Below, one piece after another: positions 1-64,000 of a stretch of 64,000 nucleotides of DNA. The stretch is from an uncultured Faecalicatena sp. GTDB taxonomy: Bacteria; Bacillota; Clostridia; Lachnospirales; Lachnospiraceae. The position numbers were made by a program, and so were the translations under genes. The stretch spans positions 62,001 through 126,000 of the forward strand of contig CAOKHZ010000001.1 in assembly GCA_948468385.1 (NCBI GenBank), in the 5' to 3' direction. Each line of letters opens with the position of its first letter. The stretch's first letter is position 1. Under the pieces are notes generated by a model that saw only the letters and a list, made by a program, of their open reading frames with translations, ran no database searches and was not told the origin of the DNA.

Positions 1-771
1 AAAGGCCTGGCGGTGGACGTTCGCGACATGCCTATCGAAGAGGCGAGAAAGACCGGAGCACAGGCCTTGTTTGGCGAGAAATACGGCGACATCGTGCGCG
101 TGGTCAATATGAGCGACTTTTCCATCGAGTTTTGCGGTGGCACGCACGTGGCGAACACGGCGGACATCATGGCGATGAAGATCATTTCCGAGACCGGCGT
201 GGCTGCCGGGGTGCGCCGAATCGAGGCGTTGACTTCGGAAGGATTGTTGAACTATTATGACAAGCTGGAAAAGCGGTTGCATGAAGCGGCCAGGCTTTTA
301 AAGGCGACGCCGGAGCAGCTCGGTGACAAGATTAATCATTTGCTGGCCGAGAACAAGGCGTTGCATGCGGAAGTCGAGAGCCTGAAAAGTAAGATGGCGC
401 AGAGCGCGGCGGGCGACGTGATGGATCAGGTGGTGGAAATCGCCGGCGTGCAGCTTTTGGCGGCACAGCTTGACGGCGTGGACATGAATGGCCTGCGCGA
501 GCTTGGTGACCAGATGAAGGACAAGCTTGGCGAGGGCGTCGTCGTTCTGGCATCTGGAAACGAGGGCAAGGTGAGCCTGATGGTGACGGCGACGGACGGC
601 GCGATGAAAAAGGGCGCCCACGCGGGGAACCTGATCAAGGCCATCGCCTCTTGTGTCGGCGGCGGCGGCGGCGGCAGGCCCAACATGGCACAAGCGGGCG
701 GCAAGAACCCGGCGGGAATTCCAGAAGCGCTTAAGAAGGCGGCCGAGGTGCTGGCAGAACAAGTGTCATAA
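1..771 (+). CDS. alaS: Alanyl-tRNA synthetase, C-terminal part (5' end outside window)
   Basis: Charges tRNA-Ala in the cytoplasm. The reading frame is open from the first base, so only the last 256 residues are visible. It shows the end of the editing domain with the zinc-ligand motif CGGTH (bases 133-147), then a Leu/Glu-rich coiled coil, then the C-Ala/DHHA1 domain with a poly-glycine stretch before RPNMAQAGG, which is typical of AlaRS C-termini. The catalytic and anticodon-independent recognition domains lie upstream of the window. It ends with TAA, and rpsU follows after 183 bp with its own promoter. The family call is very secure. Confidence 0.97.
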   Translation, partial: KGLAVDVRDMPIEEARKTGAQALFGEKYGDIVRVVNMSDFSIEFCGGTHVANTADIMAMKIISETGVAAGVRRIEALTSEGLLNYYDKLEKRLHEAARLLKATPEQLGDKINHLLAENKALHAEVESLKSKMAQSAAGDVMDQVVEIAGVQLLAAQLDGVDMNGLRELGDQMKDKLGEGVVVLASGNEGKVSLMVTATDGAMKKGAHAGNLIKAIASCVGGGGGGRPNMAQAGGKNPAGIPEALKKAAEVLAEQVS

Positions 772-843
772 AGAAGAATGACGAAAGGATTCGTCGCGTT
801 TGGACGTTTTTTTAGAAAATACCTATGATTTCAAAAGAAAAGG

Positions 844-871
844 TTGACGTGGCGAAAAAATATGTTATAAT
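844..871 (+). promoter_or_regulatory. Sigma-A type promoter of rpsU
   Basis: TTGACG (844-849) and TATAAT (866-871) are separated by 16 bp. The start of transcription would be near 878, giving a leader of about 75 nt before rpsU. This is the only good promoter match in the alaS-rpsU gap. Confidence 0.75.
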
Positions 872-954
872 TTATCTTAGTGCAATAATATTATACACCC
901 GAACAGTCGTATGATGCACAATACCAGGCTGGAGGGGAGGTAAGGTGTGAGACT

Positions 955-1131
955 ATGTCAAATGTAATCGTAAAAGAAAACGAGACGTTAGATAGTGCTT
1001 TACGCAGATTCAAAAGAAACTGCGCGAAGGCGGGTATCCAACAGGAGATTCGCAAGAGAGAGCATTATGAGAAGCCGAGCGTAAGACGTAAGAAAAAGTC
1101 CGAAGCTGCTAGAAAACGGAAATATAACTAA
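955..1131 (+). CDS. rpsU: Small ribosomal subunit protein bS21
   Basis: A 58-residue basic protein beginning [10 protein letters not shown] and ending in an Arg/Lys-rich tail. Length and sequence ([18 protein letters not shown], then the REHYEKPS segment) are those of bS21, a late-assembling protein of the 30S subunit near the anti-Shine-Dalgarno region. The ATG at 955 is preceded by GGAGGGGAGG about 12 bases upstream. It has its own promoter and terminator, so it is probably monocistronic here. Confidence 0.96.
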
Positions 1132-1145
1132 AATGTGCAGAAAAT

Positions 1146-1176
1146 GAGGTGTCAGGCTGTCTGGCATCTCTTTTTT
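1146..1176 (+). terminator. Rho-independent terminator of rpsU
   Basis: A 10-bp stem (1146-1155 with 1161-1170, including G-U pairs) with a 5-nt loop is followed directly by six T residues. It starts 14 bp after the rpsU stop codon. Confidence 0.85.
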
Positions 1177-1207
1177 CATGATAAGAAACGAAGTTTCCCA
1201 TATCATG
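1177..1207. repeat. Palindromic hairpin with GAAAC-GAA-GTTTC core
   Basis: CATGATA (1177-1183) pairs with TATCATG (1201-1207), and the interior has GAAAC/GTTTC closing a GAA loop. It directly follows the rpsU terminator. The same core occurs at 31952-31982 next to another terminator, with different outer stem bases. The rest of the 1132-1470 gap holds A/T-rich DNA and the gdhA promoter and leader. Confidence 0.6.
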
Positions 1208-1355
1208 AAAATCCTCTGGGGATGCCAGATGGTTTTTCTTCGCTCCAGTCTCTTTTAGAACTGTCATTTTGCAATTTTTTGTTTTAAAAAAAGGCAAAAT
1301 GGATTAAAAAAAATCAAAATAATAGAAGAAAAACACGAAAACATGAAATTTTTGA

Positions 1356-1384
1356 TTGACAATCATGCAATTTCCTTATAAAAT
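1356..1384 (+). promoter_or_regulatory. Sigma-A type promoter of gdhA
   Basis: TTGACA (1356-1361), a 17-bp spacer and TAAAAT (1379-1384). The roughly 80-nt leader that follows can form an imperfect hairpin (GCCGCGAG near 1411 with CTCTCGGC near 1433). I could not match the leader to a known riboswitch. An AGGAGGT site lies just before the ATG. Confidence 0.75.
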
Positions 1385-1464
1385 GAATGAGTGGGCAAAG
1401 AGTCCTTTATGCCGCGAGGGTTTTGAGGATGTCTCTCGGCAACGTTATTCATAATAGGAGGTAA

Positions 1465-2805
<1,341 letters not shown>

Positions 2806-2827
2806 ATAGAACGTGTGAAAAATACGA

Positions 2828-2859
2828 GGGTTTGTCAAATTGCAGACAAACCCTTTTTT
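2828..2859 (+). terminator. Rho-independent terminator of gdhA
   Basis: GGGTTTGTC (2828-2836) pairs perfectly with GACAAACCC (2845-2853), followed by TTTTTT. It lies 23 bp after the gdhA stop. Confidence 0.92.
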
Positions 2860-2903
2860 CTTTTTTCAAAACGGGATGAAAGAGGGAGAATAATAAAAAA
2901 GAA

Positions 2904-2932
2904 TTGTCTTTCGTGAGAAAAAAACGTATAAT
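2904..2932 (+). promoter_or_regulatory. Promoter of lacZ
   Basis: TTGTCT (2904-2909), a 17-bp spacer and a perfect TATAAT (2927-2932). The leader is about 45 nt. I did not find a clear operator. Confidence 0.75.
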
Positions 2933-2982
2933 GGGATTAGTTTTGTGGGAATTTGTTTGAACAGACAAGAGGAGGCATTATG

Positions 2983-5900
2983 ATGAAATATGAAAAATGG
3001 GAGGATCCTTCGGTCATTGGCGAAAATGTGTTGCCTGCCCATGCGGCGTTTTTGGAGGAGGATGGCATCAGTTTGAACGGCGAATGGTATTTTTTGTGTG
3101 AATCTTCGCCGGAACAAGTGCCAGGGGAGTTCTATAAGGAGCGGTATGACGTGTCGGGATGGGAAAAGATTTTTGTCCCGGGCTGTTGGGAGACGAAAGG
3201 GTACGGAGTCCCCTGGTATTTTGGGGCGGGATTTCCGTCGGCCATAAGCACGTCGAAAAAGAAAATTCCCGCGATTGACCACGAGAAGACCTATACGGGC
3301 GCTTACCGCCGTAGTTTTTCCGTACCGGATAAGTGGCAGGGAAAACAAGTGATTTTACGGTTTGGATCCGTGAAGTCCGCGTTTTATTGTTGGATAAACG
3401 GAACGTACGTGGGGATGGGGAAAGGTTCCATGCTTCCGGTAGAGTTTGACGTCACAAGGTTCGTACGCTCCGGGGAGAATACGGTCAGCGTGAAAGTATA
3501 TCAGTTTTCAGATGCCACCTATCTGGAGGATCAGGATATGTGGTTCATGTCCGGCATTTATCGGGACGTGGCGTTGTATGCCCGTTCAAAGGCACATATC
3601 GCGGACATTTATGCGAAAAGCGAGCTGGATGGCGAATATCAGGATGCGAAGCTGTACGTGGAAGTAAGGACGGAAAATGTGACACTGAAAAATGCGACAC
3701 CAAAAAGTGTGGCGGTGGACGGTGAAACTGCGATGACGGAAAAAGTGGCGGACGGCGAATGTTCCCGCTGTGCGGACGTTACAATAGAGCTTCTATGGCA
3801 GGGTGGCGTGGAGGCGCAGATGACGCAGACGGTTTCCGGGGATGCCATGTCGTTCGTCATGGATTGTAAGGCGGTGCGCTTGTGGACGGCGGAGACTCCG
3901 AACTTGTATCAGATCCGGGCGATGCTGCATACGGCAGATGGAGAAATTCAGACTCGGATAGTGGATTTTGGTTTCCGACAAATAGAAATCAACCGTGAAA
4001 AGGCGCAGCTTTTGTTGAATGGAAAGCCTTTAAAGCTCCGGGGAATCAATTACCACGCGTTTACGCCGGACAATGGTTATTATGTGCCGCGGGAAGTATA
4101 TGAACGTGATTTGCAGACCATGAAACGTTTCAATATTAACGCCATCCGTACCAGCCATTACCCGCAAGATGATTATTTCTATGCGTTGTGCAACCAATAT
4201 GGCATTTACGTGATGGATGAATGTAATGTGGAATCCCATGCCGTTCGAGACAAAAACGTGCCGGGTGACAATCCGGTCTGGAACGCCCACGTGGTGGACA
4301 GGATGGAGCGGATGGTGCTTAGGGACCGTAATCATCCTTGCGTGGTCATCTGGAGCCTGGGGAATGAATCGAGCATCGGGATGAACCATTACTGCATGAA
4401 GGAGGCGGCACTTGCCTTGGATGCTACCCGCCCCATCCACTATGAGGGTGGGAGCGACTTAAACGTTTCCGATTTCTTGTGTGACGGCTATTCCTCCCCC
4501 GAGCGGGAGATGCTTTTTGCCGAAGGCAAGGACGTGGAGAAAAAGCCAGGCGTGTTGCAGATGCTGTTACCGTTAAACATGTCTCTGGGGTCAATCAAAT
4601 TCGAGGCTTACAAACATCATCCGATTGTGGCGACGGAATACGGATATTGCATGGGAAACAGCGGCAGCGACGTGGACAAGCACATGGAGGTTTTTGAAGG
4701 GTCTGATAGGTGGTGTGGCGGATTTATTTGGGATTTCAAGGATAAATCCCTTGCCAAGGGGCATTTTGACGGCAAACCCGTTCAGACTTATGGCGGTGAC
4801 TGGGGCGTAAAAGACCAGCGGGGAAACGTTTGTTGTGATGGCGCGACGGATTGGAACGGCAAGCCACATGAAGGGTTTTATGAAATTCAAAAAGCCTTTC
4901 AGCCATTGGTCTGCGTGTTGAAAGAAGGGCGGCAGGTGGAAATCACGAACCGTCACAGTTTTACGAATGCAAGCCAATATCTTTGCAGGTGGGAATTGGC
5001 TCAAAACGGAAAAAGGGCAGAAAGCGGCGAACTGGAGGTTTATGTAGAACCCAGGAAAAAGGGCGTCGTGGAGATTCCCTATGAGAGTTTGATGCAGGAG
5101 AGGGGGGTTTATTCTTTAAAGCTGGAATTTTCTTTAAAGGAGGATCAGCCATGGGCGAAAGCGGGGCATGTCGTGGCTTATGAACAGTGGATTTTGAAAG
5201 AGACAAGGCCTTCCGGGCGAAAAGGCGAGGTCACGGTAACGGAAGACATGGATGCTGTCCGGCTACGTACGAAGTCCGCGGTATATACGATTTCTAAAAC
5301 GACCGGGAACGTGGAGCAGATCGAGGTAGAGGGAAAAGGCTTATTAAAGGCACCGATGCGTCCTAGCTTTTTCCGGGCGATAACGGACGCGGATGCCGGA
5401 TTCATGGGACTTGCCATGGGAAAGGCAAAGCGGCTTGGATTCTGGGGGGAATTAAGTCTGAACGGGATTGGCAAGCCAAAGGCCATGAAGGTAAAAAAAG
5501 ATGGCGTGACGGTAATCCACGAGTGGAAGAAAACACTTTATGGACGTTCTTACAAGGTGACGGAGGACGGTGGCCTGCTGGTATCTTGCGTGTTGAAGAC
5601 GGGAAGGAAACATATACCGGTACGCTTTGGCATGCAAGTGGAGCTTGATGGATCTCATGATACCTTTACTTGGTTTGGAAAGGGACCTCATGACACTTAT
5701 TGGGGAAGGGAATATGGCGGCATGGTGGAGGTTCACCAGAAAAAGGTAAAAGACCAGGACGAACATGTCCGCCCGCAGGAGCATGGCAACAAACAAGGCG
5801 TACGTTGGCTGACGTTGACGGATGAAAAGGGGAATGGCCTTAGGGTCGAGTGCATGAACCGGCCAATTGCGGCCTCCGCATGGCCATATACGCTGGAGCA

Positions 5901-6087
5901 GTTACAAAATGCGACGCACGTGCACGAATTGCCGGAGCATGAGACGACGACGCTAAATATTGACGGGATACAGAACGGGCTTGGTGATTGTTTCGTGCCT
6001 TGTCCAAAGCGGTATAAGATACAGCCGGAAAACAAGTATCAATACGGGTTTAAAATCTCCGTGATGGATGCTTCGAGTCGTCGTTGA
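2983..6087 (+). CDS. lacZ: Beta-galactosidase, glycoside hydrolase family 2, LacZ type
   Basis: Hydrolyses lactose and other terminal beta-galactosides. It has 1034 residues, close to the roughly 1020 of LacZ enzymes. The order is the N-terminal sugar-binding domain, immunoglobulin-like domain, TIM barrel and C-terminal beta-sandwich (Bgal_small_N). The acid/base glutamate is in IWSLGNES (E462), the nucleophile in VATEYGYCMGNS (E552), and the C-terminal domain has WFGKGPHDTYWGRE. No signal peptide is present, so it is cytoplasmic. Two adjacent ATGs (2980, 2983) follow AGAGGAGG; 2983 has the better 7-nt spacing. It converges on galT and supplies galactose to galK-galT, though no permease is present in this window. 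Confidence 0.94.
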   Translation: MKYEKWEDPSVIGENVLPAHAAFLEEDGISLNGEWYFLCESSPEQVPGEFYKERYDVSGWEKIFVPGCWETKGYGVPWYFGAGFPSAISTSKKKIPAIDHEKTYTGAYRRSFSVPDKWQGKQVILRFGSVKSAFYCWINGTYVGMGKGSMLPVEFDVTRFVRSGENTVSVKVYQFSDATYLEDQDMWFMSGIYRDVALYARSKAHIADIYAKSELDGEYQDAKLYVEVRTENVTLKNATPKSVAVDGETAMTEKVADGECSRCADVTIELLWQGGVEAQMTQTVSGDAMSFVMDCKAVRLWTAETPNLYQIRAMLHTADGEIQTRIVDFGFRQIEINREKAQLLLNGKPLKLRGINYHAFTPDNGYYVPREVYERDLQTMKRFNINAIRTSHYPQDDYFYALCNQYGIYVMDECNVESHAVRDKNVPGDNPVWNAHVVDRMERMVLRDRNHPCVVIWSLGNESSIGMNHYCMKEAALALDATRPIHYEGGSDLNVSDFLCDGYSSPEREMLFAEGKDVEKKPGVLQMLLPLNMSLGSIKFEAYKHHPIVATEYGYCMGNSGSDVDKHMEVFEGSDRWCGGFIWDFKDKSLAKGHFDGKPVQTYGGDWGVKDQRGNVCCDGATDWNGKPHEGFYEIQKAFQPLVCVLKEGRQVEITNRHSFTNASQYLCRWELAQNGKRAESGELEVYVEPRKKGVVEIPYESLMQERGVYSLKLEFSLKEDQPWAKAGHVVAYEQWILKETRPSGRKGEVTVTEDMDAVRLRTKSAVYTISKTTGNVEQIEVEGKGLLKAPMRPSFFRAITDADAGFMGLAMGKAKRLGFWGELSLNGIGKPKAMKVKKDGVTVIHEWKKTLYGRSYKVTEDGGLLVSCVLKTGRKHIPVRFGMQVELDGSHDTFTWFGKGPHDTYWGREYGGMVEVHQKKVKDQDEHVRPQEHGNKQGVRWLTLTDEKGNGLRVECMNRPIAASAWPYTLEQLQNATHVHELPEHETTTLNIDGIQNGLGDCFVPCPKRYKIQPENKYQYGFKISVMDASSRR

Positions 6088-6148
6088 TACATTTCCGGTC
6101 ATGGCAAGTGGCAGATGACGATGGAAATGACGAAACCATGACCAAATG

Positions 6149-6186
6149 AAAGGGAACCGCCAAACAATGTTTCAACGGTTCCCTTT
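6149..6186. terminator. Hairpin between convergent lacZ and galT
   Basis: AAAGGGAACCG (6149-6159) pairs perfectly with CGGTTCCCTTT (6176-6186). The T tracts on either side are short, so it is probably a weak bidirectional terminator. Confidence 0.65.
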
Positions 6187-6219
6187 CGTTATATGCCGCG
6201 ACCGCGGATTGTAACACGT

Positions 6220-7713
6220 TTACAGTGTTTGTATGAAGCGTTCAAATGCCTCAAGTCCTTCCTCGTTACATTTGTATACCCCGGCATCTTCAAGTACCTG
6301 GCAAAAGACCATGCCGACCTCGTGCCTTAAAATCTCCTCGGCATTTTCTTCCGTGACGTGCTCGTATTTGGGAAGGAATTCTTCCACCCAGTCAGCGTGT
6401 TTTTCAATTTGTTCGTTCGAGCGGACATCCTTTCCTTCCAGAATGTATTCCTTCAAAAGTTCCAGTTCGTCTTTTAAACGGGCGGGAAGCACCGCCAGCC
6501 CCATCACCTCGATTAATCCGATATTTTCCTTTTTGATGTGGTGCAGGTTGGCGTGAGGGTGGTAAACGCCCAAGGGGTGTTCCTCTGTCGTGACGTTGTT
6601 TCTAAGCGTCAAATCCAGCTCGTATAAATCCCCGCGCTTGCGGGCAATCGGCGTGATGGTATTGTGCGGCTGCCCGTCCGTCTCGGCGAAAATGAAGGCT
6701 TCCTCGTCGGTGTAGCCACGCCATGCCTGCAATACGTGGTCCGCCAATTCAATCAGCCTCCCGGTGTCCATGCCTTGCAGGCGGATGACGGACAACGGCC
6801 ATTTCACGATGCCCGCCGTCACGTCCTCGTAGCCCGGCACGGTGAAATGCTTGATGAAAGGAGCCTTTGCCATGGCGAACGTATAATGTCCGCCCTGGAA
6901 ATGGTCATGGCTTAGAATCGAGCCGCCGACAATCGGCAAGTCCGCGTTGGAGCCAAGGAAATAGTGTGGAAATTGCTTCACGAAGTCAAACAACTTGGCA
7001 AAGGCGGCACGCTCAATCTTCATCGGGGTGTGCCGGCCATTAAAGACGATGCAGTGCTCGTTGTAATACACGTAGGGAGAATACTGGAATCCCCAGTTTG
7101 ATCCGTTGATCGTGACGGGGATAATGCGGTGGTTCTCCCGGGCGGGGTGGTTTACGCGTCCCGCATAGCCTTCGTTTTCCATGCACAGGAGGCACTTGGG
7201 ATAGGACGAAACGGTCGCGTTTCTGGCCGCCGCGATGGCCTTCGGGTCTTTCTCCGGCTTGGAGAGGTTGATCGTGATGTCAAGCGTCCCGTAAGGCGTG
7301 TCGGTCGTCCACTGGATGTCCTTCTTGATGCGGTAACGGCGGATGTAGTCGCTGTCCTGGCTGAATTTGTAGTAATACGCCGTGGCCTCCTGGGGGGAAA
7401 TCTCGTATTTCTGCCAAAACGTTTGCTGCACTTGCGCGGGGCGCGGCAACAAGCAGTTCATTAGTTTTGTGTCAAATAAGTCGCGGTAGACGATGCCATC
7501 CTCGATGATGCCGCGCGTGCATGCTTCAGCGAGCAGTTCCTTCAATACGTCCTCCAGGACGATGTCGGAGAGGTCGCATTCGCAGTCCTCGTAAGAGGGC
7601 TCGGAAAACAGTTCCAATAGGAGGTTGGTCGTGTAAACGCGCTCGCATTCGGGAGTGAGCCCGCGGTCAATGCCATATTGTACCAACTTTTTAATGTTCT
7701 CGTAAAGTTTCAT
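6220..7713 (-). CDS. galT: Galactose-1-phosphate uridylyltransferase, class II
   Basis: Transfers UMP from UDP-glucose to galactose-1-phosphate in the Leloir pathway. Its 497 residues match the long class II form found in Bacillota, not the 350-residue class I form. The nucleotidyl-transfer histidine region is SHDHFQGGHY near residues 268-277, in place of the class I HPHxQ. ATG at 7713 is preferred over an upstream TTG because AAGGAGG lies 9 nt upstream. The A of its ATG is the last base of the galK stop codon, so the two genes are translationally coupled in a galK-galT operon. No galE or galM lies nearby. Confidence 0.95.
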   Translation of the reverse strand: MKLYENIKKLVQYGIDRGLTPECERVYTTNLLLELFSEPSYEDCECDLSDIVLEDVLKELLAEACTRGIIEDGIVYRDLFDTKLMNCLLPRPAQVQQTFWQKYEISPQEATAYYYKFSQDSDYIRRYRIKKDIQWTTDTPYGTLDITINLSKPEKDPKAIAAARNATVSSYPKCLLCMENEGYAGRVNHPARENHRIIPVTINGSNWGFQYSPYVYYNEHCIVFNGRHTPMKIERAAFAKLFDFVKQFPHYFLGSNADLPIVGGSILSHDHFQGGHYTFAMAKAPFIKHFTVPGYEDVTAGIVKWPLSVIRLQGMDTGRLIELADHVLQAWRGYTDEEAFIFAETDGQPHNTITPIARKRGDLYELDLTLRNNVTTEEHPLGVYHPHANLHHIKKENIGLIEVMGLAVLPARLKDELELLKEYILEGKDVRSNEQIEKHADWVEEFLPKYEHVTEENAEEILRHEVGMVFCQVLEDAGVYKCNEEGLEAFERFIQTL

Positions 7714-8882
7714 CAAGAAAGCCTCCTTGCCCCGTCCCCGATTTCCACGGTATAAAATTCCGCCTCGTGGCCGACCCTTTCCTTGTACGCCTTGCCAACG
7801 GTTTCTATAAACGTGTCAATGGCGTCATTTTTTACGATGCTGACCGTGCAGCCGCCAAAGCCGCCGCCCGTGATGCGCGAACCCAAAACACCTGGAATTT
7901 GCCATGCCAGATCCACCAAAATGTCAATCTCCTCGCAGGACACCTCGTAGTCGTCGCGCAAGGAAACGTGCGACTGGTTCATCAATTGGCCAAACCGTTC
8001 GATGTCGCCGGCTCTTAGGGCAGCCACGGCCTCGATGGTGCGCTGGTTTTCAGCCACGGCGTGTTTGGCGCGGCGTTCCTTCACCTCGTCGCCGATGACG
8101 TGCTTGTGCTTTTCAAACGTCTCCATGTCCAAGTCACCCAGACCCTTGACGTCCAGAACCGTCTGCAATGCCTTCAGCGCGTGTGAGCACTCCGACCGGC
8201 GGGTGTTGTACTCCGAATCGACCAGACTGTGCTTGACCTTGCTGTTCGTGATGATGATTTTCGAGTCCGTCAAGACGACCGGCGCGTACTCGAAGCTTAG
8301 GTCGGCGGTGTCAAGGAAGATGGCGTTGTCCTTCTTGCCGTTGGCCACCGCGAACTGATCCATGATGCCACAATTGCAGCCGTTGAAATTGTTCTCGGAA
8401 TACTGGCCGTAAAGGGCGAGGTCGGTCATGTCCAAAGTGTCAAAGCCGTACAAGTCGCGCAAAATCACTCCGGTCAGCACCTCGAGGGATGCGGAAGAGG
8501 AAAGGCCGGACCCATTGGGGATATTGCCCCAGATGACCATGTCGAAACCGTGCTCTAACACATAGCCCTTTTCGGAAAACGCCCATACCATGCCGAGTGG
8601 ATAATTGGCCCAGTTGTATGCCGCTTGGTATGACAAGTCATCGAGTGAGACTTCCACCACGCCGAAATGGTCTAAGTTCATCGAGTAAAAATGAACCAGA
8701 CGATCCTTGCGCGGCCTCGCGACCCCGTAGGTGCCGATGGTCAACGCGCAGGGAAATACGTGTCCTCCGTTATAATCCGTATGTTCCCCGATCAAGTTGA
8801 CGCGGCCGGGTGAAAAATAGAAGCGTACGTCTTTGTCGTCGCCGTACAATTCGGCAAATTTGGCAAATAATGTTTCTTTCAT
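7713..8882 (-). CDS. galK: Galactokinase
   Basis: Phosphorylates galactose with ATP, the first committed Leloir step. It is a GHMP kinase of 389 residues, a typical length. The galactokinase signature GRVNLIGEHTDYNGG is at residues 26-40, the ATP-binding loop PNGSGLSSSAS at about 122-132, and the third GHMP motif GSRITGGGFGGC near the C-terminus. The frame is open upstream for another 55 codons, but those codons cover the promoter region and have no family similarity. The ATG at 8882 preceded by GCGAGGA is the correct start. First gene of galK-galT, divergent from an AraC regulator. Confidence 0.96.
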   Translation of the reverse strand: MKETLFAKFAELYGDDKDVRFYFSPGRVNLIGEHTDYNGGHVFPCALTIGTYGVARPRKDRLVHFYSMNLDHFGVVEVSLDDLSYQAAYNWANYPLGMVWAFSEKGYVLEHGFDMVIWGNIPNGSGLSSSASLEVLTGVILRDLYGFDTLDMTDLALYGQYSENNFNGCNCGIMDQFAVANGKKDNAIFLDTADLSFEYAPVVLTDSKIIITNSKVKHSLVDSEYNTRRSECSHALKALQTVLDVKGLGDLDMETFEKHKHVIGDEVKERRAKHAVAENQRTIEAVAALRAGDIERFGQLMNQSHVSLRDDYEVSCEEIDILVDLAWQIPGVLGSRITGGGFGGCTVSIVKNDAIDTFIETVGKAYKERVGHEAEFYTVEIGDGARRLS

Positions 8883-8964
8883 AATCAATCGTTCCTCGCT
8901 TTCTGGCGGATTCTCACATGCGTCCAAGAACCCAATGGACGAAATCCTTGTATTTTCTGGTTTC

Positions 8965-9053
8965 ATTATAGGACATGGAACCGAAAAAGTATATAAAAAA
9001 TCCGTGCAAAAACATGTAAAAATGTTGCAAAATTTGATTGGCCACATTATAAT
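8965..9053. promoter_or_regulatory. Divergent promoter region of galK-galT and the AraC regulator
   Basis: Rightward: TTGCAA (9025-9030), 17-bp spacer, TATAAT (9048-9053). Leftward: a perfect TATAAT on the minus strand (8965-8970), with only a poor -35 about 17 bp upstream, as expected for a promoter needing an AraC-type activator. Between them TGCAA (9005-9009) is mirrored by TTGCA (9025-9029), an inverted pair overlapping the rightward -35. It may be an operator, but the function is inferred. Confidence 0.6.
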
Positions 9054-9121
9054 GATGACTTAGAAGTGCAGAGCGATTCGTGGATATCATGGATGGCTGC
9101 ATTCGGAAGGAGGCGCTTTCT

Positions 9122-9979
9122 ATGGAGGGAACCTATAAATATTCCTACAAGGTCGGGGAGAACCTGATGAATTCCTTGTCGGTGTGCAATGTCGGTCATC
9201 AGAAATGCGAACCGGGTTACCAATGGGGACCGGGAGTGCGCAATCACTACTGCATTCATTACGTGATATCGGGAAAGGGGTATTACGAGGTTAACGGCAT
9301 GGTTCGTGACCTGACGGCGGGAGACTTGTTCATCCTTTATCCCGACGTGCAGGTGAAATATTACGCGGACGAGCGAAAGCCCTGGGAGTACGCCTGGGTC
9401 GGCTTCATGGGCGAGGATTCGGACTCGCTCATACGGGCGACGGATTTTTCACAGGAGAAACCGTGGATCGAGAAGGGAGTGCTACCCAAAAAGGAAGTGC
9501 ACGGGCAGCTCGACGACATTTACAAGGTCAAGGGAAACATGTATGAATCGGCGGTGGCGATGACGGGTGCCTTGTACACCTTTTTGTCTACCCTGATGCG
9601 GCATGCCAGCCCGTGCGAGGAACCGGTTCGCGACATCCAGATGGTTTACGTGGAAAAAGCCAAGGACTACATTACGAACAATTATTCTTATCCCATCACC
9701 GTGGAGGAAATCGCGGAGTACGTCGGGATAAGCCGGAGTCATTTGTTCCGCGCGTTTAAAAGCCACGTCCAGCAGTCGCCGAAGGAATACTTGACGGAAT
9801 TTCGTATCAAGCGGGCGCGGCAGATGCTTAGGGAAACCACGCTTTCCGTGGCGGCAATCGCCTATTCGGCAGGTTTTGACAATAATTTGTATTTTTCCAA
9901 GGCTTTCAAAAGTAAAATGAAAATGAGTCCGTCGGAATATCGGAAAAACGTGACCGCAGGCGTAAAGCGGATGGGGTAG
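9122..9979 (+). CDS. AraC-family transcriptional regulator, probable controller of gal/lac genes
   Basis: A 285-residue DNA-binding protein. The N-terminal half is a cupin-like sugar-sensing domain (HYVISGKGYYEVNG, then LTAGDLFILYPDVQVKYYAD). The C-terminal 100 residues carry the two helix-turn-helix units of AraC/XylS proteins (YSYPITVEEIAEYVGISRSHLFRAFK, then SVAAIAYSAGFDNNLYFSKAFK). A GTG start at 9080 is possible, but AAGGAGG 8 nt before the ATG at 9122 decides the start. Its divergent position next to galK-galT suggests it activates those genes in response to a galactoside. The ligand is inferred from context. Confidence 0.9.
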   Translation: MEGTYKYSYKVGENLMNSLSVCNVGHQKCEPGYQWGPGVRNHYCIHYVISGKGYYEVNGMVRDLTAGDLFILYPDVQVKYYADERKPWEYAWVGFMGEDSDSLIRATDFSQEKPWIEKGVLPKKEVHGQLDDIYKVKGNMYESAVAMTGALYTFLSTLMRHASPCEEPVRDIQMVYVEKAKDYITNNYSYPITVEEIAEYVGISRSHLFRAFKSHVQQSPKEYLTEFRIKRARQMLRETTLSVAAIAYSAGFDNNLYFSKAFKSKMKMSPSEYRKNVTAGVKRMG

Positions 9980-10033
9980 GCAAAGGATTGTGACCCATAT
10001 TTTTTGTCATCGACGCATATATATGGATAGAAT

Positions 10034-10912
10034 ATGACGGACGTAAAGGAAATGAAAGATCGAATGACCCAGCGGCAGATGAAACGATGGATGCAAGGAT
10101 TTGGTTTGGTCTATTTGCTATTATTATTGGGGCTTTTCCTATGGATGCAGGAGCAGCAAACCCCTGAACAGGCAAAGCAGGGACAAATGAATGCGGGATG
10201 GCCGGATTTTGAAGTGGCGGAGGAAGGTGCCAAAGAGACACAAGGCGGCATCGGCCAGGCAGAAGATGATGGAGGCCGTTTGACGACGGACGACGACCAG
10301 GCAAAAGACGGCGACGGGCAGATGACGGAAGAAGGTGAACGGAGGGCGGAACGGCCGAAGATCGCCCTTACGTTTGACGACGGGCCGAACGCGCGGTGGA
10401 CCCCCATGTTGTTGGACGGGTTGAAGGAACGTTCCGTGAAAGCGACTTTTTTCTTGATCGGGGTGAATATAGAAAAAGATGACAATGCCGAAATCGTGAA
10501 GCGGATGTGGGAAGAAGGGCATTTGATTGGAAATCACACATATCATCATGTGGAGATCACGAAAGTCAGTGACAAGGCGGCATTGAAAGAGCTTGCCACG
10601 ACGAACGAGCTGATTTTAGAAATTACCGGAGAACCGGTGGAGTACATGCGGCCTCCGTTCGGGTCTTGGCAGAAGACTTTGGAGGAAAAGCTGCACGTAT
10701 TGCCGGTGCTGTGGACGGTGGATCCGCTTGACTGGAAAACAAACGACGCGGATAAGGTGGTCGAACGTGTGGTGAAAAACGTAAAGGAAAACGACATCAT
10801 CCTATTGCATGACTGTTATGAAAGTTCGGTGGAGGCCGCGTTGAAAATCGTGGACATTTTAACGGAGCAGGGGTACGAGTTCGTGACGGTGGACGAACTG
10901 ATAATGGGTTAG
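10034..10912 (+). CDS. Membrane-anchored polysaccharide deacetylase (NodB domain)
   Basis: Carbohydrate esterase family 4 enzyme, probably removing N-acetyl groups from cell-wall polysaccharide outside the cell. Of 292 residues, about 22-38 form a single membrane anchor, about 40-105 are a charged Asp/Glu/Gln-rich linker, and the rest is the NodB domain. Catalytic motifs are intact: ALTFDDGPN (D115, D116), NHTYHH (metal-binding H168 and H172), RPPFGS, VDPLDW and ILLHD. The ribosome site before the ATG at 10034 is weak, and in-frame ATGs at 10052 and 10064 are alternatives that keep the membrane segment. Substrate (peptidoglycan or another polymer) is not determined. Confidence 0.9.
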   Translation: MTDVKEMKDRMTQRQMKRWMQGFGLVYLLLLLGLFLWMQEQQTPEQAKQGQMNAGWPDFEVAEEGAKETQGGIGQAEDDGGRLTTDDDQAKDGDGQMTEEGERRAERPKIALTFDDGPNARWTPMLLDGLKERSVKATFFLIGVNIEKDDNAEIVKRMWEEGHLIGNHTYHHVEITKVSDKAALKELATTNELILEITGEPVEYMRPPFGSWQKTLEEKLHVLPVLWTVDPLDWKTNDADKVVERVVKNVKENDIILLHDCYESSVEAALKIVDILTEQGYEFVTVDELIMG

Positions 10913-10963
10913 GAAAGTTCGAAAGAACCACACTAACGGCGACGACGTGTATCGCGCGGTCAT

Positions 10964-11005
10964 AGATGTTCGGTGGACATCTGTTCATGACGAACTGAAG
11001 CGGAG
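10964..11005 (+). repeat. Structured intergenic repeat, copy B
   Basis: Two consecutive stem-loops: AGATGT/ACATCT around TCGGTGG (10964-10982), and GTTC/GAAC around ATGAC (10983-10995), ending in AAGCGGAG. A related sequence with different but still pairing stems lies at 34874-34915. It sits between the deacetylase and rarA on the coding strand. Not a T-tract terminator. Confidence 0.5.
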
Positions 11006-11071
11006 TGTAGACAGCACTTAAAGTACAAGTGCCAAGTGCTCATAACGAACTCAAAGTAAGGAGAAGGTACG

Positions 11072-12388
11072 ATGGATTTGTTTGATTACATGAGGGAAAC
11101 GAAGCAGGAGAAAGAGTCCCCGTTGGCGTCAAGGATGCGCCCGGAGACGCTTGAGGAAGTGGTGGGGCAGCAGCATATTATCGGGAAGGATAAGCTGCTT
11201 TACCGTGCCATCAAGGCGGACAAGCTTGGCTCGATCATATTTTACGGCCCTCCGGGAACCGGGAAAACGACGTTGGCAAAGGTCATCGCCCATACGACCA
11301 GTGCCAGGTTCGAGCAGATTAACGCCACGGTGGCGGGCAAGAAGGACATGGAGGAAGTGGTGAAGTCCGCCAAGGACTTGCTCGGGATGTACCAGCAAAA
11401 AACCATTCTTTTTATTGACGAGATTCATCGCTTTAACAAGGGACAACAAGATTACCTGCTCCCGTTCGTGGAGGACGGCACGATTACGCTGATCGGGGCG
11501 ACGACGGAAAATCCTTATTTCGAGGTGAACGGGGCATTGTTGTCACGTTCCAGCGTGTTCGAATTGTACCCGTTGGAAAAGGAAGACGTGAAAAAGCTCC
11601 TCGTGCGGGCGGTGCAAGACGAGAAAAAAGGTATGGGAAGCTTTCGTGCGGACATTACCGAGGAGGCACTGGATTTTTTGGCGGACATTTCCGGCGGAGA
11701 TGCCAGAAACGCGTTGAACGCGGTGGAACTGGGAGTTTTGACGACAGAACGCGGGCAGGACGGAATCATCCATATCACGCGGGACGTGGCTTCGGAGTGC
11801 ATACAGAAGCGAGTCGTGCGCTATGACAAGACGGGCGACAACCATTATGACACGATATCGGCTTTCATCAAGAGTATGCGGGGGTCGGATCCGGACGCGG
11901 CGGTTTATTATCTGGCGAAGATGCTCTACGCGGGCGAGGACGTGAAATTCATCGCCAGACGCATCATGATTTGTGCCGCCGAGGACGTGGGATGCGCGGA
12001 TCCGATGGCCCTGACGGTGGCGACGGCGGCGGCCCAGGCCGTGGAGCGTGTCGGAATGCCCGAATCCCAAATCATCCTTTCGGAGGCGGTGTTGTATGTG
12101 GCGGGCGCGCCCAAGAGCAACTCGGCGGTGAACGCGATTTCGGCGGCAAACGAGTCCGTGAGAACGGTGAAGACGACGGTGCCGACACATTTGCAGGACG
12201 CGCATTATAAAGGAGCGTACAAGCTCGGGCATGGAGTCGGGTATGAGTACGCGCATGATTTTCCCAATCATTTTTCCAAGCAACAGTATTTGCCCGACGA
12301 AATCAAAGACGCCCGGTTTTACGAGCCGGGCGACCTCGGGTATGAAAAGCAGATAAAAGAACGGCTACAAAAGCTGCGAGAGCAGTGA
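11072..12388 (+). CDS. rarA: Replication-associated recombination protein RarA (MgsA), AAA+ ATPase
   Basis: Acts at stalled replication forks; a clamp-loader-like ATPase. It has 438 residues, the family length. Walker A is GPPGTGKTT (residues 59-67), Walker B ILFIDEIHRFNKGQQD, then sensor-1 LIGATTENPYFEVN and sensor-2 SGGDARNALNA. The C-terminal MgsA tetramerisation domain includes AAEDVGCADP and the family ending YEYAHDFPNHF. ATG at 11072 has AAGGAGAAGG upstream. Its last 24 bp overlap the convergent DUF4364 gene. Confidence 0.95.
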   Translation: MDLFDYMRETKQEKESPLASRMRPETLEEVVGQQHIIGKDKLLYRAIKADKLGSIIFYGPPGTGKTTLAKVIAHTTSARFEQINATVAGKKDMEEVVKSAKDLLGMYQQKTILFIDEIHRFNKGQQDYLLPFVEDGTITLIGATTENPYFEVNGALLSRSSVFELYPLEKEDVKKLLVRAVQDEKKGMGSFRADITEEALDFLADISGGDARNALNAVELGVLTTERGQDGIIHITRDVASECIQKRVVRYDKTGDNHYDTISAFIKSMRGSDPDAAVYYLAKMLYAGEDVKFIARRIMICAAEDVGCADPMALTVATAAAQAVERVGMPESQIILSEAVLYVAGAPKSNSAVNAISAANESVRTVKTTVPTHLQDAHYKGAYKLGHGVGYEYAHDFPNHFSKQQYLPDEIKDARFYEPGDLGYEKQIKERLQKLREQ

Positions 12389-12877
12389 GGCGTAAATCTG
12401 CTGGCTCTTGTTCGTCCAGTTGGCGGAGATGGCCTTGGCCTCCGTCTCGGTGGGAACGACGAGTTTTAAGTCGACCAGGTCGACCCCGTCTTCCGTGATT
12501 TTGCAGCGCACTTCATATTCATGGGTGGAAGTCAGGTAATAGTCCGCCCGCACGGAGGACTCGGATTTCAGGTCGTAGGATTTTTCACGGAAGAAGTCGT
12601 TTATATCCTTCCGGATGGGGGCGGACAAGCTGCCGCGCAACACGGAAATGGTTTCCGTCCCGTATGCGGTCAGGTGGTAGAGCGTCCTGCTGTGCGTACG
12701 TTCGGAGCGAATCATTCCTAATCGAAGAAGCTCGGACAATGCGTCCTGCAGTTTGAAATAGGTAGTGTAGCCCTTTTCTAGGAGAAATTCGGAAATCTGG
12801 GCCGTGGTCAGCGGAAAGTCCACCTTGTCCAGCATATATAGAATGATTAATTTATATAAGGTCAGTGTCTCGGTCAT
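12365..12877 (-). CDS. DUF4364 family winged-helix protein
   Basis: A 170-residue protein of a clostridial family of unknown function. The first 80 residues look like a winged helix (LPLTTAQISEFLLEKGYTTY, LSELLRLGMI), which suggests DNA binding. The remainder is an alpha/beta domain with EYEVRCKITEDGVDLVDLKL. It overlaps the 3' end of rarA by 24 bp (convergent) and the upstream YtqA-like gene by 26 bp (same strand), so it is the last gene of the leftward operon. Function in regulation is inferred only from the fold. Confidence 0.85.
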   Translation of the reverse strand: MTETLTLYKLIILYMLDKVDFPLTTAQISEFLLEKGYTTYFKLQDALSELLRLGMIRSERTHSRTLYHLTAYGTETISVLRGSLSAPIRKDINDFFREKSYDLKSESSVRADYYLTSTHEYEVRCKITEDGVDLVDLKLVVPTETEAKAISANWTNKSQQIYASLLSQLL

Positions 12878-13796
12878 GGTACTCCTTTCCCTGCCAGATA
12901 TCCTTTTCCTTTAAATGGCGGTGCAGTTCGTTTAACACGCTTCGCTTGTTCTTGGTCCAAAGCGGCGCGATAAGCAAGTCCTTTGGCCCGTCCCCGGTCA
13001 GGCGGTGTATCGTGACGCTTGGCCGCAGCCTGGCGATACAATCGCTAACAAGCTCCACGTATTCCTCCAGGGTGGGAACCGCAAAAGCGTGCCTTTCATA
13101 CAAGGCGGCGAGGTCGGTGCCTGCCAGCACGTGTAAAAGTTGGAGCTTGATGCCTTGTACGTCATGGCGGTTCAAATAATCAATCGTTTCAATCATCATT
13201 TCTTTTGATTCGCCCGGAAGCGCGAGAATCGTGTGGACAATCACGGCGATGCCGCGTTTTCGCAGTTCATATACGGCTCGTTCAAAAACGGGCAAATCAT
13301 ATCCACGGCGAATCCATGCGGCGGTCTGCGGGTGGATGGTCTGCAGGCCAAGTTCTACCCAGACCGGCTTCACACGATTGATTTTTTCCAACAAGTCCAG
13401 CACGTCTTTGCCCAAACAGTCCGGTCTCGTGGCAATGGAGAGGATGGCCACGTCTTCGTCCAGAGCCGCTTCCATGTATATCCGCTCCAGTTCGTCCACG
13501 GGGGCGTATGTATTGGTAAAGGCTTGAAAATAAGCGATGAACAAGCGAACCGGGCGTTTTTCCTTCAAGGCCGCCTTTCCCGCTTCAAGCTGGGCGGTGA
13601 CGGAAAGGGACGCGTCCCCGGCAAAGTCGCCGGAACCATCCGCACTGCAAAAAATACATCCGCTTGTCCCAAGCGTCCCGTCCCGGTTTGGGCAGGTCAT
13701 CCCGGCGTTTATCGTAATTTTATAAACCTTTTCCCCATAAGCGCGTTTCATGTCATAATCCACGGAATGGTATCTTTTTTCACCCCAAGCATGCAT
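12852..13796 (-). CDS. Radical SAM protein, TIGR01212 family (YtqA/YhcC type)
   Basis: A 314-residue iron-sulfur enzyme of unknown reaction. The cluster cysteines are in MTCPNRDGTLGTSGCIFCS, the CxnCxxC arrangement characteristic of this family near the N-terminus. Following segments (IAYFQAFTNTYAP, ISIATRPDCL, WVELGLQTI) are typical of the Elp3/MiaB-like half of the superfamily. A GTG one codon upstream of the ATG is also possible; GAAAGGA is 8-10 nt away. It lies 55 bp after malic enzyme on the same strand, and its 3' end overlaps the DUF4364 gene. Confidence 0.9.
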   Translation of the reverse strand: MHAWGEKRYHSVDYDMKRAYGEKVYKITINAGMTCPNRDGTLGTSGCIFCSADGSGDFAGDASLSVTAQLEAGKAALKEKRPVRLFIAYFQAFTNTYAPVDELERIYMEAALDEDVAILSIATRPDCLGKDVLDLLEKINRVKPVWVELGLQTIHPQTAAWIRRGYDLPVFERAVYELRKRGIAVIVHTILALPGESKEMMIETIDYLNRHDVQGIKLQLLHVLAGTDLAALYERHAFAVPTLEEYVELVSDCIARLRPSVTIHRLTGDGPKDLLIAPLWTKNKRSVLNELHRHLKEKDIWQGKEYHDRDTDLI

Positions 13797-13851
13797 CACG
13801 TTCGTCCTTTCAAAGATGTCGGATAGGTTCCCGTGACCGGTCGTTGGAGGG

Positions 13852-15009
13852 TCAGCATTTTGGAATCAGTGCCTTTACCGCGTTACTCACGACCTCGGAG
13901 ACGCGGGGATCGAAGGCTTCCGGCAAAATGTTGTCTTCGTTTAATTCGCCGTCCGGCACGAGCGAGGCGATGGCCTTGGCGGTGGCCAGCTTCATCTCCT
14001 CGGTAATCTGGGTGGCGCGTCCTTCCAACGCCCCGCGGAAAATGCCCGGAAAGGCGACCACGTTGTTCACCTGGTTGGGGAAGTCCGAACGGCCGGTTCC
14101 GACGACCCTCGCCCCGGCGGATTTCGCCAAATCCGGCATGATTTCCGGAACCGGGTTTGCCATGGCAAAAAGGATGGCATCCTTGTTCATGGAGGCGACC
14201 ATTTCGGGGGTCACGATGCCCGGCGCGGACACCCCGACAAAGACATCGGCACCCTTCATGGCATCGGCAAGCGTTCCCGTCTTGTCCTCAAGGTTCGTCA
14301 TCTTGGTCATTTTTTCCTGCATCCAGTTGAGGCCTTTGGAGGATTTTCCGATAATCCCATGAATGTCGCACATGGTGACATGGGAAAAACCATAAGTGAG
14401 CAAAAGCTTCGTGATGGCGATGCCCGCCGAACCGGCCCCGTTTACGACCACGCGGCAGTCCTCCTTGTCCTTCCCGACCACTTTCAGGGCGTTGATGATG
14501 CCGGCCAACACGACGATGGCCGTGCCGTGCTGGTCGTCGTGGAAGACGGGAATGTCCAGCAACTGTTTTAGCCGTTCTTCAATCTCGAAGCAACGCGGGG
14601 CGGAAATGTCTTCTAAGTTAATGCCGCCAAAAGCCGGCGCGATATGTACCACGGTTTTAATGATTTCCTCGGTATCCTGCGTGTCCAGACAAATGGGAAC
14701 CGCGTTGACCCCGCCGAATTCCTTGAATAGGACGGCCTTGCCCTCCATGACCGGCATCGCCGCCTTCGCCCCGATGTTGCCCAACCCCAGGACGGCGCTT
14801 CCGTCCGAGACGACGGCAATGGTGTTGGCCTTGATGGTATACCGATAGGCGGCTTCCGGTTCCTTGGCGATGACCTTGCATGGCTCGGCCACGCCCGGCG
14901 TGTAGGCAATGGCCAGGTCCTCGCGGGAATTTACGCGTGATTTGGCCACGGTCTCAATTTTTCCATTCCATGTTTCATGCATCTGTAACGCTTTTTCAAT
15001 ATTCGTCAT
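13852..15009 (-). CDS. NAD(P)-dependent malic enzyme, short form
   Basis: Oxidatively decarboxylates malate to pyruvate. Its 385 residues match the short bacterial enzymes that lack the phosphotransacetylase domain of E. coli MaeB. Visible segments are the substrate tyrosine region AYTPGVAEPC, VSDGSAVLGLGNIG, the metal-binding FHDDQHGTAIV, VNGAGSAGIAI (Rossmann glycine motif) and FAMANPVPEI. ATG at 15009 is preceded by GAGGTAGGA. Promoter at 15044-15072 on the minus strand. First gene of a leftward three-gene operon whose other members are not obviously metabolic. Cofactor specificity is not resolved. Confidence 0.93.
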   Translation of the reverse strand: MTNIEKALQMHETWNGKIETVAKSRVNSREDLAIAYTPGVAEPCKVIAKEPEAAYRYTIKANTIAVVSDGSAVLGLGNIGAKAAMPVMEGKAVLFKEFGGVNAVPICLDTQDTEEIIKTVVHIAPAFGGINLEDISAPRCFEIEERLKQLLDIPVFHDDQHGTAIVVLAGIINALKVVGKDKEDCRVVVNGAGSAGIAITKLLLTYGFSHVTMCDIHGIIGKSSKGLNWMQEKMTKMTNLEDKTGTLADAMKGADVFVGVSAPGIVTPEMVASMNKDAILFAMANPVPEIMPDLAKSAGARVVGTGRSDFPNQVNNVVAFPGIFRGALEGRATQITEEMKLATAKAIASLVPDGELNEDNILPEAFDPRVSEVVSNAVKALIPKC

Positions 15010-15043
15010 AGTCGTTCCTACCTCTTAAAAAAATTCTTCCTAT

Positions 15044-15072
15044 ATCATAACACGCTTAAAGAGGCAAAGCAA
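15044..15072 (-). promoter_or_regulatory. Promoter of the malic enzyme operon
   Basis: On the minus strand, TTGCTT (15067-15072), 17-bp spacer and TATGAT (15044-15049). It lies about 35 bp before the start codon. Confidence 0.65.
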
Positions 15073-15120
15073 GGCTTGAACAACTTCGGAGAAAAAATTT
15101 TGAAAAAATGAAAAAAAGCT

Positions 15121-15148
15121 TTGCAATTTTCGAATGGTCGTGTATAAT
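15121..15148 (+). promoter_or_regulatory. Distal promoter P1 of rho
   Basis: TTGCAA (15121-15126), 16-bp spacer and perfect TATAAT (15143-15148). A transcript from here would carry a leader of about 180 nt before rho. Confidence 0.65.
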
Positions 15149-15177
15149 AGGAAAAGAAGTTATTTCACTTGAAGTCG

Positions 15178-15220
15178 AATCAGACAATCAGACAATCAGA
15201 AAAAATTGTCCCTCATTGTC
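15178..15220 (+). promoter_or_regulatory. Repeated inverted motif in the rho leader
   Basis: AATCAGAC occurs twice in tandem (from 15178) plus a partial third copy. Within this, GACAAT (15183-15188, 15191-15196) is matched by two ATTGTC copies (15205-15210, 15215-15220). Four alternative stems can form. Located between the two rho promoters, so only in the longer transcript. Confidence 0.5.
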
Positions 15221-15258
15221 CCCAAAACAAATTTTTAAAATTACGTACACATATTTTG

Positions 15259-15286
15259 TTGACATTAAAACTTTGTAGATTAAAGT
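15259..15286 (+). promoter_or_regulatory. Proximal promoter P2 of rho
   Basis: TTGACA (15259-15264), 16-bp spacer and TAAAGT (15281-15286), about 50 bp before the start codon. The 15010-15336 gap thus holds one leftward and two rightward promoters and the inverted motif between the latter. Confidence 0.55.
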
Positions 15287-15336
15287 ATTCTTTCAGGTTA
15301 AATAAACAAGGATAAATATTAGAAAGGAAGAAAAGC

Positions 15337-16752
15337 ATGACGAGAGAGAAGTATGAATCCTTGCCATTGATGACGTTGCGCGAACTGGCAAAAGCAAGAA
15401 AGATGAGAGGAATCACCGTACTTAAAAAGGGCGAGCTGATTGACGCGATGCTTGTGCAGGACGAGAGGGACAAGCAGGCCGGGGCAATCACGCAGGAGGA
15501 AGCCAGCCGCATGAGGAACGCGAAAAGGGAAGAGGCGCAGGAGGCGGCGCGGGAACCGGACGGCGCAAGAGAAGAATCAACCGAGAAACCGAAAAAGGAT
15601 TTGACGGACATCGAGCAGCTTGACAGTGGGAGAACCGTGAGCGGGATTTTGGAGGTCATGCCGGACGGGTTCGGATTCATCCGGAGTGAAAATTATCTGC
15701 CGGGCGAGAACGACGTTTACGTGGCTCCCTCCCAAATTCGTCGTTTCGGCTTGAAAACCGGCGACATACTGAAGGGGAACACGAGGATTAAGACCCAGCA
15801 GGAGAAGTTCAGTGCGCTCTTGTATGTGACGGCCATCAACGGACTTGAACCGTCCGTGGCGATGCAGCGGCACAATTTCGAGGACTTGACACCGATTTTT
15901 CCGAATCAGCGTCTAAAGTTAGAAGGGCCGAAAAGCAGCACGGCGATGCGCATCATGGACTTGCTTTCTCCGATTGGAAAAGGACAGCGCGGCATGATCG
16001 TGTCACCGCCGAAAGCCGGAAAGACGACGCTTTTGAAGGAAGTGGCACTTTCCATTCAGCGTAGTGAGCCGAACATGCACATTTTGATTCTTTTGATTGA
16101 CGAGCGTCCGGAGGAAGTGACCGATATCCGCGAGGCGATTGTCGGGGATAACGTGGAGGTGATTTACTCGACGTTCGACGAGTTGCCGGAGCACCACAAG
16201 CGTGTGTCGGAAATGGTGATTGAGCGGGCGAAGCGTCTGGTGGAGCACGGAAAGGAAGTCGTGATTTTGCTAGACAGCATCACGCGGCTGGCTCGTGCCT
16301 ACAACCTTACGGTTCCGCCGTCAGGAAGGACGCTTTCCGGCGGTCTCGACCCGATGGCACTGCACATGCCGAAGCGTTTCTTTGGCGCCGCGCGCAACAT
16401 GCGCGAGGGCGGCAGCCTCACGGTGCTCGCGACCGCGCTGGTGGATACCGGAAGCAGGATGGATGACGTGATTTACGAGGAGTTCAAGGGGACCGGCAAC
16501 ATGGAGCTGGTGCTTGACCGGAAGCTTCAGGAAAAGCGCGTGTTCCCGGCCATTGACCTTCCGAAATCCGGCACCAGGAGGGATGACTTGCTTCTTACCA
16601 AGGAGGAGCAGGAGGCAGTGTACATCATCCACCGCGCGTTAAACGGCATGAAGGCGGACGAGGCGGTGGACAACCTTTTGAACATGTTTACCCGCACGAG
16701 GGACAACGGGGAATTGATACAGAAGGTGATTAGGCAGAAATATATCGGATAA
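15337..16752 (+). CDS. rho: Transcription termination factor Rho
   Basis: Hexameric RNA helicase that ends transcription. Of 471 residues, 1-50 form the Rho_N helical domain, about 50-85 a charged insert rich in Glu/Ala/Arg, and about 88-160 the RNA-binding cold-shock fold ([20 protein letters not shown]). The rest is the ATPase, with Walker [10 protein letters not shown] (K229), Walker B-like [16 protein letters not shown] and the Q-loop/R-loop region downstream. ATG at 15337 follows GAAAGGAAG. Two promoters and a structured leader precede it, consistent with the autoregulation known for rho elsewhere. Confidence 0.97.
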
Positions 16753-16817
16753 CTCGTTACGATCCCCGTCCGATAAAGTGATAGTGACGAAAAGTGCCAG
16801 AATTTTATAAAAAGAAC

Positions 16818-16846
16818 TTGCAATTGAAGTGCGGGTATGATACAAT
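16818..16846 (+). promoter_or_regulatory. Promoter of rpmE
   Basis: TTGCAA (16818-16823), 17-bp spacer and TACAAT (16841-16846). Confidence 0.7.
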
Positions 16847-16903
16847 GTCAACGTTGTTTAGAGATTATGGTGTCAGTCAGTTTATAATAGAGAGGTGAAA
16901 ATC

Positions 16904-17104
16904 ATGAGAGAAGGAATCCATCCGGAGTACCATCAGGCGACCGTGACCTGCAACTGCGGTAATACGTTCGTGACAGGGTCTACGAACAAGGACATCCACG
17001 TGGAAATTTGTTCCAAGTGCCATCCGTTCTATACGGGACAGCAGAAAGCCGCTCAGGCGCGTGGGCGTGTTGACAAGTTCAATAAGAAATATGGTATGAA
17101 ATAA
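16904..17104 (+). CDS. rpmE: Large ribosomal subunit protein bL31, zinc-binding form
   Basis: A 66-residue protein beginning [10 protein letters not shown]. The cysteines CNC near residues 15-17 and CSKCHPF mark the C+ paralogue that binds zinc, and FYTGQQK is a family signature. A GTG at 16895 is in frame, but GAGAGGTG upstream fits the ATG at 16904 and the family N-terminus. The gene is closely followed by a terminator at 17120. Confidence 0.96.
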
Positions 17105-17119
17105 GAGTGGAATGTTACA

Positions 17120-17154
17120 GGCTGAGGTGATGGTGCCTCAGCCTATTGTTTTTT
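17120..17154 (+). terminator. Terminator of rpmE
   Basis: GGCTGAGG (17120-17127) pairs with CCTCAGCC (17136-17143), followed by a T-rich tract ATTGTTTTTT. It ends 12 bp before the next ATG. Confidence 0.8.
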
Positions 17155-17166
17155 CGGGAGGACGGC

Positions 17167-18162
17167 ATGAAATCATCAAATATAGGCGGGCAGGCGGTGC
17201 TTGAAGGCGTCATGATGAAAAATGACGACCGATACGCGGTGGCCGTAAGGCGCCCGGACAAAGAAATCGAGGTCTGCGTGGAACGTTATAAAAGCGTTGT
17301 TCCGTGGAGCGAAGTGAAGAAAATCCCATTTATCCGCGGGATTTTTAATTTTGTGGATTCGCTCGTCCTGGGAATGAAGACCATTACCTATTCGGCAAGT
17401 TTTTACGAGGACGAAGCGGAGGACGAAGAGAAGAAGGGGATGACAAGCCAGCAGCTTTTGAAAGAGGAAAAGAAGGAAAAGCTGGTCATGGGGCTGACGA
17501 TGGCGTTTTCCGTCGTGCTGGCAATCGCCATTTTCATGGTGTTGCCTTATTATTTGAGCGGATTTCTGAGAATGTTCACACAGTCAAGGATGATTTTGAC
17601 CATATGCGAAGGCGTTTTGCGGATGCTTATTTTTTTCGCGTACATTTTGTTGGTGTCGAAGATGGAGGACATCCAGAGGACGTTTATGTACCATGGGGCG
17701 GAGCATAAGTGCATCAATTGCATCGAACATGGGTTGGAGCTTAACGTGGAAAACGTGCGTGCAAGTTCCAGGCAGCATAAACGTTGCGGGACTAGTTTTC
17801 TGTTTTTCGTCATGATTGTCAGCATTATTTTCGCGTTTTTCATCACAACGGAGTCGCCCCTTTGTCGGGTACTTTTTCGAATCGCGCTCCTGCCATTAAT
17901 TGCCGGCGTTTCTTATGAAATCATCCGTCTTGCGGGAAATAGCGAGAGCCCGCTTGTCAACGCGCTAAGCAAGCCGGGGCTTTGGGTTCAGAACTTGACG
18001 ACGAGGGAACCGGACGAAGACATGATTGAGGTCGCCATCTGCGCCGTGGAAGCAGTGTTTGACTGGAAGTCTTATATATACGAAAATTTCGGTACATACG
18101 AAAATTTCGGTACATACGAAAATTTTGAAATGAACGATGTCGAAAGCGGGGTGGCGCAATGA
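17167..18162 (+). CDS. DUF1385 integral membrane protein (YqhQ family)
   Basis: A 331-residue protein of a widespread Bacillota family without an assigned reaction. It starts with the family signature SSNIGGQAVLEGVMMK, and has hydrophobic segments at about 110-140, 150-175, 210-232 and 235-255, and the conserved MYHGAEHKCINC motif. ATG at 17167 has GGGAGG upstream; an earlier start would run into the rpmE terminator. Its stop overlaps the prmC start (ATGA). The last 27 residues include three copies of YENFGT-like repeats not expected in the family. The prmC-prfA neighbourhood is standard for Clostridia. Confidence 0.92.
   Translation: MKSSNIGGQAVLEGVMMKNDDRYAVAVRRPDKEIEVCVERYKSVVPWSEVKKIPFIRGIFNFVDSLVLGMKTITYSASFYEDEAEDEEKKGMTSQQLLKEEKKEKLVMGLTMAFSVVLAIAIFMVLPYYLSGFLRMFTQSRMILTICEGVLRMLIFFAYILLVSKMEDIQRTFMYHGAEHKCINCIEHGLELNVENVRASSRQHKRCGTSFLFFVMIVSIIFAFFITTESPLCRVLFRIALLPLIAGVSYEIIRLAGNSESPLVNALSKPGLWVQNLTTREPDEDMIEVAICAVEAVFDWKSYIYENFGTYENFGTYENFEMNDVESGVAQ
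18079..18132 (+). repeat. 18-bp tandem repeat, three copies, inside the DUF1385 gene
   Basis: Units at 18079-18096 and 18097-18114 are identical and encode YENFGT. The third (18115-18132) diverges at its end (YENFEM). The repeat keeps the reading frame and lengthens the C-terminal tail. Confidence 0.85.
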
Positions 18163-19064
18163 GGATGGATGAGGCATATTCGTATGGAAGGCGGGAATTG
18201 GAAGAGGCCGGAGTGGGCGAGGCACAGGTGGATGCATGGTATTTGTTGGAGTATGCGACAAAGCTGTCACGGGCGGATTATTTCAAAGAGCCAAGGCGGG
18301 AATTGACGAAAGAACAAGAGTTGAGATATTTCCTATATATAGAGAAACGGGCACAGCGGATTCCGTTGCAGCACATTACCGGGGAACAAGAGTTTATGGG
18401 ACTCCCCTTTTTAGTCAACGAATTTGTGCTGGTGCCACGTCAGGACACGGAAATCCTTGCGGAAATCGCGTTGGCCTTGTTGAAATCCATTTCCAAGGAG
18501 CGGCAAAAGGACGTTGCAGAACGCGAACCCGTAGCGAGTCCCATGCGTATACTGGATATGGGCACCGGATCGGGCTGCATTTTGCTAAGTCTTTTGCATT
18601 ATATGAAGGAGGACTCGTGCCTTGTCCTGGAGGGAGTCGGGGCGGACATATCCAACGAGGCGCTTCAAGTGGCCAGGGAAAATGCAAAAAGGATGGAATT
18701 GGAAGCCGAATGGGTTCATGGGGACTTGTTTTCCAAAGTGGAAGGCAAATTTCAGGTAATCGTATCCAATCCCCCATATGTCAGGACGGCGGAGTTAGAC
18801 CGCCTGCAGGCGGAGGTGCGTTACCACGACCCGCGAATCGCGTTGGATGGAAATGCGGACGGCTTGTATTTTTATAGGAGAATCGTGGAAGAATGCAAAA
18901 TATACTTGGAGCCGGGCGGACACCTGCTTTTTGAAATCGGACATGACCAGGCCGAGGACGTGGCCGGGATGATGAGGAATGCCGGATTTTCCAAAATCAA
19001 GATAAAAAAGGATTTGGCGGGACTTGACCGGGTCGTCAGCGGCGTGTATGATAGATGTGCGTAA
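18159..19064 (+). CDS. prmC: Release factor glutamine methyltransferase
   Basis: Methylates the glutamine of the GGQ motif in RF1 and RF2 using S-adenosylmethionine. It has 301 residues. The N-terminal helical substrate-binding domain (PLQHITGEQEFMGLPF near residue 70) is followed by the Rossmann methyltransferase with LDMGTGSGCI and the catalytic NPPY motif (N204-Y207). The ATG overlaps the stop of the DUF1385 gene by 4 nt, giving translational coupling. Its substrate prfA lies 88 bp downstream. Confidence 0.95.
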   Translation: MRMDEAYSYGRRELEEAGVGEAQVDAWYLLEYATKLSRADYFKEPRRELTKEQELRYFLYIEKRAQRIPLQHITGEQEFMGLPFLVNEFVLVPRQDTEILAEIALALLKSISKERQKDVAEREPVASPMRILDMGTGSGCILLSLLHYMKEDSCLVLEGVGADISNEALQVARENAKRMELEAEWVHGDLFSKVEGKFQVIVSNPPYVRTAELDRLQAEVRYHDPRIALDGNADGLYFYRRIVEECKIYLEPGGHLLFEIGHDQAEDVAGMMRNAGFSKIKIKKDLAGLDRVVSGVYDRCA

Positions 19065-19152
19065 GGAAGGGCGAAAGCCGTATCGAGGCATCCCTGACGC
19101 GCGTGTTTCACGGTTCTGCGTGTTATGACGTGTACAGAAAGGAAAGAGCGTG

Positions 19153-20226
19153 ATGTTTGACAAATTGGAGGATTTGTTAATCCGATACGAAGAAGTGATG
19201 GGAGAACTACAAGAGCCGGACGTGGCCAATGACGCGCGGCGTTTCCGTAATTTGATGAAGGAACAAAGCGACCTTGCCCCAATCGTGGAGGCTTATAAGA
19301 AGTACAAACAATGCAGGCAAAATATAGAGGACGGACTTTTGCTTCTGGAGGAAGAGTCCGACGACGAGATGCGGGAGTTGGCCAAGGAGGAAATCAGCGA
19401 ATCCAGGGAACAAGTCGAGAAACTGGAACGGGAATTGAAAATCCTTCTCCTGCCCAAAGACCCGAACGATGAAAAGAACGTCATTTTGGAAATCCGCGCC
19501 GGGGCGGGCGGCGACGAGGCCGCCTTGTTTGCCGCCGAGATTTACCGCATGTACGCGCATTATGCGGAGGGCCGCCGCTGGCGGATGGAGATGATTTCCG
19601 TAAACGAGAACGGAATCGGCGGCTTCAAGGAATGCGTGTGCATGATTACCGGACAAGGAGCCTACTCCCGTTTGAAGTATGAAAGCGGCGTGCACCGCGT
19701 GCAGCGCGTCCCGGAGACCGAGAGCGGCGGACGCATCCATACGTCCACGATTACCGTGGCCATCATGCCGGAGGCGGAGGAAGTGGACGTGGAACTGGAC
19801 ATGAACGACTGTAAGTTCGACGTGTTTAGGGCTTCAGGAAACGGCGGCCAGTGCGTCAACACGACGGACTCGGCAGTGCGCCTGACCCATATCCCGACTG
19901 GAATCGTGATTTCTTGTCAGGATGAAAAGTCCCAGTTGAAAAACAAGGACAAGGCCTTGAAGGTGCTGCGGGCAAGGCTGTACGAGATGGAGTTGGCGAA
20001 GCAGCACGACGCAGAGGCGCAGGCGAGGAAAAGCCAGGTGGGAACCGGGGATCGTTCGGAGAAGATTCGCACCTATAACTTCCCTCAAGGGCGCGTGACG
20101 GATCACCGTATCAAGTTGACGCTGCACAAGTTGGACACGATATTAAACGGCGCGCTTGACGAGGTCATTGACAGCTTGATTGCCGCGGACCAGGCCGAGC
20201 GTCTGGCTCGGATGAACGAGGCGTGA
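19153..20226 (+). CDS. prfA: Peptide chain release factor 1
   Basis: Recognises UAA and UAG stop codons. It has 357 residues. The codon-recognition domain and GGQ loop are visible: [15 protein letters not shown] at about 115-130, the catalytic GGQ at 231-233 in [17 protein letters not shown], and the C-terminal end [16 protein letters not shown]. Start ATG 19153 is preferred to GTG 19150; AAAGGAAAGAG lies upstream. Follows its modifying enzyme prmC. Confidence 0.97.
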
Positions 20227-20293
20227 GAGGCGGCGAGGACGGAAAAAGGATGAGGGTAAAAAGAGGAACGGGGCCTAAAAAGCTTGAGAAAGA

Positions 20294-21223
20294 ATGGTTG
20301 AAAGGATGAATGAAATAAATGGAATAGAGTTTCACTATCCGAGTCTGGAGGATAAGGAGGAGATTTTGTCCCGCTATCGTAAATATAGGGGACGTAGCTG
20401 TGAAAACACGTTCGCAAACGTGTATTTGTGGGCGAAGCATTATGAGTCGCGTTACGCGGTGATTGAGAATGCCATCGTGTTTAAAAACGAGGCACAAGGC
20501 GGGCCGTCGTTTTCCTTCCCGGTGGGCGCAGAGGAAGACATTAGGCGTGCTCTGGAGTTTTTGCGGGATTACTGTGCGGGGCAAAATACAAGACTTCGCC
20601 TTTATTGCGTGACAAAAGAGGAGTTTGGCTTGTTGGAGGCGTGGTGGCCCGGGCAGTTTACCATCGAGTATGACCGGGACGGGGCTGACTATGTTTACGA
20701 GAGGGAAAAACTAGCCACGCTTTCTGGCAAGAAATTACATGGAAAGCGGAATCACATCAATCGTTTCCGGCAGATTCATGAAAATTGGAGTTATGAGACG
20801 TTGAGTGATGGAAACGTAGAAGACTGTTTTCAGATGGCGCTCGTTTGGCGAAGAGAGAACGGCTGTGAGGATGATCCGGAGAAAAATGCGGAGATGTGCG
20901 TGACGATGAACGCGCTGCGGCTTTACAAGGAATTGGAATTGACCGGCGGCGTCCTCAAGGTGGATGGCCGGGTGGTGGCATTTTGCGTGGGCGAGCCGGT
21001 TGGCCCCGACACGTTCGTCGTACATGTTGAGAAAGCCCTCGCCGACGTGGACGGGGCGTATCCGATGATTAACCAGCAGTTTGTCATACATGAATGTGAA
21101 AAATACAAGTACGTCAACCGGGAGGAAGACATGGGAGTGGAAGGACTGCGCCAGGCGAAGTTGTCCTACCGGCCGGCCTTTCTGGTGGAAAAGGGAGTCG
21201 CGGCCGAAAGCAACTGGCATTGA
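20294..21223 (+). CDS. DUF2156 domain protein (GNAT-like fold)
   Basis: A 309-residue protein of the DUF2156 family, related by fold to the aminoacyl-transfer domain of phosphatidylglycerol lysyltransferase. Recognisable family segments are FHYPSLEDKEEI with CENTFANVYLW near the N-terminus, KLHGKRNHINRF in the middle, and YPMINQQFV with VNREEDMGVEGLRQAK near the end. No membrane segments, so it lacks the flippase part of MprF. The start is uncertain (ATG 20294 or 20306; ribosome site weak). It may be the first gene of a run up to 24107. Acceptor and donor are unknown. Confidence 0.85.
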   Translation: MVERMNEINGIEFHYPSLEDKEEILSRYRKYRGRSCENTFANVYLWAKHYESRYAVIENAIVFKNEAQGGPSFSFPVGAEEDIRRALEFLRDYCAGQNTRLRLYCVTKEEFGLLEAWWPGQFTIEYDRDGADYVYEREKLATLSGKKLHGKRNHINRFRQIHENWSYETLSDGNVEDCFQMALVWRRENGCEDDPEKNAEMCVTMNALRLYKELELTGGVLKVDGRVVAFCVGEPVGPDTFVVHVEKALADVDGAYPMINQQFVIHECEKYKYVNREEDMGVEGLRQAKLSYRPAFLVEKGVAAESNWH

Positions 21224-21284
21224 ACGCTTAATAAGATGTCAAGTAAGGATTGATAAAAGAACTATAGAGAAAGGAAAAATTACG

Positions 21285-22472
21285 ATGATTTCGAAAAAGA
21301 TGGAAAACATGGTTGCCAACAGTTCGGCCATCCGGGCGATGTTCGAGGAGGGGAACCGCATGGCAAAGCTTTATGGCGCGGAAAATGTCTATGACTTTAG
21401 CTTGGGGAATCCCAACGTCCCGGCGCCGGAGGCGGTAAAGGAGGCGATTCGCCATATTTTGGACGAGGAAAATCCAACCGCCCTGCATGGCTACACGAAC
21501 AGTAACGCGGGCTACGAGGACGTGCGCGCGGCGGTGGCCGATTCCCTCAACGAGCGGTTTGGCACGGCCTTCACGGCGAAAAACATCACGATGTGCGTGG
21601 GCGCGGCCGGCGGGCTGAACGTGATTTTGAAATCCTTGCTGAACCCGGAGGACGAGGTGATGACGTTCGCCCCCTATTTTGGGGAATACCGAAGTTATGT
21701 GGACAATTATGACGGCGTGCTGGTCGAGGTGTCGCCGAACACGGTGGATTTTCAGCCGAAATTGGATGAATTTGAGGAAAAAATCTCGCGAAGGACGCGG
21801 GCGGTCATCGTGAACACCCCGAACAATCCCACGGGCGTCGTATATTCGGAGGAGACGATCCAGAAGTTGGCGGCCATTTTGGAAAGGAAGCAGACGGAAT
21901 ACGGGACGGACATTTACCTGATTTCCGACGAGCCATATCGGGAACTGGCCTATGACGGGGTGGAGGTTCCTTATTTGACGAAATATTATGCCAATACGAT
22001 TGTCGGTTATTCCTACAGCAAGTCTTTGTCCCTGCCGGGCGAGCGAATCGGGTACCTGGTGATTCCAAACGAGGCGGCGGACAGTGAAAACCTGATTGCG
22101 GCGGCCAACGTGGCTACGAGGATCCTTGGCTTCGTCAACGCGCCGACATTACAGCAAAGGGTGGTCAAGGAATGCTTGAACGAGCACACGGACATTTCCT
22201 ATTATGATAGGAACAGGGAGACATTGTACCAAGGTCTTGTCAAGCTTGGCTTTGAGTGCGTCAAGCCCCAAGGGGCGTTTTACTTGTTCGTGAAGTCCCC
22301 TGTCGCCGATGAAAAGGCGTTCGTGGCGGCGGCCAAAAAGTACAACATCCTGATTGTGCCGGGGAGTTCGTTTGGCTGTCCGGGATATGTGAGAATCGCG
22401 TATTGCGTGGCGTATGAGACGATTGTCAATTCCCTGCCGAAGTTTGCCCTTCTGGCAGAAGAGTACCAATGA
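21285..22472 (+). CDS. PLP-dependent aminotransferase, class I/II
   Basis: A fold-type I aminotransferase of 395 residues. The aspartate/aromatic-type features are FSLGNPNVPAP at the N-terminus, NTPNNPTGVVY, SDEPYRELAYDG and the PLP lysine K246 in SYSKSLSLPGERIGY. The frame is open for 68 codons upstream within the previous gene, but GAGAAAGGA before the ATG at 21285 and the family N-terminus fix the start. It lies 25 bp before hisC, so the two aminotransferases are probably co-transcribed. Substrate is not determinable; aspartate or a branched/aromatic amino acid is likely. Confidence 0.9.
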   Translation: MISKKMENMVANSSAIRAMFEEGNRMAKLYGAENVYDFSLGNPNVPAPEAVKEAIRHILDEENPTALHGYTNSNAGYEDVRAAVADSLNERFGTAFTAKNITMCVGAAGGLNVILKSLLNPEDEVMTFAPYFGEYRSYVDNYDGVLVEVSPNTVDFQPKLDEFEEKISRRTRAVIVNTPNNPTGVVYSEETIQKLAAILERKQTEYGTDIYLISDEPYRELAYDGVEVPYLTKYYANTIVGYSYSKSLSLPGERIGYLVIPNEAADSENLIAAANVATRILGFVNAPTLQQRVVKECLNEHTDISYYDRNRETLYQGLVKLGFECVKPQGAFYLFVKSPVADEKAFVAAAKKYNILIVPGSSFGCPGYVRIAYCVAYETIVNSLPKFALLAEEYQ

Positions 22473-22496
22473 TGGACTATGCATGATGGAGTAGAG

Positions 22497-23582
22497 ATGA
22501 TGGGAATGGAAGAAATGCAGTTGCGACCAGAACTGATGCGGCATGTTCGAACGGTGGATCCTTATGTGCCCGGCGAGCAGCCGCAAACCAAGGTCATAAA
22601 ATTAAATACCAACGAGAACCCCTATCCCCCCGCCCCGCAGGTGGCAAGGGCGCTTCAGGAGATGGATGCGGACAAATTGCGCCTCTACCCGGATCCGACG
22701 GCAGAAGAGTTGACCGGGGCTTTAGCGGATTATTACGGGGTAAAAAAGAATCAGGTGTTCGTCGGGGTCGGTTCGGATGACGTGCTGTCCATGTGCTTTC
22801 TCACTTTTTTCAACTCCGACAAGCCGATTCTTTTTCCGGATGTCACATATTCGTTTTACAAGGTGTGGGCAGAGCTTTATCGTATTCCTTACGAATGTCC
22901 CCGCTTAGACGTGGGATTCCGACTGATGAAGGAAGATTATTATAAAGAAAACGGCGGGATCATTTTCCCCAATCCGAACGCGCCGACGGCCATTTACGAG
23001 GAATTGGATTTTGTGGAGGACATTGTCGCGCACAACCGGGACGTGGTCGTGATTGTTGACGAAGCCTATGTGGACTTTGCAGGACGTTCGGCCATCGCCC
23101 TGACGGCAAAATACGACAACTTGCTCGTGGTGCAGACCTTTTCCAAGTCGCGTTCCATGGCGGGGATGCGGATTGGCTTTTGTATCGGCCATCCGGCCCT
23201 GATTCGTTGTTTGAACGACGTAAAGTTTTCCTTTAATTCTTACACGATGAGCCAGGTTGCATTGGCTTGCGGGGTGGAGGCCGTGAAGGCGGAACGCTAT
23301 TTTCGGGAAACGGTACGAAAAATCATTGACACGCGCGAATGGGCAAAGAGGGAGTTAAGCCAGCTCGGCTTTGAATGGACGGATTCGAGGACGAACTTCC
23401 TTTTCGTGAGGCATCCCGAAAAGGACGCGGGAGAATTGTTCGAGCTGTTGAAAAAGGAGCGGATTTACGTACGTTATTTTGGTGGTGGACGCACTTCCCA
23501 GTACCTGCGGATTACCATTGGAACGCAGGAAGAGATGGGGCTGTTGTTCGCGGCGCTTAAGCGTATCATACAAGATAGATAG
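22497..23582 (+). CDS. hisC: Histidinol-phosphate aminotransferase family protein
   Basis: Fold-type I PLP enzyme of about 361 residues, converting imidazole-acetol phosphate to histidinol phosphate in histidine synthesis. Motifs: KLNTNENPYPP, RLYPDP, FPNPNAPTA, VDEAYVDFAG, the PLP lysine K217 in TFSKSRSMAGMRIGF, and the C-terminal RITIGTQEEM. Several in-frame ATGs exist (22479, 22497, 22500); GGAG at 22488-22491 favours 22497 or 22500. No other his genes are near, so it may be a standalone paralogue with broader use (for example aromatic amino acids). Confidence 0.88.
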   Translation: MMGMEEMQLRPELMRHVRTVDPYVPGEQPQTKVIKLNTNENPYPPAPQVARALQEMDADKLRLYPDPTAEELTGALADYYGVKKNQVFVGVGSDDVLSMCFLTFFNSDKPILFPDVTYSFYKVWAELYRIPYECPRLDVGFRLMKEDYYKENGGIIFPNPNAPTAIYEELDFVEDIVAHNRDVVVIVDEAYVDFAGRSAIALTAKYDNLLVVQTFSKSRSMAGMRIGFCIGHPALIRCLNDVKFSFNSYTMSQVALACGVEAVKAERYFRETVRKIIDTREWAKRELSQLGFEWTDSRTNFLFVRHPEKDAGELFELLKKERIYVRYFGGGRTSQYLRITIGTQEEMGLLFAALKRIIQDR

Positions 23583-23597
23583 GAGAAACAAAGAGAT

Positions 23598-24107
23598 ATG
23601 AAGGAAGCATTGATTGAATGGTTTGTGAGCACTCTGGGCGGGAAAGTGGGGAAGGAAGTCATCGTCTTTCTCATTTCCATGGTGCCGATATTGGAACTTC
23701 GAGGAGGATTGATCGCGGCGGGACCGGCTATATTGGACGTGCCGATGTGGGAGGCGATTCCGATTTGCATCATCGGGAACATCATCCCGGTACCGTTCAT
23801 CCTTTTGTTGATTACGAAGATTTTCGACTGGCTCAAGCACACGGAGTTGTTCCGTCCGATGGTGGAAAAGCTGGAAAAGAAGGCGATGAGCAAGAGCGCG
23901 AACATTGAAAAATATGAATTTTGGGGGCTGGTCGCCTTCGTGGGAATTCCGTTGCCGGGAACCGGGGCGTGGACGGGTTCCTTGATTGCCGCGTTGCTTG
24001 GCGTGAAGTTTCGCAAGGCGTTTCCGGCGGTCGTTCTGGGCGTTTTGTTGGCGGCCTTTATCATGACCGTGTTTTCCTACGTCGTTCTGGGCGGGGTGTT
24101 CGCTTAA
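23598..24107 (+). CDS. Small multi-drug export family protein (COG2426)
   Basis: A 169-residue integral membrane protein of the Sm_multidrug_ex family. Characteristic segments are VPILELRGGLIAAGP, IIGNIIPVPF and FVGIPLPGTGAWTGSLIAALLG, the last resembling the DedA-type re-entrant motif. About four hydrophobic stretches. It follows hisC by 15 bp with AGGAGAAAC as ribosome site, so it ends the operon. The name reflects family annotation; no transport activity can be seen from sequence. Confidence 0.88.
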   Translation: MKEALIEWFVSTLGGKVGKEVIVFLISMVPILELRGGLIAAGPAILDVPMWEAIPICIIGNIIPVPFILLLITKIFDWLKHTELFRPMVEKLEKKAMSKSANIEKYEFWGLVAFVGIPLPGTGAWTGSLIAALLGVKFRKAFPAVVLGVLLAAFIMTVFSYVVLGGVFA

Positions 24108-24225
24108 AATGGCGATTGAAAAGTAACGAAACCAACATGTCGCCTGAAAGCGGCACCACCATGGATAAAAGTCGATTGCTCTGTGCTTACGTGCTCTCGC
24201 AATCGCTACAGTTTTTTGTTGGGCG

Positions 24226-24254
24226 TTGACATAATGGTACAAAATATTTATAAT
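24226..24254 (+). promoter_or_regulatory. Consensus promoter upstream of the 24345 gene
   Basis: TTGACA (24226-24231), exactly 17 bp, TATAAT (24249-24254): both hexamers perfect. Just upstream CGATTGC and GCAATCG (near 24172-24206) could form a hairpin followed by TTTTTT, possibly the terminator of the preceding operon. Confidence 0.8.
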
Positions 24255-24344
24255 AAGAATAAAATATAAGACACCAAATGTATAGTGGCTTGTAATTGAC
24301 ATACCATAGTAGTAGAATCCAACGTCAAGAGGGAAGTGGCATAT

Positions 24345-24803
24345 ATGAATCTCGTACAAGATGAAGAAAGAAAAAATGTTTTTTGGAAAGCACTGATTGC
24401 GGTGTCCTCGGTTTTGCTGATTATAATCGCGGCTTATTTTGTTTATCAGTTATTTACGGCAAATCCGTTGGAAGGAACATGGGTTTACGAGGACAGCGAT
24501 TTGCAGATGACAATCAAGGACGGGCAAACGGCGGAGTTCGTGCTTGAGGAATATGCTGAAAAGGGCACGATGACGATTAACATGTACTACAAGGTAGATG
24601 TCGATCAGAAGACGTTGAGCCTCTATTTGAGTGACGATGAAGCCGCAAGGATTGCCAAAAACACGGATGGAGAGGTTTCCGTCGAGGAGGTCAGGTTGAT
24701 TTTTGACTCGTTGGAGGGGACGTATGATTACAACATCGAGCAGAACCAGCTGACGTTGACGGAGCGTGAATACGGCGAGCAAATGATTTTTGACAAGCGG
24801 TAA
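24345..24803 (+). CDS. Hypothetical single-pass membrane protein
   Basis: I do not recognise this 152-residue protein. It has a short charged N-terminus, one membrane segment at about residues 17-38 (VSSVLLIIIAAYFVYQLF), and an extracytoplasmic domain starting NPLEGTWVYED. That domain is rich in beta-strand-like alternation and ends TLTEREYGEQMIFDK. The GTWxxxD start and repeated strand pattern recall lipocalin-like small domains found in secreted clostridial proteins, but this is only an impression. ATG 24345 is preceded by GAGGGAAG. It has a perfect consensus promoter and lies upstream of ispG, separated by a hairpin. Confidence 0.75.
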   Translation: MNLVQDEERKNVFWKALIAVSSVLLIIIAAYFVYQLFTANPLEGTWVYEDSDLQMTIKDGQTAEFVLEEYAEKGTMTINMYYKVDVDQKTLSLYLSDDEAARIAKNTDGEVSVEEVRLIFDSLEGTYDYNIEQNQLTLTEREYGEQMIFDKR

Positions 24804-24817
24804 TGGTGAAAGGAGCG

Positions 24818-24855
24818 GGGAGTTTCGCGGGCTGAATTGTAACGGCGAAACTCCC
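24818..24855 (+). terminator. Long hairpin between the 24345 gene and ispG
   Basis: GGGAGTTTCGC (24818-24828) pairs perfectly with GCGAAACTCCC (24845-24855), a stem of 11 bp with a 16-nt loop. No uninterrupted T tract follows (TCGTTGTG), so it may be an attenuator or a partial terminator. Confidence 0.55.
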
Positions 24856-24879
24856 TCGTTGTGTAAGGAGTGAAAACGA

Positions 24880-25947
24880 ATGTATAGGGAGCAAACAAGA
24901 GAGGTACGGATTGGGGACGTGACGATTGGAGGTACGCGCCCAATCGCCATCCAGTCGATGACGAACACGAGGACGGAGGACGTGGAGGCGACGGTGGCCC
25001 AGATTTTGCGTTTGGAGGCGGCGGGATGCGAGATTGTGCGCAGCACCGTGCCGAACATGGATGCGGCGAAGGCTTTGTCAGAGATTAAGAAAAGGATTCA
25101 TATCCCGCTAGTGGCCGACATTCATTTTGACTATAAGATGGCCATCGCGGCGATAGAGAACGGGGCTGACAAAATCCGCATCAACCCGGGAAACATTGGT
25201 TCCAAGGAGAACGTGCGTGCCGTCGTTTCGAAGGCGAAGGAGAAAGGCGTCCCAATTCGCGTCGGAGTTAACAGTGGTTCTCTGGAAAAGCCGCTGCTTG
25301 AAAAATACGGCGGCGTGACGGCAGAGGGAATCGTGGAGAGCGCGCTGGACAAGGTGCACATGATTGAAGACCTGGGATATGACAACCTGGTCGTGAGCAT
25401 TAAGTCGTCGGACGTTTTGATGTGCGTGAAGGCGCATGAATTGATCGCCAAGGCGTGCCCTTATCCGCTGCACGTGGGAATCACGGAGGCGGGGACGCTT
25501 TATTCGGGCAATATCAAGTCCTCCGTGGGTCTTGGCATCATTTTGAACGAGGGGATTGGGAACACGATTCGCGTGTCGCTGACCGGCGACCCGGTGGAGG
25601 AAATTCGCACGGCGAAGATGATTTTGCGTACGTTGGGGCTTCGTAAGGGCGGCATCGAGGTCGTATCCTGCCCGACTTGCGGCAGGACGAAGATTGACTT
25701 GATTTCCCTGGCGAACAAGGTGGAGCAGATGGTCGAAGAATTTCCGTTAGACATCAAGGTGGCCGTGATGGGATGCGTGGTCAACGGTCCCGGCGAAGCG
25801 AAGGAAGCGGACATCGGAATTGCCGGCGGTGACGGGAAGGGTGTCTTGATAAAGAAAGGCGAGGTCGTACAAACGCTCGATGAAGGGGAACTGTTGGAGG
25901 CATTAAGGCAGGAGTTGTTAAATTGGAACGACAAAGAAACGAAGTAA
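24880..25947 (+). CDS. ispG: 4-hydroxy-3-methylbut-2-en-1-yl diphosphate synthase
   Basis: Penultimate enzyme of the MEP isoprenoid pathway, a [4Fe-4S] reductive dehydratase. It has 355 residues, the bacterial short form. The TIM-barrel N-terminus has IGGTRPIAIQSMTNT and VADIHFDYKMA. The cluster ligands are C264 and C267 (CPTCGRT), C299 and E306 (GCVVNGPGE). TAAGGAG precedes the ATG. Its last 25 bp overlap the start of polC, so the two genes are co-expressed. Confidence 0.96.
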   Translation: MYREQTREVRIGDVTIGGTRPIAIQSMTNTRTEDVEATVAQILRLEAAGCEIVRSTVPNMDAAKALSEIKKRIHIPLVADIHFDYKMAIAAIENGADKIRINPGNIGSKENVRAVVSKAKEKGVPIRVGVNSGSLEKPLLEKYGGVTAEGIVESALDKVHMIEDLGYDNLVVSIKSSDVLMCVKAHELIAKACPYPLHVGITEAGTLYSGNIKSSVGLGIILNEGIGNTIRVSLTGDPVEEIRTAKMILRTLGLRKGGIEVVSCPTCGRTKIDLISLANKVEQMVEEFPLDIKVAVMGCVVNGPGEAKEADIGIAGGDGKGVLIKKGEVVQTLDEGELLEALRQELLNWNDKETK

Positions 25948-28900
25948 ACAACGCGAAACCATTTTTCGAGGTGTTCCCGACGCTGAAGGCGGCGGAGCAG
26001 CTAAGGAGGCTGTTCGACGACGTGCAGGTCACGAAGATCTGCACGAACTCGGTACATGACTTTTTACATATTCACATGTTCAGCCGCCATCTGATTCAAA
26101 AGAAGGATGTCTGGCACATGGAGCGCGCCATTAAGGAGCAGTTATTTTCCACCGCCCCGGTCTCCGTTTGCCTGAAGGAGGAGTACGCCCTTTCGGAGCA
26201 GTATACGCCCAAGGCGCTGCTTTTGGAGTACAAGGAGAGCGTCGTTTTGGAATTGGAGCGAAAGAGCGTCTTGTCTGCCAATACGTTCAAGCAGGCGGAC
26301 TTGATTTTCGAGGGGGAGAACGTCGTTCGCCTGGAATTGGAAGAGAGCATCGTTTCCGAAGGGCGCAGGGAGCAGATTGTCGGACTGTTGCATGAAATCA
26401 TGGAAGAGCGGTTCCATATTCCTGCCCAAATCGTCGTCTCCTATAAGCAGAAGGAAAAGAGCGGTGCCAGGGAATTTGAGGAACAACGCCTGCAGCGGGA
26501 AATCGAGGCGATTTTTGCCCGCAGCAAGGGGGCGAACGGATCCGGCGAAGGAAAGCGGCGGGGAACGAGGCACGACAAGCCGGACGAGGAAGGCAAGTCC
26601 GTGTCGGGCGTGGCTGCCACGCAACATGCGGGAAAAGACAAGGACGCGGCCAGGGAAGGCACCATCACGTCAGGAGGCCGGAAGGAAGGCGGAAAAGATT
26701 TTGGCAAAGACTTCAAGGGCGGCTTTAAAGGTGGCTTTAAGAAAGGGTTTAGCTGGGATTACGTGCGTCCGTTGAAAGTGGGAGACGACCCGAACCTGAT
26801 TTATGGGAAGTCGTTTGAAGATTCTCCAATCACCTTGGATCAGGTAGTGGGCGAGATGGGTGAAATTTGTATACGCGGTAAGATTATCAATTTCGAGACC
26901 CGTGAAATTCGCAATGAAAAAACCATTTTGATGTTCGCCGTGACGGATTTTACGGACACGATTACCGTTAAGATGTTTACGCGGAACGACCAGTTGGCAG
27001 AGCTTTTGGGGAACTTGAAAAAGGGGGCTTTCATAAAAATCAAGGGTGTCACCACGATTGACAAGTTTGATGGGGAATTGACGCTCGGCTCTATCGTGGG
27101 AATTAAAAAGACCAGTGACTTTAGCGTGACGAGGGAGGATTTAAGTCCCATTAAGCGCGTGGAACTGCATTGTCACACGAAAATGAGCGACATGGACGGC
27201 GTTTCCGAAACGCAGGACATCGTGAGGCGGGCGCATGAGTGGGGACATGCGGCGATTGCCATCACGGATCATGGTGTGACGCAGGCCTTTCCGGACGCGA
27301 ACCATTATATCGAACGGCTAGATGCAAGTGACCCGTTCAAAGTCCTCTATGGGGTGGAGGGCTACGTGGCGGATGACTTGACGGAAATCGCCGTCCATGC
27401 CACGACGGAGACGCTTGACGGCACTTACGTGGTATTCGACCTGGAGACGACCGGCTTTAGTGCCATCAAGGATAAAATAATCGAGATTGGGGCGGTGAAG
27501 GTATCGGGCGGCGAAATCGTGGACCGCTTTAGCACGTTTGTCAATCCGGGGCGGCCGATTCCGTTTGACATCACGCAGTTGACCAGTATCACGGACGAGA
27601 TGGTGCTGGAATATGACGGCATCGAAACGATTTTGCCAAAGTTTCTGGAATTTGTCGGGGACGCGGTGCTGGTCGCCCACAACGCCGGCTTTGACGTGGG
27701 ATTTATCGAGCAGAACTGCCGATACCAGGACATAGAACCACATTTCGTGTCACTGGACACCGTGGCGCTCGCGCGCGTCCTGATGCCGACGTTGTCCAAA
27801 TATAAGTTAAACGTCGTGGCGAAAGCCTTGAACATTTCACTGGAGAACCACCACCGGGCCGTGGACGATGCAGGCGCGACGGCGGAGATTTTTTTGAAGT
27901 TCGTGCAGATGCTTAAGGAGCGGGGAATTGACACTCTGAAGGGGGTCAACCAGTTCGGGAGCATGAACCCGGACGCCATCCGCAAGCTGCCGCTTCACCA
28001 CATCATCATTTTGGCCAAGAATGACATTGGCCGTTACAATTTGTACCAGCTGGTGAGCGCGTCACATATTGAGTATTACGCGCGTCGCCCGCGGATTCCC
28101 AAAAGCCTTTTAAACAAGCACCGGGAAGGCCTTGTCATCGGCAGCGCCTGCGAGGCGGGAGAGCTTTATCAGGCGATTTTGAATAAAAAGTCGCCGCAGG
28201 TACTGGCCCGGCTGGCAGAATTTTATGATTATTACGAAATACAGCCGCTTGGCAATGACACGTTCATGCTGGAGAGTGAAAAATATCCCGACATCAACAC
28301 GATGGAGGATTTGATGGAAATCAACCGGCAAATCGTGCAGCTTGGCGAGCAGTTCAAAAAGCCGGTGGTGGCGACGTGCGACGTACATTTCTTAGATCCG
28401 CAGGACGAGGTGTATCGGCGCATCATCATGGCGGGGAAGGGGTTTGCCGATGCCGACAGCCAGCCGCCCTTGTTCCTTCGCACGACCGAGGAAATGCTTG
28501 CGGAGTTCGAGTATTTGGGTTCAAAAAAGGCACGGGAGGTCGTCATTACGAATCCGAACAAGATTGCCGACATGATCGAGAAGATATCCCCGGTCAATCC
28601 AAACAAATGTCCGCCGGTCATTCCGGATTCCGACAAGGAGCTGCGCAGGATTTGTTATGAAAAGGCGCACGAGATGTACGGGGAGGATTTGCCAAAGCAG
28701 GTTTCCTCGCGTCTGGAGCGGGAGCTGAATTCCATCATATCCAATGGTTACGCCGTCATGTACATCATCGCCCAGAAACTGGTGTGGAAGTCCGTGGACG
28801 ACGGCTACCTGGTGGGATCGCGGGGATCGGTCGGTTCGTCCTTCGTGGCGACGATGGCGGGAATTACCGAGGTGAACCCGTTAAGCCCGCATTATTATTG

Positions 28901-30539
28901 CAGCGAATGTCATTATAGTGATTTTGAATCGGACGAGGTTCGGGCGTTTGCCGGTGGCTGCGGATATGACATGCCGGACAAAAATTGTCCGAACTGCGGG
29001 AAGCCTCTGGTAAAGGCCGGATTTGACATCCCGTTTGAGACGTTCCTTGGCTTCAAGGGAAACAAGGAGCCGGATATCGACTTGAATTTTTCCGGCGAGT
29101 ACCAGTCGAAGGCGCACAAGTACACGGAGGTTTTGTTCAGCAAGGGACATACGTTCAAGGCGGGCACCATTGGAACGTTGGCGGACAAGACGGCCTATGG
29201 CTATGTGCGTAACTATTTCGAGGAGCGGGGAACCAGGAAGCGCAAGTGCGAAATTGAACGCGTCAGTCAGGGCTGTACCGGCATTCGGCGCAGCACCGGG
29301 CAGCATCCGGGCGGCATCGTGGTATTGCCGCGCGGCCATGACATCAACGAGTTTACGCCCATCCAGCACCCGGCCAATGACATGACGACGGACATCACGA
29401 CCACGCATTTTGACTATCATTCCATTGACCATAACCTTTTGAAGCTGGACATTCTCGGGCACGACGACCCGACGATGATTAAGATGCTGGAGGAGTACAT
29501 TACCTCGGACGCGCTGGAAAATGAATATAATGAGGAAAACCCGTTCGTGGCGACGAAGATTCCTTTGGACGATCGGAACGTGTTGTCACTTTTCCATGAC
29601 ACGAGCGCGCTCGGAATCAAGCCGGAGGATATCGAAGGGTGCAAGATTGGCAGTTTGGGAATCCCCGAATTTGGCACGGATTTCACGATACAGATGGTGC
29701 AGGACGCCAACCCGCAGACATTGTCCGACCTGATTCGCCTTTCCGGCCTTTCGCACGGCACGGACGTGTGGTTGGGGAATGCGCAGGAATTGATTAAGAC
29801 GGGGAAGGCGGTGCTTTCCACTTGTATTTGCTGTCGTGACGATATCATGGTGTATTTGATTAACAAGGGGATGGACAGTTCGCTGGCCTTTACCATCATG
29901 GAAAGCGTGCGGAAAGGAAAGGGCTTGAAACCGGAATGGGAAGAGGCGATGCGGGAAAATGACGTGCCGGACTGGTACATGGACTCTTGTAAGAAAATTA
30001 AGTACATGTTCCCGAAAGCACATGCGGCGGCTTACGTCATGATGGCGTACCGCATCGCCTATTGCAAGATTAATTACCCGTTGGCCTATTATGGGGCGTA
30101 TTTCAGCATCCGCGCCGACGCGTTTTCTTACGAATTGATGTGCCAGGGCAAGGACAAGCTCAATTATTACATGAAGGATTATAAGAGAAGGTCGGACGGC
30201 CTGACGAACAAGGAGCAGGACACCTTAAAGGACATGCGGCTTGTGCAGGAAATGTACGCGCGGGGCCTGGAATTTCTGCCGCTTGATTTGTACCAAGCAA
30301 GGGCGAAGCAATTTCGCATTATCGACGGGAAATTGATGCCTTCTTTTGCCAGTATCGACGGGTTGGGCGAAAAAGCGGCGGAGGCGGTGGAACTGGCCGC
30401 CAAGGACGGGAAGTTCCTATCGCTCGACGATTTTCGCGAGCGGACGAAGGTGAGCAAGACCGTCATCGACTTGATGAAGGACTTGGGAATTTTTGGGGAT
30501 TTGCCACAAAGCAACCAGTTGTCGCTTTTCGATTTGTAA
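25923..30539 (+). CDS. polC: DNA polymerase III, PolC-type alpha subunit with 3'-5' exonuclease
   Basis: Replicative polymerase of low-GC Gram-positive bacteria, 1538 residues. Order: N-terminal domain, a Lys/Gly-rich linker with repeated GGFK units near residues 255-275, OB fold, PHP domain (HCHT, H416), proofreading exonuclease (FDLETTGF, D506 and E508), remainder of PHP, a zinc-binding region (CSECHYSDF and CPNCGKPL), and the catalytic palm with EPDIDLNFSG (D1051, D1053). It starts with TTG at 25923, 8 nt after AGGAG, inside the end of ispG. No later start codon has a comparable site. It ends in QLSLFDL, a plausible beta-clamp-binding peptide. Confidence 0.96.
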   Translation: MERQRNEVNNAKPFFEVFPTLKAAEQLRRLFDDVQVTKICTNSVHDFLHIHMFSRHLIQKKDVWHMERAIKEQLFSTAPVSVCLKEEYALSEQYTPKALLLEYKESVVLELERKSVLSANTFKQADLIFEGENVVRLELEESIVSEGRREQIVGLLHEIMEERFHIPAQIVVSYKQKEKSGAREFEEQRLQREIEAIFARSKGANGSGEGKRRGTRHDKPDEEGKSVSGVAATQHAGKDKDAAREGTITSGGRKEGGKDFGKDFKGGFKGGFKKGFSWDYVRPLKVGDDPNLIYGKSFEDSPITLDQVVGEMGEICIRGKIINFETREIRNEKTILMFAVTDFTDTITVKMFTRNDQLAELLGNLKKGAFIKIKGVTTIDKFDGELTLGSIVGIKKTSDFSVTREDLSPIKRVELHCHTKMSDMDGVSETQDIVRRAHEWGHAAIAITDHGVTQAFPDANHYIERLDASDPFKVLYGVEGYVADDLTEIAVHATTETLDGTYVVFDLETTGFSAIKDKIIEIGAVKVSGGEIVDRFSTFVNPGRPIPFDITQLTSITDEMVLEYDGIETILPKFLEFVGDAVLVAHNAGFDVGFIEQNCRYQDIEPHFVSLDTVALARVLMPTLSKYKLNVVAKALNISLENHHRAVDDAGATAEIFLKFVQMLKERGIDTLKGVNQFGSMNPDAIRKLPLHHIIILAKNDIGRYNLYQLVSASHIEYYARRPRIPKSLLNKHREGLVIGSACEAGELYQAILNKKSPQVLARLAEFYDYYEIQPLGNDTFMLESEKYPDINTMEDLMEINRQIVQLGEQFKKPVVATCDVHFLDPQDEVYRRIIMAGKGFADADSQPPLFLRTTEEMLAEFEYLGSKKAREVVITNPNKIADMIEKISPVNPNKCPPVIPDSDKELRRICYEKAHEMYGEDLPKQVSSRLERELNSIISNGYAVMYIIAQKLVWKSVDDGYLVGSRGSVGSSFVATMAGITEVNPLSPHYYCSECHYSDFESDEVRAFAGGCGYDMPDKNCPNCGKPLVKAGFDIPFETFLGFKGNKEPDIDLNFSGEYQSKAHKYTEVLFSKGHTFKAGTIGTLADKTAYGYVRNYFEERGTRKRKCEIERVSQGCTGIRRSTGQHPGGIVVLPRGHDINEFTPIQHPANDMTTDITTTHFDYHSIDHNLLKLDILGHDDPTMIKMLEEYITSDALENEYNEENPFVATKIPLDDRNVLSLFHDTSALGIKPEDIEGCKIGSLGIPEFGTDFTIQMVQDANPQTLSDLIRLSGLSHGTDVWLGNAQELIKTGKAVLSTCICCRDDIMVYLINKGMDSSLAFTIMESVRKGKGLKPEWEEAMRENDVPDWYMDSCKKIKYMFPKAHAAAYVMMAYRIAYCKINYPLAYYGAYFSIRADAFSYELMCQGKDKLNYYMKDYKRRSDGLTNKEQDTLKDMRLVQEMYARGLEFLPLDLYQARAKQFRIIDGKLMPSFASIDGLGEKAAEAVELAAKDGKFLSLDDFRERTKVSKTVIDLMKDLGIFGDLPQSNQLSLFDL

Positions 30540-30562
30540 TTTTGTGGCTTTCATGTTATACT
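30534..30562 (+). promoter_or_regulatory. Promoter of glyA
   Basis: TTGTAA (30534-30539, overlapping the polC stop), 17-bp spacer, TATACT (30557-30562). The leader of about 120 nt contains a small hairpin (GCGCT/AGCGC near 30610-30625). I could not match it to a known riboswitch. Confidence 0.6.
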
Positions 30563-30689
30563 ATGTAAGTGTTTTCTGAGAAAGCGACGTGGCAAATTTT
30601 ATAAAAGGCGCTGCACGTAAGCGCTTCGATGAAGTAGTAGAAGAGAAAATGGGCGATTTTCAGAACGAAAATGCGAGGAGGATTTTAGC

Positions 30690-31925
30690 ATGTACGGATT
30701 TGAAGAGATTGTAAAGACGGACGCGCAAGTGGCGGAGGCGATTCAGGACGAGATGAAGCGCCAGAATTCCCACATTGAGTTGATCGCGTCGGAAAACTGG
30801 GTGAGCAAGGCCGTGATGGCGGCGATGGGAAGCCCTTTGACCAACAAATACGCGGAAGGGTATCCCGGCAAACGGTATTATGGCGGTTGCCAGTGCGTGG
30901 ACGTGGTGGAAGATTTGGCGCGCGAGCGTGCGAAGAAGCTGTTTGGTTGCGAATATGCCAACGTACAGCCGCATTCCGGGGCGCAGGCCAACATGGCGGC
31001 GATGTTTGCGATGCTTGAGCCGGGCGACAAAATCATGGGAATGAATTTGGATCATGGCGGCCATCTGACGCACGGTTCCCCGGTCAACATGTCCGGCAAG
31101 TATTTTCAGGTGGCGGCCTACGGGGTCAACGACGACGGCGTGATTGATTACGAAAACGTGCTGGAAATCGCCAAGGCGGAGCGGCCGAAGCTCATCGTGG
31201 CAGGGGCCAGCGCTTATGCGAGGACGATCGATTTCAAGCGGTTTCGGGAGATTGCCGACGAGGTGGGTGCTTATTTGATGGTGGACATCGCGCACATTGC
31301 CGGCCTGGTGGCGACCGGTCTGCATCCGAGTCCGATCCCGTATGCCCATGTGACGACCACGACGACGCATAAGACGCTTCGCGGCCCGCGCGGCGGCATG
31401 ATTATGAGCAGCGAGGAGATGAACAAGAAGTTTAATTTCAATAAGGCGGTCTTTCCGGGAATCCAGGGCGGTCCGCTGATGCACGTCATCGCGGCCAAGG
31501 CCGTTTGTTTTGAGGAGGCGCTTAAGCCAGAATACAAGGCCTACATGGAGCAGGTGGTAAAGAATGCCACGGCTTTGGCAAGTGCTTTGATGAAGCGCGG
31601 GGTGAGCATCGTTTCAGGCGGGACGGACAATCATCTGATGCTTGTCGACTTGACGAAAAAGGATGTCAGCGGAAAAGAACTGGAGAAGCGGTTGGATGAC
31701 GCGCACGTGACGTGTAACAAGAACACGATTCCGAATGATCCGCGTTCTCCGTTCGTGACCAGCGGCGTGCGCCTTGGCACTCCGGCCGTGACGACCCGCG
31801 GCATGGTGGAAGAGGACATGGAAAAAATCGCGGAAATCATTGCCATGGTCATTGACAGCGAAGACAACGTGGAAAAGGCAAGGGCGATGGTGGCCGAATT
31901 GACGGAAAAATACCCGCTCTGCTGA
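30690..31925 (+). CDS. glyA: Serine hydroxymethyltransferase
   Basis: Interconverts serine and glycine with tetrahydrofolate, the main source of one-carbon units. It has 411 residues. Motifs are [43 protein letters not shown] and the PLP lysine K228 in [17 protein letters not shown] 30690 is preceded by GAGGAGG. It has its own promoter after polC and ends in a double hairpin. Confidence 0.97.
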
Positions 31926-31951
31926 TAAAAAAGTGTTTAATGGAAGGAAGG

Positions 31952-31982
31952 GCCTTATGGGAAACGAAGTTTCCCATAAGGC
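31952..31982. repeat. Perfect 14-bp palindrome with GAA loop
   Basis: Bases 31952-31965 pair perfectly with 31969-31982 around a GAA loop. The inner GGGAAAC-GAA-GTTTCCC core is nearly the same as the core of the hairpin at 1177-1207. It is followed by an A tract rather than a T tract on the plus strand, so on this strand it is not itself a canonical terminator. Confidence 0.7.
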
Positions 31983-32016
31983 AAAAAAAGAACTGGCGTA
32001 AGCCAGTTCTTTTTTC
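31983..32016. terminator. Bidirectional terminator between glyA and the cold-shock gene
   Basis: AAGAACTGGC (31988-31997) pairs with GCCAGTTCTT (32002-32011) around GTAA. T residues follow on the plus strand, and the A tract at 31983-31989 gives a T tract on the minus strand. It therefore serves both convergent genes. Confidence 0.9.
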
Positions 32017-32098
32017 TTAATCTCGTTTCTTGTGTATTGCTTTAAAATATGAAAATCTGTTGGAATTTATATTTTAAAAGGTACATTCAAAAATCTGA

Positions 32099-32296
32099 TT
32101 AAAGTTTTACTACGTTGGTTGCCTGCGGTCCTTTGGATCCCTGAGTTACTTCGAACTCAACAGCCTGACCTTCTTCAAGGGACTTGAATCCGTCCGTCAC
32201 GATTCCTGAATAGTGAACGAATACGTCGTTTCCCTCTGAATCAGAGATGAATCCGTAACCTTTTTGGTTGTTAAACCATTTTACTGTACCTGTCAT
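32099..32296 (-). CDS. Cold-shock protein, CspA/CspB family
   Basis: A 65-residue single-stranded nucleic-acid-binding OB-fold protein, acting as an RNA chaperone. RNP1 is KGYGFI and RNP2 is VFVHY, and it begins [13 protein letters not shown]. An in-frame ATG at 32311 is possible, but GGAGGG lies 9 nt before the ATG at 32296 and would sit inside a longer protein. Promoter at 32365-32393; the leader is about 65 nt, long enough for a thermosensing structure as in other csp genes, though I could not define one. Confidence 0.95.
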
Positions 32297-32364
32297 TGTG
32301 TTGCCCTCCATAAAAATAATATTACGTTCGCGTCTATCCGTAACTTGCGAACTGGTACTTAGTT

Positions 32365-32393
32365 AGAGTAGCATATTTAACAATGAAAGTCAA
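32365..32393 (-). promoter_or_regulatory. Promoter of the cold-shock gene
   Basis: On the minus strand, TTGACT (32388-32393), 17-bp spacer and TACTCT (32365-32370). The 32297-32655 gap otherwise holds A/T-rich DNA and the rightward promoter at 32578. Confidence 0.7.
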
Positions 32394-32577
32394 TCATTTT
32401 CTTTTAGAAGTTGTCCATCTTTCCCATTTTTTTTCTACTTTTTCTATTTTTTCGTTTGTTTCGTTCTTGTTTTCCAATATGTAGTTTGGAGGTCGCGTCA
32501 TGTCGTCCTACTTTCCTTGTAATAAAAAACGAACATTCGGGAATATAAAGAAAAACAAATATTTGTTCGAAAAAGAG

Positions 32578-32606
32578 TTGCATATTAAAACAAAATGTAG
32601 TAAAAT
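32578..32606 (+). promoter_or_regulatory. Promoter of the radical SAM / DNA-metabolism pair
   Basis: TTGCAT (32578-32583), 17-bp spacer, TAAAAT (32601-32606), with GGAGG before the ATG at 32656. I see no recognisable SOS box, such as a GAAC-N4-GTTC site, in this gap. Confidence 0.65.
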
Positions 32607-32655
32607 AAGAAAAGAACAAAGGTTCTGTTTATGACATGGAACGGAGGCGAAGCGG

Positions 32656-34008
32656 ATGGCTGCTGACAAGATTGGCATCGAGATGCCATTATTTGAAAAA
32701 TTGAGGATATTATCGGATGCGGCGAAGTATGACGTGTCCTGCACTTCCAGCGGAGTGGATCGCAAGGGGGATGGAACCGGCATCGGGAATTGTCATGCCG
32801 CGGGTATTTGCCACAGTTTTGCGGCGGACGGACGTTGCGTGTCACTTTTGAAGATTCTGTTTACGAATGAGTGTATATTTGATTGCAAGTACTGTATCAA
32901 TCGTTCTTCCAATGACGTGGAGAGGGCATCGTTCACGCCGGACGAAGTTTGTACCTTGACGATTGAATTTTATCGCCGTAATTATATTGAGGGACTTTTT
33001 TTGAGTTCTGGCATATTGAAAAGCCCTAATTATACGATGGAGCTGATTTACGCCACCATTTATAAACTGCGCCGGACGTATCATTTTCAAGGGTATATTC
33101 ATGTCAAGGCGATACCGGGGACGGACGAGGAGTTGATTCGCAGGATTGGTTTTTTGGCGGATAGGATGAGCGTCAATCTGGAATTGCCGACGGCGGAGAG
33201 TCTGCGCTTGCTCGCCCCGCACAAGACGCGGAGGAACATTCTTGCCCCGATGCGTCTGGTACAGAACGCCATGGCGGAGAATAAGCAAGAACTGGCCCTT
33301 TATAGGAGTGCCCCACGTTTTGTGCCGGCGGGACAGAGCACGCAGATGATTATCGGGGCGACGCCGGAAAATGACTATCAGATTTTAAACGTCGCGGAGT
33401 CGTTGTATCAGAAGTTTGGATTAAAGCGTGTTTTTTATTCGGCCTACGTCAGTGTCAATGCGGACGCGGCTCTGCCAGTCAAGTACAAGGAAGGGACGGG
33501 AGGGGAACCGCCTCTTTTGCGGGAACATAGACTGTACCAGGCGGACTGGCTGCTTCGCTTTTACCAGTTTGAAGCTCATGAGCTTTTGGACGAAAAGAAC
33601 CCGAATTTCAACGTGTTGCTAGATCCGAAGTGTGACTGGGCCATCCGGCATCTGGAGCAGTTTCCGGTGGAGGTAAACAAAGCGAGGTACGAGATGCTGC
33701 TGCGTGTGCCGGGGGTGGGTGTGAAGTCCGCGCTGCGGATTGTCAAGGCCAGAAGGATGGGGAACGTCACGTTCGATGATTTGAAAAAAATGGGAGTGGT
33801 ACTTAAGCGCGCCGTATATTTCCTGACTTGTAACGGAAAGATGATGTATTCTTCCGTCAGGATTGACGAGGACTATATCACGCGGAATCTTTTAAGTGCG
33901 GGGGAACGTCTGCCGGACTCGGTGACGGGATTAAGTTACCGCCAGTTGTCACTGTTTGACGATCAAAATTTCACGTCACGGTCCGTGGAATCCATCGTGG
34001 CGGGATAA
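32656..34008 (+). CDS. Putative DNA modification/repair radical SAM protein (TIGR03916 type)
   Basis: A 450-residue radical SAM enzyme of unknown reaction. The cluster cysteines are C73, C77 and C80 in CIFDCKYC. Upstream are additional cysteines (YDVSCTSSG, GNCHAAGICHSF), possibly binding a second metal. The C-terminal third holds a helix-hairpin-helix segment (LLRVPGVGVKSALRIVKARRMG), the type used by DNA glycosylases to grip DNA. That segment, plus the consistent pairing with the next gene, is why the family is called DNA-related. ATG 32656 has GGAGG 9 nt upstream. The protein starts a two-gene unit with its own promoter. Confidence 0.88.
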   Translation: MAADKIGIEMPLFEKLRILSDAAKYDVSCTSSGVDRKGDGTGIGNCHAAGICHSFAADGRCVSLLKILFTNECIFDCKYCINRSSNDVERASFTPDEVCTLTIEFYRRNYIEGLFLSSGILKSPNYTMELIYATIYKLRRTYHFQGYIHVKAIPGTDEELIRRIGFLADRMSVNLELPTAESLRLLAPHKTRRNILAPMRLVQNAMAENKQELALYRSAPRFVPAGQSTQMIIGATPENDYQILNVAESLYQKFGLKRVFYSAYVSVNADAALPVKYKEGTGGEPPLLREHRLYQADWLLRFYQFEAHELLDEKNPNFNVLLDPKCDWAIRHLEQFPVEVNKARYEMLLRVPGVGVKSALRIVKARRMGNVTFDDLKKMGVVLKRAVYFLTCNGKMMYSSVRIDEDYITRNLLSAGERLPDSVTGLSYRQLSLFDDQNFTSRSVESIVAG

Positions 34009-34099
34009 AAGGCAGGAAGTTAATGGCAGTGAGAAGGACGGTATGAACACGATGAAAAGGACGGAGATTACACAATGGAAAGAAAGGGGAGACGCATAA

Positions 34100-34867
34100 T
34101 TGAAGACGGTGTATTTGTGCAGTCAAACGATGAACGGGATTTATTCGGCACTTTACGATGCTTGGAAACGAAGCCGTGACGAGGAGGCGGGTATTGCGTT
34201 TAAGGACATGGTGGAGCACCAGCTTTTTTGTGAATATGTCGAGGTGAAGGAAGAAGAGCGAAAAGGAGTGGCCGTGGACAGGCTGATTCGAAACCATTTG
34301 GGGGAGAGGGCATACTGGGACATTTATCATGCGCTTTTGTCAGAAGACGCGGGGCGCGCGGATGCCGTGTTTCGCGTCCTGAGGGATGCCAGAACGATAA
34401 AGGACAGCAGAAAAATCATGGAACATTTGACAAATCCGGCAGTGGAGAAGGTATTTGAACTGAAGCGCCGTGTGGCGAACGAAGCACATCTTTTTGTGGA
34501 ATTCATTCGGTTTCGGGAGTTGGAGGGAGGCGTGCTGTTCTCTGAAATCGCGCCCAAGAACCGTGTCCTAACCTGCTTCGGAGATCATTTCAGCGACCGT
34601 TTCCCGTTGGAAAACTGGCTGATTTATGATAGGACGCACAAGGAGGTTTTACTTCATCGGGCAAACATGCACTGGATTTTGATGAGCGGGGAAGAATTGG
34701 ATGACGAGCTGACAGAAAGAGTGACAGACAAAGAACGAGAGTTCGCACATTTGTGGAAGGGCTTTTTTAGGGCGATTGCCATAGCGGAACGGACGAACCC
34801 GCTGTGCCAGAGAACGCACTTGCCGCTTCGTTTCCGCAAGGACATGTTGGAATTCGAGGCATTTTAG
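34100..34867 (+). CDS. TIGR03915-family putative DNA metabolism protein (DUF4130)
   Basis: A 255-residue partner of the preceding radical SAM gene. It begins KTVYLCSQTMNGIYSALYDAWK and ends LCQRTHLPLRFRKDMLEFE, both family features; the middle has FVEFIRFRELEGGVLFSEIAPKN and the DHFSDRFPLENWLIYD segment. In some genomes this domain is reported fused to a uracil-DNA-glycosylase domain; here it is alone. The start is TTG at 34100, about 9 nt after AGGGGA; no ATG in frame is available nearby. No reaction is known. Confidence 0.85.
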   Translation: MKTVYLCSQTMNGIYSALYDAWKRSRDEEAGIAFKDMVEHQLFCEYVEVKEEERKGVAVDRLIRNHLGERAYWDIYHALLSEDAGRADAVFRVLRDARTIKDSRKIMEHLTNPAVEKVFELKRRVANEAHLFVEFIRFRELEGGVLFSEIAPKNRVLTCFGDHFSDRFPLENWLIYDRTHKEVLLHRANMHWILMSGEELDDELTERVTDKEREFAHLWKGFFRAIAIAERTNPLCQRTHLPLRFRKDMLEFEAF

Positions 34868-34873
34868 GGTACT

Positions 34874-34915
34874 GAACGTCCAGTGGACGTTCGCTTAGTG
34901 GCGAACGTAGCGGAG
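34874..34915 (+). repeat. Structured intergenic repeat, copy A
   Basis: GAACGTCC (34874-34881) pairs with GGACGTTC (34885-34892). The second arm's GTTC is also part of GTTCGC (34889-34894), which can instead pair with GCGAAC (34901-34906). The two stems are mutually exclusive. The element ends TAGCGGAG, like copy B at 10964-11005. Confidence 0.5.
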
Positions 34916-34986
34916 ATGGTGGGAGCGCGTTAGCACGAATCCGAGTATCATCATTTGATAAAAAATCAAATTTATTACAAAAAACA

Positions 34987-35015
34987 CTGCATTCACGCAA
35001 AAAGTATTGTATAAT
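34987..35015 (+). promoter_or_regulatory. Probable promoter of the NfeD-to-HAD operon
   Basis: CTGCAT (34987-34992), 17-bp spacer and perfect TATAAT (35010-35015), about 80 bp before the NfeD start. Confidence 0.6.
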
Positions 35016-35096
35016 GTATGAAAAGGGAATAAGATAAGGTCAACATCCAGATAGGAAGAGGATGCACATATTTTTTACAGAAAGGAGGGAACGTAT

Positions 35097-35540
35097 ATGG
35101 AAGGTGAGGCGATCCTTTGGCTGGGGCTGTTGATTGTTTTTTTGCTCATTGAGATTCCGACCGTGGGACTTACGACCATTTGGCCGGCAGGAGGCGCGTT
35201 GGTCGCGTTGCTTGCGCAGCTTGTGGGGCTGAACATTTGGTGGCAGTCAGGAATCTTCGTCGTGGTGACGTTCCTATTACTTATTTTTACCCGCCCGTTT
35301 GCGGTAAAGCACATAAACTCCCATCATGAAAAGACGAATTACGAGGGAGTTATTGGAAAGGTGGTTAGAATTACCGAAAAGGTGGATAATATTCAGGGAA
35401 CCGGGACGGCCGTCGTGAACGGACTGGAGTGGACCACGCGGACGGTGACGGACACGGAAACACTGGAGCCGGGAACGCTGGCAAAGGTGGTGAACATCTC
35501 GGGAGTAAAGCTTATTGTCGAAAAATTTGAGGAGGAATAG
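35097..35540 (+). CDS. NfeD family membrane protein
   Basis: A 147-residue protein with two or three N-terminal membrane segments (about 5-25, 28-45 and 48-66) and a C-terminal OB-like NfeD domain (GVIGKVVRITEKV, GTAVVNGLEWTTRT). Partner of SPFH/stomatin proteins, encoded directly upstream of one here (3 bp apart), as in the conserved NfeD-stomatin operons. This is the short, protease-less form. Ribosome site AAAGGAGGGA precedes ATG 35097. Confidence 0.93.
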   Translation: MEGEAILWLGLLIVFLLIEIPTVGLTTIWPAGGALVALLAQLVGLNIWWQSGIFVVVTFLLLIFTRPFAVKHINSHHEKTNYEGVIGKVVRITEKVDNIQGTGTAVVNGLEWTTRTVTDTETLEPGTLAKVVNISGVKLIVEKFEEE

Positions 35541-35543
35541 GGT

Positions 35544-36482
35544 ATGTTCTGGTTTATCATTATTTTAATCGTATTAATCATTCTTATTTGGCTTTTGATG
35601 TCCAATATCAGGATTGTGCCGCAGGCTCATGCGTACATCTTGGAGCGCCTGGGGGGATATAAGGAGACATGGGGCGTTGGACTTCATTTCAAGATTCCGA
35701 TTCTGGACAAAGTAGCCAAGAAGGTTTCTTTGAAAGAACAAGTGGTTGACTTTGAACCACAAGCCGTGATTACGAAGGATAACGTCACCATGCAGATTGA
35801 CACGGTCGTGTTTTTCCAGATTACGGATCCGAAGAAGTATGCGTACGGCGTGGAAAGCCCGATTGCCGCAATCGAGAATCTGACGGCCACCACCCTGCGT
35901 AACATCATTGGTGATTTGGAATTGGATGAGACGCTGACTTCCAGGGAGACTATCAATACGAAGATGCGTACGATTCTTGACATTGCCACGGACGAGTGGG
36001 GAATCAAGGTCAACCGCGTGGAGTTGAAGAACATCATGCCGCCGAAGGCAATTCAGGATGCCATGGAGAAACAAATGAAGGCGGAACGTGAGCGAAGAGA
36101 AGCCATCCTGCGGGCAGAAGGTGAGAAAAAATCTACGATTCTGGTTGCGGAAGGTGAGAAGGAGTCCGTGATTTTGGAGGCCGAGGCGGCGAAGCAGGCG
36201 GCAATCTTGAAGGCGGATGCAGAGAAGCAGAGAAAGATTAAGGAAGCGGAAGGCCAGGCAGAAGCGATTCGTGCCGTACAAAAGGCGACGGCGGAAGGTA
36301 TCGAGTTTATCAAGGCGGCCAATGCGGATGACGCGGTGTTGACGCTCAAGAGTCTGGAAGCGTTTGCCAAGGCGGCGGACGGAAAGGCGACCAAGATTAT
36401 TATCCCCTCCGAATTGCAGTCCATTGCCGGTTTGACGAAGACGATTGCGGAAGTCGCGCGCATGGATGGAAAGGCAGAGTAA
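35544..36482 (+). CDS. SPFH/band-7 membrane protein (stomatin/QmcA-like)
   Basis: A 312-residue scaffold protein of membrane microdomains. One N-terminal membrane segment (IIILIVLIILIWLLM) is followed by the SPFH domain (VPQAHAYILERLGGYKETW, KDNVTMQIDTVVFFQITDP) and a long Ala/Glu/Lys coiled coil (about 190-245). Its sequence resembles the paraslipin/QmcA group more than flotillin. It forms a pair with the preceding NfeD gene. The AAGGAG of the next gene overlaps its stop codon. Confidence 0.93.
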   Translation: MFWFIIILIVLIILIWLLMSNIRIVPQAHAYILERLGGYKETWGVGLHFKIPILDKVAKKVSLKEQVVDFEPQAVITKDNVTMQIDTVVFFQITDPKKYAYGVESPIAAIENLTATTLRNIIGDLELDETLTSRETINTKMRTILDIATDEWGIKVNRVELKNIMPPKAIQDAMEKQMKAERERREAILRAEGEKKSTILVAEGEKESVILEAEAAKQAAILKADAEKQRKIKEAEGQAEAIRAVQKATAEGIEFIKAANADDAVLTLKSLEAFAKAADGKATKIIIPSELQSIAGLTKTIAEVARMDGKAE

Positions 36483-36492
36483 GGAGTACGTT

Positions 36493-37215
36493 ATGCTTAG
36501 AATCTTGGTGTTGGAAGATGAGACGTACAGCAGGGAGGCTTTGACAAAGATACTCCAAGAGATTTCCCAAGAGATAACGGTGGACGCGGCGGCAGACCTG
36601 GCTTCGGCCAGGCTGCTGCTTGGGCGCACCGTTTCTTTTGATTTATTCCTCTTGGACGTAAACCTGAATCCGGAGAATGCAAGCGACAGTTCCGGGATGG
36701 AGTTTGCGAAGGAAATCCGTTGCCTGCAGCAATATGAGTTCACGCCGCTCGTCATGGTGACGAGCGTGGCGGGGATGGAGATGGAGGCATATCGAAAGCT
36801 TCATTGTTACCAGTATGTCGTAAAGCCGTACGTGCGCAGAGAGATTGAAGAGTTGGTGCGCAAGCTGCTTTTTCATAAGCAGACGGTGGAGCACCCCTCG
36901 ATCATAGTGAAAAAGGACGGAATTAATTATAAGATAAGTTGTGACGAAATTCTTTGTTGCAAGGCGGTTCGGCGGGGAGTCTGTCTGTTTCTCAAAGGGG
37001 AGCAGGTAAACGTCCCTTATATAAGTATTCGACAGCTTCTGGAAAAGCTTCCCGAAAAACAATTTTTTCAATGCCATCGCATGTACGTGGTAAATCGTGA
37101 CGCGGTAAAGTATTATGACTTGGTAAACCAGATGATTCAGGTGGAAGGATGCCCGGAGCGGATTGATATTGGCGTGACGTTTAAACCGGAAGTGAAAAGG
37201 AGAATGAATGGATAG
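36493..37215 (+). CDS. LytTR-type response regulator
   Basis: A 240-residue two-component regulator. The receiver domain has the acidic pocket in VLEDE and the phosphorylated aspartate D55 in LFLLDVNLN. The C-terminal 110 residues form the LytTR DNA-binding domain (FFQCHRMYVVNRDAVKYYD), as in AgrA and ComE. The frame is open for 16 codons upstream, but ATG 36493 with AAGGAG 6 nt away is the start. Coupled to the kinase gene by an 8-bp overlap. No autoinducer-peptide gene lies beside it. Confidence 0.93.
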   Translation: MLRILVLEDETYSREALTKILQEISQEITVDAAADLASARLLLGRTVSFDLFLLDVNLNPENASDSSGMEFAKEIRCLQQYEFTPLVMVTSVAGMEMEAYRKLHCYQYVVKPYVRREIEELVRKLLFHKQTVEHPSIIVKKDGINYKISCDEILCCKAVRRGVCLFLKGEQVNVPYISIRQLLEKLPEKQFFQCHRMYVVNRDAVKYYDLVNQMIQVEGCPERIDIGVTFKPEVKRRMNG

Positions 37216-38059
37216 GAACATACGCAAAGTCCTCTATCGGGTATTTTGCACCTTGTCACTATTGATTGGGATTTACTTGATCGTGGACTTGAAAGTCAGT
37301 GGGACTTTGGACGTTAAAATGATTATTGTTTTTTGTCTTCTGATAATCTTGATTTTTTGGGGGATTGCGGATTGGAAGTTGGATAATGACCTGATACAGA
37401 ACCAGGAAAAGGAATTGATGATGTATCAGCTTTATATACAGCCGTTGGAGGAACTGGTCAAGGAAATCCGGGCTAGCCAGCATGATTTTGACAATCATCT
37501 CAATGCGATTCTTAACATGCATCTGACGGTGGATTCGTATGACGAACTGGTGAAGCGACAGTCGGAATATGTTCAAGAAGTGCGTTCGGACAATGCCGGC
37601 CGTTATTTGTCGCTCCTGCGCATTAGCGACAAGGTATTGGCCGGCTTCTTGTACAGCAAAATCATCAGCTCGCCGGAGAATGTCGAGACGGACGTGGAAG
37701 TCCGAAATTGGAAAGTCATTTCTGGTATTTCCGAGCATCGCCTGATTGAGATGGTGGGCGTGCTGGTGGACAATGCCTACGAGGCGACGGCAAAGGAAGG
37801 CGGAAAAGTGAAACTTTTTTTGGATTCCAAGGACGACCATCTCATTTTCGATGTGTTTAACCAGTATCCGAAACAGTCTTTAGAAGAAATCGGCCGCTTT
37901 TTTGAGTCCGGTTATACGACAAAGCAGGATGATAGCCAGAAGCATGGAATTGGTTTGGCGAAGGTAAAAAAATTGACGAGGAGTTTTGGCGGGGAGTTGG
38001 TGGTCGGGCAAGAAGAGATAGAGGATGTCAATTACATGCATTTTATGTTGTATATTTGA
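37208..38059 (+). CDS. GHKL sensor histidine kinase, AgrC-like, short sensor
   Basis: A 283-residue kinase paired with the LytTR regulator. The N-terminus has only two membrane helices (about 8-28 and 36-55) with a tiny loop, so it has almost no extracellular sensor. A helix then leads to the phospho-acceptor H92 in SQHDFDNHLNAIL. The GHKL ATPase follows, with LVDNAYEAT (N box) and HGIGLAKVKKL (G box). In AgrC the sensor has six or seven helices, so the signal here must be perceived by the membrane segment or a partner protein. The neighbouring SPFH/NfeD genes are candidates by context. Confidence 0.9.
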   Translation: MDRNIRKVLYRVFCTLSLLIGIYLIVDLKVSGTLDVKMIIVFCLLIILIFWGIADWKLDNDLIQNQEKELMMYQLYIQPLEELVKEIRASQHDFDNHLNAILNMHLTVDSYDELVKRQSEYVQEVRSDNAGRYLSLLRISDKVLAGFLYSKIISSPENVETDVEVRNWKVISGISEHRLIEMVGVLVDNAYEATAKEGGKVKLFLDSKDDHLIFDVFNQYPKQSLEEIGRFFESGYTTKQDDSQKHGIGLAKVKKLTRSFGGELVVGQEEIEDVNYMHFMLYI

Positions 38060-38076
38060 CATGGTGGAAGGGATTT

Positions 38077-40467
38077 ATGGAATCACAAGTAATCAAAATT
38101 TCCGTTCGCAATTTGGTGGAGTTCATTTTGCGGGAGGGGGACATTGACCGTCGAATGGCGGGCGGCATGGATAGGGATGCCATGCTGCAGGGGAGCAGAA
38201 TCCACCGTAAAATACAGAAGCGGATGGGATCTAATTATCGCGCGGAAGTTCCCTTGAGAATCGAGTGTCCGTGTGAAGAGTTTGTCCTTCAGATAGAAGG
38301 GCGCGCGGACGGCATTCTGGAGGAGGACTCCATGGTGGTGGTTGACGAGATCAAAGGCGTACTAAGTAGCTTGGAATATATTTCGAAGCCAGTCGGCGTT
38401 CATCTTGCGCAGGCAAAATGTTATGCCTATATTTATGCGCGTCAACGCGAATTGAAACAGATTGGCATCCAGATGACCTATTGTCAGATAGAAACGGAGG
38501 AAATCAAGCGATTTCGCGAACTTTTCGAGTTCGAAGCATTGGAAGCGTGGTTCCTTAAATTGGTGGCGGCTTATGAAAAATGGGCCCGTTTTCAGACGCG
38601 GTGGAGGACTGTGCGCAACCTTTCCATTAAGGAATGTGAATTTCCCTTTGCCTATCGGGAAGGGCAGAGGGACTTGGTATCTTCCGTATACCGAACCATT
38701 TTGCGCAAAAAGAAGTTGTTTATTCAAGCTCCCACCGGTGTCGGGAAGACGATGGCGACCGTCTTTCCGGCCGTGCGTGCGGTCGGGGAAGGACTGGGGG
38801 AAAAGATTTTTTACCTTACGGCCAGAACCGTCACGCGCACGGTCGCGGAGCAGGCGTTTGAGACGTTACATAAAAACGGACTGTCTTACAAGGTCATCAC
38901 GCTGACGGCGAAGGAGAAAATTTGTTTTTGCGAGGAGGCGGACTGCAACCCGGATGCCTGCCCCTACGCGAAGGGACATTATGACAGGGTAAATGACGCG
39001 GTATACGACATGTTGCAGACGACGGATAGGATGACGCGGGAGGCGTTGAAAGCGCAGGCCATGAAATATCAAGTATGCCCGTTTGAGATGGCATTGGACG
39101 TGTCCGTGTGGGTGGACGCCATCATTTGTGACTACAATTATGTGTTTGACCCGGACGCGCATTTGAAACGTTTTTTTTCCGAGGGTGGGAAGGGCGATTA
39201 TATTTTTTTGATTGATGAGGCTCACAATCTGGTAGAGCGCGGGCGAAAAATGTACAGCGCACAGCTTGTCAAGGAGCAGGTAATGGAAATCCGCCGACTG
39301 GTAAAGGCTTCGGACGTGAAGCTGGCGAAGCGGCTGGAGGAATGCAACAAGCAGTTGCTGGCATTAAAAAAGGAATGTGAAACTTACCAAGTGCTTGACG
39401 GCGTGTCCCATGTTGCGTTAAAATTAATGAACGTCATGTCGGAATTGGAACGGTATTTGGAAGAGCCGCAGAATCAGGAGAAAAGGGACGAGGTACTGGA
39501 TTTTTATTTTCAGGTGCGTTCCTTCTTGAACATTTACGAAGCACTGGATGAAAATTATAAGATTTATACGGAACTGGGGACGGACGGGCGTTTCCGACTG
39601 AATTTGTTTTGCATCAATCCGGCGGTGAACCTTGAACGTTACATTAGCCAGGGCAACAGCACGGTGTTCTTCTCTGCAACCTTGCTGCCAATTCATTATT
39701 ATAAGAAGTTACTCAGCGTGGAGGCGGACGATTACGCGGTATATGCGAGATCTTCTTTCCCACGGCAAAATAGGATTTTATTGGTCGGGAATGACGTGAG
39801 CACCAAGTATACCCGCAGGGGGCTTGAAACCTATGAAAAAATTGCGGAGTACATTTTGCAAATGGCGGGTGGCCGGTCGGGCAATTATATGGCTTTTTTT
39901 CCGTCGTACCGATTCATGGAAGATGTGTATGCGTGTATACAATCCAAAATCGAGGCGGTGGGGGCGGAAGAACGGATAGAAATCGTCTTACAGTCACAGT
40001 TCATGGGTGAGGAGGCGCGGGAAATTTTCTTGGAAACTTTCGAGGAGGAGCGAACGAACACGCTGATTGGATTGTGCGTGATGGGCGGCATTTTTTCGGA
40101 GGGGATAGATTTGACCGCAGAACGATTGATCGGGGCTGCCGTCGTGGGGACGGGGCTGCCGCAGGTATGTAACGAGCGCGAGATATTAAAGAAGTGGTTT
40201 GACGAGGGCGGGATGTCGGGTTTTGATTATGCTTATCTTTATCCGGGCATGAACAAAGTCTTGCAGGCGGCCGGCCGGGTGATTCGCACGGAGGAAGACA
40301 AAGGGATCATTCTCTTGTTGGATGAACGTTTTTTGGATAGACGGTATTTGGAAACTTTTCCACGGGAGTGGAGCGATTTTGAAGTGTGCGGGCTAAAAAC
40401 GGTGCGCCATGCGGTGGAAACGTTCTGGTCCAAAACCTCTGGCTTAAAATCAGCGGATTTAAGATAG
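38077..40467 (+). CDS. Helicase of DinG/XPD type with N-terminal RecB-like nuclease domain
   Basis: A 796-residue DNA helicase of COG1199. The first 170 residues are a PD-(D/E)XK nuclease: D78 (GRAD), E91-x-K93 (DEIK) and the QAKCY motif of the RecB/Cas4 branch. The helicase has Walker A APTGVGKTMATVFP, DEAH box FLIDEAHN and motif VI AAGRVIRTEEDKG. Between Walker A and B, cysteines in KICFCEEADCNPDACPYA and YQVCPFE match the iron-sulfur domain of XPD-like helicases. ATG 38077 (GGAAGGGA upstream) is preferred to a TTG at 38056. It follows the kinase gene by 17 bp. The combination suggests DNA repair or end-processing. Confidence 0.9.
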   Translation: MESQVIKISVRNLVEFILREGDIDRRMAGGMDRDAMLQGSRIHRKIQKRMGSNYRAEVPLRIECPCEEFVLQIEGRADGILEEDSMVVVDEIKGVLSSLEYISKPVGVHLAQAKCYAYIYARQRELKQIGIQMTYCQIETEEIKRFRELFEFEALEAWFLKLVAAYEKWARFQTRWRTVRNLSIKECEFPFAYREGQRDLVSSVYRTILRKKKLFIQAPTGVGKTMATVFPAVRAVGEGLGEKIFYLTARTVTRTVAEQAFETLHKNGLSYKVITLTAKEKICFCEEADCNPDACPYAKGHYDRVNDAVYDMLQTTDRMTREALKAQAMKYQVCPFEMALDVSVWVDAIICDYNYVFDPDAHLKRFFSEGGKGDYIFLIDEAHNLVERGRKMYSAQLVKEQVMEIRRLVKASDVKLAKRLEECNKQLLALKKECETYQVLDGVSHVALKLMNVMSELERYLEEPQNQEKRDEVLDFYFQVRSFLNIYEALDENYKIYTELGTDGRFRLNLFCINPAVNLERYISQGNSTVFFSATLLPIHYYKKLLSVEADDYAVYARSSFPRQNRILLVGNDVSTKYTRRGLETYEKIAEYILQMAGGRSGNYMAFFPSYRFMEDVYACIQSKIEAVGAEERIEIVLQSQFMGEEAREIFLETFEEERTNTLIGLCVMGGIFSEGIDLTAERLIGAAVVGTGLPQVCNEREILKKWFDEGGMSGFDYAYLYPGMNKVLQAAGRVIRTEEDKGIILLLDERFLDRRYLETFPREWSDFEVCGLKTVRHAVETFWSKTSGLKSADLR

Positions 40468-40537
40468 AAAGCAGAACAATGATAAACAGAAGAATAAGGA
40501 CAAACACAATGAGGACGATTAGTGGAGGAAATGAGAA

Positions 40538-41041
40538 ATGAAGGAAAAACTGACAAAAAGCGACGTGGAAAAAATCGAGGCGGAAATCGAGCACCGCAAG
40601 CTGGTCGTGCGCAAGGAGGCAATTGCCGCGGTCAAGGAAGCGCGTGCGCATGGAGACTTGAGTGAAAATTTTGAATATCATGCGGCAAAGAAGGACAAGA
40701 ACAGTAACGAGAGCAGGATTCGCTACTTGGAAAAAATGTTGAAGAACGCTGAAATCGTAGACGAACGATCCGGTGAGGACGAGGTGGGGATTAACAATAC
40801 CGTGGAGCTTTACATGGAAGACGATGACGAGACGGAGCATTACCGCCTTGTCACTTCCGTGCGCGGAAATTCCATCAATGGGCTCATCAGTATAGACTCC
40901 CCGCTGGGAAAAGCCGTTTTGGGCCGCAAATTAAATGACCGCGTATATGTGAAGGTGAATGATTCTTATGGTTATTACGCGGTCATAAAAAGCATTGTCA
41001 AGACGAATGATGAAAATGACGACCAGATACGCAGGTTTTAA
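40538..41041 (+). CDS. greA: Transcription elongation factor GreA
   Basis: Rescues backtracked RNA polymerase by stimulating transcript cleavage. It has 167 residues. The N-terminal coiled coil carries the acidic tip in HGDLSENFEYHAAK (the conserved Asp and Glu), and the C-terminal FKBP-like domain contains ISIDSPLGKAVLGRK. It is slightly more divergent than usual in the middle (VGINNTVELYMEDDDETEHY). A clear GGAGGAAATGAG precedes the ATG. Confidence 0.93.
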   Translation: MKEKLTKSDVEKIEAEIEHRKLVVRKEAIAAVKEARAHGDLSENFEYHAAKKDKNSNESRIRYLEKMLKNAEIVDERSGEDEVGINNTVELYMEDDDETEHYRLVTSVRGNSINGLISIDSPLGKAVLGRKLNDRVYVKVNDSYGYYAVIKSIVKTNDENDDQIRRF

Positions 41042-41061
41042 GGCAAAGGGGGACGTTTTGG

Positions 41062-41733
41062 GTGAATAAAGGATTTATTGGTAAGGAATTATGGGTCTTG
41101 TTTGACTTAGACGGGACAATAACGGATTCCGCGGAAGGAATCATCAACAGCGTGAGTTATGCTTTGGAAAAGTATGGATGCAAGGTGGAGGACAAGGAGA
41201 GTTTAAAATGCTTCGTCGGGCCTCCGCTGCAAAAGCAATTTGAAATTTATGCAGGCGTTTCAAAAGAGGAAGGGGCGAAACTGGTCAGCCTCTATCGGGA
41301 GTACTATACGACGAAAGGGATATTTGAGAACGAGGTGTACGAAGGCATCATGGAAGTCGTGAAGAAATTGCGGGAAATGGGCGCGCACACATGCATCGCG
41401 ACTTCCAAGCCGGAAGTGTTTGCACGTCAGATTGCCGTGCACTTTGGGTTTGATTCTTATTTTGAATTTATCGGCGGAAGCATGTTGGACGGCGGCAGGG
41501 TGAGAAAGGCAGAGGTTATCGAATATGTGCTGGATGGCTGCGGCGTGAAGGATAAAGGTCGCGTGTTGATGGTGGGAGACCGCGAGCATGACGTCATAGG
41601 TTCGAAGGAGGCAGGCGTTCGCTCGGTCGGTGTTCTTTATGGATATGGAAGCAGACAAGAGCTTGAGGGAGCCGGGGCGGATTTTATCGCGACGGTTCCT
41701 GGGGACATTTTAAGCATCGTGGAAAAGATTTAG
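41062..41733 (+). CDS. HAD-family hydrolase, phosphoglycolate phosphatase-like
   Basis: A 223-residue phosphatase. Motif I is LFDLDGTITDS (D15, D17), motif II CIATSKPE and the C-terminal motif GDREHDVIGSKEAGV. The cap is helical (subclass I), as in Gph and PpaX. The start is GTG at 41062, about 10 nt after AAGGGGG. Closely follows greA. Substrate unknown. Confidence 0.9.
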   Translation: MNKGFIGKELWVLFDLDGTITDSAEGIINSVSYALEKYGCKVEDKESLKCFVGPPLQKQFEIYAGVSKEEGAKLVSLYREYYTTKGIFENEVYEGIMEVVKKLREMGAHTCIATSKPEVFARQIAVHFGFDSYFEFIGGSMLDGGRVRKAEVIEYVLDGCGVKDKGRVLMVGDREHDVIGSKEAGVRSVGVLYGYGSRQELEGAGADFIATVPGDILSIVEKI

Positions 41734-41817
41734 GAAAAACGGATGCAGGAATGGATGTAGGAAAAGCACATGTGGGACAAGCGGATTGGGAACAAGGCGT
41801 CGACCGCTAAAAAAAGG

Positions 41818-41846
41818 TTGTTTTTATCAAACAAAGCTGATATAAT
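41818..41846 (+). promoter_or_regulatory. Promoter of the hybrid histidine kinase gene
   Basis: TTGTTT (41818-41823), 17-bp spacer, perfect TATAAT (41841-41846). Confidence 0.7.
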
Positions 41847-41900
41847 GATGTTGGGATAGATGGAGTTTGTACGCACGCAATCTAAGGAGGAAAGACATAG

Positions 41901-44462
41901 ATGGATATCCGAAATAAGAGAAGGGGCAATACCAGGCGTTTTTTGATTGGCAGTTTTTCGCTTCTTCTAGTTATTAGCGCGGGAGCGTTTTTATGCCTGG
42001 GGTATTATATGAGTCTGGTAAGCAAGGATGCCATCGACAAGGTGGGAGACTTATACATGGCAGGCATAAACGAGCAGATCACCTCACATTTCCAAACGCT
42101 TATAGATTTGAAACTGGAGCAGGCGGAGACGGCGGAGAAAGTCGTTTCCGTTAACACGGATAACGTGGATGATTTGTACGAAGAGCTGGTTTATAGGGTT
42201 CATATCAGGAATTTTAATTATTTGGCACTTTGTTCGGAGGAAGGCGAATTACAAATGCTTTACGGGGAACAAATCCGGCTTGCCGATCCCGATCCGTTTT
42301 TTGAGTCGTTAAGGCGTGGGGAAAAGAAGGTGGCGGTGGGGGTGGACGCGTCCGGAAATGAAGTGGTCTTGTTTGGCATTGCCGCAGATTATCCGATGAA
42401 GAATGGTGAAAAGTGTATGGCGATGATAGCTGCCCTTCCCATAGATTATATCAGCACGATGTTGGAGACGGAAGATGAGAACTCCCTGATGTCTTCCCAG
42501 ATTATTCGAAAGGACGGCAGTTTCATCGCGAGTGACTTAAGCGATGAGTATTCAGATTATTTCAGCAGTTTGTATGAGCTATACTCGGACGATTCACCGG
42601 AAAAAATCGAAGAGTTTGTCAAAGAGCTTTCCGACGCGATGGAAAAAAGGGAGAATTTTTCGGTGATTCTTAGCTTTGACGGAAGCAGGCAGCAATTATA
42701 CTGCACGACGTTGCCGTATTCGGAATGGCATCTGGTGACGGTATTGCCGTTTGGAATTCTGAATGAGACCGTGGACGGTCTGAACCAGAGCAGGACGTTG
42801 GCCACGATTGCCGTTTTTTCCGTCATTCTCGTAGTGTTGCTGTACATTTTTTATCGGTATTATAAAATGACCTGCCAACAACTTGATGATTTGGAGTTGG
42901 CTCGTCAAGAAGCGTTGCAGGCGAACAAGGCGAAGAGCGAGTTCCTTTCGAACATGAGTCATGACATTCGAACCCCGATGAATGCAATCGTGGGCATGAC
43001 CGCGATCGCGACGGCGCATATTGACGACAAGGAACAAGTACAGAATTCCCTCAAGAAAATCTCGTTGTCCAGTCGGCATTTGCTTGGACTCATTAATGAC
43101 GTGCTCGACATGTCCAAAATTGAAAGCGGAAAAATGACTTTGACGGTGGAACGGATTTCCTTACGGGAAGTGGTCGAGGGCATTGTCAGCATCGTGCAGA
43201 CGCAGGTTCGAGGAAAGGGACAAAGTTTTGACGTGCATATTGACAATATCATGGTGGAGGACGTTTATTGTGACAGCGTCCGTCTGAACCAGGTGTTGAT
43301 GAACTTGTTGTCCAACGCGGTCAAGTATACGCCGGAGGGCGGCAACATCCAATTGTCCTTGTATCAGGAGGACGCCCCTCCGTCGAAGGGGGAGAATTTT
43401 ATACGAACGCACGTCGTGGTAAGGGATAACGGAATCGGCATGACCAGAGAGTTTTTGGAACATATTTTTGATTCCTATTCAAGGGCGGACAGCAAGCGGG
43501 TGCAAAAAACAGAGGGCGCGGGACTTGGCATGTCGATTACCAAGTACATCGTGGACGCGATGGAGGGAACCATTGTCGTGGAGAGCGAGCCGGATCGTGG
43601 GAGCGAGTTCCATGTGGTGCTGGACATGGAAAAAGCCGAAGTGGAGGAAATCGACATGGTTCTTCCGGCGTGGAAAATGTTGGTGGTGGACGATGACGAG
43701 ATTCTTTGCCGCACGGCGACGGAGGCTTTGGAGTCAATTGGATTGCAAGCCGAGTGGACGTTAAGCGGAGAGAAGGCGATTGAACTGGTTGCCAGACATC
43801 ATCGGATGCGTGACGATTACCAAATTGTTTTGTTGGATTGGAAGCTCCCGGGCATGGACGGATTGATGGTGGCCAGACAGATTCGGAAGATTGTAGATAA
43901 GGACATGCCGCTGATTTTGATTTCGGCATATGACTGGAGCGAGTTCGAAGCCGAGGCAAGGGAAGCGGGGATCAGTGGCTTCATTTCAAAACCATTGTTC
44001 AAGTCAACGCTCTTTTATGGGTTGAGGAAATACATGGGCGTCGAGGAGTTGGGAATCGAGGCTGATATGAACATGGAGTTGTCCGGACGGCGCATACTGG
44101 TGGCCGAGGATAACGAGTTGAATTGGGAAATATTGGAGGAACTGTTGTCCGATGTCGGACTGGAATTGGATTGGGCGGAGAACGGGGAGATTTGTTTGGA
44201 AAAGTTCCAAGCGTCTGCCCAGGGGTACTATGACGCGGTACTCATGGACGTTCGCATGCCGGTCATGAATGGTTATGAGGCTACAAGGGCGATTCGCGCG
44301 TCCAATCATCCAGACGCGGCGGGCATTCCGATTATTGCCATGACGGCGGACGCCTTTTCCGAGGACATCCAGCGTTGCCTTGAAAGCGGCATGGACGCGC
44401 ATACGGCCAAGCCGATTAATCTCGACGAAGTACTTTCCTTGTTGAAAAAGTACATACTTTGA
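41901..44462 (+). CDS. Hybrid sensor histidine kinase with two receiver domains
   Basis: An 853-residue phosphorelay kinase. A membrane helix at about 14-34, an extracytoplasmic sensor of Cache-like type (about 35-295), a second helix (about 300-320), then HisKA with H354 in NMSHDIRTPMNAIVGM. The ATPase has NQVLMNLLSNAVKYTPEGG and GAGLGMSITKYIV. The first receiver has D646 (LLDWKLPG), the second D783 (LMDVRMP). No Hpt or output domain, so the phosphate must pass to separate proteins. ATG 41901 follows AAGGAGGAAAG. Monocistronic, with its own promoter and a repeat hairpin downstream. Confidence 0.93.
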   Translation: MDIRNKRRGNTRRFLIGSFSLLLVISAGAFLCLGYYMSLVSKDAIDKVGDLYMAGINEQITSHFQTLIDLKLEQAETAEKVVSVNTDNVDDLYEELVYRVHIRNFNYLALCSEEGELQMLYGEQIRLADPDPFFESLRRGEKKVAVGVDASGNEVVLFGIAADYPMKNGEKCMAMIAALPIDYISTMLETEDENSLMSSQIIRKDGSFIASDLSDEYSDYFSSLYELYSDDSPEKIEEFVKELSDAMEKRENFSVILSFDGSRQQLYCTTLPYSEWHLVTVLPFGILNETVDGLNQSRTLATIAVFSVILVVLLYIFYRYYKMTCQQLDDLELARQEALQANKAKSEFLSNMSHDIRTPMNAIVGMTAIATAHIDDKEQVQNSLKKISLSSRHLLGLINDVLDMSKIESGKMTLTVERISLREVVEGIVSIVQTQVRGKGQSFDVHIDNIMVEDVYCDSVRLNQVLMNLLSNAVKYTPEGGNIQLSLYQEDAPPSKGENFIRTHVVVRDNGIGMTREFLEHIFDSYSRADSKRVQKTEGAGLGMSITKYIVDAMEGTIVVESEPDRGSEFHVVLDMEKAEVEEIDMVLPAWKMLVVDDDEILCRTATEALESIGLQAEWTLSGEKAIELVARHHRMRDDYQIVLLDWKLPGMDGLMVARQIRKIVDKDMPLILISAYDWSEFEAEAREAGISGFISKPLFKSTLFYGLRKYMGVEELGIEADMNMELSGRRILVAEDNELNWEILEELLSDVGLELDWAENGEICLEKFQASAQGYYDAVLMDVRMPVMNGYEATRAIRASNHPDAAGIPIIAMTADAFSEDIQRCLESGMDAHTAKPINLDEVLSLLKKYIL

Positions 44463-44479
44463 TGATACCAGGGTCAAAA

Positions 44480-44589
44480 GGTCATGCGTTTCATGCTCGC
44501 GATGCGAAGTTAGTCCTTTAGGTCATGCGTTTCATGCTTGCGACGCGAAGCTAGTCCTTTAGGGCGTGAAAAAGCATGAAACGCATGAC
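44480..44589. repeat. Two 41-bp direct repeats plus inverted arm, possible terminator
   Basis: Units at 44480-44520 and 44521-44561 differ at only a few positions. Both start GGTCATGCGTTTCATGC and contain a GCGACGCGAAGC-like core. A perfect 16-nt inverted copy of the repeat start follows at 44574-44589 and is trailed by TTTT. Either repeat copy can pair with the arm. It may end the hybrid kinase transcript or act in the leader of the next gene. Confidence 0.7.
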
Positions 44590-44634
44590 TTTTCCATGGA
44601 ATGGAATGTTCATGAACGAAGAAGGAGCAAAAAA

Positions 44635-46710
44635 ATGTCGGATACGACGAAAGAGAAAATTCAGGCCATGACGGAAGAGACGACATGTCTGCCAGCGATA
44701 ATTTATAATTTTTGCCAGCAGGGATTGGAAAATATGGATTCGGAAAATGTGAATTTGGGAAACGTGGATTCGGGAAATGCGGATTTGGAAAGTGCAAAGC
44801 CGGAAAGCTCGACGAAAGTTGGCAACGAGGCCGCGTTTTCCGGGGCAGAAGATGCCGCCAAGCCGGAGGGGTTGAAATCGGAGGGAGCGGCGCAAGAGAA
44901 GGCAGGCCAGAGAACCCCGTTGCTGCAGACGAAAGCTGTTCAAAAAATCAAATGGTTTATGGTGTTCACGTTTCATAAGCTAGGGGCGATTTATTGCCAC
45001 AACATTTGTACATATAGCAACATGGTGTTGATTGGGGCGATATTCCTATTATGCATTACCGGTGCATTTTCTCAGGCATCATTTGGCATTTTGGTTCTTT
45101 TAAACCTTGTCATTTCCATTTGTTCTGACCGAAAGGAAAGGAAAAGGTTGGAGAACGTATTATGGAAAGAAGGAACTGAGGCAGAATTGGACGAGGTGGT
45201 CGTAAGGCGGCGGAAGTCAAAGCTGGAGCGGTCATTGGACACTTACGGAAGAAGAATGGGAGCGGTCGCAGTCTCATTCAGCTTAATTTTGTTTATACAA
45301 GCTTTTATGTTTCGTTATGAAAGCTTTCAGGGCAGCATAATTTCCATGTGTTCCGCTTTCGTGGCGGCCATGCCCATTGGGATGTACTTTTTAATCCATC
45401 TTGCGAATTTTGTTGGTGCGGCAAGGCTTTCCAAGAAGGGCATGAAAGTCCAGGAAAAGAGGGCGGTCATGCGCCTGGCGGGAACGGACGTGCTTTGCGT
45501 TGGAGATTCCTCGTTATTGGGGGAATCCGATTCGACTGTCATAAAAACGCTTCAGGCGTTTCGAGATGACGGCGTGCGTGTCATATTGATTTCAAAGGAA
45601 GAGCCGGAAGTACTTTTTGAAAAGGCGAAAAGAATAGGGATCGTGGATGGAGGGCAGTGCGTGGATGCTGCCACGTTAGGTGACATGGAAGCAATGCGCA
45701 AGGCGGTGCTTCGGTCTACGGTGATTGGAAACGCGACGTCGTTACAGAAAAGTATCTTTGTGGATATCCTTCGGGAGTCGGGGAACATGGTAACGATGGT
45801 GGCAAAAAGCGAGGAGGATTGTGCCGCCGTTCAAAATGCCGACGTCAGCGTCGGATTCGCCCCACAAGGAGGGGACGTGTCCGGCCTATCCGATATGTAT
45901 GCCGAAAATGGTGAATTGGACTTGCTTGCCACGACCTATAAGGAAAGCGGAGCATTGAATCAGAATCTGCGGAATCTGTCAAGTTTGTTTTTTATGAAAA
46001 ACGTCACCGCGCTTTTGATGGCATTGTATGCAATCGTCTGTTCGGTACCGTATCCCATTACATTGTCGATGTGGACGTTGCTTAGTATTTTTACAATCGG
46101 AATCCCTTCCATCCTCTTGTTTTTATATACCTTGTCGGACGCAAAGCGTCCGCTGGCGCAAAGCGCATCAGATGAGGGATGCCCGGATGGGTATACCTTG
46201 TCGGATGCAAAGCGTCCGCTTGCGCGAAGCGCGTCAGATGAGGGGTGCCCGGATGGGTATACCTTGTCGGACGCAAAGCGTCCGTTTACGCGAAGCGCGT
46301 CAGATGAGGGGTGCCAAAAAGGACATGGAAAACGCGAAGAGAGGTTTTTGTTGAAATCGATAAAAAGGGGACTGCCGACGGCGTTAGCCGGTGCGTTGAC
46401 AGTGTTTGCCTTGTTGCGCTACGCAGTCGCGTTTGACTTGGATGCGGAGGGCACGGTCACGGCGGCCGTCCTACTGTTGGCGTTTGCGGGCTTCCTCATG
46501 TTGGGAACGCTTTGCCTGCCGATATCGTCGTTCGATGTCATGATGCTTATAATCTGCGTGGCGGGCTTTCTTTGCTGTTTCATATTTTGTAAGCCATTGT
46601 TTGGCATGGAGGCAATGAACATGCGAATCGTCATGTTGCTGGCACTTTTTCTGATTGCTGAGGAATCCTTGCATCGCCTGCTTCGCTTTTTCGACAAAGA
46701 GTTTCCTTGA
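44635..46710 (+). CDS. P-type ATPase-like membrane protein lacking catalytic motifs
   Basis: A 691-residue integral membrane protein. Residues 30-95 are low-complexity (Asn/Ser/Glu/Ala). The rest has the layout of a P-type ATPase: two helices near 125-155, two near 215-265, a cytoplasmic HAD-like region, then a C-terminal helix bundle. The catalytic motifs are missing. Where DKTGTLT is expected there is GDSSLLGE (290-297), with D replaced by G. The TGD motif is replaced by LISKEE, and GDGxND by AKSEED before NADVSVGFAPQGGD. So it cannot form the phospho-aspartate. ATG 44635 follows AAGGAG; an upstream GTG at 44566 would translate the repeat hairpin. Residues 498-563 are the tandem insertion described separately. 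Function unknown. Confidence 0.8.
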   Translation: MSDTTKEKIQAMTEETTCLPAIIYNFCQQGLENMDSENVNLGNVDSGNADLESAKPESSTKVGNEAAFSGAEDAAKPEGLKSEGAAQEKAGQRTPLLQTKAVQKIKWFMVFTFHKLGAIYCHNICTYSNMVLIGAIFLLCITGAFSQASFGILVLLNLVISICSDRKERKRLENVLWKEGTEAELDEVVVRRRKSKLERSLDTYGRRMGAVAVSFSLILFIQAFMFRYESFQGSIISMCSAFVAAMPIGMYFLIHLANFVGAARLSKKGMKVQEKRAVMRLAGTDVLCVGDSSLLGESDSTVIKTLQAFRDDGVRVILISKEEPEVLFEKAKRIGIVDGGQCVDAATLGDMEAMRKAVLRSTVIGNATSLQKSIFVDILRESGNMVTMVAKSEEDCAAVQNADVSVGFAPQGGDVSGLSDMYAENGELDLLATTYKESGALNQNLRNLSSLFFMKNVTALLMALYAIVCSVPYPITLSMWTLLSIFTIGIPSILLFLYTLSDAKRPLAQSASDEGCPDGYTLSDAKRPLARSASDEGCPDGYTLSDAKRPFTRSASDEGCQKGHGKREERFLLKSIKRGLPTALAGALTVFALLRYAVAFDLDAEGTVTAAVLLLAFAGFLMLGTLCLPISSFDVMMLIICVAGFLCCFIFCKPLFGMEAMNMRIVMLLALFLIAEESLHRLLRFFDKEFP
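46126..46323 (+). repeat. 66-bp tandem repeat, three copies, in frame inside the ATPase-like gene
   Basis: Units at 46126-46191, 46192-46257 and 46258-46323 each encode a 22-residue peptide beginning YTLSDAKRP. Each DNA unit contains two small palindromes: GGACGC-AAA-GCGTCC (or a close variant) and GCGC-GAA/AAA-GCGC. It lies between two hydrophobic segments of the C-terminal bundle. Confidence 0.92.
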
Positions 46711-46735
46711 TTTTTCTTCCATATTGGCGTAAAAT
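46707..46735 (+). promoter_or_regulatory. Promoter of the J-domain gene
   Basis: TTGATT (46707-46712, overlapping the stop of the preceding gene), 17-bp spacer and TAAAAT (46730-46735). Confidence 0.55.
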
Positions 46736-46828
46736 AACTTCAAGGGAATGATGCGGATTTTCGGGCGTAGCGTGCCGAACGCGTCACCCTCAAAGTATTT
46801 GTCATTGCTTATATATAAGGAGATTTTT

Positions 46829-47542
46829 ATGGCAGCTCGTACATATTATCAAATTTTGGGCGTTTCGCGAGACGCGACGTTTGAGGAAATCAGCAACGCC
46901 CGTACCGCGCTGGCGAAGATGTACCACCCGGATGCCAACATACAGAACGGCATTGATACGACCGGCCGGATGCAGGAAATTTTAGAAGCGTACCGTGTTC
47001 TTTCCAATCCGGAAACAAGGAAAGAATATGATTTGGAGTTAGGTGGCGGAGTACGCCGTGTTTTTAAGACGTTCAGTTTCAAGGATGAGATTCTTGCCCA
47101 GAACGCGGAACGGGAGGAGGTCTTCGTCAACTGTTGGAATGCCGCCTCCGGCTTGCAGGAAATCGTGAAACAAAGCAATCGCCTTTTTGCAAGGCAGTCC
47201 CGGAACAAGACGTTCTTCACGAAACTGCGTGAACGGATCGTACATCAGGAATATATAGAAAAGGATTTGAAAGAAGAGTTAGAAGAACTTGCCACACAGG
47301 CGTTGGAGCAAATCAAAGTCCTGCAAAGTGCCGAAATCCCGATGGAATATTGGCGGCCTGAAAGCATGAATTGGATTTTGATTCATTGGGGGCAAAATCC
47401 TACGGTCGATTATCATACGTTAGTAGCCCAGTATGACGCGGAACAAAACCAGTACGCCACTGCGACGGAACGTCTAAAATCCCATGCCCAAAACCGACAA
47501 TTCCAACAAAGCCTGAAAAAGCTGCTGACCTATGCGTTATAG
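46829..47542 (+). CDS. J-domain (DnaJ-like) protein
   Basis: A 237-residue protein with an N-terminal J domain (TYYQILGVSRDATFEEI, HPD at 33-35, RVLSNPETRKEYDLE), so it should stimulate a DnaK-type chaperone. The remaining 150 residues have no glycine/phenylalanine region, zinc finger or DnaJ C-terminal domain. They are helical and charged and I do not recognise them, so this is a class III J protein. The ATG at 46829, after AAGGAG, is chosen over one at 46748. The terminator overlaps its last codons. Confidence 0.88.
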   Translation: MAARTYYQILGVSRDATFEEISNARTALAKMYHPDANIQNGIDTTGRMQEILEAYRVLSNPETRKEYDLELGGGVRRVFKTFSFKDEILAQNAEREEVFVNCWNAASGLQEIVKQSNRLFARQSRNKTFFTKLRERIVHQEYIEKDLKEELEELATQALEQIKVLQSAEIPMEYWRPESMNWILIHWGQNPTVDYHTLVAQYDAEQNQYATATERLKSHAQNRQFQQSLKKLLTYAL

Positions 47543-47558
47543 CCAAGGTCAGCAGCTT
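47519..47558 (+). terminator. Hairpin overlapping the end of the J-domain gene
   Basis: AAGCTGCTGACCT (47519-47531) pairs perfectly with AGGTCAGCAGCTT (47546-47558); the stop codon (47540-47542) lies in the loop. The following tract CTTTCTATT is only moderately T-rich. Confidence 0.7.
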
Positions 47559-47669
47559 CTTTCTATTGTCGCATTACTTTTCCTCATACCATTATCTCTT
47601 GGGGTGGTTCTAAAGAAACCATGGCGGGAGTATATTGATAATGGAACAAATTCACGGGGAGCGTGTCAG

Positions 47670-48905
47670 ATGAAAACTTTTCCCATATTTCGTGTAAAGA
47701 TGTTTTTGGCATTTTTACTGGGCGTGACGATAAGCGTGCAGCTGTTTAGCACAAGCCTTGCCAAGGCGGCGGCCGCAGAGGGACAAATGCAAAATGAAAC
47801 GATACCGCAGGAGGAGACGTCCGCGGGTCCGCAGATTAGTGCCCCGTCGGCAGTGCTGATGGAGGTTTCCACGGGAACCATCATTTATGAAAAGGACGCG
47901 GACACGGCAAGACCGCCGGCCAGCGTGACGAAGGTCATGACCATGCTTCTCATTTTCGACGCGCTCGATGCCGGGAAGATCAGTTTGACGGACGAAGTGA
48001 CGGTCTCGGAATTTGCCGCCTCCATGGGCGGTTCTCAGGTGTTTTTGGAGCCGGGAGAGACGCAGACGGTGGACACGATGTTAAAATGCATTTCGGTTGC
48101 CAGCGCGAATGACGCCTGCGTGGCGATGGCGGAGTACATATGTGGGAGCGAGGAAGAATTTGTGCGGCAAATGAACGAGCGGGCGAAAGGGTTGGGCATG
48201 AATAACACGCATTTTGTCAACTGCAACGGCCTCGACACGGATGGGCATGAGACGAGCGCGAAGGATATTGCGTTGATGTCACGGGAGCTGATTACAAAGT
48301 ATCCGCAAATCCATAATTACTGCACGATTTGGATGGAGAATATCACACATACCACCAAGAAGGGGACTTCCGAATTCGGGCTGACTAATACGAACAAATT
48401 GATTCGCCAATATGAGTATGCCACGGGTCTGAAGACGGGATCCACCGGACTCGCCAAATTCTGTATCTCGGCGACGGCTAAGAAAGACGACGTGGAACTC
48501 ATCGCGGTCATCATGGCGGCGGAGGATTCTAAGAAACGCTTTAAGGACGCGACCACGCTTTTGGGGTATGGGTTCGGTAAATGTCAGGTATATCAGGATC
48601 AGGAGCCTCCCAAATTAGAAAAAATGAAAATCGAGGGCGGCGTAAAAGAGGAAATCGAGATTGTATACAAGAATACATTCTCGTATTTGGATACGAGCGG
48701 CGGCAACTTGTCCCAGATTACGGCCAAAATCGAACTTGCCGAGGCGTTGCCCGCACCAATCGAAAAGGGAGCGGTAGTGGGAAGGCTTAAGTACGAGTGG
48801 AACGGAAATGAAATCGGAAGCGTGGACATCGTGGCGGGCGAAGCGGTAGAAAAGGCGAAATTCGTGGACTTTTTGAAAAAAATTCTCGAAAATATGCGGG
48901 CATGA
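47670..48905 (+). CDS. D-alanyl-D-alanine carboxypeptidase (serine type, DacF-like)
   Basis: Penicillin-binding protein that trims the terminal D-Ala from peptidoglycan stem peptides. A signal peptide (FLAFLLGVTISVQLFSTSLAKA) precedes the peptidase S11 domain: SVTK (S85, K88), SAN (145-147) and KTG (255-257). A C-terminal beta domain (PBP5_C) follows, and the last residues (FVDFLKKILENM) form the amphipathic membrane anchor. 411 residues. ATG 47670 with GGGAG 9 nt upstream; an earlier start at 47532 would add an unrelated hydrophobic stretch and overlap the terminator. Confidence 0.93.
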   Translation: MKTFPIFRVKMFLAFLLGVTISVQLFSTSLAKAAAAEGQMQNETIPQEETSAGPQISAPSAVLMEVSTGTIIYEKDADTARPPASVTKVMTMLLIFDALDAGKISLTDEVTVSEFAASMGGSQVFLEPGETQTVDTMLKCISVASANDACVAMAEYICGSEEEFVRQMNERAKGLGMNNTHFVNCNGLDTDGHETSAKDIALMSRELITKYPQIHNYCTIWMENITHTTKKGTSEFGLTNTNKLIRQYEYATGLKTGSTGLAKFCISATAKKDDVELIAVIMAAEDSKKRFKDATTLLGYGFGKCQVYQDQEPPKLEKMKIEGGVKEEIEIVYKNTFSYLDTSGGNLSQITAKIELAEALPAPIEKGAVVGRLKYEWNGNEIGSVDIVAGEAVEKAKFVDFLKKILENMRA

Positions 48906-49015
48906 TAAGTGGAAGTACGCCGTACGGAAACACCAATCCAAAAGGATGAAGCCCGGAAAGCGTTACTTTTCACGGGAGGATGCCCAAAAAGTGATATAAA
49001 GCAAACAGTTTCACC

Positions 49016-49044
49016 TTGAATTCGTAAGGAAAAGGTGGTAGAAT
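49016..49044 (+). promoter_or_regulatory. Promoter of the metallophosphoesterase-scpAB run
   Basis: TTGAAT (49016-49021), 17-bp spacer, TAGAAT (49039-49044). The rest of the 48906-49156 gap contains nothing else that I recognise. Confidence 0.6.
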
Positions 49045-49156
49045 AGGCAAGGATTGTTTACCGTCGGCAACACTGAATACGTGTATACAATCCTTGCAAG
49101 AAATAAAAAAGTTTCGGGCAGCCAAGCCCGTCTGGAAAAATCAGGAGTTTGAGTTT

Positions 49157-50020
49157 ATGAAATGGTTTGCAGTGGGCGGCGTGTTCCTTTTAGCGGTGTT
49201 TTTGGAAATATGGCGTGAATTACATGGCTTTCGGATGACGCATTATACGATTGCCTCGGCCAAATGGCCGGAAAGTGCCCTGGAGGACAAGGTCTTGTTT
49301 TTGAGCGACCTCCACAATCACATGTATGGCAGTCAAAACGAAAAGTTGTTAAAGGCGATTGCGGGGGAGCGTCCGGCGGCGATTCTGATTGGCGGGGACA
49401 TGCCTGTCGCGAAGGTGGAGACCTCATTTTCTGACGCGGCCGATTTTGTGGAAGCATTGTGTAAGATTTGTCCCGTTTATTATGTAAACGGAAATCATGA
49501 GCAGCGACTTAAAGAATACAAGGAACGATTTGGGGACACGTATGGGCATTATCGGCGGCGCATTTGTGGGGCGGGCGTCATTTTGTTGGAAAATGAAAGC
49601 GTACGTCTTGAAATCGGTGGCAAGCGGATGCGCGTAAGCGGTTTGGAGCTTCCGTTAGACAGTTATAAAAAGCTACGTCATTCCAAGGTGCATGTTTCTG
49701 ACATCGTGGACAAGCTGGGAGAATGCCCGCATGAAGAATTCGAGATTTTGCTCGCGCACAACCCGGAGTACGCAAATAGTTATCTGGAGTGGGGGGCGGA
49801 CTTGGTCCTTAGTGGACACTTGCACGGGGGACTTGTCTGCCTGCCGAACGGGAAGAGCGTGATCACCCCGCAATTTCATCTGTTTCCCCGTTATGCGGGA
49901 GAGATGACGCGGGTGGGAAAACAAGCCGTGGTTGTCAGCAGGGGACTTGGCACGCACACGATTCACGTGCGACTGTTTAATCCGGCCGAAGTGGTCGTGC
50001 TGCATTTGAAAGGCGAGTGA
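49157..50020 (+). CDS. Membrane-anchored metallophosphoesterase (YkuE/YaeI-like)
   Basis: A 287-residue calcineurin-like phosphoesterase with an N-terminal membrane helix (VGGVFLLAVFLEIW). The metal-binding motifs are LSDLHNH, IGGDMP, VNGNHEQ, LLAHNPEY and SGHLHGG. The family includes enzymes acting on nucleotide-lipid or phosphate esters; the substrate here is open. TTG 49094 is in frame, but AGGAG 9 nt before ATG 49157 is better. Ends 4 bp before scpA. Confidence 0.9.
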   Translation: MKWFAVGGVFLLAVFLEIWRELHGFRMTHYTIASAKWPESALEDKVLFLSDLHNHMYGSQNEKLLKAIAGERPAAILIGGDMPVAKVETSFSDAADFVEALCKICPVYYVNGNHEQRLKEYKERFGDTYGHYRRRICGAGVILLENESVRLEIGGKRMRVSGLELPLDSYKKLRHSKVHVSDIVDKLGECPHEEFEILLAHNPEYANSYLEWGADLVLSGHLHGGLVCLPNGKSVITPQFHLFPRYAGEMTRVGKQAVVVSRGLGTHTIHVRLFNPAEVVVLHLKGE

Positions 50021-50024
50021 AAAA

Positions 50025-50771
50025 ATGGCGATACCAGTAAAGCTGGAAGTGTTCGAGGGGCCGTTGGACCTTTTGCTGCACTTGATTGACAAGAACAAAG
50101 TAGACATTTACGACATTCCGATCGTGGAAATCACGAACCAGTACATGGAGTACATTCGCAGCATGCAGGAAGCGGATTTGAACGTCATGAGTGAGTTCTT
50201 GCTGATGGCCGCCACGCTTTTGGACATTAAATGTCGGATGTTGCTGCCAAAGGAAGTGAACGAGGACGGCGAGGAGGAGGATCCACGTCAGGAACTGGTG
50301 GAACAGTTGTTACAATACAAAATGTACAAATATATGGCGTACGAACTTCGGGATCGGCAGATGGAGGCGGAATTCGTCCTTTATAGGAACGCGCCCATCC
50401 CACAGGAAATCGAGGATTACGTGGAGCCGGTTGACCTGGGAGTGTTGCTTGACGGACTGACGCTTTCCAAATTGCACAAGGTGTTCAAGGAAGTGATGAA
50501 GCGGCAGGAGAACAAAATTGACCCGGTGCGCAGCAAGTTTGGCAAGATTGAGAAGGAAGAGGTGCCGTTACAGCTAAGGCTTTCCTACGTGCAGGATTAT
50601 GCCAGAAAGTATCATCGTTTCAGCTTCCGCCAGCTTTTGCTGGAACAGAAAAGTAAGACGCACGTCGTCGTGACGTTTCTGGCGATTTTGGAATTGATGA
50701 AGGATGGGACGATTCATGTGACACAGGACGATACTTGCGGGGAAATCATGATACAGTCCCTTTTGGAATAG
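50025..50771 (+). CDS. scpA: Segregation and condensation protein A
   Basis: Kleisin subunit of the SMC-ScpAB condensin. It has 248 residues. The N-terminal SMC-neck-binding helix LEVFEGPLDLLLHLIDKNKVDIYDIPI is the family signature, the middle is helical and acidic (NEDGEEEDPRQELVEQLL), and the winged-helix C-terminus (VVTFLAILELMKDG) binds the SMC cap. Overlaps the previous operon (4-bp gap), and scpB follows after 113 bp. Confidence 0.96.
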   Translation: MAIPVKLEVFEGPLDLLLHLIDKNKVDIYDIPIVEITNQYMEYIRSMQEADLNVMSEFLLMAATLLDIKCRMLLPKEVNEDGEEEDPRQELVEQLLQYKMYKYMAYELRDRQMEAEFVLYRNAPIPQEIEDYVEPVDLGVLLDGLTLSKLHKVFKEVMKRQENKIDPVRSKFGKIEKEEVPLQLRLSYVQDYARKYHRFSFRQLLLEQKSKTHVVVTFLAILELMKDGTIHVTQDDTCGEIMIQSLLE

Positions 50772-50776
50772 GCATG

Positions 50777-50822
50777 GCCGGTCGGAAAATTCGTCTGCGC
50801 GCAAAGCGTATTTTTGACCGGC
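50777..50822. repeat. Long hairpin between scpA and scpB
   Basis: GCCGGTC (50777-50783) pairs with GACCGGC (50816-50822); the stem continues inward with GGAAAAT/ATTTTT (G-U pairs). The loop contains TGCGCGCAAAGCGTA. No T tract follows. Confidence 0.5.
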
Positions 50823-50884
50823 GGCAAAAGGCGTTCATGCGTCAGGCGTGCGGTGCGGGCGAATGATACATAGGAGAGTGCGGG

Positions 50885-51454
50885 ATGGAAATTGAGAAGC
50901 TACAAGGGATTATAGAAGGAATCTTGTTCACGATGGGGGATTCCGTGGAATTATCTAAGATTGCCGCGGCGATTGAACACGACGAGGACACGACGCGCAA
51001 GATCATCCACCTAATGATGGACAAGTATGAGGCACAGGACCGCGGGGTGCGCGTCATCGAACTGGATCACGCGTTCCAGATGTGTACCAAGAAGGAAATG
51101 TATGAGTATTTGATTCGCGTGGCAAAACAGCCGAGGAGGTATGTCCTGACGGACGTGATGCTGGAGACGTTATCCATCGTCGCCTACAAACAACCGGTCA
51201 CCCGTCTTGAGATTGAAAAGATACGAGGCGTGAAATCGGATCATGCGGTAAACCGTTTGGTGGAATTTGGACTGATCGAGGAGGCGGGACGTTTGGAAGC
51301 GCCGGGACACCCGATTTTGTTTCGTACCACGGAAGAATTTTTGCGCAGGTTTTCGGTGCAGACGTTGGACGAGCTGCCCACGATTGACCAGGAGCAGATT
51401 GAGTCCTTCAAGGCCGAGGCGGAGGACGAGGCACAATTGAAACTGGACATTTGA
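50885..51454 (+). CDS. scpB: Segregation and condensation protein B
   Basis: Condensin partner of ScpA, 189 residues with two winged-helix domains. Characteristic segments are IIEGILFTMGDSVELSKIA at the start, ETLSIVAYKQPVTRLEIEKIRG and the VNRLVEFGLIEEAGRLEAPG segment. ATG 50885 with AGGAG 7-8 nt upstream. Acidic C-terminal tail. Confidence 0.96.
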   Translation: MEIEKLQGIIEGILFTMGDSVELSKIAAAIEHDEDTTRKIIHLMMDKYEAQDRGVRVIELDHAFQMCTKKEMYEYLIRVAKQPRRYVLTDVMLETLSIVAYKQPVTRLEIEKIRGVKSDHAVNRLVEFGLIEEAGRLEAPGHPILFRTTEEFLRRFSVQTLDELPTIDQEQIESFKAEAEDEAQLKLDI

Positions 51455-51475
51455 TGATCTTTTACCGTTGTTGTC

Positions 51476-51545
51476 ATGATGATGCCCACGAATTGCTCCG
51501 CACTTCGTGTTCACGCAATTCTAAAACATCATCATATGTCTGCTT
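51476..51545. repeat. Three-tier nested stem-loop between scpB and the carboxypeptidase
   Basis: Outer arms ATGATGATG (51476-51484) and CATCATCAT (51537-51545), middle arms GAATTGC (51490-51496) and GCAATTC (51525-51531), inner CAC-TTC-GTG (51501-51509). No T tract. On the minus strand the interior reads GAACACGAAGTGCGGAGC, distantly like the ends of the elements at 10964 and 34874. Confidence 0.6.
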
Positions 51546-51591
51546 GTTTTGACATACATATAAAACAAGAACACATGGCATTGAGGCATGC

Positions 51592-52860
51592 ATGAATCGG
51601 AAAAAAGGAAATGTAAGGCGGCTGCAGGCATTTGTCTGTGCGGTCGCGTGCCTTGTCTTATGTCGCGCCTGGACGGCCCGCGCGGCAAATTTTGCAATTC
51701 TGGAAACGGAAGCCCCGGTTGGTGAGTCGGGAGCGGAAATCAAGGAACCCGGTCAATTATACGCCCAGTCGGCAGTATTGATGGATGCGGACAGCGGGCG
51801 TATTTTGTTTGCCAAGGACGCCCAGGTGGAACGCCCGATGGCGAGCACGACGAAAATCATGACTTGTATCTTGACTTTGGAGAACGCGGATTTGGACGCG
51901 CAGGCGGAAGTGAGCAGCAAGGCCGCGTCCCAGCCGGAAGTGCACTTGGGAGTTCGGGCCGGGCAAAAGTTCCGGGTGGGAGACCTTTTGTATTCCCTGA
52001 TGCTTGAGTCCCATAATGACGCGGCGGTCATTTTGGCTGAATACGTGGGCGGGAGCACGGAAGAATTTGCAAGCATGATGAACGACAAAGCGAAGGAAAT
52101 CGGCTGCGAACATACATATTTCATTACCCCGAACGGACTGGACGCGCAAAACGAGGAAGGGACGCATCACACGACGGCCGAGGATTTGGCCAGAATCATG
52201 AAATATTGTATCATGGATTCTGTAAAGGCCGAAGAGTTCCTGAAAATTACGCGGACGGATTCTTATGGCTTTACGGATTGCGAAGGAAAGTCATCTTATT
52301 CGTGCAACAACCACAATTCTTTTTTGAAAATGATGGACGGGGCACTGTCCGGCAAGACAGGGTTCACGAACGGTGCCGGATATTGTTACGTGGGAGCCCT
52401 AAGGCGGGATGACAAGGTGTTCATCGTGGCGCTCCTTGCCTGCGGCTGGCCAAACCATAAGACGTACAAGTGGCGGGACACGAGGGAGCTTATGGAGTAC
52501 GGGCTTTCTTCTTTCGAATACGTCAAATTGACGGAATGGCCCGACTTGCCGTCAATCGTGGTACACGAAGGGGTTGCCTTAAATGGTCGTCCTGACGCGC
52601 AGGCGCGGGTGGGGGTCGAGATGGGCGAAGGCCTGGAAGATTATCAGGTGCTTCTTCGAAAGGACCAGCGGATTGAAATGCGCACGGAGTTGGCGGAGTT
52701 TTTGACGGCTCCCGTTGAAAAGGGGAGCGTCGTGGGAAAGGTGCAGTATTTCTGTGACGGAAATCTGCTTTGCGAGGCGGAAATCAAGACCAGCGAAAGC
52801 GTGGAGGAGCGGACGTTTGCCTGGTGCCTAGAGTGGCTTTTTGGCAAGTTTGCTTGTTGA
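51592..52860 (+). CDS. D-alanyl-D-alanine carboxypeptidase, second copy
   Basis: A 422-residue secreted or anchored S11 peptidase. A signal peptide (RRLQAFVCAVACLVLCRAWTARA) precedes the domain with STTK (S85, K88), SHN (140-142) and KTG (255-257). The middle motif is SHN, not the SAN of the paralogue at 47670. The two share spacing of all three motifs but differ in most of the sequence. A PBP5_C-like domain and hydrophobic C-terminus follow (FAWCLEWLFGKF). The position after scpAB is common in Clostridia. The ribosome site (GAGG) is weak. Confidence 0.92.
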   Translation: MNRKKGNVRRLQAFVCAVACLVLCRAWTARAANFAILETEAPVGESGAEIKEPGQLYAQSAVLMDADSGRILFAKDAQVERPMASTTKIMTCILTLENADLDAQAEVSSKAASQPEVHLGVRAGQKFRVGDLLYSLMLESHNDAAVILAEYVGGSTEEFASMMNDKAKEIGCEHTYFITPNGLDAQNEEGTHHTTAEDLARIMKYCIMDSVKAEEFLKITRTDSYGFTDCEGKSSYSCNNHNSFLKMMDGALSGKTGFTNGAGYCYVGALRRDDKVFIVALLACGWPNHKTYKWRDTRELMEYGLSSFEYVKLTEWPDLPSIVVHEGVALNGRPDAQARVGVEMGEGLEDYQVLLRKDQRIEMRTELAEFLTAPVEKGSVVGKVQYFCDGNLLCEAEIKTSESVEERTFAWCLEWLFGKFAC

Positions 52861-52870
52861 GATTAAAATA

Positions 52871-52887
52871 AATCAATGAATTTGATT
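52871..52887. promoter_or_regulatory. Inverted repeat upstream of leuA-araC, candidate operator
   Basis: AATCAA (52871-52876) and TTGATT (52882-52887) around TGAAT, extended imperfectly by A/T on both sides. It is the clearest dyad in the 120-bp leader. I find no strong -35/-10 pair here; TAGATT (52899)-17-TAGTAT (52922) is the best weak candidate, which would suit an activated promoter. Confidence 0.4.
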
Positions 52888-52980
52888 AAATTCACCACTA
52901 GATTAATTCTGCTATATGTGCTAGTATAGGAGAGGATAAAATAAGACAACCAACTTGATAAAATATAAGGAGATGCTATC

Positions 52981-54981
52981 ATGAAAAATTTTGAAAAATA
53001 TGAGAGATCCTATTTTATGCCGCCCGAACCTTGTTATGACTGGGTGAAGAAGGATTATATCGACAAGCCGCCCATTTGGTGCAGCGTGGATTTGCGGGAT
53101 GGAAACCAGGCCTTGATTGAGCCGATGAGCCTGGAAGAAAAGGTGGAGTTTTTTAAGTTGCTTGTTGATGTCGGATTCAAAGAAATCGAGGTCGGTTTTC
53201 CCGCCGCTTCGGAGACGGAGTACCAGTTCATGCGTACCCTGATCGAGCAGGACATGATACCGGACGACGTGACGGTGCAGGTGTTGACGCAGGCTCGTGA
53301 ACACATCATCAAAAAGACGTTCGAGGCGGTAAAGGGAGCGCCACATGCGGTTATACATGTATACAATTCCACTTCCGTCGCGCAGCGCGAGCAAGTGTTC
53401 AAGAAGGACAAGGCGCAGGTGAAGCAGATTGCCGTTGACGGGGCAAAGCTGTTAAAGGAACTGGCCGAGCAGACCGAGGGAAATTTTACGTTCCAGTATA
53501 GCCCGGAGAGCTTTCCGGGGACGGAAGTCGAGTACGCGCTTGACGTGTGCAACGCCGTACTTGACATATGGAAGCCGACGGCGGACAAAAAGGCCATCAT
53601 CAACCTGCCGACCACCGTGGAAATTGCCATGCCGCACGTGTTTGCCAGTCAGGTGGAGTATTTTAACAAACATTTACTGTATCGTGACAGCGTGATTCTC
53701 TGTCTGCATCCGCACAATGACCGAGGTTCGGGCGTCAGTGACGCGGAGCTTGGCATTTTGGCCGGCGCGGACCGTATTGAGGGGACGTTGTTTGGGAACG
53801 GCGAGCGCACCGGAAACGTGGACATCATTACGTTGGCGATGAACATGTTCTCCCATGGCGTGGATCCGAAATTGGATTTTTCCAATATGACGGACATTTG
53901 TGAAGTTTATGAAAGACTGACCCGCATGAAAGTCTCCCCGCGCCAGCCTTATGGCGGGGAGCTGGTGTTTACCGCGTTTTCCGGTTCCCATCAGGACGCG
54001 ATTGCCAAAGGAATGGCCTGGAGGGAGGAAGGAAAGAGCGAAAAATGGACGGTTCCATATTTGCCAATCGATCCCAAAGACGTGGGAAGGCGCTATGATT
54101 CGGACGTGATCCGCATCAACAGCCAGTCTGGAAAAGGCGGCGTGAATTATATTCTGAAACAGAATTATGGCATCAGCCTTCCGGAAAAAATGCGCGAGGA
54201 AGTCGGTTACCTGGTTAAGGACGTGTCCGACAAGGCGCACAAGGAATTAAGTCCCGAACTGGTATACCAAATTTTCGAGGATCATTACATTACCGCCAAG
54301 TCGGTGTTTACGATTGATGAGTGCCATTTTAAGCAGGAGGACGGCATCGTGGCCGCGGCCACGGTAAGCCACGCGGGCAACAGGCACGTCATCACGGGGG
54401 TCGGAAACGGTCGTCTGGACGCGGTCAGCAACGCCCTGAAGCATTATTTTGACATCAGCTATGAACTGGCCGTGTACGAGGAGCATTCTTTGACGCGCGG
54501 GTCTTCTTCCAAAGCGGTGGCATACGTGGGCGTGAACTGTAACCAGAAGAAATACTGGGGCGTAGGCATTGACGCGGACATTATCAAGGCATCCATCGCG
54601 GCACTCGAGGTGGCGGTGAACAAAATTGACGAAGTGAAGGGCGCGGCCGTCGGCAAGGACGCGAGGCTTCTGGAAATCACGAATTATATTCACGAAAATT
54701 ACAAAACGGTGACGCTCGACGACCTTTCGGAAAAATTTTTCCTCTCCAAGCCGTACATCTCTAAATATATCAAGGAGAAGTCCGGCATGACGTTTGGCGA
54801 CATCGTGCAGAAGATTCGCTTAAAGAAGGCAAGGGCGATGTTAAAGAGTGGCAACGCCAGTGTGGAGAGCATTGCCGATTCGGTCGGATACCAGAACGTG
54901 GAGCATTTTAACCGGCTGTTTAAGCGGGCCTACCAGATGACCCCGATACAGTTTCGGAACCAGGAAAATAAAAGGAACTGA
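52981..54981 (+). CDS. leuA: 2-isopropylmalate synthase fused to an AraC-type DNA-binding domain
   Basis: A 666-residue chimera. Residues 1-555 are LeuA of the long type: DLRDGNQ (37-43), the metal-binding HPHNDRG (243-249), [14 protein letters not shown], and the C-terminal LeuA dimer/leucine-sensing domain ([43 protein letters not shown]). These residues catalyse condensation of acetyl-CoA with 2-oxoisovalerate, the first step of leucine synthesis. Residues 561-666 are a complete AraC/XylS domain: [20 protein letters not shown], then [22 protein letters not shown] and MTPIQFR. The join is in one uninterrupted frame without a frameshift. Ribosome site AAGGAG. No other leu genes lie in the window. 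Its regulatory role is inferred. Confidence 0.93.
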
Positions 54982-55007
54982 ATTACTGTGAATGGAGGAA
55001 GGAAGAA

Positions 55008-56684
55008 ATGGAAAGATTACGGATGACAAATGGTGGAAATGACAAAAAGTATAGAAGTATCGGAACGAAGATTGGCGTCGTCGTGGCGGCCATGCAGGCA
55101 CTTTCCGTTGTGTTGGCGATGGGCATCTGCGTTTTCATGTTTAACTCCCTGGTCATGAGTATGCAGGAAGAGCGCTGTATAAATGGCACCAACGTGTTGG
55201 CTCATGAACTTGACCAAGTGTCCGAAGGCGAGGATTTGAACGAGATTTTGGATGACTTGAAAGAACGCATGGGATGTGAATTTACTATTTTTGAGGGTGA
55301 CACCAGGGCTTACAGTACCGTGACCCAGAACGGTGAACGGGTAGTTGGCACCAAGCTTTCTTCAAAATTGACCAACGTCGTGCTCCAGCAAGGTCAGAGC
55401 TACGTGGGCGAGGCGGAAATTTTGGGAGAACGCTATCTTTGTTCCTACGTTCCGACAAAAGGGGAAAATGGACAAATTAACGGACTGATTTTTGCGGGGA
55501 TCTCTACAACCGCGGCCAGGAAAGAAACACTTTTCGTCGTTGTTTTGGCCGCAGTGGCGAGCTTGGCCGTCATCGCCGTCTGCGTCGTTTTCATGGCGGC
55601 GTACTTGCGGCGGCAAGTTTCCGGACCTTTGGGCGAGATTACGAAGATGGCCAATAGGTTGGAAAGGGGCGACCTTGGGTTGGCCGCCGGTGAGGAAATC
55701 AGGGTCGGAATCCACTCCAACGACGAGGTCGGGGATCTGGGACGAATATTCGAGGATACCATTTGTCGCCTGCGGGCCTATATTGGTGAAATTGGCGACG
55801 TGCTTGGGGCTATCGCCAACGGCGATTTGACGCAAGTCACCAGCCAGGATTATCTGGGAGATTTCCAATCCATTAAAAAGTCCTTGGACGGCATCCATAC
55901 GGCGCTCAATAGCACCATGGGACAGATTGCGGCCAGTGCCGGCCAGGTCACTTCCGGTTCAGGCCAGGTTGCGAGCAGCGCGCAGGCTCTGGCCCAGGGG
56001 GCTACGGAGCAGGCCAGCGCCGTTGAGGAAATTTCTGCCACCATTACCGAGATTTCTGAGAACGCGCGACGTACGTCGGCCGCGGCGGTGGAAGCAGGGG
56101 AATTTGTCAACCAGGCCGGCGCGCAGCTGGGAGTCAGCATGGATTATGTAAAGGAACTAAACGTGGCCATGGAGAATATCTCTGGTTCGTCAAAAGAAAT
56201 TAGCACGATTATCGCCACGATTGAAAATATCGCTTTCCAAATCAACATTCTTTCCCTGAACGCCGCCGTGGAAGCCGCACGGGCGGGGGTTGCCGGAAAG
56301 GGGTTTGCCGTGGTCGCCGACGAGGTGAGGAATTTGGCGGCCAAGTCCGACGAGGCGGCCAAGGCCACCCGAGATTTGATTGAGGGTTCCATCACGGCCG
56401 TAACCGAGGGCGGCAACGCGGTAGAAAAGGTGAACGAGTCTTTGGAACGCACAAGCCAGATTGCCGGCAACGTGACATCCAAGATGTCCATCGTCGTGGA
56501 GGCCGTGGAGAAACAGACCGACGCCATCGCCCAGGTTACCGACGGTATTGGACAGATTTCTGCCGTGGTGCAGACAAATTCCGCCACCAGCGAGGAGTGC
56601 GCGGCGGCCAGTGAGGAGTTATCCTCGCAGGCAGGCCTGCTAAATAGTTTGACAAGTTCTTTTAAGTTGAAAGGCATGCGCTGA
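55008..56684 (+). CDS. Methyl-accepting chemotaxis protein with single Cache sensor
   Basis: A 558-residue chemoreceptor. Membrane helices at about 22-47 and 174-197 flank a Cache-like ligand domain (FEGDTRAYSTVTQNGERVVG). Two HAMP-like segments follow, then the signalling domain with its conserved hairpin tip INILSLNAAVEAARAG and GFAVVADEVRNLAAKSDEAA. No C-terminal methylesterase-binding pentapeptide. It starts 26 bp after leuA-araC with GGAGGAAGG, so co-transcription is likely, and ends in a hairpin. Confidence 0.93.
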   Translation: MERLRMTNGGNDKKYRSIGTKIGVVVAAMQALSVVLAMGICVFMFNSLVMSMQEERCINGTNVLAHELDQVSEGEDLNEILDDLKERMGCEFTIFEGDTRAYSTVTQNGERVVGTKLSSKLTNVVLQQGQSYVGEAEILGERYLCSYVPTKGENGQINGLIFAGISTTAARKETLFVVVLAAVASLAVIAVCVVFMAAYLRRQVSGPLGEITKMANRLERGDLGLAAGEEIRVGIHSNDEVGDLGRIFEDTICRLRAYIGEIGDVLGAIANGDLTQVTSQDYLGDFQSIKKSLDGIHTALNSTMGQIAASAGQVTSGSGQVASSAQALAQGATEQASAVEEISATITEISENARRTSAAAVEAGEFVNQAGAQLGVSMDYVKELNVAMENISGSSKEISTIIATIENIAFQINILSLNAAVEAARAGVAGKGFAVVADEVRNLAAKSDEAAKATRDLIEGSITAVTEGGNAVEKVNESLERTSQIAGNVTSKMSIVVEAVEKQTDAIAQVTDGIGQISAVVQTNSATSEECAAASEELSSQAGLLNSLTSSFKLKGMR

Positions 56685-56698
56685 TGCGCATGTCTTTT
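56673..56698 (+). terminator. Terminator overlapping the end of the chemoreceptor gene
   Basis: GGCATGCGC (56673-56681) pairs with GCGCATGTC (56686-56694, one G-U) around TGAT, which includes the stop codon, followed by TTTT. Confidence 0.75.
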
Positions 56699-56771
56699 AT
56701 ATATGTCTTCTTTTATATTATGTCTTATTATAGTCTTATTTTATTGTGCCTTATTTTTTTTGTTTTATGAA

Positions 56772-56800
56772 TTGAAATTTTGGGAAATATAGTATATACT
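56772..56800 (+). promoter_or_regulatory. Promoter of the decarboxylase/transcarboxylase operon
   Basis: TTGAAA (56772-56777), 17-bp spacer, TATACT (56795-56800). The leader is about 55 nt; GGAGGG precedes the ATG. Confidence 0.75.
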
Positions 56801-56859
56801 ACAATAGGCGAAAATTTTTGGTTTTAATTTTAGTACAAATGTATATGGAGGGCTAAAAG

Positions 56860-58296
56860 ATGAGCTACAATGCAACAAAAAACCCGGCAGGCAGGAGAAT
56901 TGCCACACTGCTTGACGCGGGCAGCTTTGTTGAAATCGGCGGCGCGGTTACCGCGAGAAGCACGGATTTCAACTTGCGGGCAACGGATACTCCGTCTGAC
57001 GGCGTCATTACCGGATACGGAGTAATCGACGGGAATCTTGTGTATGTTTACAGCCAGGACGCGACCGTGTTAAAGGGAAGCGTCGGCGAGATGCATGCAA
57101 AAAAGATTGTGAACATCTACGACATGGCGATGAAGATGGGGGCACCAGTCATCGGCTTGGTGGATTGTGCGGGACTGAGATTGCAGGAGGCGACGGACGC
57201 GTTGGAAGCTTTCGGAAGCCTTTATCAGAAGCAGGCGTTGGCTTCCGGCGTGATTCCGCAGATTACGGCGATTTTCGGAACATGTGGCGGTGGCCTGGCG
57301 ATTGTTCCGGGACTTACCGATTTCACGTTCATGGAAAGCGCGGGCGGCAAGTTGTTCGTGAATTCCCCGAACGCGCTTGAGGGCAACGAGATGTCCAAGT
57401 GTGACACGTCGAGCGCGAAGTACCAGAGCGAGACCTCCGGTTTGGTGGATGCCATTGGTACGGAGGAAGAGATTCTTTCCCAGATTCGTTCCCTCGTCTG
57501 CATGATTCCGGCGAACAACGAGGACGACCTCTCTTATGCCGAGTGTGAGGACGATTTGAACCGTGCGTGCGAGACGATCGCGAACGCGGCGGAAGACACC
57601 GGCATTGCCTTGGCGGAGATTTCTGATGGCCATGTGTTTTTTGAGACGAAGAAGAACTATGGCAAGGAGATGGCGACCGGGCTGATTCGCCTAAACGGCA
57701 TGACGGTCGGCGCGATTGCCAATCGTTCCAAGATTTACGATGCCGAGGGAAATGCGGAAGAACTTGGCACGGTATTGACGGTGGACGGATGCAAGAAGGC
57801 CACGGACTTTATCAATTTCTGCGACGCGTTCGGCATCCCGGTTCTGACGCTGACGAACGTGACCGGATACGAGGCTACCAAGGCTGCAGAGAAGGACATG
57901 GCGAAGAGCGTGGCCAGGATGACCTACGCTTTCGCAAATGCAACCGTTCCAAAGGTGAACGTAATCGTTGGTAAGGCTTACGGCAGTGCTTATGTGGCGA
58001 TGAACAGCAAGTCCGTCGGCGCGGACATGGTATATGCGTGGCCGGATGCGGAGATTGGCATGATGGATGCCACGATGGCGGCCAAGATCATGTATGCGGA
58101 TTCTGACGCGCAGACGATGAAGGAAAAGGCGGCAGAGTACAAGGAACTGCAATCGAGTCCGGCTTCGGCGGCCAGAAGGGGCTACGTGGATGCCATCATC
58201 GAACCGGTGGACACGAGAAAATACGTGATTGGGGCATTCGAGATGCTCTTCACGAAAAGAGAGAACCGTCCGGACAAGAAGCACGGTACGGTTTAG
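56860..58296 (+). CDS. Acyl-CoA carboxyltransferase subunit (MmdA / 12S type)
   Basis: A 478-residue crotonase-fold carboxyltransferase, the subunit that moves CO2 between biotin and an acyl-CoA (methylmalonyl-, malonyl- or glutaconyl-CoA). Two halves each contain an oxyanion-hole region: IFGTCGGGLAIVPG in the first, and VGKAYGSAYVAMNS in the second, with WPDAEIGMM. First gene of a five-gene operon with oadG, biotin carrier, oadB and oadA homologues. It is shorter than P. freudenreichii 12S or V. parvula MmdA (roughly 510-525 residues). The acyl-CoA cannot be decided from sequence. Confidence 0.9.
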   Translation: MSYNATKNPAGRRIATLLDAGSFVEIGGAVTARSTDFNLRATDTPSDGVITGYGVIDGNLVYVYSQDATVLKGSVGEMHAKKIVNIYDMAMKMGAPVIGLVDCAGLRLQEATDALEAFGSLYQKQALASGVIPQITAIFGTCGGGLAIVPGLTDFTFMESAGGKLFVNSPNALEGNEMSKCDTSSAKYQSETSGLVDAIGTEEEILSQIRSLVCMIPANNEDDLSYAECEDDLNRACETIANAAEDTGIALAEISDGHVFFETKKNYGKEMATGLIRLNGMTVGAIANRSKIYDAEGNAEELGTVLTVDGCKKATDFINFCDAFGIPVLTLTNVTGYEATKAAEKDMAKSVARMTYAFANATVPKVNVIVGKAYGSAYVAMNSKSVGADMVYAWPDAEIGMMDATMAAKIMYADSDAQTMKEKAAEYKELQSSPASAARRGYVDAIIEPVDTRKYVIGAFEMLFTKRENRPDKKHGTV

Positions 58297-58310
58297 TGAG
58301 GTGAGGCGAA

Positions 58311-59081
58311 GTGAAGAAAAAAATCAGTTTATTAGGGCTTGTCCTTATTCTTGTGCTCAGCCTCGTGGGCTGCGGAAGCGACAAGGATGAGGCGGGTTAT
58401 AATGAAGAGGTGCTCAAGCAGCAGGCCGAATTTATAATAAGTATGTTAGAAGGCGTGCCACAAGAAGAATTGGCGGCACTGACGGAACAACCAGACATGG
58501 TGCTCGACATCACATTTCTTAACTATGGTCTCCGTCTCGGAGCGAGTGAATTCCGTGACATGGCGAACGCCTGGACGGCGGGCATGGAAGAGTGCGGCGA
58601 GATTGAAAGTTATGAATGGACGGAGTCGAAGGTGACAAGCGACGGCATTACCTTGGTTGCAAACTTTGAGGCAAAGCTACGTTCCGGTACGTTGGAGTTT
58701 GCATTCAATCAAAAGACGGACATGGAGAGTATGACGTTCAATGCAAACTACGGGCTTTCCGAGATTTTGACGAAAGCGGCGTTAAACACTCTTTTGGGAA
58801 TGGGTACCGTGTTCGTGGTATTGATTTTCATCGCGTTCATCATTTCCTTGTTCGGTTTCATTCCCGCATTGGAGAAGAAATTCTCCGGTAAGAAGGAAGA
58901 GCCGAAGAAAGAAGCCCCGGCCCCGGTCGCGGCGGCTCCAGTGGCGGCTGCGAAAGCGGCAACGGACGACACGGAACTTATCGCTGTCATTTCAGCGGCA
59001 ATCGCGGCGGCGACGGGAGCCTCGACGGACGGGTTCGTGGTTCGCTCGATTAAGAGAAGAAAAACCAATAGATGGAATTAA
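58311..59081 (+). CDS. OadG-type gamma subunit with N-terminal lipoprotein domain
   Basis: A 256-residue protein. A lipoprotein signal with lipobox LVGC (C21) leads to an extracytoplasmic domain of about 135 residues (DUF3887-like in feel, not certain). A membrane helix follows with the OadG-like GMGTVFVVLIFIAFIISLFGF, then an Ala/Pro-rich linker and a basic tail. Normal OadG subunits are about 80-120 residues and lack the outer domain. Start GTG 58311 after GAGG. It probably anchors and helps assemble the decarboxylase complex. Confidence 0.85.
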   Translation: MKKKISLLGLVLILVLSLVGCGSDKDEAGYNEEVLKQQAEFIISMLEGVPQEELAALTEQPDMVLDITFLNYGLRLGASEFRDMANAWTAGMEECGEIESYEWTESKVTSDGITLVANFEAKLRSGTLEFAFNQKTDMESMTFNANYGLSEILTKAALNTLLGMGTVFVVLIFIAFIISLFGFIPALEKKFSGKKEEPKKEAPAPVAAAPVAAAKAATDDTELIAVISAAIAAATGASTDGFVVRSIKRRKTNRWN

Positions 59082-59100
59082 TTTTAGGAGGAAGTAAAAA

Positions 59101-59472
59101 ATGAAAAATTATACCATTACAGTGAACGGCAACGTATATGACGTGACAGTGGAAGAGAAGGGCGCGGGCGCGGCTCCGGTTGCTGCAACTCCGGTAGCGG
59201 CTCCAAAGGCTGCACCAGTGGCGGCTCCGGCGGCTCCCAAAGCGGCGGCAGGCGCGGGCAGCATCCAGGTAAAGGCAGGCGCGGCCGGCAAAGTATTCAA
59301 GATTGAGGCGAGCGTGGGCCAGAGCGTACAAGCCGGTGACGCGGTCGTCATTATCGAAGCGATGAAGATGGAAATCCCAGTAGTTGCCCCAGAGGCGGGA
59401 ACCGTTGCCAGTATTGATGTAGCAGTAGGCGACGCCATTGAGTCAGGAGCGGTATTGGCTACATTAAACTAG
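59101..59472 (+). CDS. Biotin carboxyl carrier protein
   Basis: A 123-residue biotin carrier. The N-terminus YTITVNGNVYDVTVEE is followed by an Ala/Pro-rich flexible linker and the biotinyl domain with EAMKMEI, biotin on K89. Length and position of this lysine are the same as I recall for the 1.3S subunit of Propionibacterium transcarboxylase. It should shuttle carboxyl groups between the MmdA-like and OadA-like subunits and the OadB pump. Confidence 0.94.
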   Translation: MKNYTITVNGNVYDVTVEEKGAGAAPVAATPVAAPKAAPVAAPAAPKAAAGAGSIQVKAGAAGKVFKIEASVGQSVQAGDAVVIIEAMKMEIPVVAPEAGTVASIDVAVGDAIESGAVLATLN

Positions 59473-59492
59473 GTTACCAGGAGGTTTGACAA

Positions 59493-60644
59493 ATGGAATA
59501 TATTTCAAATACATTAGGAAACCTCATCCAGCAAACGGCGTTTCTGAACCTGACGGTCGGAAACTTGCTGATGATTGCTGTCGCATGTTTTTTCCTATAT
59601 TTAGCAATCCGACACGGATTTGAGCCACTTTTGCTCGTCCCGATTGCGTTCGGCATGCTGCTGGTGAATATTTACCCGGACATCATGATGCATGCCGAGG
59701 ATTCGTCAAACGGAATCGGCGGACTTCTGTATTACTTTTTCATATTGGATGAGTGGGCGATTCTGCCGTCCCTGATTTTCATGGGGGTTGGCGCGATGAC
59801 GGACTTCGGCCCGTTGATTGCCAATCCAAAGAGTTTCCTGCTCGGCGCGTCGGCGCAATTTGGCATTTTTGCCGCTTACCTTGGCGCGATGGCGATGGGA
59901 TTCTCCGACAAGGCTGCGGCGGCCATCTCCATCATCGGTGGCGCGGACGGCCCGACTTCCATTTTCTTGGCGGGAAAGCTGTCCCAGACGGGACTGATGG
60001 GGCCGATTGCCGTGGCGGCATACTCGTACATGGCGTTGGTGCCGATTATCCAACCGCCAATTATGAAGCTATTGACCACGGAGAAAGAGCGTAAGATTAA
60101 GATGGAGCAGTTGCGGCCGGTTTCCAAACTGGAGCGTATCCTCTTCCCCATCGTGGTTACCATCGTGGTATGTATGATTCTCCCGACCACGGCACCGCTT
60201 GTCGGCATGCTGATGCTCGGTAACTTGTTCCGCGAGAGCGGCGTGGTAAGGCAGTTGCAGGAGACGGCTTCCAACGCGTTGATGTACATCGTCGTCATCT
60301 TGTTGGGAACCAGCGTGGGCGCGACGACCAGCGCGGAAGCATTCCTTACATGGGATACGATAAAAATCGTGGCTCTCGGACTGATTGCGTTTGCATTTGG
60401 TACGGCGGCCGGTGTTCTTTTCGGAAAGCTGATGTGCAAGGCAACCGGTGGCAAGGTAAATCCGCTGATTGGTTCCGCCGGCGTCTCGGCAGTGCCAATG
60501 GCGGCCAGAGTATCGCAGAAGGTCGGTGCGGAGGCGGATCCGACGAACTTCTTGCTGATGCATGCCATGGGACCGAACGTGGCGGGCGTTATTGGTACGG
60601 CGGTTGCGGCCGGAACATTTATGGCAATTTTTGGCGTGAAGTAA
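59493..60644 (+). CDS. Sodium ion-translocating decarboxylase beta subunit
   Basis: A 383-residue integral membrane protein with about nine hydrophobic helices. It decarboxylates carboxybiotin and exports Na+. The signature GGADGPTSIFLAGKLS is in a re-entrant segment, and PLIGSAGVSAVPMAARVSQ and MHAMGPNVAGVIGTAVAAG near the end are conserved. Orthologous to OadB/MmdB/GcdB. ATG 59493 follows AGGAGG. Confidence 0.95.
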   Translation: MEYISNTLGNLIQQTAFLNLTVGNLLMIAVACFFLYLAIRHGFEPLLLVPIAFGMLLVNIYPDIMMHAEDSSNGIGGLLYYFFILDEWAILPSLIFMGVGAMTDFGPLIANPKSFLLGASAQFGIFAAYLGAMAMGFSDKAAAAISIIGGADGPTSIFLAGKLSQTGLMGPIAVAAYSYMALVPIIQPPIMKLLTTEKERKIKMEQLRPVSKLERILFPIVVTIVVCMILPTTAPLVGMLMLGNLFRESGVVRQLQETASNALMYIVVILLGTSVGATTSAEAFLTWDTIKIVALGLIAFAFGTAAGVLFGKLMCKATGGKVNPLIGSAGVSAVPMAARVSQKVGAEADPTNFLLMHAMGPNVAGVIGTAVAAGTFMAIFGVK

Positions 60645-60692
60645 AATTACCCCGCAGCGAGCCATGGGGAATAATTATGGAGGAACAGATAA

Positions 60693-62108
60693 ATGGCAGA
60701 AATAGTGAAAAAACCAGTTAAGATTACAGAGACCATCCTGCGTGACGCGCACCAGTCCCTGATTGCCACCAGAATGACGACGGAACAGATGTTGCCCATC
60801 GTGGACAAGATGGACAAGGTCGGCTACCATGCGGTGGAGTGTTGGGGTGGCGCGACGTTTGACGCCTCCTTGCGTTTTTTGAAGGAAGATCCGTGGGAAC
60901 GTCTTCGCAAGTTCAAGGATGGATTTAAGAATACCAAGCTGCAGATGCTTTTCCGCGGCCAGAATATCTTGGGTTACCGCCCGTATGCGGACGACGTGGT
61001 AGAGTACTTCGTACAGAAATCCGTGGCGAACGGAATCGACATCATCCGTATTTTTGACTGCTTAAACGATATCCGCAACCTGCAGACGGCGGTAAGCGCG
61101 GCCAACAAGGAAGGCGCGCACGCCCAGGTGGCGATGTCCTTTACTCTGGGAGACGCTTACACGATGGAATACTGGATGGATTTGGCAAAGAGAATTGAAG
61201 ACATGGGCGCGGGTTCCATCTGTGTCAAGGACATGGCAGGCCTCCTTTGCCCATATCAGGCGACGGATCTTGTTACGGCCTTGAAAGAGGCGGTAAAGAT
61301 TCCGATTGAGATGCATACACATTACACTTCCGGCGTTGCGTCCATGACGTATTTGAAGTCTGTTGAAGCCGGTGCGGACATCATTGACACAGCCATGTCA
61401 CCGTTTGCGCTTGGTACTTCGCAGCCGGCAACGGAAGTAATGGTGGAGACGTTTAAGGGAACGCCATATGACACGGGACTCGACCAGAACCTGTTATCCG
61501 AAATTGCGGATTATTTCCGTCCGATTCGTGACCAGGCGTTGGAGAGCGGCCTTCTTAACCCGAAGAACATGGGTGTCAACATCAAGACCTTGTTGTACCA
61601 GGTACCGGGCGGCATGCTTTCCAACTTGACTTCCCAGTTGGCGGAGCAGGGCGCGGCAGACAAGTTTTACGACGTGCTCGAGGAAGTTCCGCGCGTGCGC
61701 AAGGACTTGGGCGAACCGCCGCTTGTTACCCCGTCCTCCCAGATTGTCGGTACGCAGGCAGTGTTCAACGTACTGATGGGAGAGCGTTACAAGATGGCGA
61801 CCAAGGAGACGAAGGACATCTTGTCCGGAAAATATGGCGCAACCGTGAAGCCGTTTGACCCGGAGGTTCAGAAAAAGGTCATCGGTGAAGATGCGGAAGT
61901 CATCACTTGTCGTCCGGCGGATTTAATCGAAAACGAGCTGGATACCCTGCGCAAGGAATGCGAGCAGTATATGCAGCAAGACGAGGACGTGTTGTCCTAC
62001 GCATTGTTCCCGCAGGTGGCAACGGACTTCTTCAAATATCGTGAAGCGCAGCAGACGAAAGTCGACGCGACAGTCGCGGACACGGAAAACGGGGCTTACC
62101 CGGTATAA
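60693..62108 (+). CDS. Oxaloacetate decarboxylase alpha / transcarboxylase 5S-type subunit, no biotin domain
   Basis: A 471-residue TIM-barrel carboxyltransferase for pyruvate/oxaloacetate. Motifs are ETILRDAHQSLIATRM near the N-terminus, FRGQNILGYRPY, ICVKDMAGLL and metal ligands H208 and H210 in EMHTHYTSGVASM. The PYC_OADA domain follows (GLLNPKNMGVNIKTLLYQVPGGMLSNL). The C-terminal biotinyl domain of OadA (to about 590 residues) is absent; the sequence ends soon after the helical domain, and the separate carrier at 59101 replaces it. Last gene of the operon. Confidence 0.93.
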   Translation: MAEIVKKPVKITETILRDAHQSLIATRMTTEQMLPIVDKMDKVGYHAVECWGGATFDASLRFLKEDPWERLRKFKDGFKNTKLQMLFRGQNILGYRPYADDVVEYFVQKSVANGIDIIRIFDCLNDIRNLQTAVSAANKEGAHAQVAMSFTLGDAYTMEYWMDLAKRIEDMGAGSICVKDMAGLLCPYQATDLVTALKEAVKIPIEMHTHYTSGVASMTYLKSVEAGADIIDTAMSPFALGTSQPATEVMVETFKGTPYDTGLDQNLLSEIADYFRPIRDQALESGLLNPKNMGVNIKTLLYQVPGGMLSNLTSQLAEQGAADKFYDVLEEVPRVRKDLGEPPLVTPSSQIVGTQAVFNVLMGERYKMATKETKDILSGKYGATVKPFDPEVQKKVIGEDAEVITCRPADLIENELDTLRKECEQYMQQDEDVLSYALFPQVATDFFKYREAQQTKVDATVADTENGAYPV

Positions 62109-62210
62109 GATTTTATGAGCACATGCCCAAGGAACGTCCCAAAACCCAGGGGATTCCAGGGTGAGCGATAATAACCCTTTTTAGGGAGAAGCATTAAAAT
62201 TCAATCCAAT

Positions 62211-62572
62211 CTTCGAAGGTCGAAAACCAACCCCTTTCGGCTTTCGATGAAAAATAAACGAGATATTCGAGGGCCGAAAACCAACCCCCTTTTGGCTTTC
62301 GATGAAAAATAAACGAGATATTCGAGGGCCGAAAACCAACCCCTTTCGGCCTTCAGTGAAAAATGAACGAGATATTCGAAGGCTGAAAACCAACCCCTTT
62401 TGGCTTTCGATGAAAAATGAACGAGATATTCGAAAGCCAAAAACCAACCCCTTTCGGCTTTCGATGAAAAATGAACGAGATATTCGAAGGCCGAAAACCA
62501 ACCCCTTTTGGTCTTACTTGAAGAATGAACGTGATATTTCGAAGGCTGAAAACCAACCCCTTTTGGCCTTTG
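62211..62572. repeat. 54-bp tandem repeat array, about seven copies
   Basis: The motif AAAACCAACCCC starts at 62223, 62277, 62332, 62386, 62440, 62494 and 62549, so the period is 54 bp (55 twice). Each unit has GCCGAAA and TTTCGGC-like arms flanking ACCAACCCC, with paired G-U changes in several copies. It lies in the 544-bp gap (62109-62652) between oadA and pepP. Apart from the hairpin at 62591, I see nothing else in this gap. Confidence 0.93.
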
Positions 62573-62590
62573 ACAAAAAATGGCAAAGGG

Positions 62591-62613
62591 CGGCAGGGAG
62601 TATATCTCTGCCG
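62591..62613 (+). promoter_or_regulatory. Hairpin in front of pepP
   Basis: CGGCAGGGA (62591-62599) pairs with TCTCTGCCG (62605-62613, one G-U) around GTATA. No T tract follows, so it is more likely part of the pepP leader than a terminator. Confidence 0.5.
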
Positions 62614-62652
62614 TCCGCTTGTTTGAGCGATACAAGAAAGGAGTGGAAGGTG

Positions 62653-64000
62653 ATGGAAGTAACCGAGAAGATTGCGGCGTTGCGGTCGTTGATGGACGAA
62701 TATAAAATGGATGCCTACATCGTACCGACGGCGGATTACCATCAAAGTGAATACGTGGGAGAGCATTTCATGGCCAGGGCGTTTTTGACCGGATTTACCG
62801 GTTCGGCCGGCACTGTGGTGGTGACAAAGACGAAAAGCTGCTTATGGACGGACGGACGCTATTTTTTACAAGCTGCCGCGCAGCTTGAAGGAAGTGGGAT
62901 CGCCTTGATGAAGAGCGGGGAAGAGGGGGTGCCGGAGATTCCCCAATTTTTAGAAAACGAACTCGGCGAGGGCGCGGTGATTGGCTTTGACGGGCGCACG
63001 GTGGGCATTCGCCAAGGGAAAGAATATGAGGAAATCGCCCGCAAGAAAGGCGGAAGAATCATTTATCAGGGAGACCTCGTGGATAAAATCTGGGAAAATC
63101 GTCCATCCCTGCCGCAGAGTCCGGCGTTTGCCTTGGATTTGTGTTATGCGGGGGAAGACGTCGCGTCCAAATTGAAGCGCATTCGGGAAAAAATGGGAGA
63201 GTACCAGGCAAGCGCGTTGCTCTTGACGGGACTCGACGACATTGGCTGGATGTTAAACATTCGTGGACGGGACGTGGAGTATTTTCCATTACTTTTGTCT
63301 TATGCGGTGGTGACGATGGAAGAAGTGGAATTGTACGTGGATGCTCAAAAACTTGATTCTTCCATAAAAAAGCGGCTTGAGGATAATTGTATACAAGTAT
63401 GCGATTACGATTTGATTTACGAGAGAATGAAAAAGTTTACCAAGGAGGAGCGAATCTGGCTGGACGAGACACAAGTAAATTATGCGTTGTCCCGAAATCT
63501 TGCTCCTGACGTGCCGGTCGTAATCGGAGAGAATCCGTTGATTTTGATGAAGGCAGTGAAAAACGATGTCGAAGTCGAAAATATCCGTATGGCACATGTC
63601 AAGGACGGTGTTGCACATACGAAATTCATATACTGGCTGAAGCAGAATGTCGGGATAATCCAAATCACGGAAATGAGTGCGTCAAAGAAGTTGGAAGAAC
63701 TGCGTGCCGAACAAGGCGACTTTATTTCCCCCAGCTTTGGGCCAATTAGCGCCTATAAGGAACATGCGGCAATCGTGCACTATTCTTCCACGCCGGAGAC
63801 AAACGTGGAGTTAAGTCCAAAGGGGCTGTTTTTGATCGATACGGGCGGAAATTATTTCCAGGGTTCCACGGACATTACGAGAACCGTGGCGCTTGGCCCT
63901 ATCACGGAGGAGGAGCGAACCCATTTCACGACGGTCGTTGCAAGCATGCTGAATTTGGCGGACGCGGTGTTTTTGCATGGCGTGACCGGGATGAACCTGG
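62653..64000 (+). CDS. pepP: Xaa-Pro aminopeptidase family protein, 3' end outside window
   Basis: Metallo-aminopeptidase removing N-terminal residues before proline. The first 449 residues are visible without a stop. The first creatinase-like N-terminal domain (FLTGFTGSAGTVVVT, CLWTDGRYFLQA) is followed by a second (LLLTGLDDIGWMLNIRG), then the start of the pita-bread catalytic domain: the SYxEH-like AYKEHAAIVHY segment and the metal-binding aspartates in LFLIDTGGNYFQGSTDITRT. Two N-terminal domains mark the long form of about 600 residues (like XPNPEP1). ATG 62653 has AAAGGAG 9 nt upstream. Confidence 0.93.
   Translation, partial: MEVTEKIAALRSLMDEYKMDAYIVPTADYHQSEYVGEHFMARAFLTGFTGSAGTVVVTKTKSCLWTDGRYFLQAAAQLEGSGIALMKSGEEGVPEIPQFLENELGEGAVIGFDGRTVGIRQGKEYEEIARKKGGRIIYQGDLVDKIWENRPSLPQSPAFALDLCYAGEDVASKLKRIREKMGEYQASALLLTGLDDIGWMLNIRGRDVEYFPLLLSYAVVTMEEVELYVDAQKLDSSIKKRLEDNCIQVCDYDLIYERMKKFTKEERIWLDETQVNYALSRNLAPDVPVVIGENPLILMKAVKNDVEVENIRMAHVKDGVAHTKFIYWLKQNVGIIQITEMSASKKLEELRAEQGDFISPSFGPISAYKEHAAIVHYSSTPETNVELSPKGLFLIDTGGNYFQGSTDITRTVALGPITEEERTHFTTVVASMLNLADAVFLHGVTGMNL

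Follow-up and report, generated by a model that had tools for sequence, protein, structure and literature searches.

A 2-isopropylmalate synthase with an AraC-type DNA-binding tail that probably regulates its own gene

The window analysed here (the whole 64,000-nucleotide stretch of DNA from an uncultured Faecalicatena sp.) contains a gene whose product is confirmed to hold a complete 2-isopropylmalate synthase (LeuA) and an intact AraC-type double helix-turn-helix (HTH) in one protein. A conserved 37-bp element lies upstream of the fused gene at a rigid distance from its promoter. The element co-occurs with the HTH and mostly occurs once per genome, which makes it very probable that the enzyme regulates its own synthesis. 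Our preferred reading, which we consider probable, is that LeuA serves as an AraC-type autoregulator acting at the leuA promoter, so that one protein is both an enzyme of the leucine pathway and the transcription factor for the gene encoding it.

The fused gene and its distribution

The gene (positions 52981–54981, plus strand) is one open frame of 666 amino acids, so the single LeuA and AraC frame proposed by the first-pass annotation is indeed present, and all its domains score above the Pfam cut-offs. The enzyme part consists of the HMGL-like catalytic domain (residues 32–308, positions 53074–53904), IPMS_D2 (residues 327–393, 53959–54159) and the LeuA_dimer leucine-regulatory domain (residues 423–549, 54247–54627), all on the plus strand and above the gathering cut-offs. 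A poorly conserved linker (residues 550–565, 54628–54675, plus strand) leads to the AraC-type double HTH (residues 566–661, 54676–54963, plus strand), in which HTH_18 matches residues 582–661 with 71.4 bits (cut-off 33.6) and HTH_AraC matches residues 621–660 with 45.4 bits (cut-off 26.6). The protein scores 807.8 bits against the NCBIfam model NF002991 for 2-isopropylmalate synthase (cut-off 455), and 673.1 bits against TIGR00970 (leuA_yeast), just under the cut-off of 697.4. The motifs LRDGNQ, SPES, HPHNDRG and GNGERTGN, which we take to be the catalytic motifs of LeuA, show little or no variation across an alignment of 55 fused proteins. The leucine-inhibited LeuA of the Mycobacterium tuberculosis type (PDB 1sr9) aligns with residues 26–518 through its catalytic, post-catalytic and regulatory domains; it has no DNA-binding domain, whereas in the window protein some 100 residues of AraC-type HTH follow, and the likeness to solved AraC-type structures begins at about residue 560–566. 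A PF00682 search and reading of the frames revealed no second LeuA-type gene in the window's genome. Three other frames match PF00682; they were read as two aldolase-type proteins and an apparent carboxylase/decarboxylase subunit (window 60693–62108).

The fusion is widespread in the family. Among the family genomes sampled (396), 365 contain a LeuA match at E 1e-100 or better, and in at least 95 of those 365 the frame runs on through the HTH. In a set of 299 phylum-wide genomes, LeuA matches at or below E 1e-150 occur in 32; four of these carry the fusion, including one from outside the family. The named loci were limited to the best 80 of 321, a choice that accounts for all of them being fused; they include Mediterraneibacter, Claveliimonas, Muricomes, Butyrivibrio, Sporomusa and Pelosinus, and the fused proteins of the last two genera show 73–75% identity. 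One fused protein (L079) is truncated at residue 639 by the end of its contig. Many gut bacteria have a first enzyme of leucine synthesis with a gene-regulator tail.

Over 105 distinct fused proteins, the median dN/dS is 0.012 for the HTH, 0.021 for the catalytic domain, 0.027 for the leucine domain and 0.126 for the linker (pairs share sequences, and saturated pairs were excluded). The HTH of fused LeuA is under strong purifying selection, and in the window protein, a candidate trigger enzyme (an enzyme that also controls gene expression), both the enzyme part and the HTH part are intact and belong to domains under purifying selection. On a tree built from 111 LeuA domains, 7 changes account for the fused or split state, compared with 30.8 in shuffles; many of its branches are unsupported. 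This tree and a second one of 123 rows were made by a quick method, and close Mediterraneibacter copies were thinned. The rows of Sporomusa and Pelosinus are placed inside those of Lachnospiraceae in the 111-row tree, which suggests that the fused leuA was transferred, and several unfused rows are nested within the fused group, which suggests losses of the HTH.

Such losses are the one point in favour of a vestigial HTH or an accidental fusion, since a domain lost in several nested lineages is dispensable over time, but a median dN/dS of 0.012 over 105 distinct proteins is opposed to this, and fused genes in complete chromosomes (e.g. AP025573.1 and NZ_AP024845.1) are opposed to an assembly error; we find any of these accounts scarcely credible. 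The first-pass annotation would have counted absence of the fusion from every other genome against its reading, and at least 95 of 396 family genomes, as well as Sporomusa and Pelosinus, do have it. Together with the 105 distinct proteins and the selection on the HTH, these genomes rule out an assembly error or artefact. The LeuA-HTH fusion is real and old.

The 37-bp element, its promoter and the T-box leader

The upstream DNA of fused leuA loci has in common an AT-rich element of 37 bp with the consensus TTAAAATAnATCAAnnAAAATGATTAAATTTnnCACT, which was found at 93 of 97 fused loci (L009–L025 and L039–L118). In the window, element 1, the proposed operator of LeuA-HTH, lies at 52863–52899 on the plus strand (model R1, E 5.5e-8; PWM score 45.2), followed 19 bp further on, as counted in the promoter comparison below, by an extended −10 of the TGnTAGTAT type (52917–52928, plus strand) and by a ribosome-binding site AGGAG read from the sequence (52968–52972, plus strand). 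A PWM score of at least 15 is reached within 1000 nt of leuA at 91 of the 97 loci. Two others (L089 at about 4962 and L090 at about 4960) have a strong element about 1.04 kb upstream of the fused leuA, farther than usual; the upstream scans reached 1000 nt, so both are tallied as element-less in the T-box and second-copy classes, in the comparison of fused or split with unfused upstream regions and in the pairs test below. Since the PWM was trained on fused loci, independent tests matter. Among 92 promoters examined, 86 distinct ones have an extended −10 (TGnTAnnWT), and in 84 of these exactly 19 bp separate it from the end of the element; the best −35 at 16–18 bp matches at most four of six positions. 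The symmetry of the element is mixed: there is a direct repeat at 22 bp (identity 0.54 vs 0.36 in shuffled sequences), and an inverted ATCA-TGAT core (0.61).

In many fused loci there is a second copy, which spans from just past the −10 to the ribosome-binding site. The two copies are 73 bp apart in 46 of 53 promoters; in this comparison and in the class counts, second copies were called by a short pattern. The window's element 2 (52936–52972, plus strand) is a degenerate copy between the −10 and the ribosome-binding site; the corresponding copies of its clade relatives have PWM scores of 8–16, and the window's own copy scores only −7.7, so its assignment rests on the alignment with these relatives. 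The classes were drawn up for 142 of 150 loci, with repeated N-termini and short upstream regions left out and with the T-box called by sequence pattern. Among the 104 fused loci, 52 have the element and a second copy without a T-box, 23 have the element and a T-box without a second copy, 17 have the element alone, three have a weak one and nine (L089 and L090 among them) have none. The 38 unfused or split loci comprise 29 with a T-box and no element, seven with neither, and two split loci, one with a strong element (L119) and one with a weak element (L127). When 15 loci were searched with Rfam, a T-box was found in seven (three of three unfused and four of 12 fused loci), and none in the leuA region of the window (L009). 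In the window's clade, the T-box is absent and a degenerate second copy of the element is present.

The genus of the window also has a genome (G005, locus L030) with an unfused leuA that is preceded by a T-box leader and a 6S RNA, without the element. In this genome leuC lies about 3.4 kb from leuA on the same contig, and the unfused leuA is probably a replaced one.

These arrangements bear on whether the protein would activate or repress its promoter. A pure autorepressor would act as a homeostatic brake: its binding to the element or elements would serve solely to shut off the leuA promoter, whose extended −10 would work unaided. An extended −10 is able to function lacking a good −35, and the second copy, which runs from the −10 towards the ribosome-binding site in 52 loci, is in a repressing position; both points speak for such a brake. 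However, the universal part is element 1, at a fixed 19 bp upstream of the −10, and a site upstream of the −10 at such spacing is typical of activators. Furthermore, the 23 fused loci with a T-box and 17 others have element 1 without any second copy. We thus regard pure autorepression as rather unlikely, and activation from element 1 is the reading that we prefer.

Co-occurrence of the element with the HTH and its near-uniqueness in genomes

Counting an R1 match at leuA as one of E 0.002 or better on the right strand and within 1,200 bp, 69 of 95 fused genomes among the matches listed have one, while any match at all is present in three of the 301 others (Fisher p 3.7e-51 for at least 95 fused genomes against 301 others, kinship ignored). 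The three exceptions are G092, in which leuA and the HTH are split, G399, in which the contig ends inside leuA (79% identical over residues 1–296), and G337, in which the match is weak. Likewise, an element score of 10 or more is found in 65 of 76 fused or split upstream regions and in none of the 47 unfused ones. At leuA of the remaining 26 of the 95 fused genomes, R1 finds no match; eight of these genomes have a weaker copy (PWM 11–25), G010 has a copy that is displaced by a single base, and others have nothing clear.

The carriers of the fusion and the element are related. An independent-pairs test on supported branches gave four pairs, on average 3.4–3.5 with and 0 against (p 0.125); corrected for kinship in this way, the association has the expected direction and is short of significance, with too few pairs.

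The element could instead belong to a separately encoded regulator of leuA in this clade, in which case the HTH tail would, for example, bind elsewhere or stabilise the enzyme. This would agree with a co-occurrence that is partly due to shared ancestry, for which the pairs test reaches only p 0.125, and with some fused genes being without the element. It is at odds with the unfused leuA genes nested in the fused group, which lack the element, with G005 from the window's own genus, where an unfused leuA has a T-box and no element, and with the element accompanying the fusion into Sporomusa and Pelosinus, where it is nearly the sole strong site. We consider a separate regulator improbable and return to regulation by LeuA-HTH itself.

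Two split loci are worth recording. In G092 (L119), leuA and an AraC-type HTH are two overlapping frames (122–466 and 456–2150) with the element still upstream, which may reflect a genuine split, a frameshift or an error in sequencing. In G105 (L127), an unfused leuA with a weak element upstream is followed directly by an HTH stretch in another frame, 42% identical to that of the window.

Within genomes, the element is nearly unique. In the window's genome, element 1 is the sole R1 match below E 0.3, the next being at E 0.33, and its leuB (PWM −25) and leuC (PWM −46) are without the element. Each of the 13 R1 matches below E 1e-4 in 61 related genomes comes from a different genome and precedes a fused leuA, and 10 named genomes, four of which are Sporomusa or Pelosinus, have one R1 match each below E 1e-5, again at the fused leuA. 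The PWM gave a similar picture when both strands of 118 loci were scanned (2,158,148 positions): 90 of the 92 hits scoring 30 or more are within 1000 nt upstream of leuA and two are just beyond, and all 28 hits scoring 8–30 are in leuA leaders, 21 of them as second copies. Thus, judged from these sites, the target of LeuA-HTH would be mostly its own gene. The first-pass annotation proposed a second role for the enzyme as a transcription factor, and this role has good support from an upstream element that co-occurs with the HTH, keeps a rigid distance to the −10 and is mostly unique.

Four R1 matches besides that of G337 do not lie at leuA. Three are element copies about 75–106 bp upstream of leuB in G327 (L161, 981–1017) and of leuC in G427 (L162, 989–1025) and G215 (L163, 1007–1043), the latter two from one genus; they are a lineage-specific extension of the element to other leucine genes. 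The fourth, in G079, precedes a PspA-like frame, and the weak site in G337 is inside another frame, and neither was accepted as a site of the leucine pathway. A wider leucine regulon in the window's genus was also rejected, as the leuB and leuC stretches examined score −23 or lower with the PWM.

Proposed mechanism and comparison with known systems

In the model that we propose, the AraC-type domains of the LeuA dimer, two per dimer, would bind the 37-bp element 1, and the bound pair would lie next to RNA polymerase at a promoter whose extended −10 is good and whose −35 is poor, leading to activation. AraC-type proteins commonly contact RNA polymerase and activate from a site at that position. 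With a conserved leucine domain immediately before the HTH, leucine is the obvious candidate signal; this domain is likely the sensor, which would report leucine to the HTH beside it, so that a single leucine-binding event could set the activity of the enzyme as well as its synthesis. Switching of DNA binding by leucine or by substrate state, as put forward in the first-pass annotation, would be in keeping with the intact regulatory domain. In the window's clade, the weaker element 2, located 73 bp (about seven helical turns) downstream, might let excess or leucine-bound protein shut the promoter, either by occupancy of element 2 alone or by looping, in place of the T-box of most unfused leuA genes. 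That the leucine binding which inhibits catalysis also moves the HTH pair from the activating site to a blocked or looped two-site state, and that protein autoregulation replaced the T-box at leuA, is a tentative proposal that could well be wrong; our confidence in this leucine-switched reading is lower because the window's own second copy scores so poorly.

The T-box is an RNA mechanism that reads tRNA charging. A leucine T-box leader (Rfam RF00230) is found on the leuA of unfused relatives and of some fused ones and is absent from the window's leader; T-box leaders here are Rfam or pattern matches for which the leucine specificity of the tRNA is assumed. Several proteins resemble LeuA-HTH in part. 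AraC uses two sites with DNA looping, a site adjoining the −35 region and a cupin sensor; LeuA-HTH resembles it in the AraC-type HTH, in a proposed site by the −35 region and, for the window's clade, in a putative second one in phase, whereas its proposed sensor is the leucine domain of the enzyme and its element 2 is downstream, weak and putative. In Ada of Escherichia coli, too, one polypeptide holds an enzymatic activity and an AraC-type HTH, and Ada governs the gene that encodes it, but it is a DNA-repair methyltransferase switched by self-methylation, whereas LeuA-HTH is a metabolite-feedback enzyme. PutA and BirA have DNA-binding folds that differ from the AraC type, and they are other enzymes, unconnected with leucine, whereas the window protein is AraC-type and belongs to the leucine pathway. 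In PMC6978683, both are described as enzymes that also repress the genes of their own pathway, and their likeness to LeuA-HTH lies in an enzyme and a DNA-binding regulator in one protein that acts on its own pathway. PMC5107987 describes a stand-alone AraC regulator whose targets include leuA2. A search of the PMC full-text literature, covering mainly titles and the starts of abstracts, with most subscription journals outside its scope, found no report of a LeuA-AraC protein with an operator. Enzymes that control the genes of their own pathway are already known; new here is the 37-bp element, the proposed operator of the LeuA-AraC protein.

If the model is true, a central amino-acid pathway has its feedback inhibition and its gene control joined in one polypeptide, and one sensor sets both the activity and the amount of the enzyme. 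The natural series of unfused leuA with a T-box, fused leuA with a T-box, fused leuA with two sites and split leuA would trace a path from RNA-based to protein-based control in common gut bacteria, and the rigid proposed operator offers a ready test site.

For the genomic neighbourhood, the names were taken from reading frames. The upstream neighbours of leuA are presumably scpA, scpB and a D-Ala-D-Ala carboxypeptidase, and the downstream ones presumably a carboxyltransferase and a methyl-accepting chemotaxis protein, so that leuA seems to have no partner genes beside it. HTH_18 (AraC-type) matches number 107 in the 4.25 Mb of the window's genome. Downstream of leuA, at window 56860–58296 and 59493–62108, there are carboxyltransferase, membrane decarboxylase-like and carboxylase-like frames, which by reading resemble a sodium-pumping decarboxylase set.
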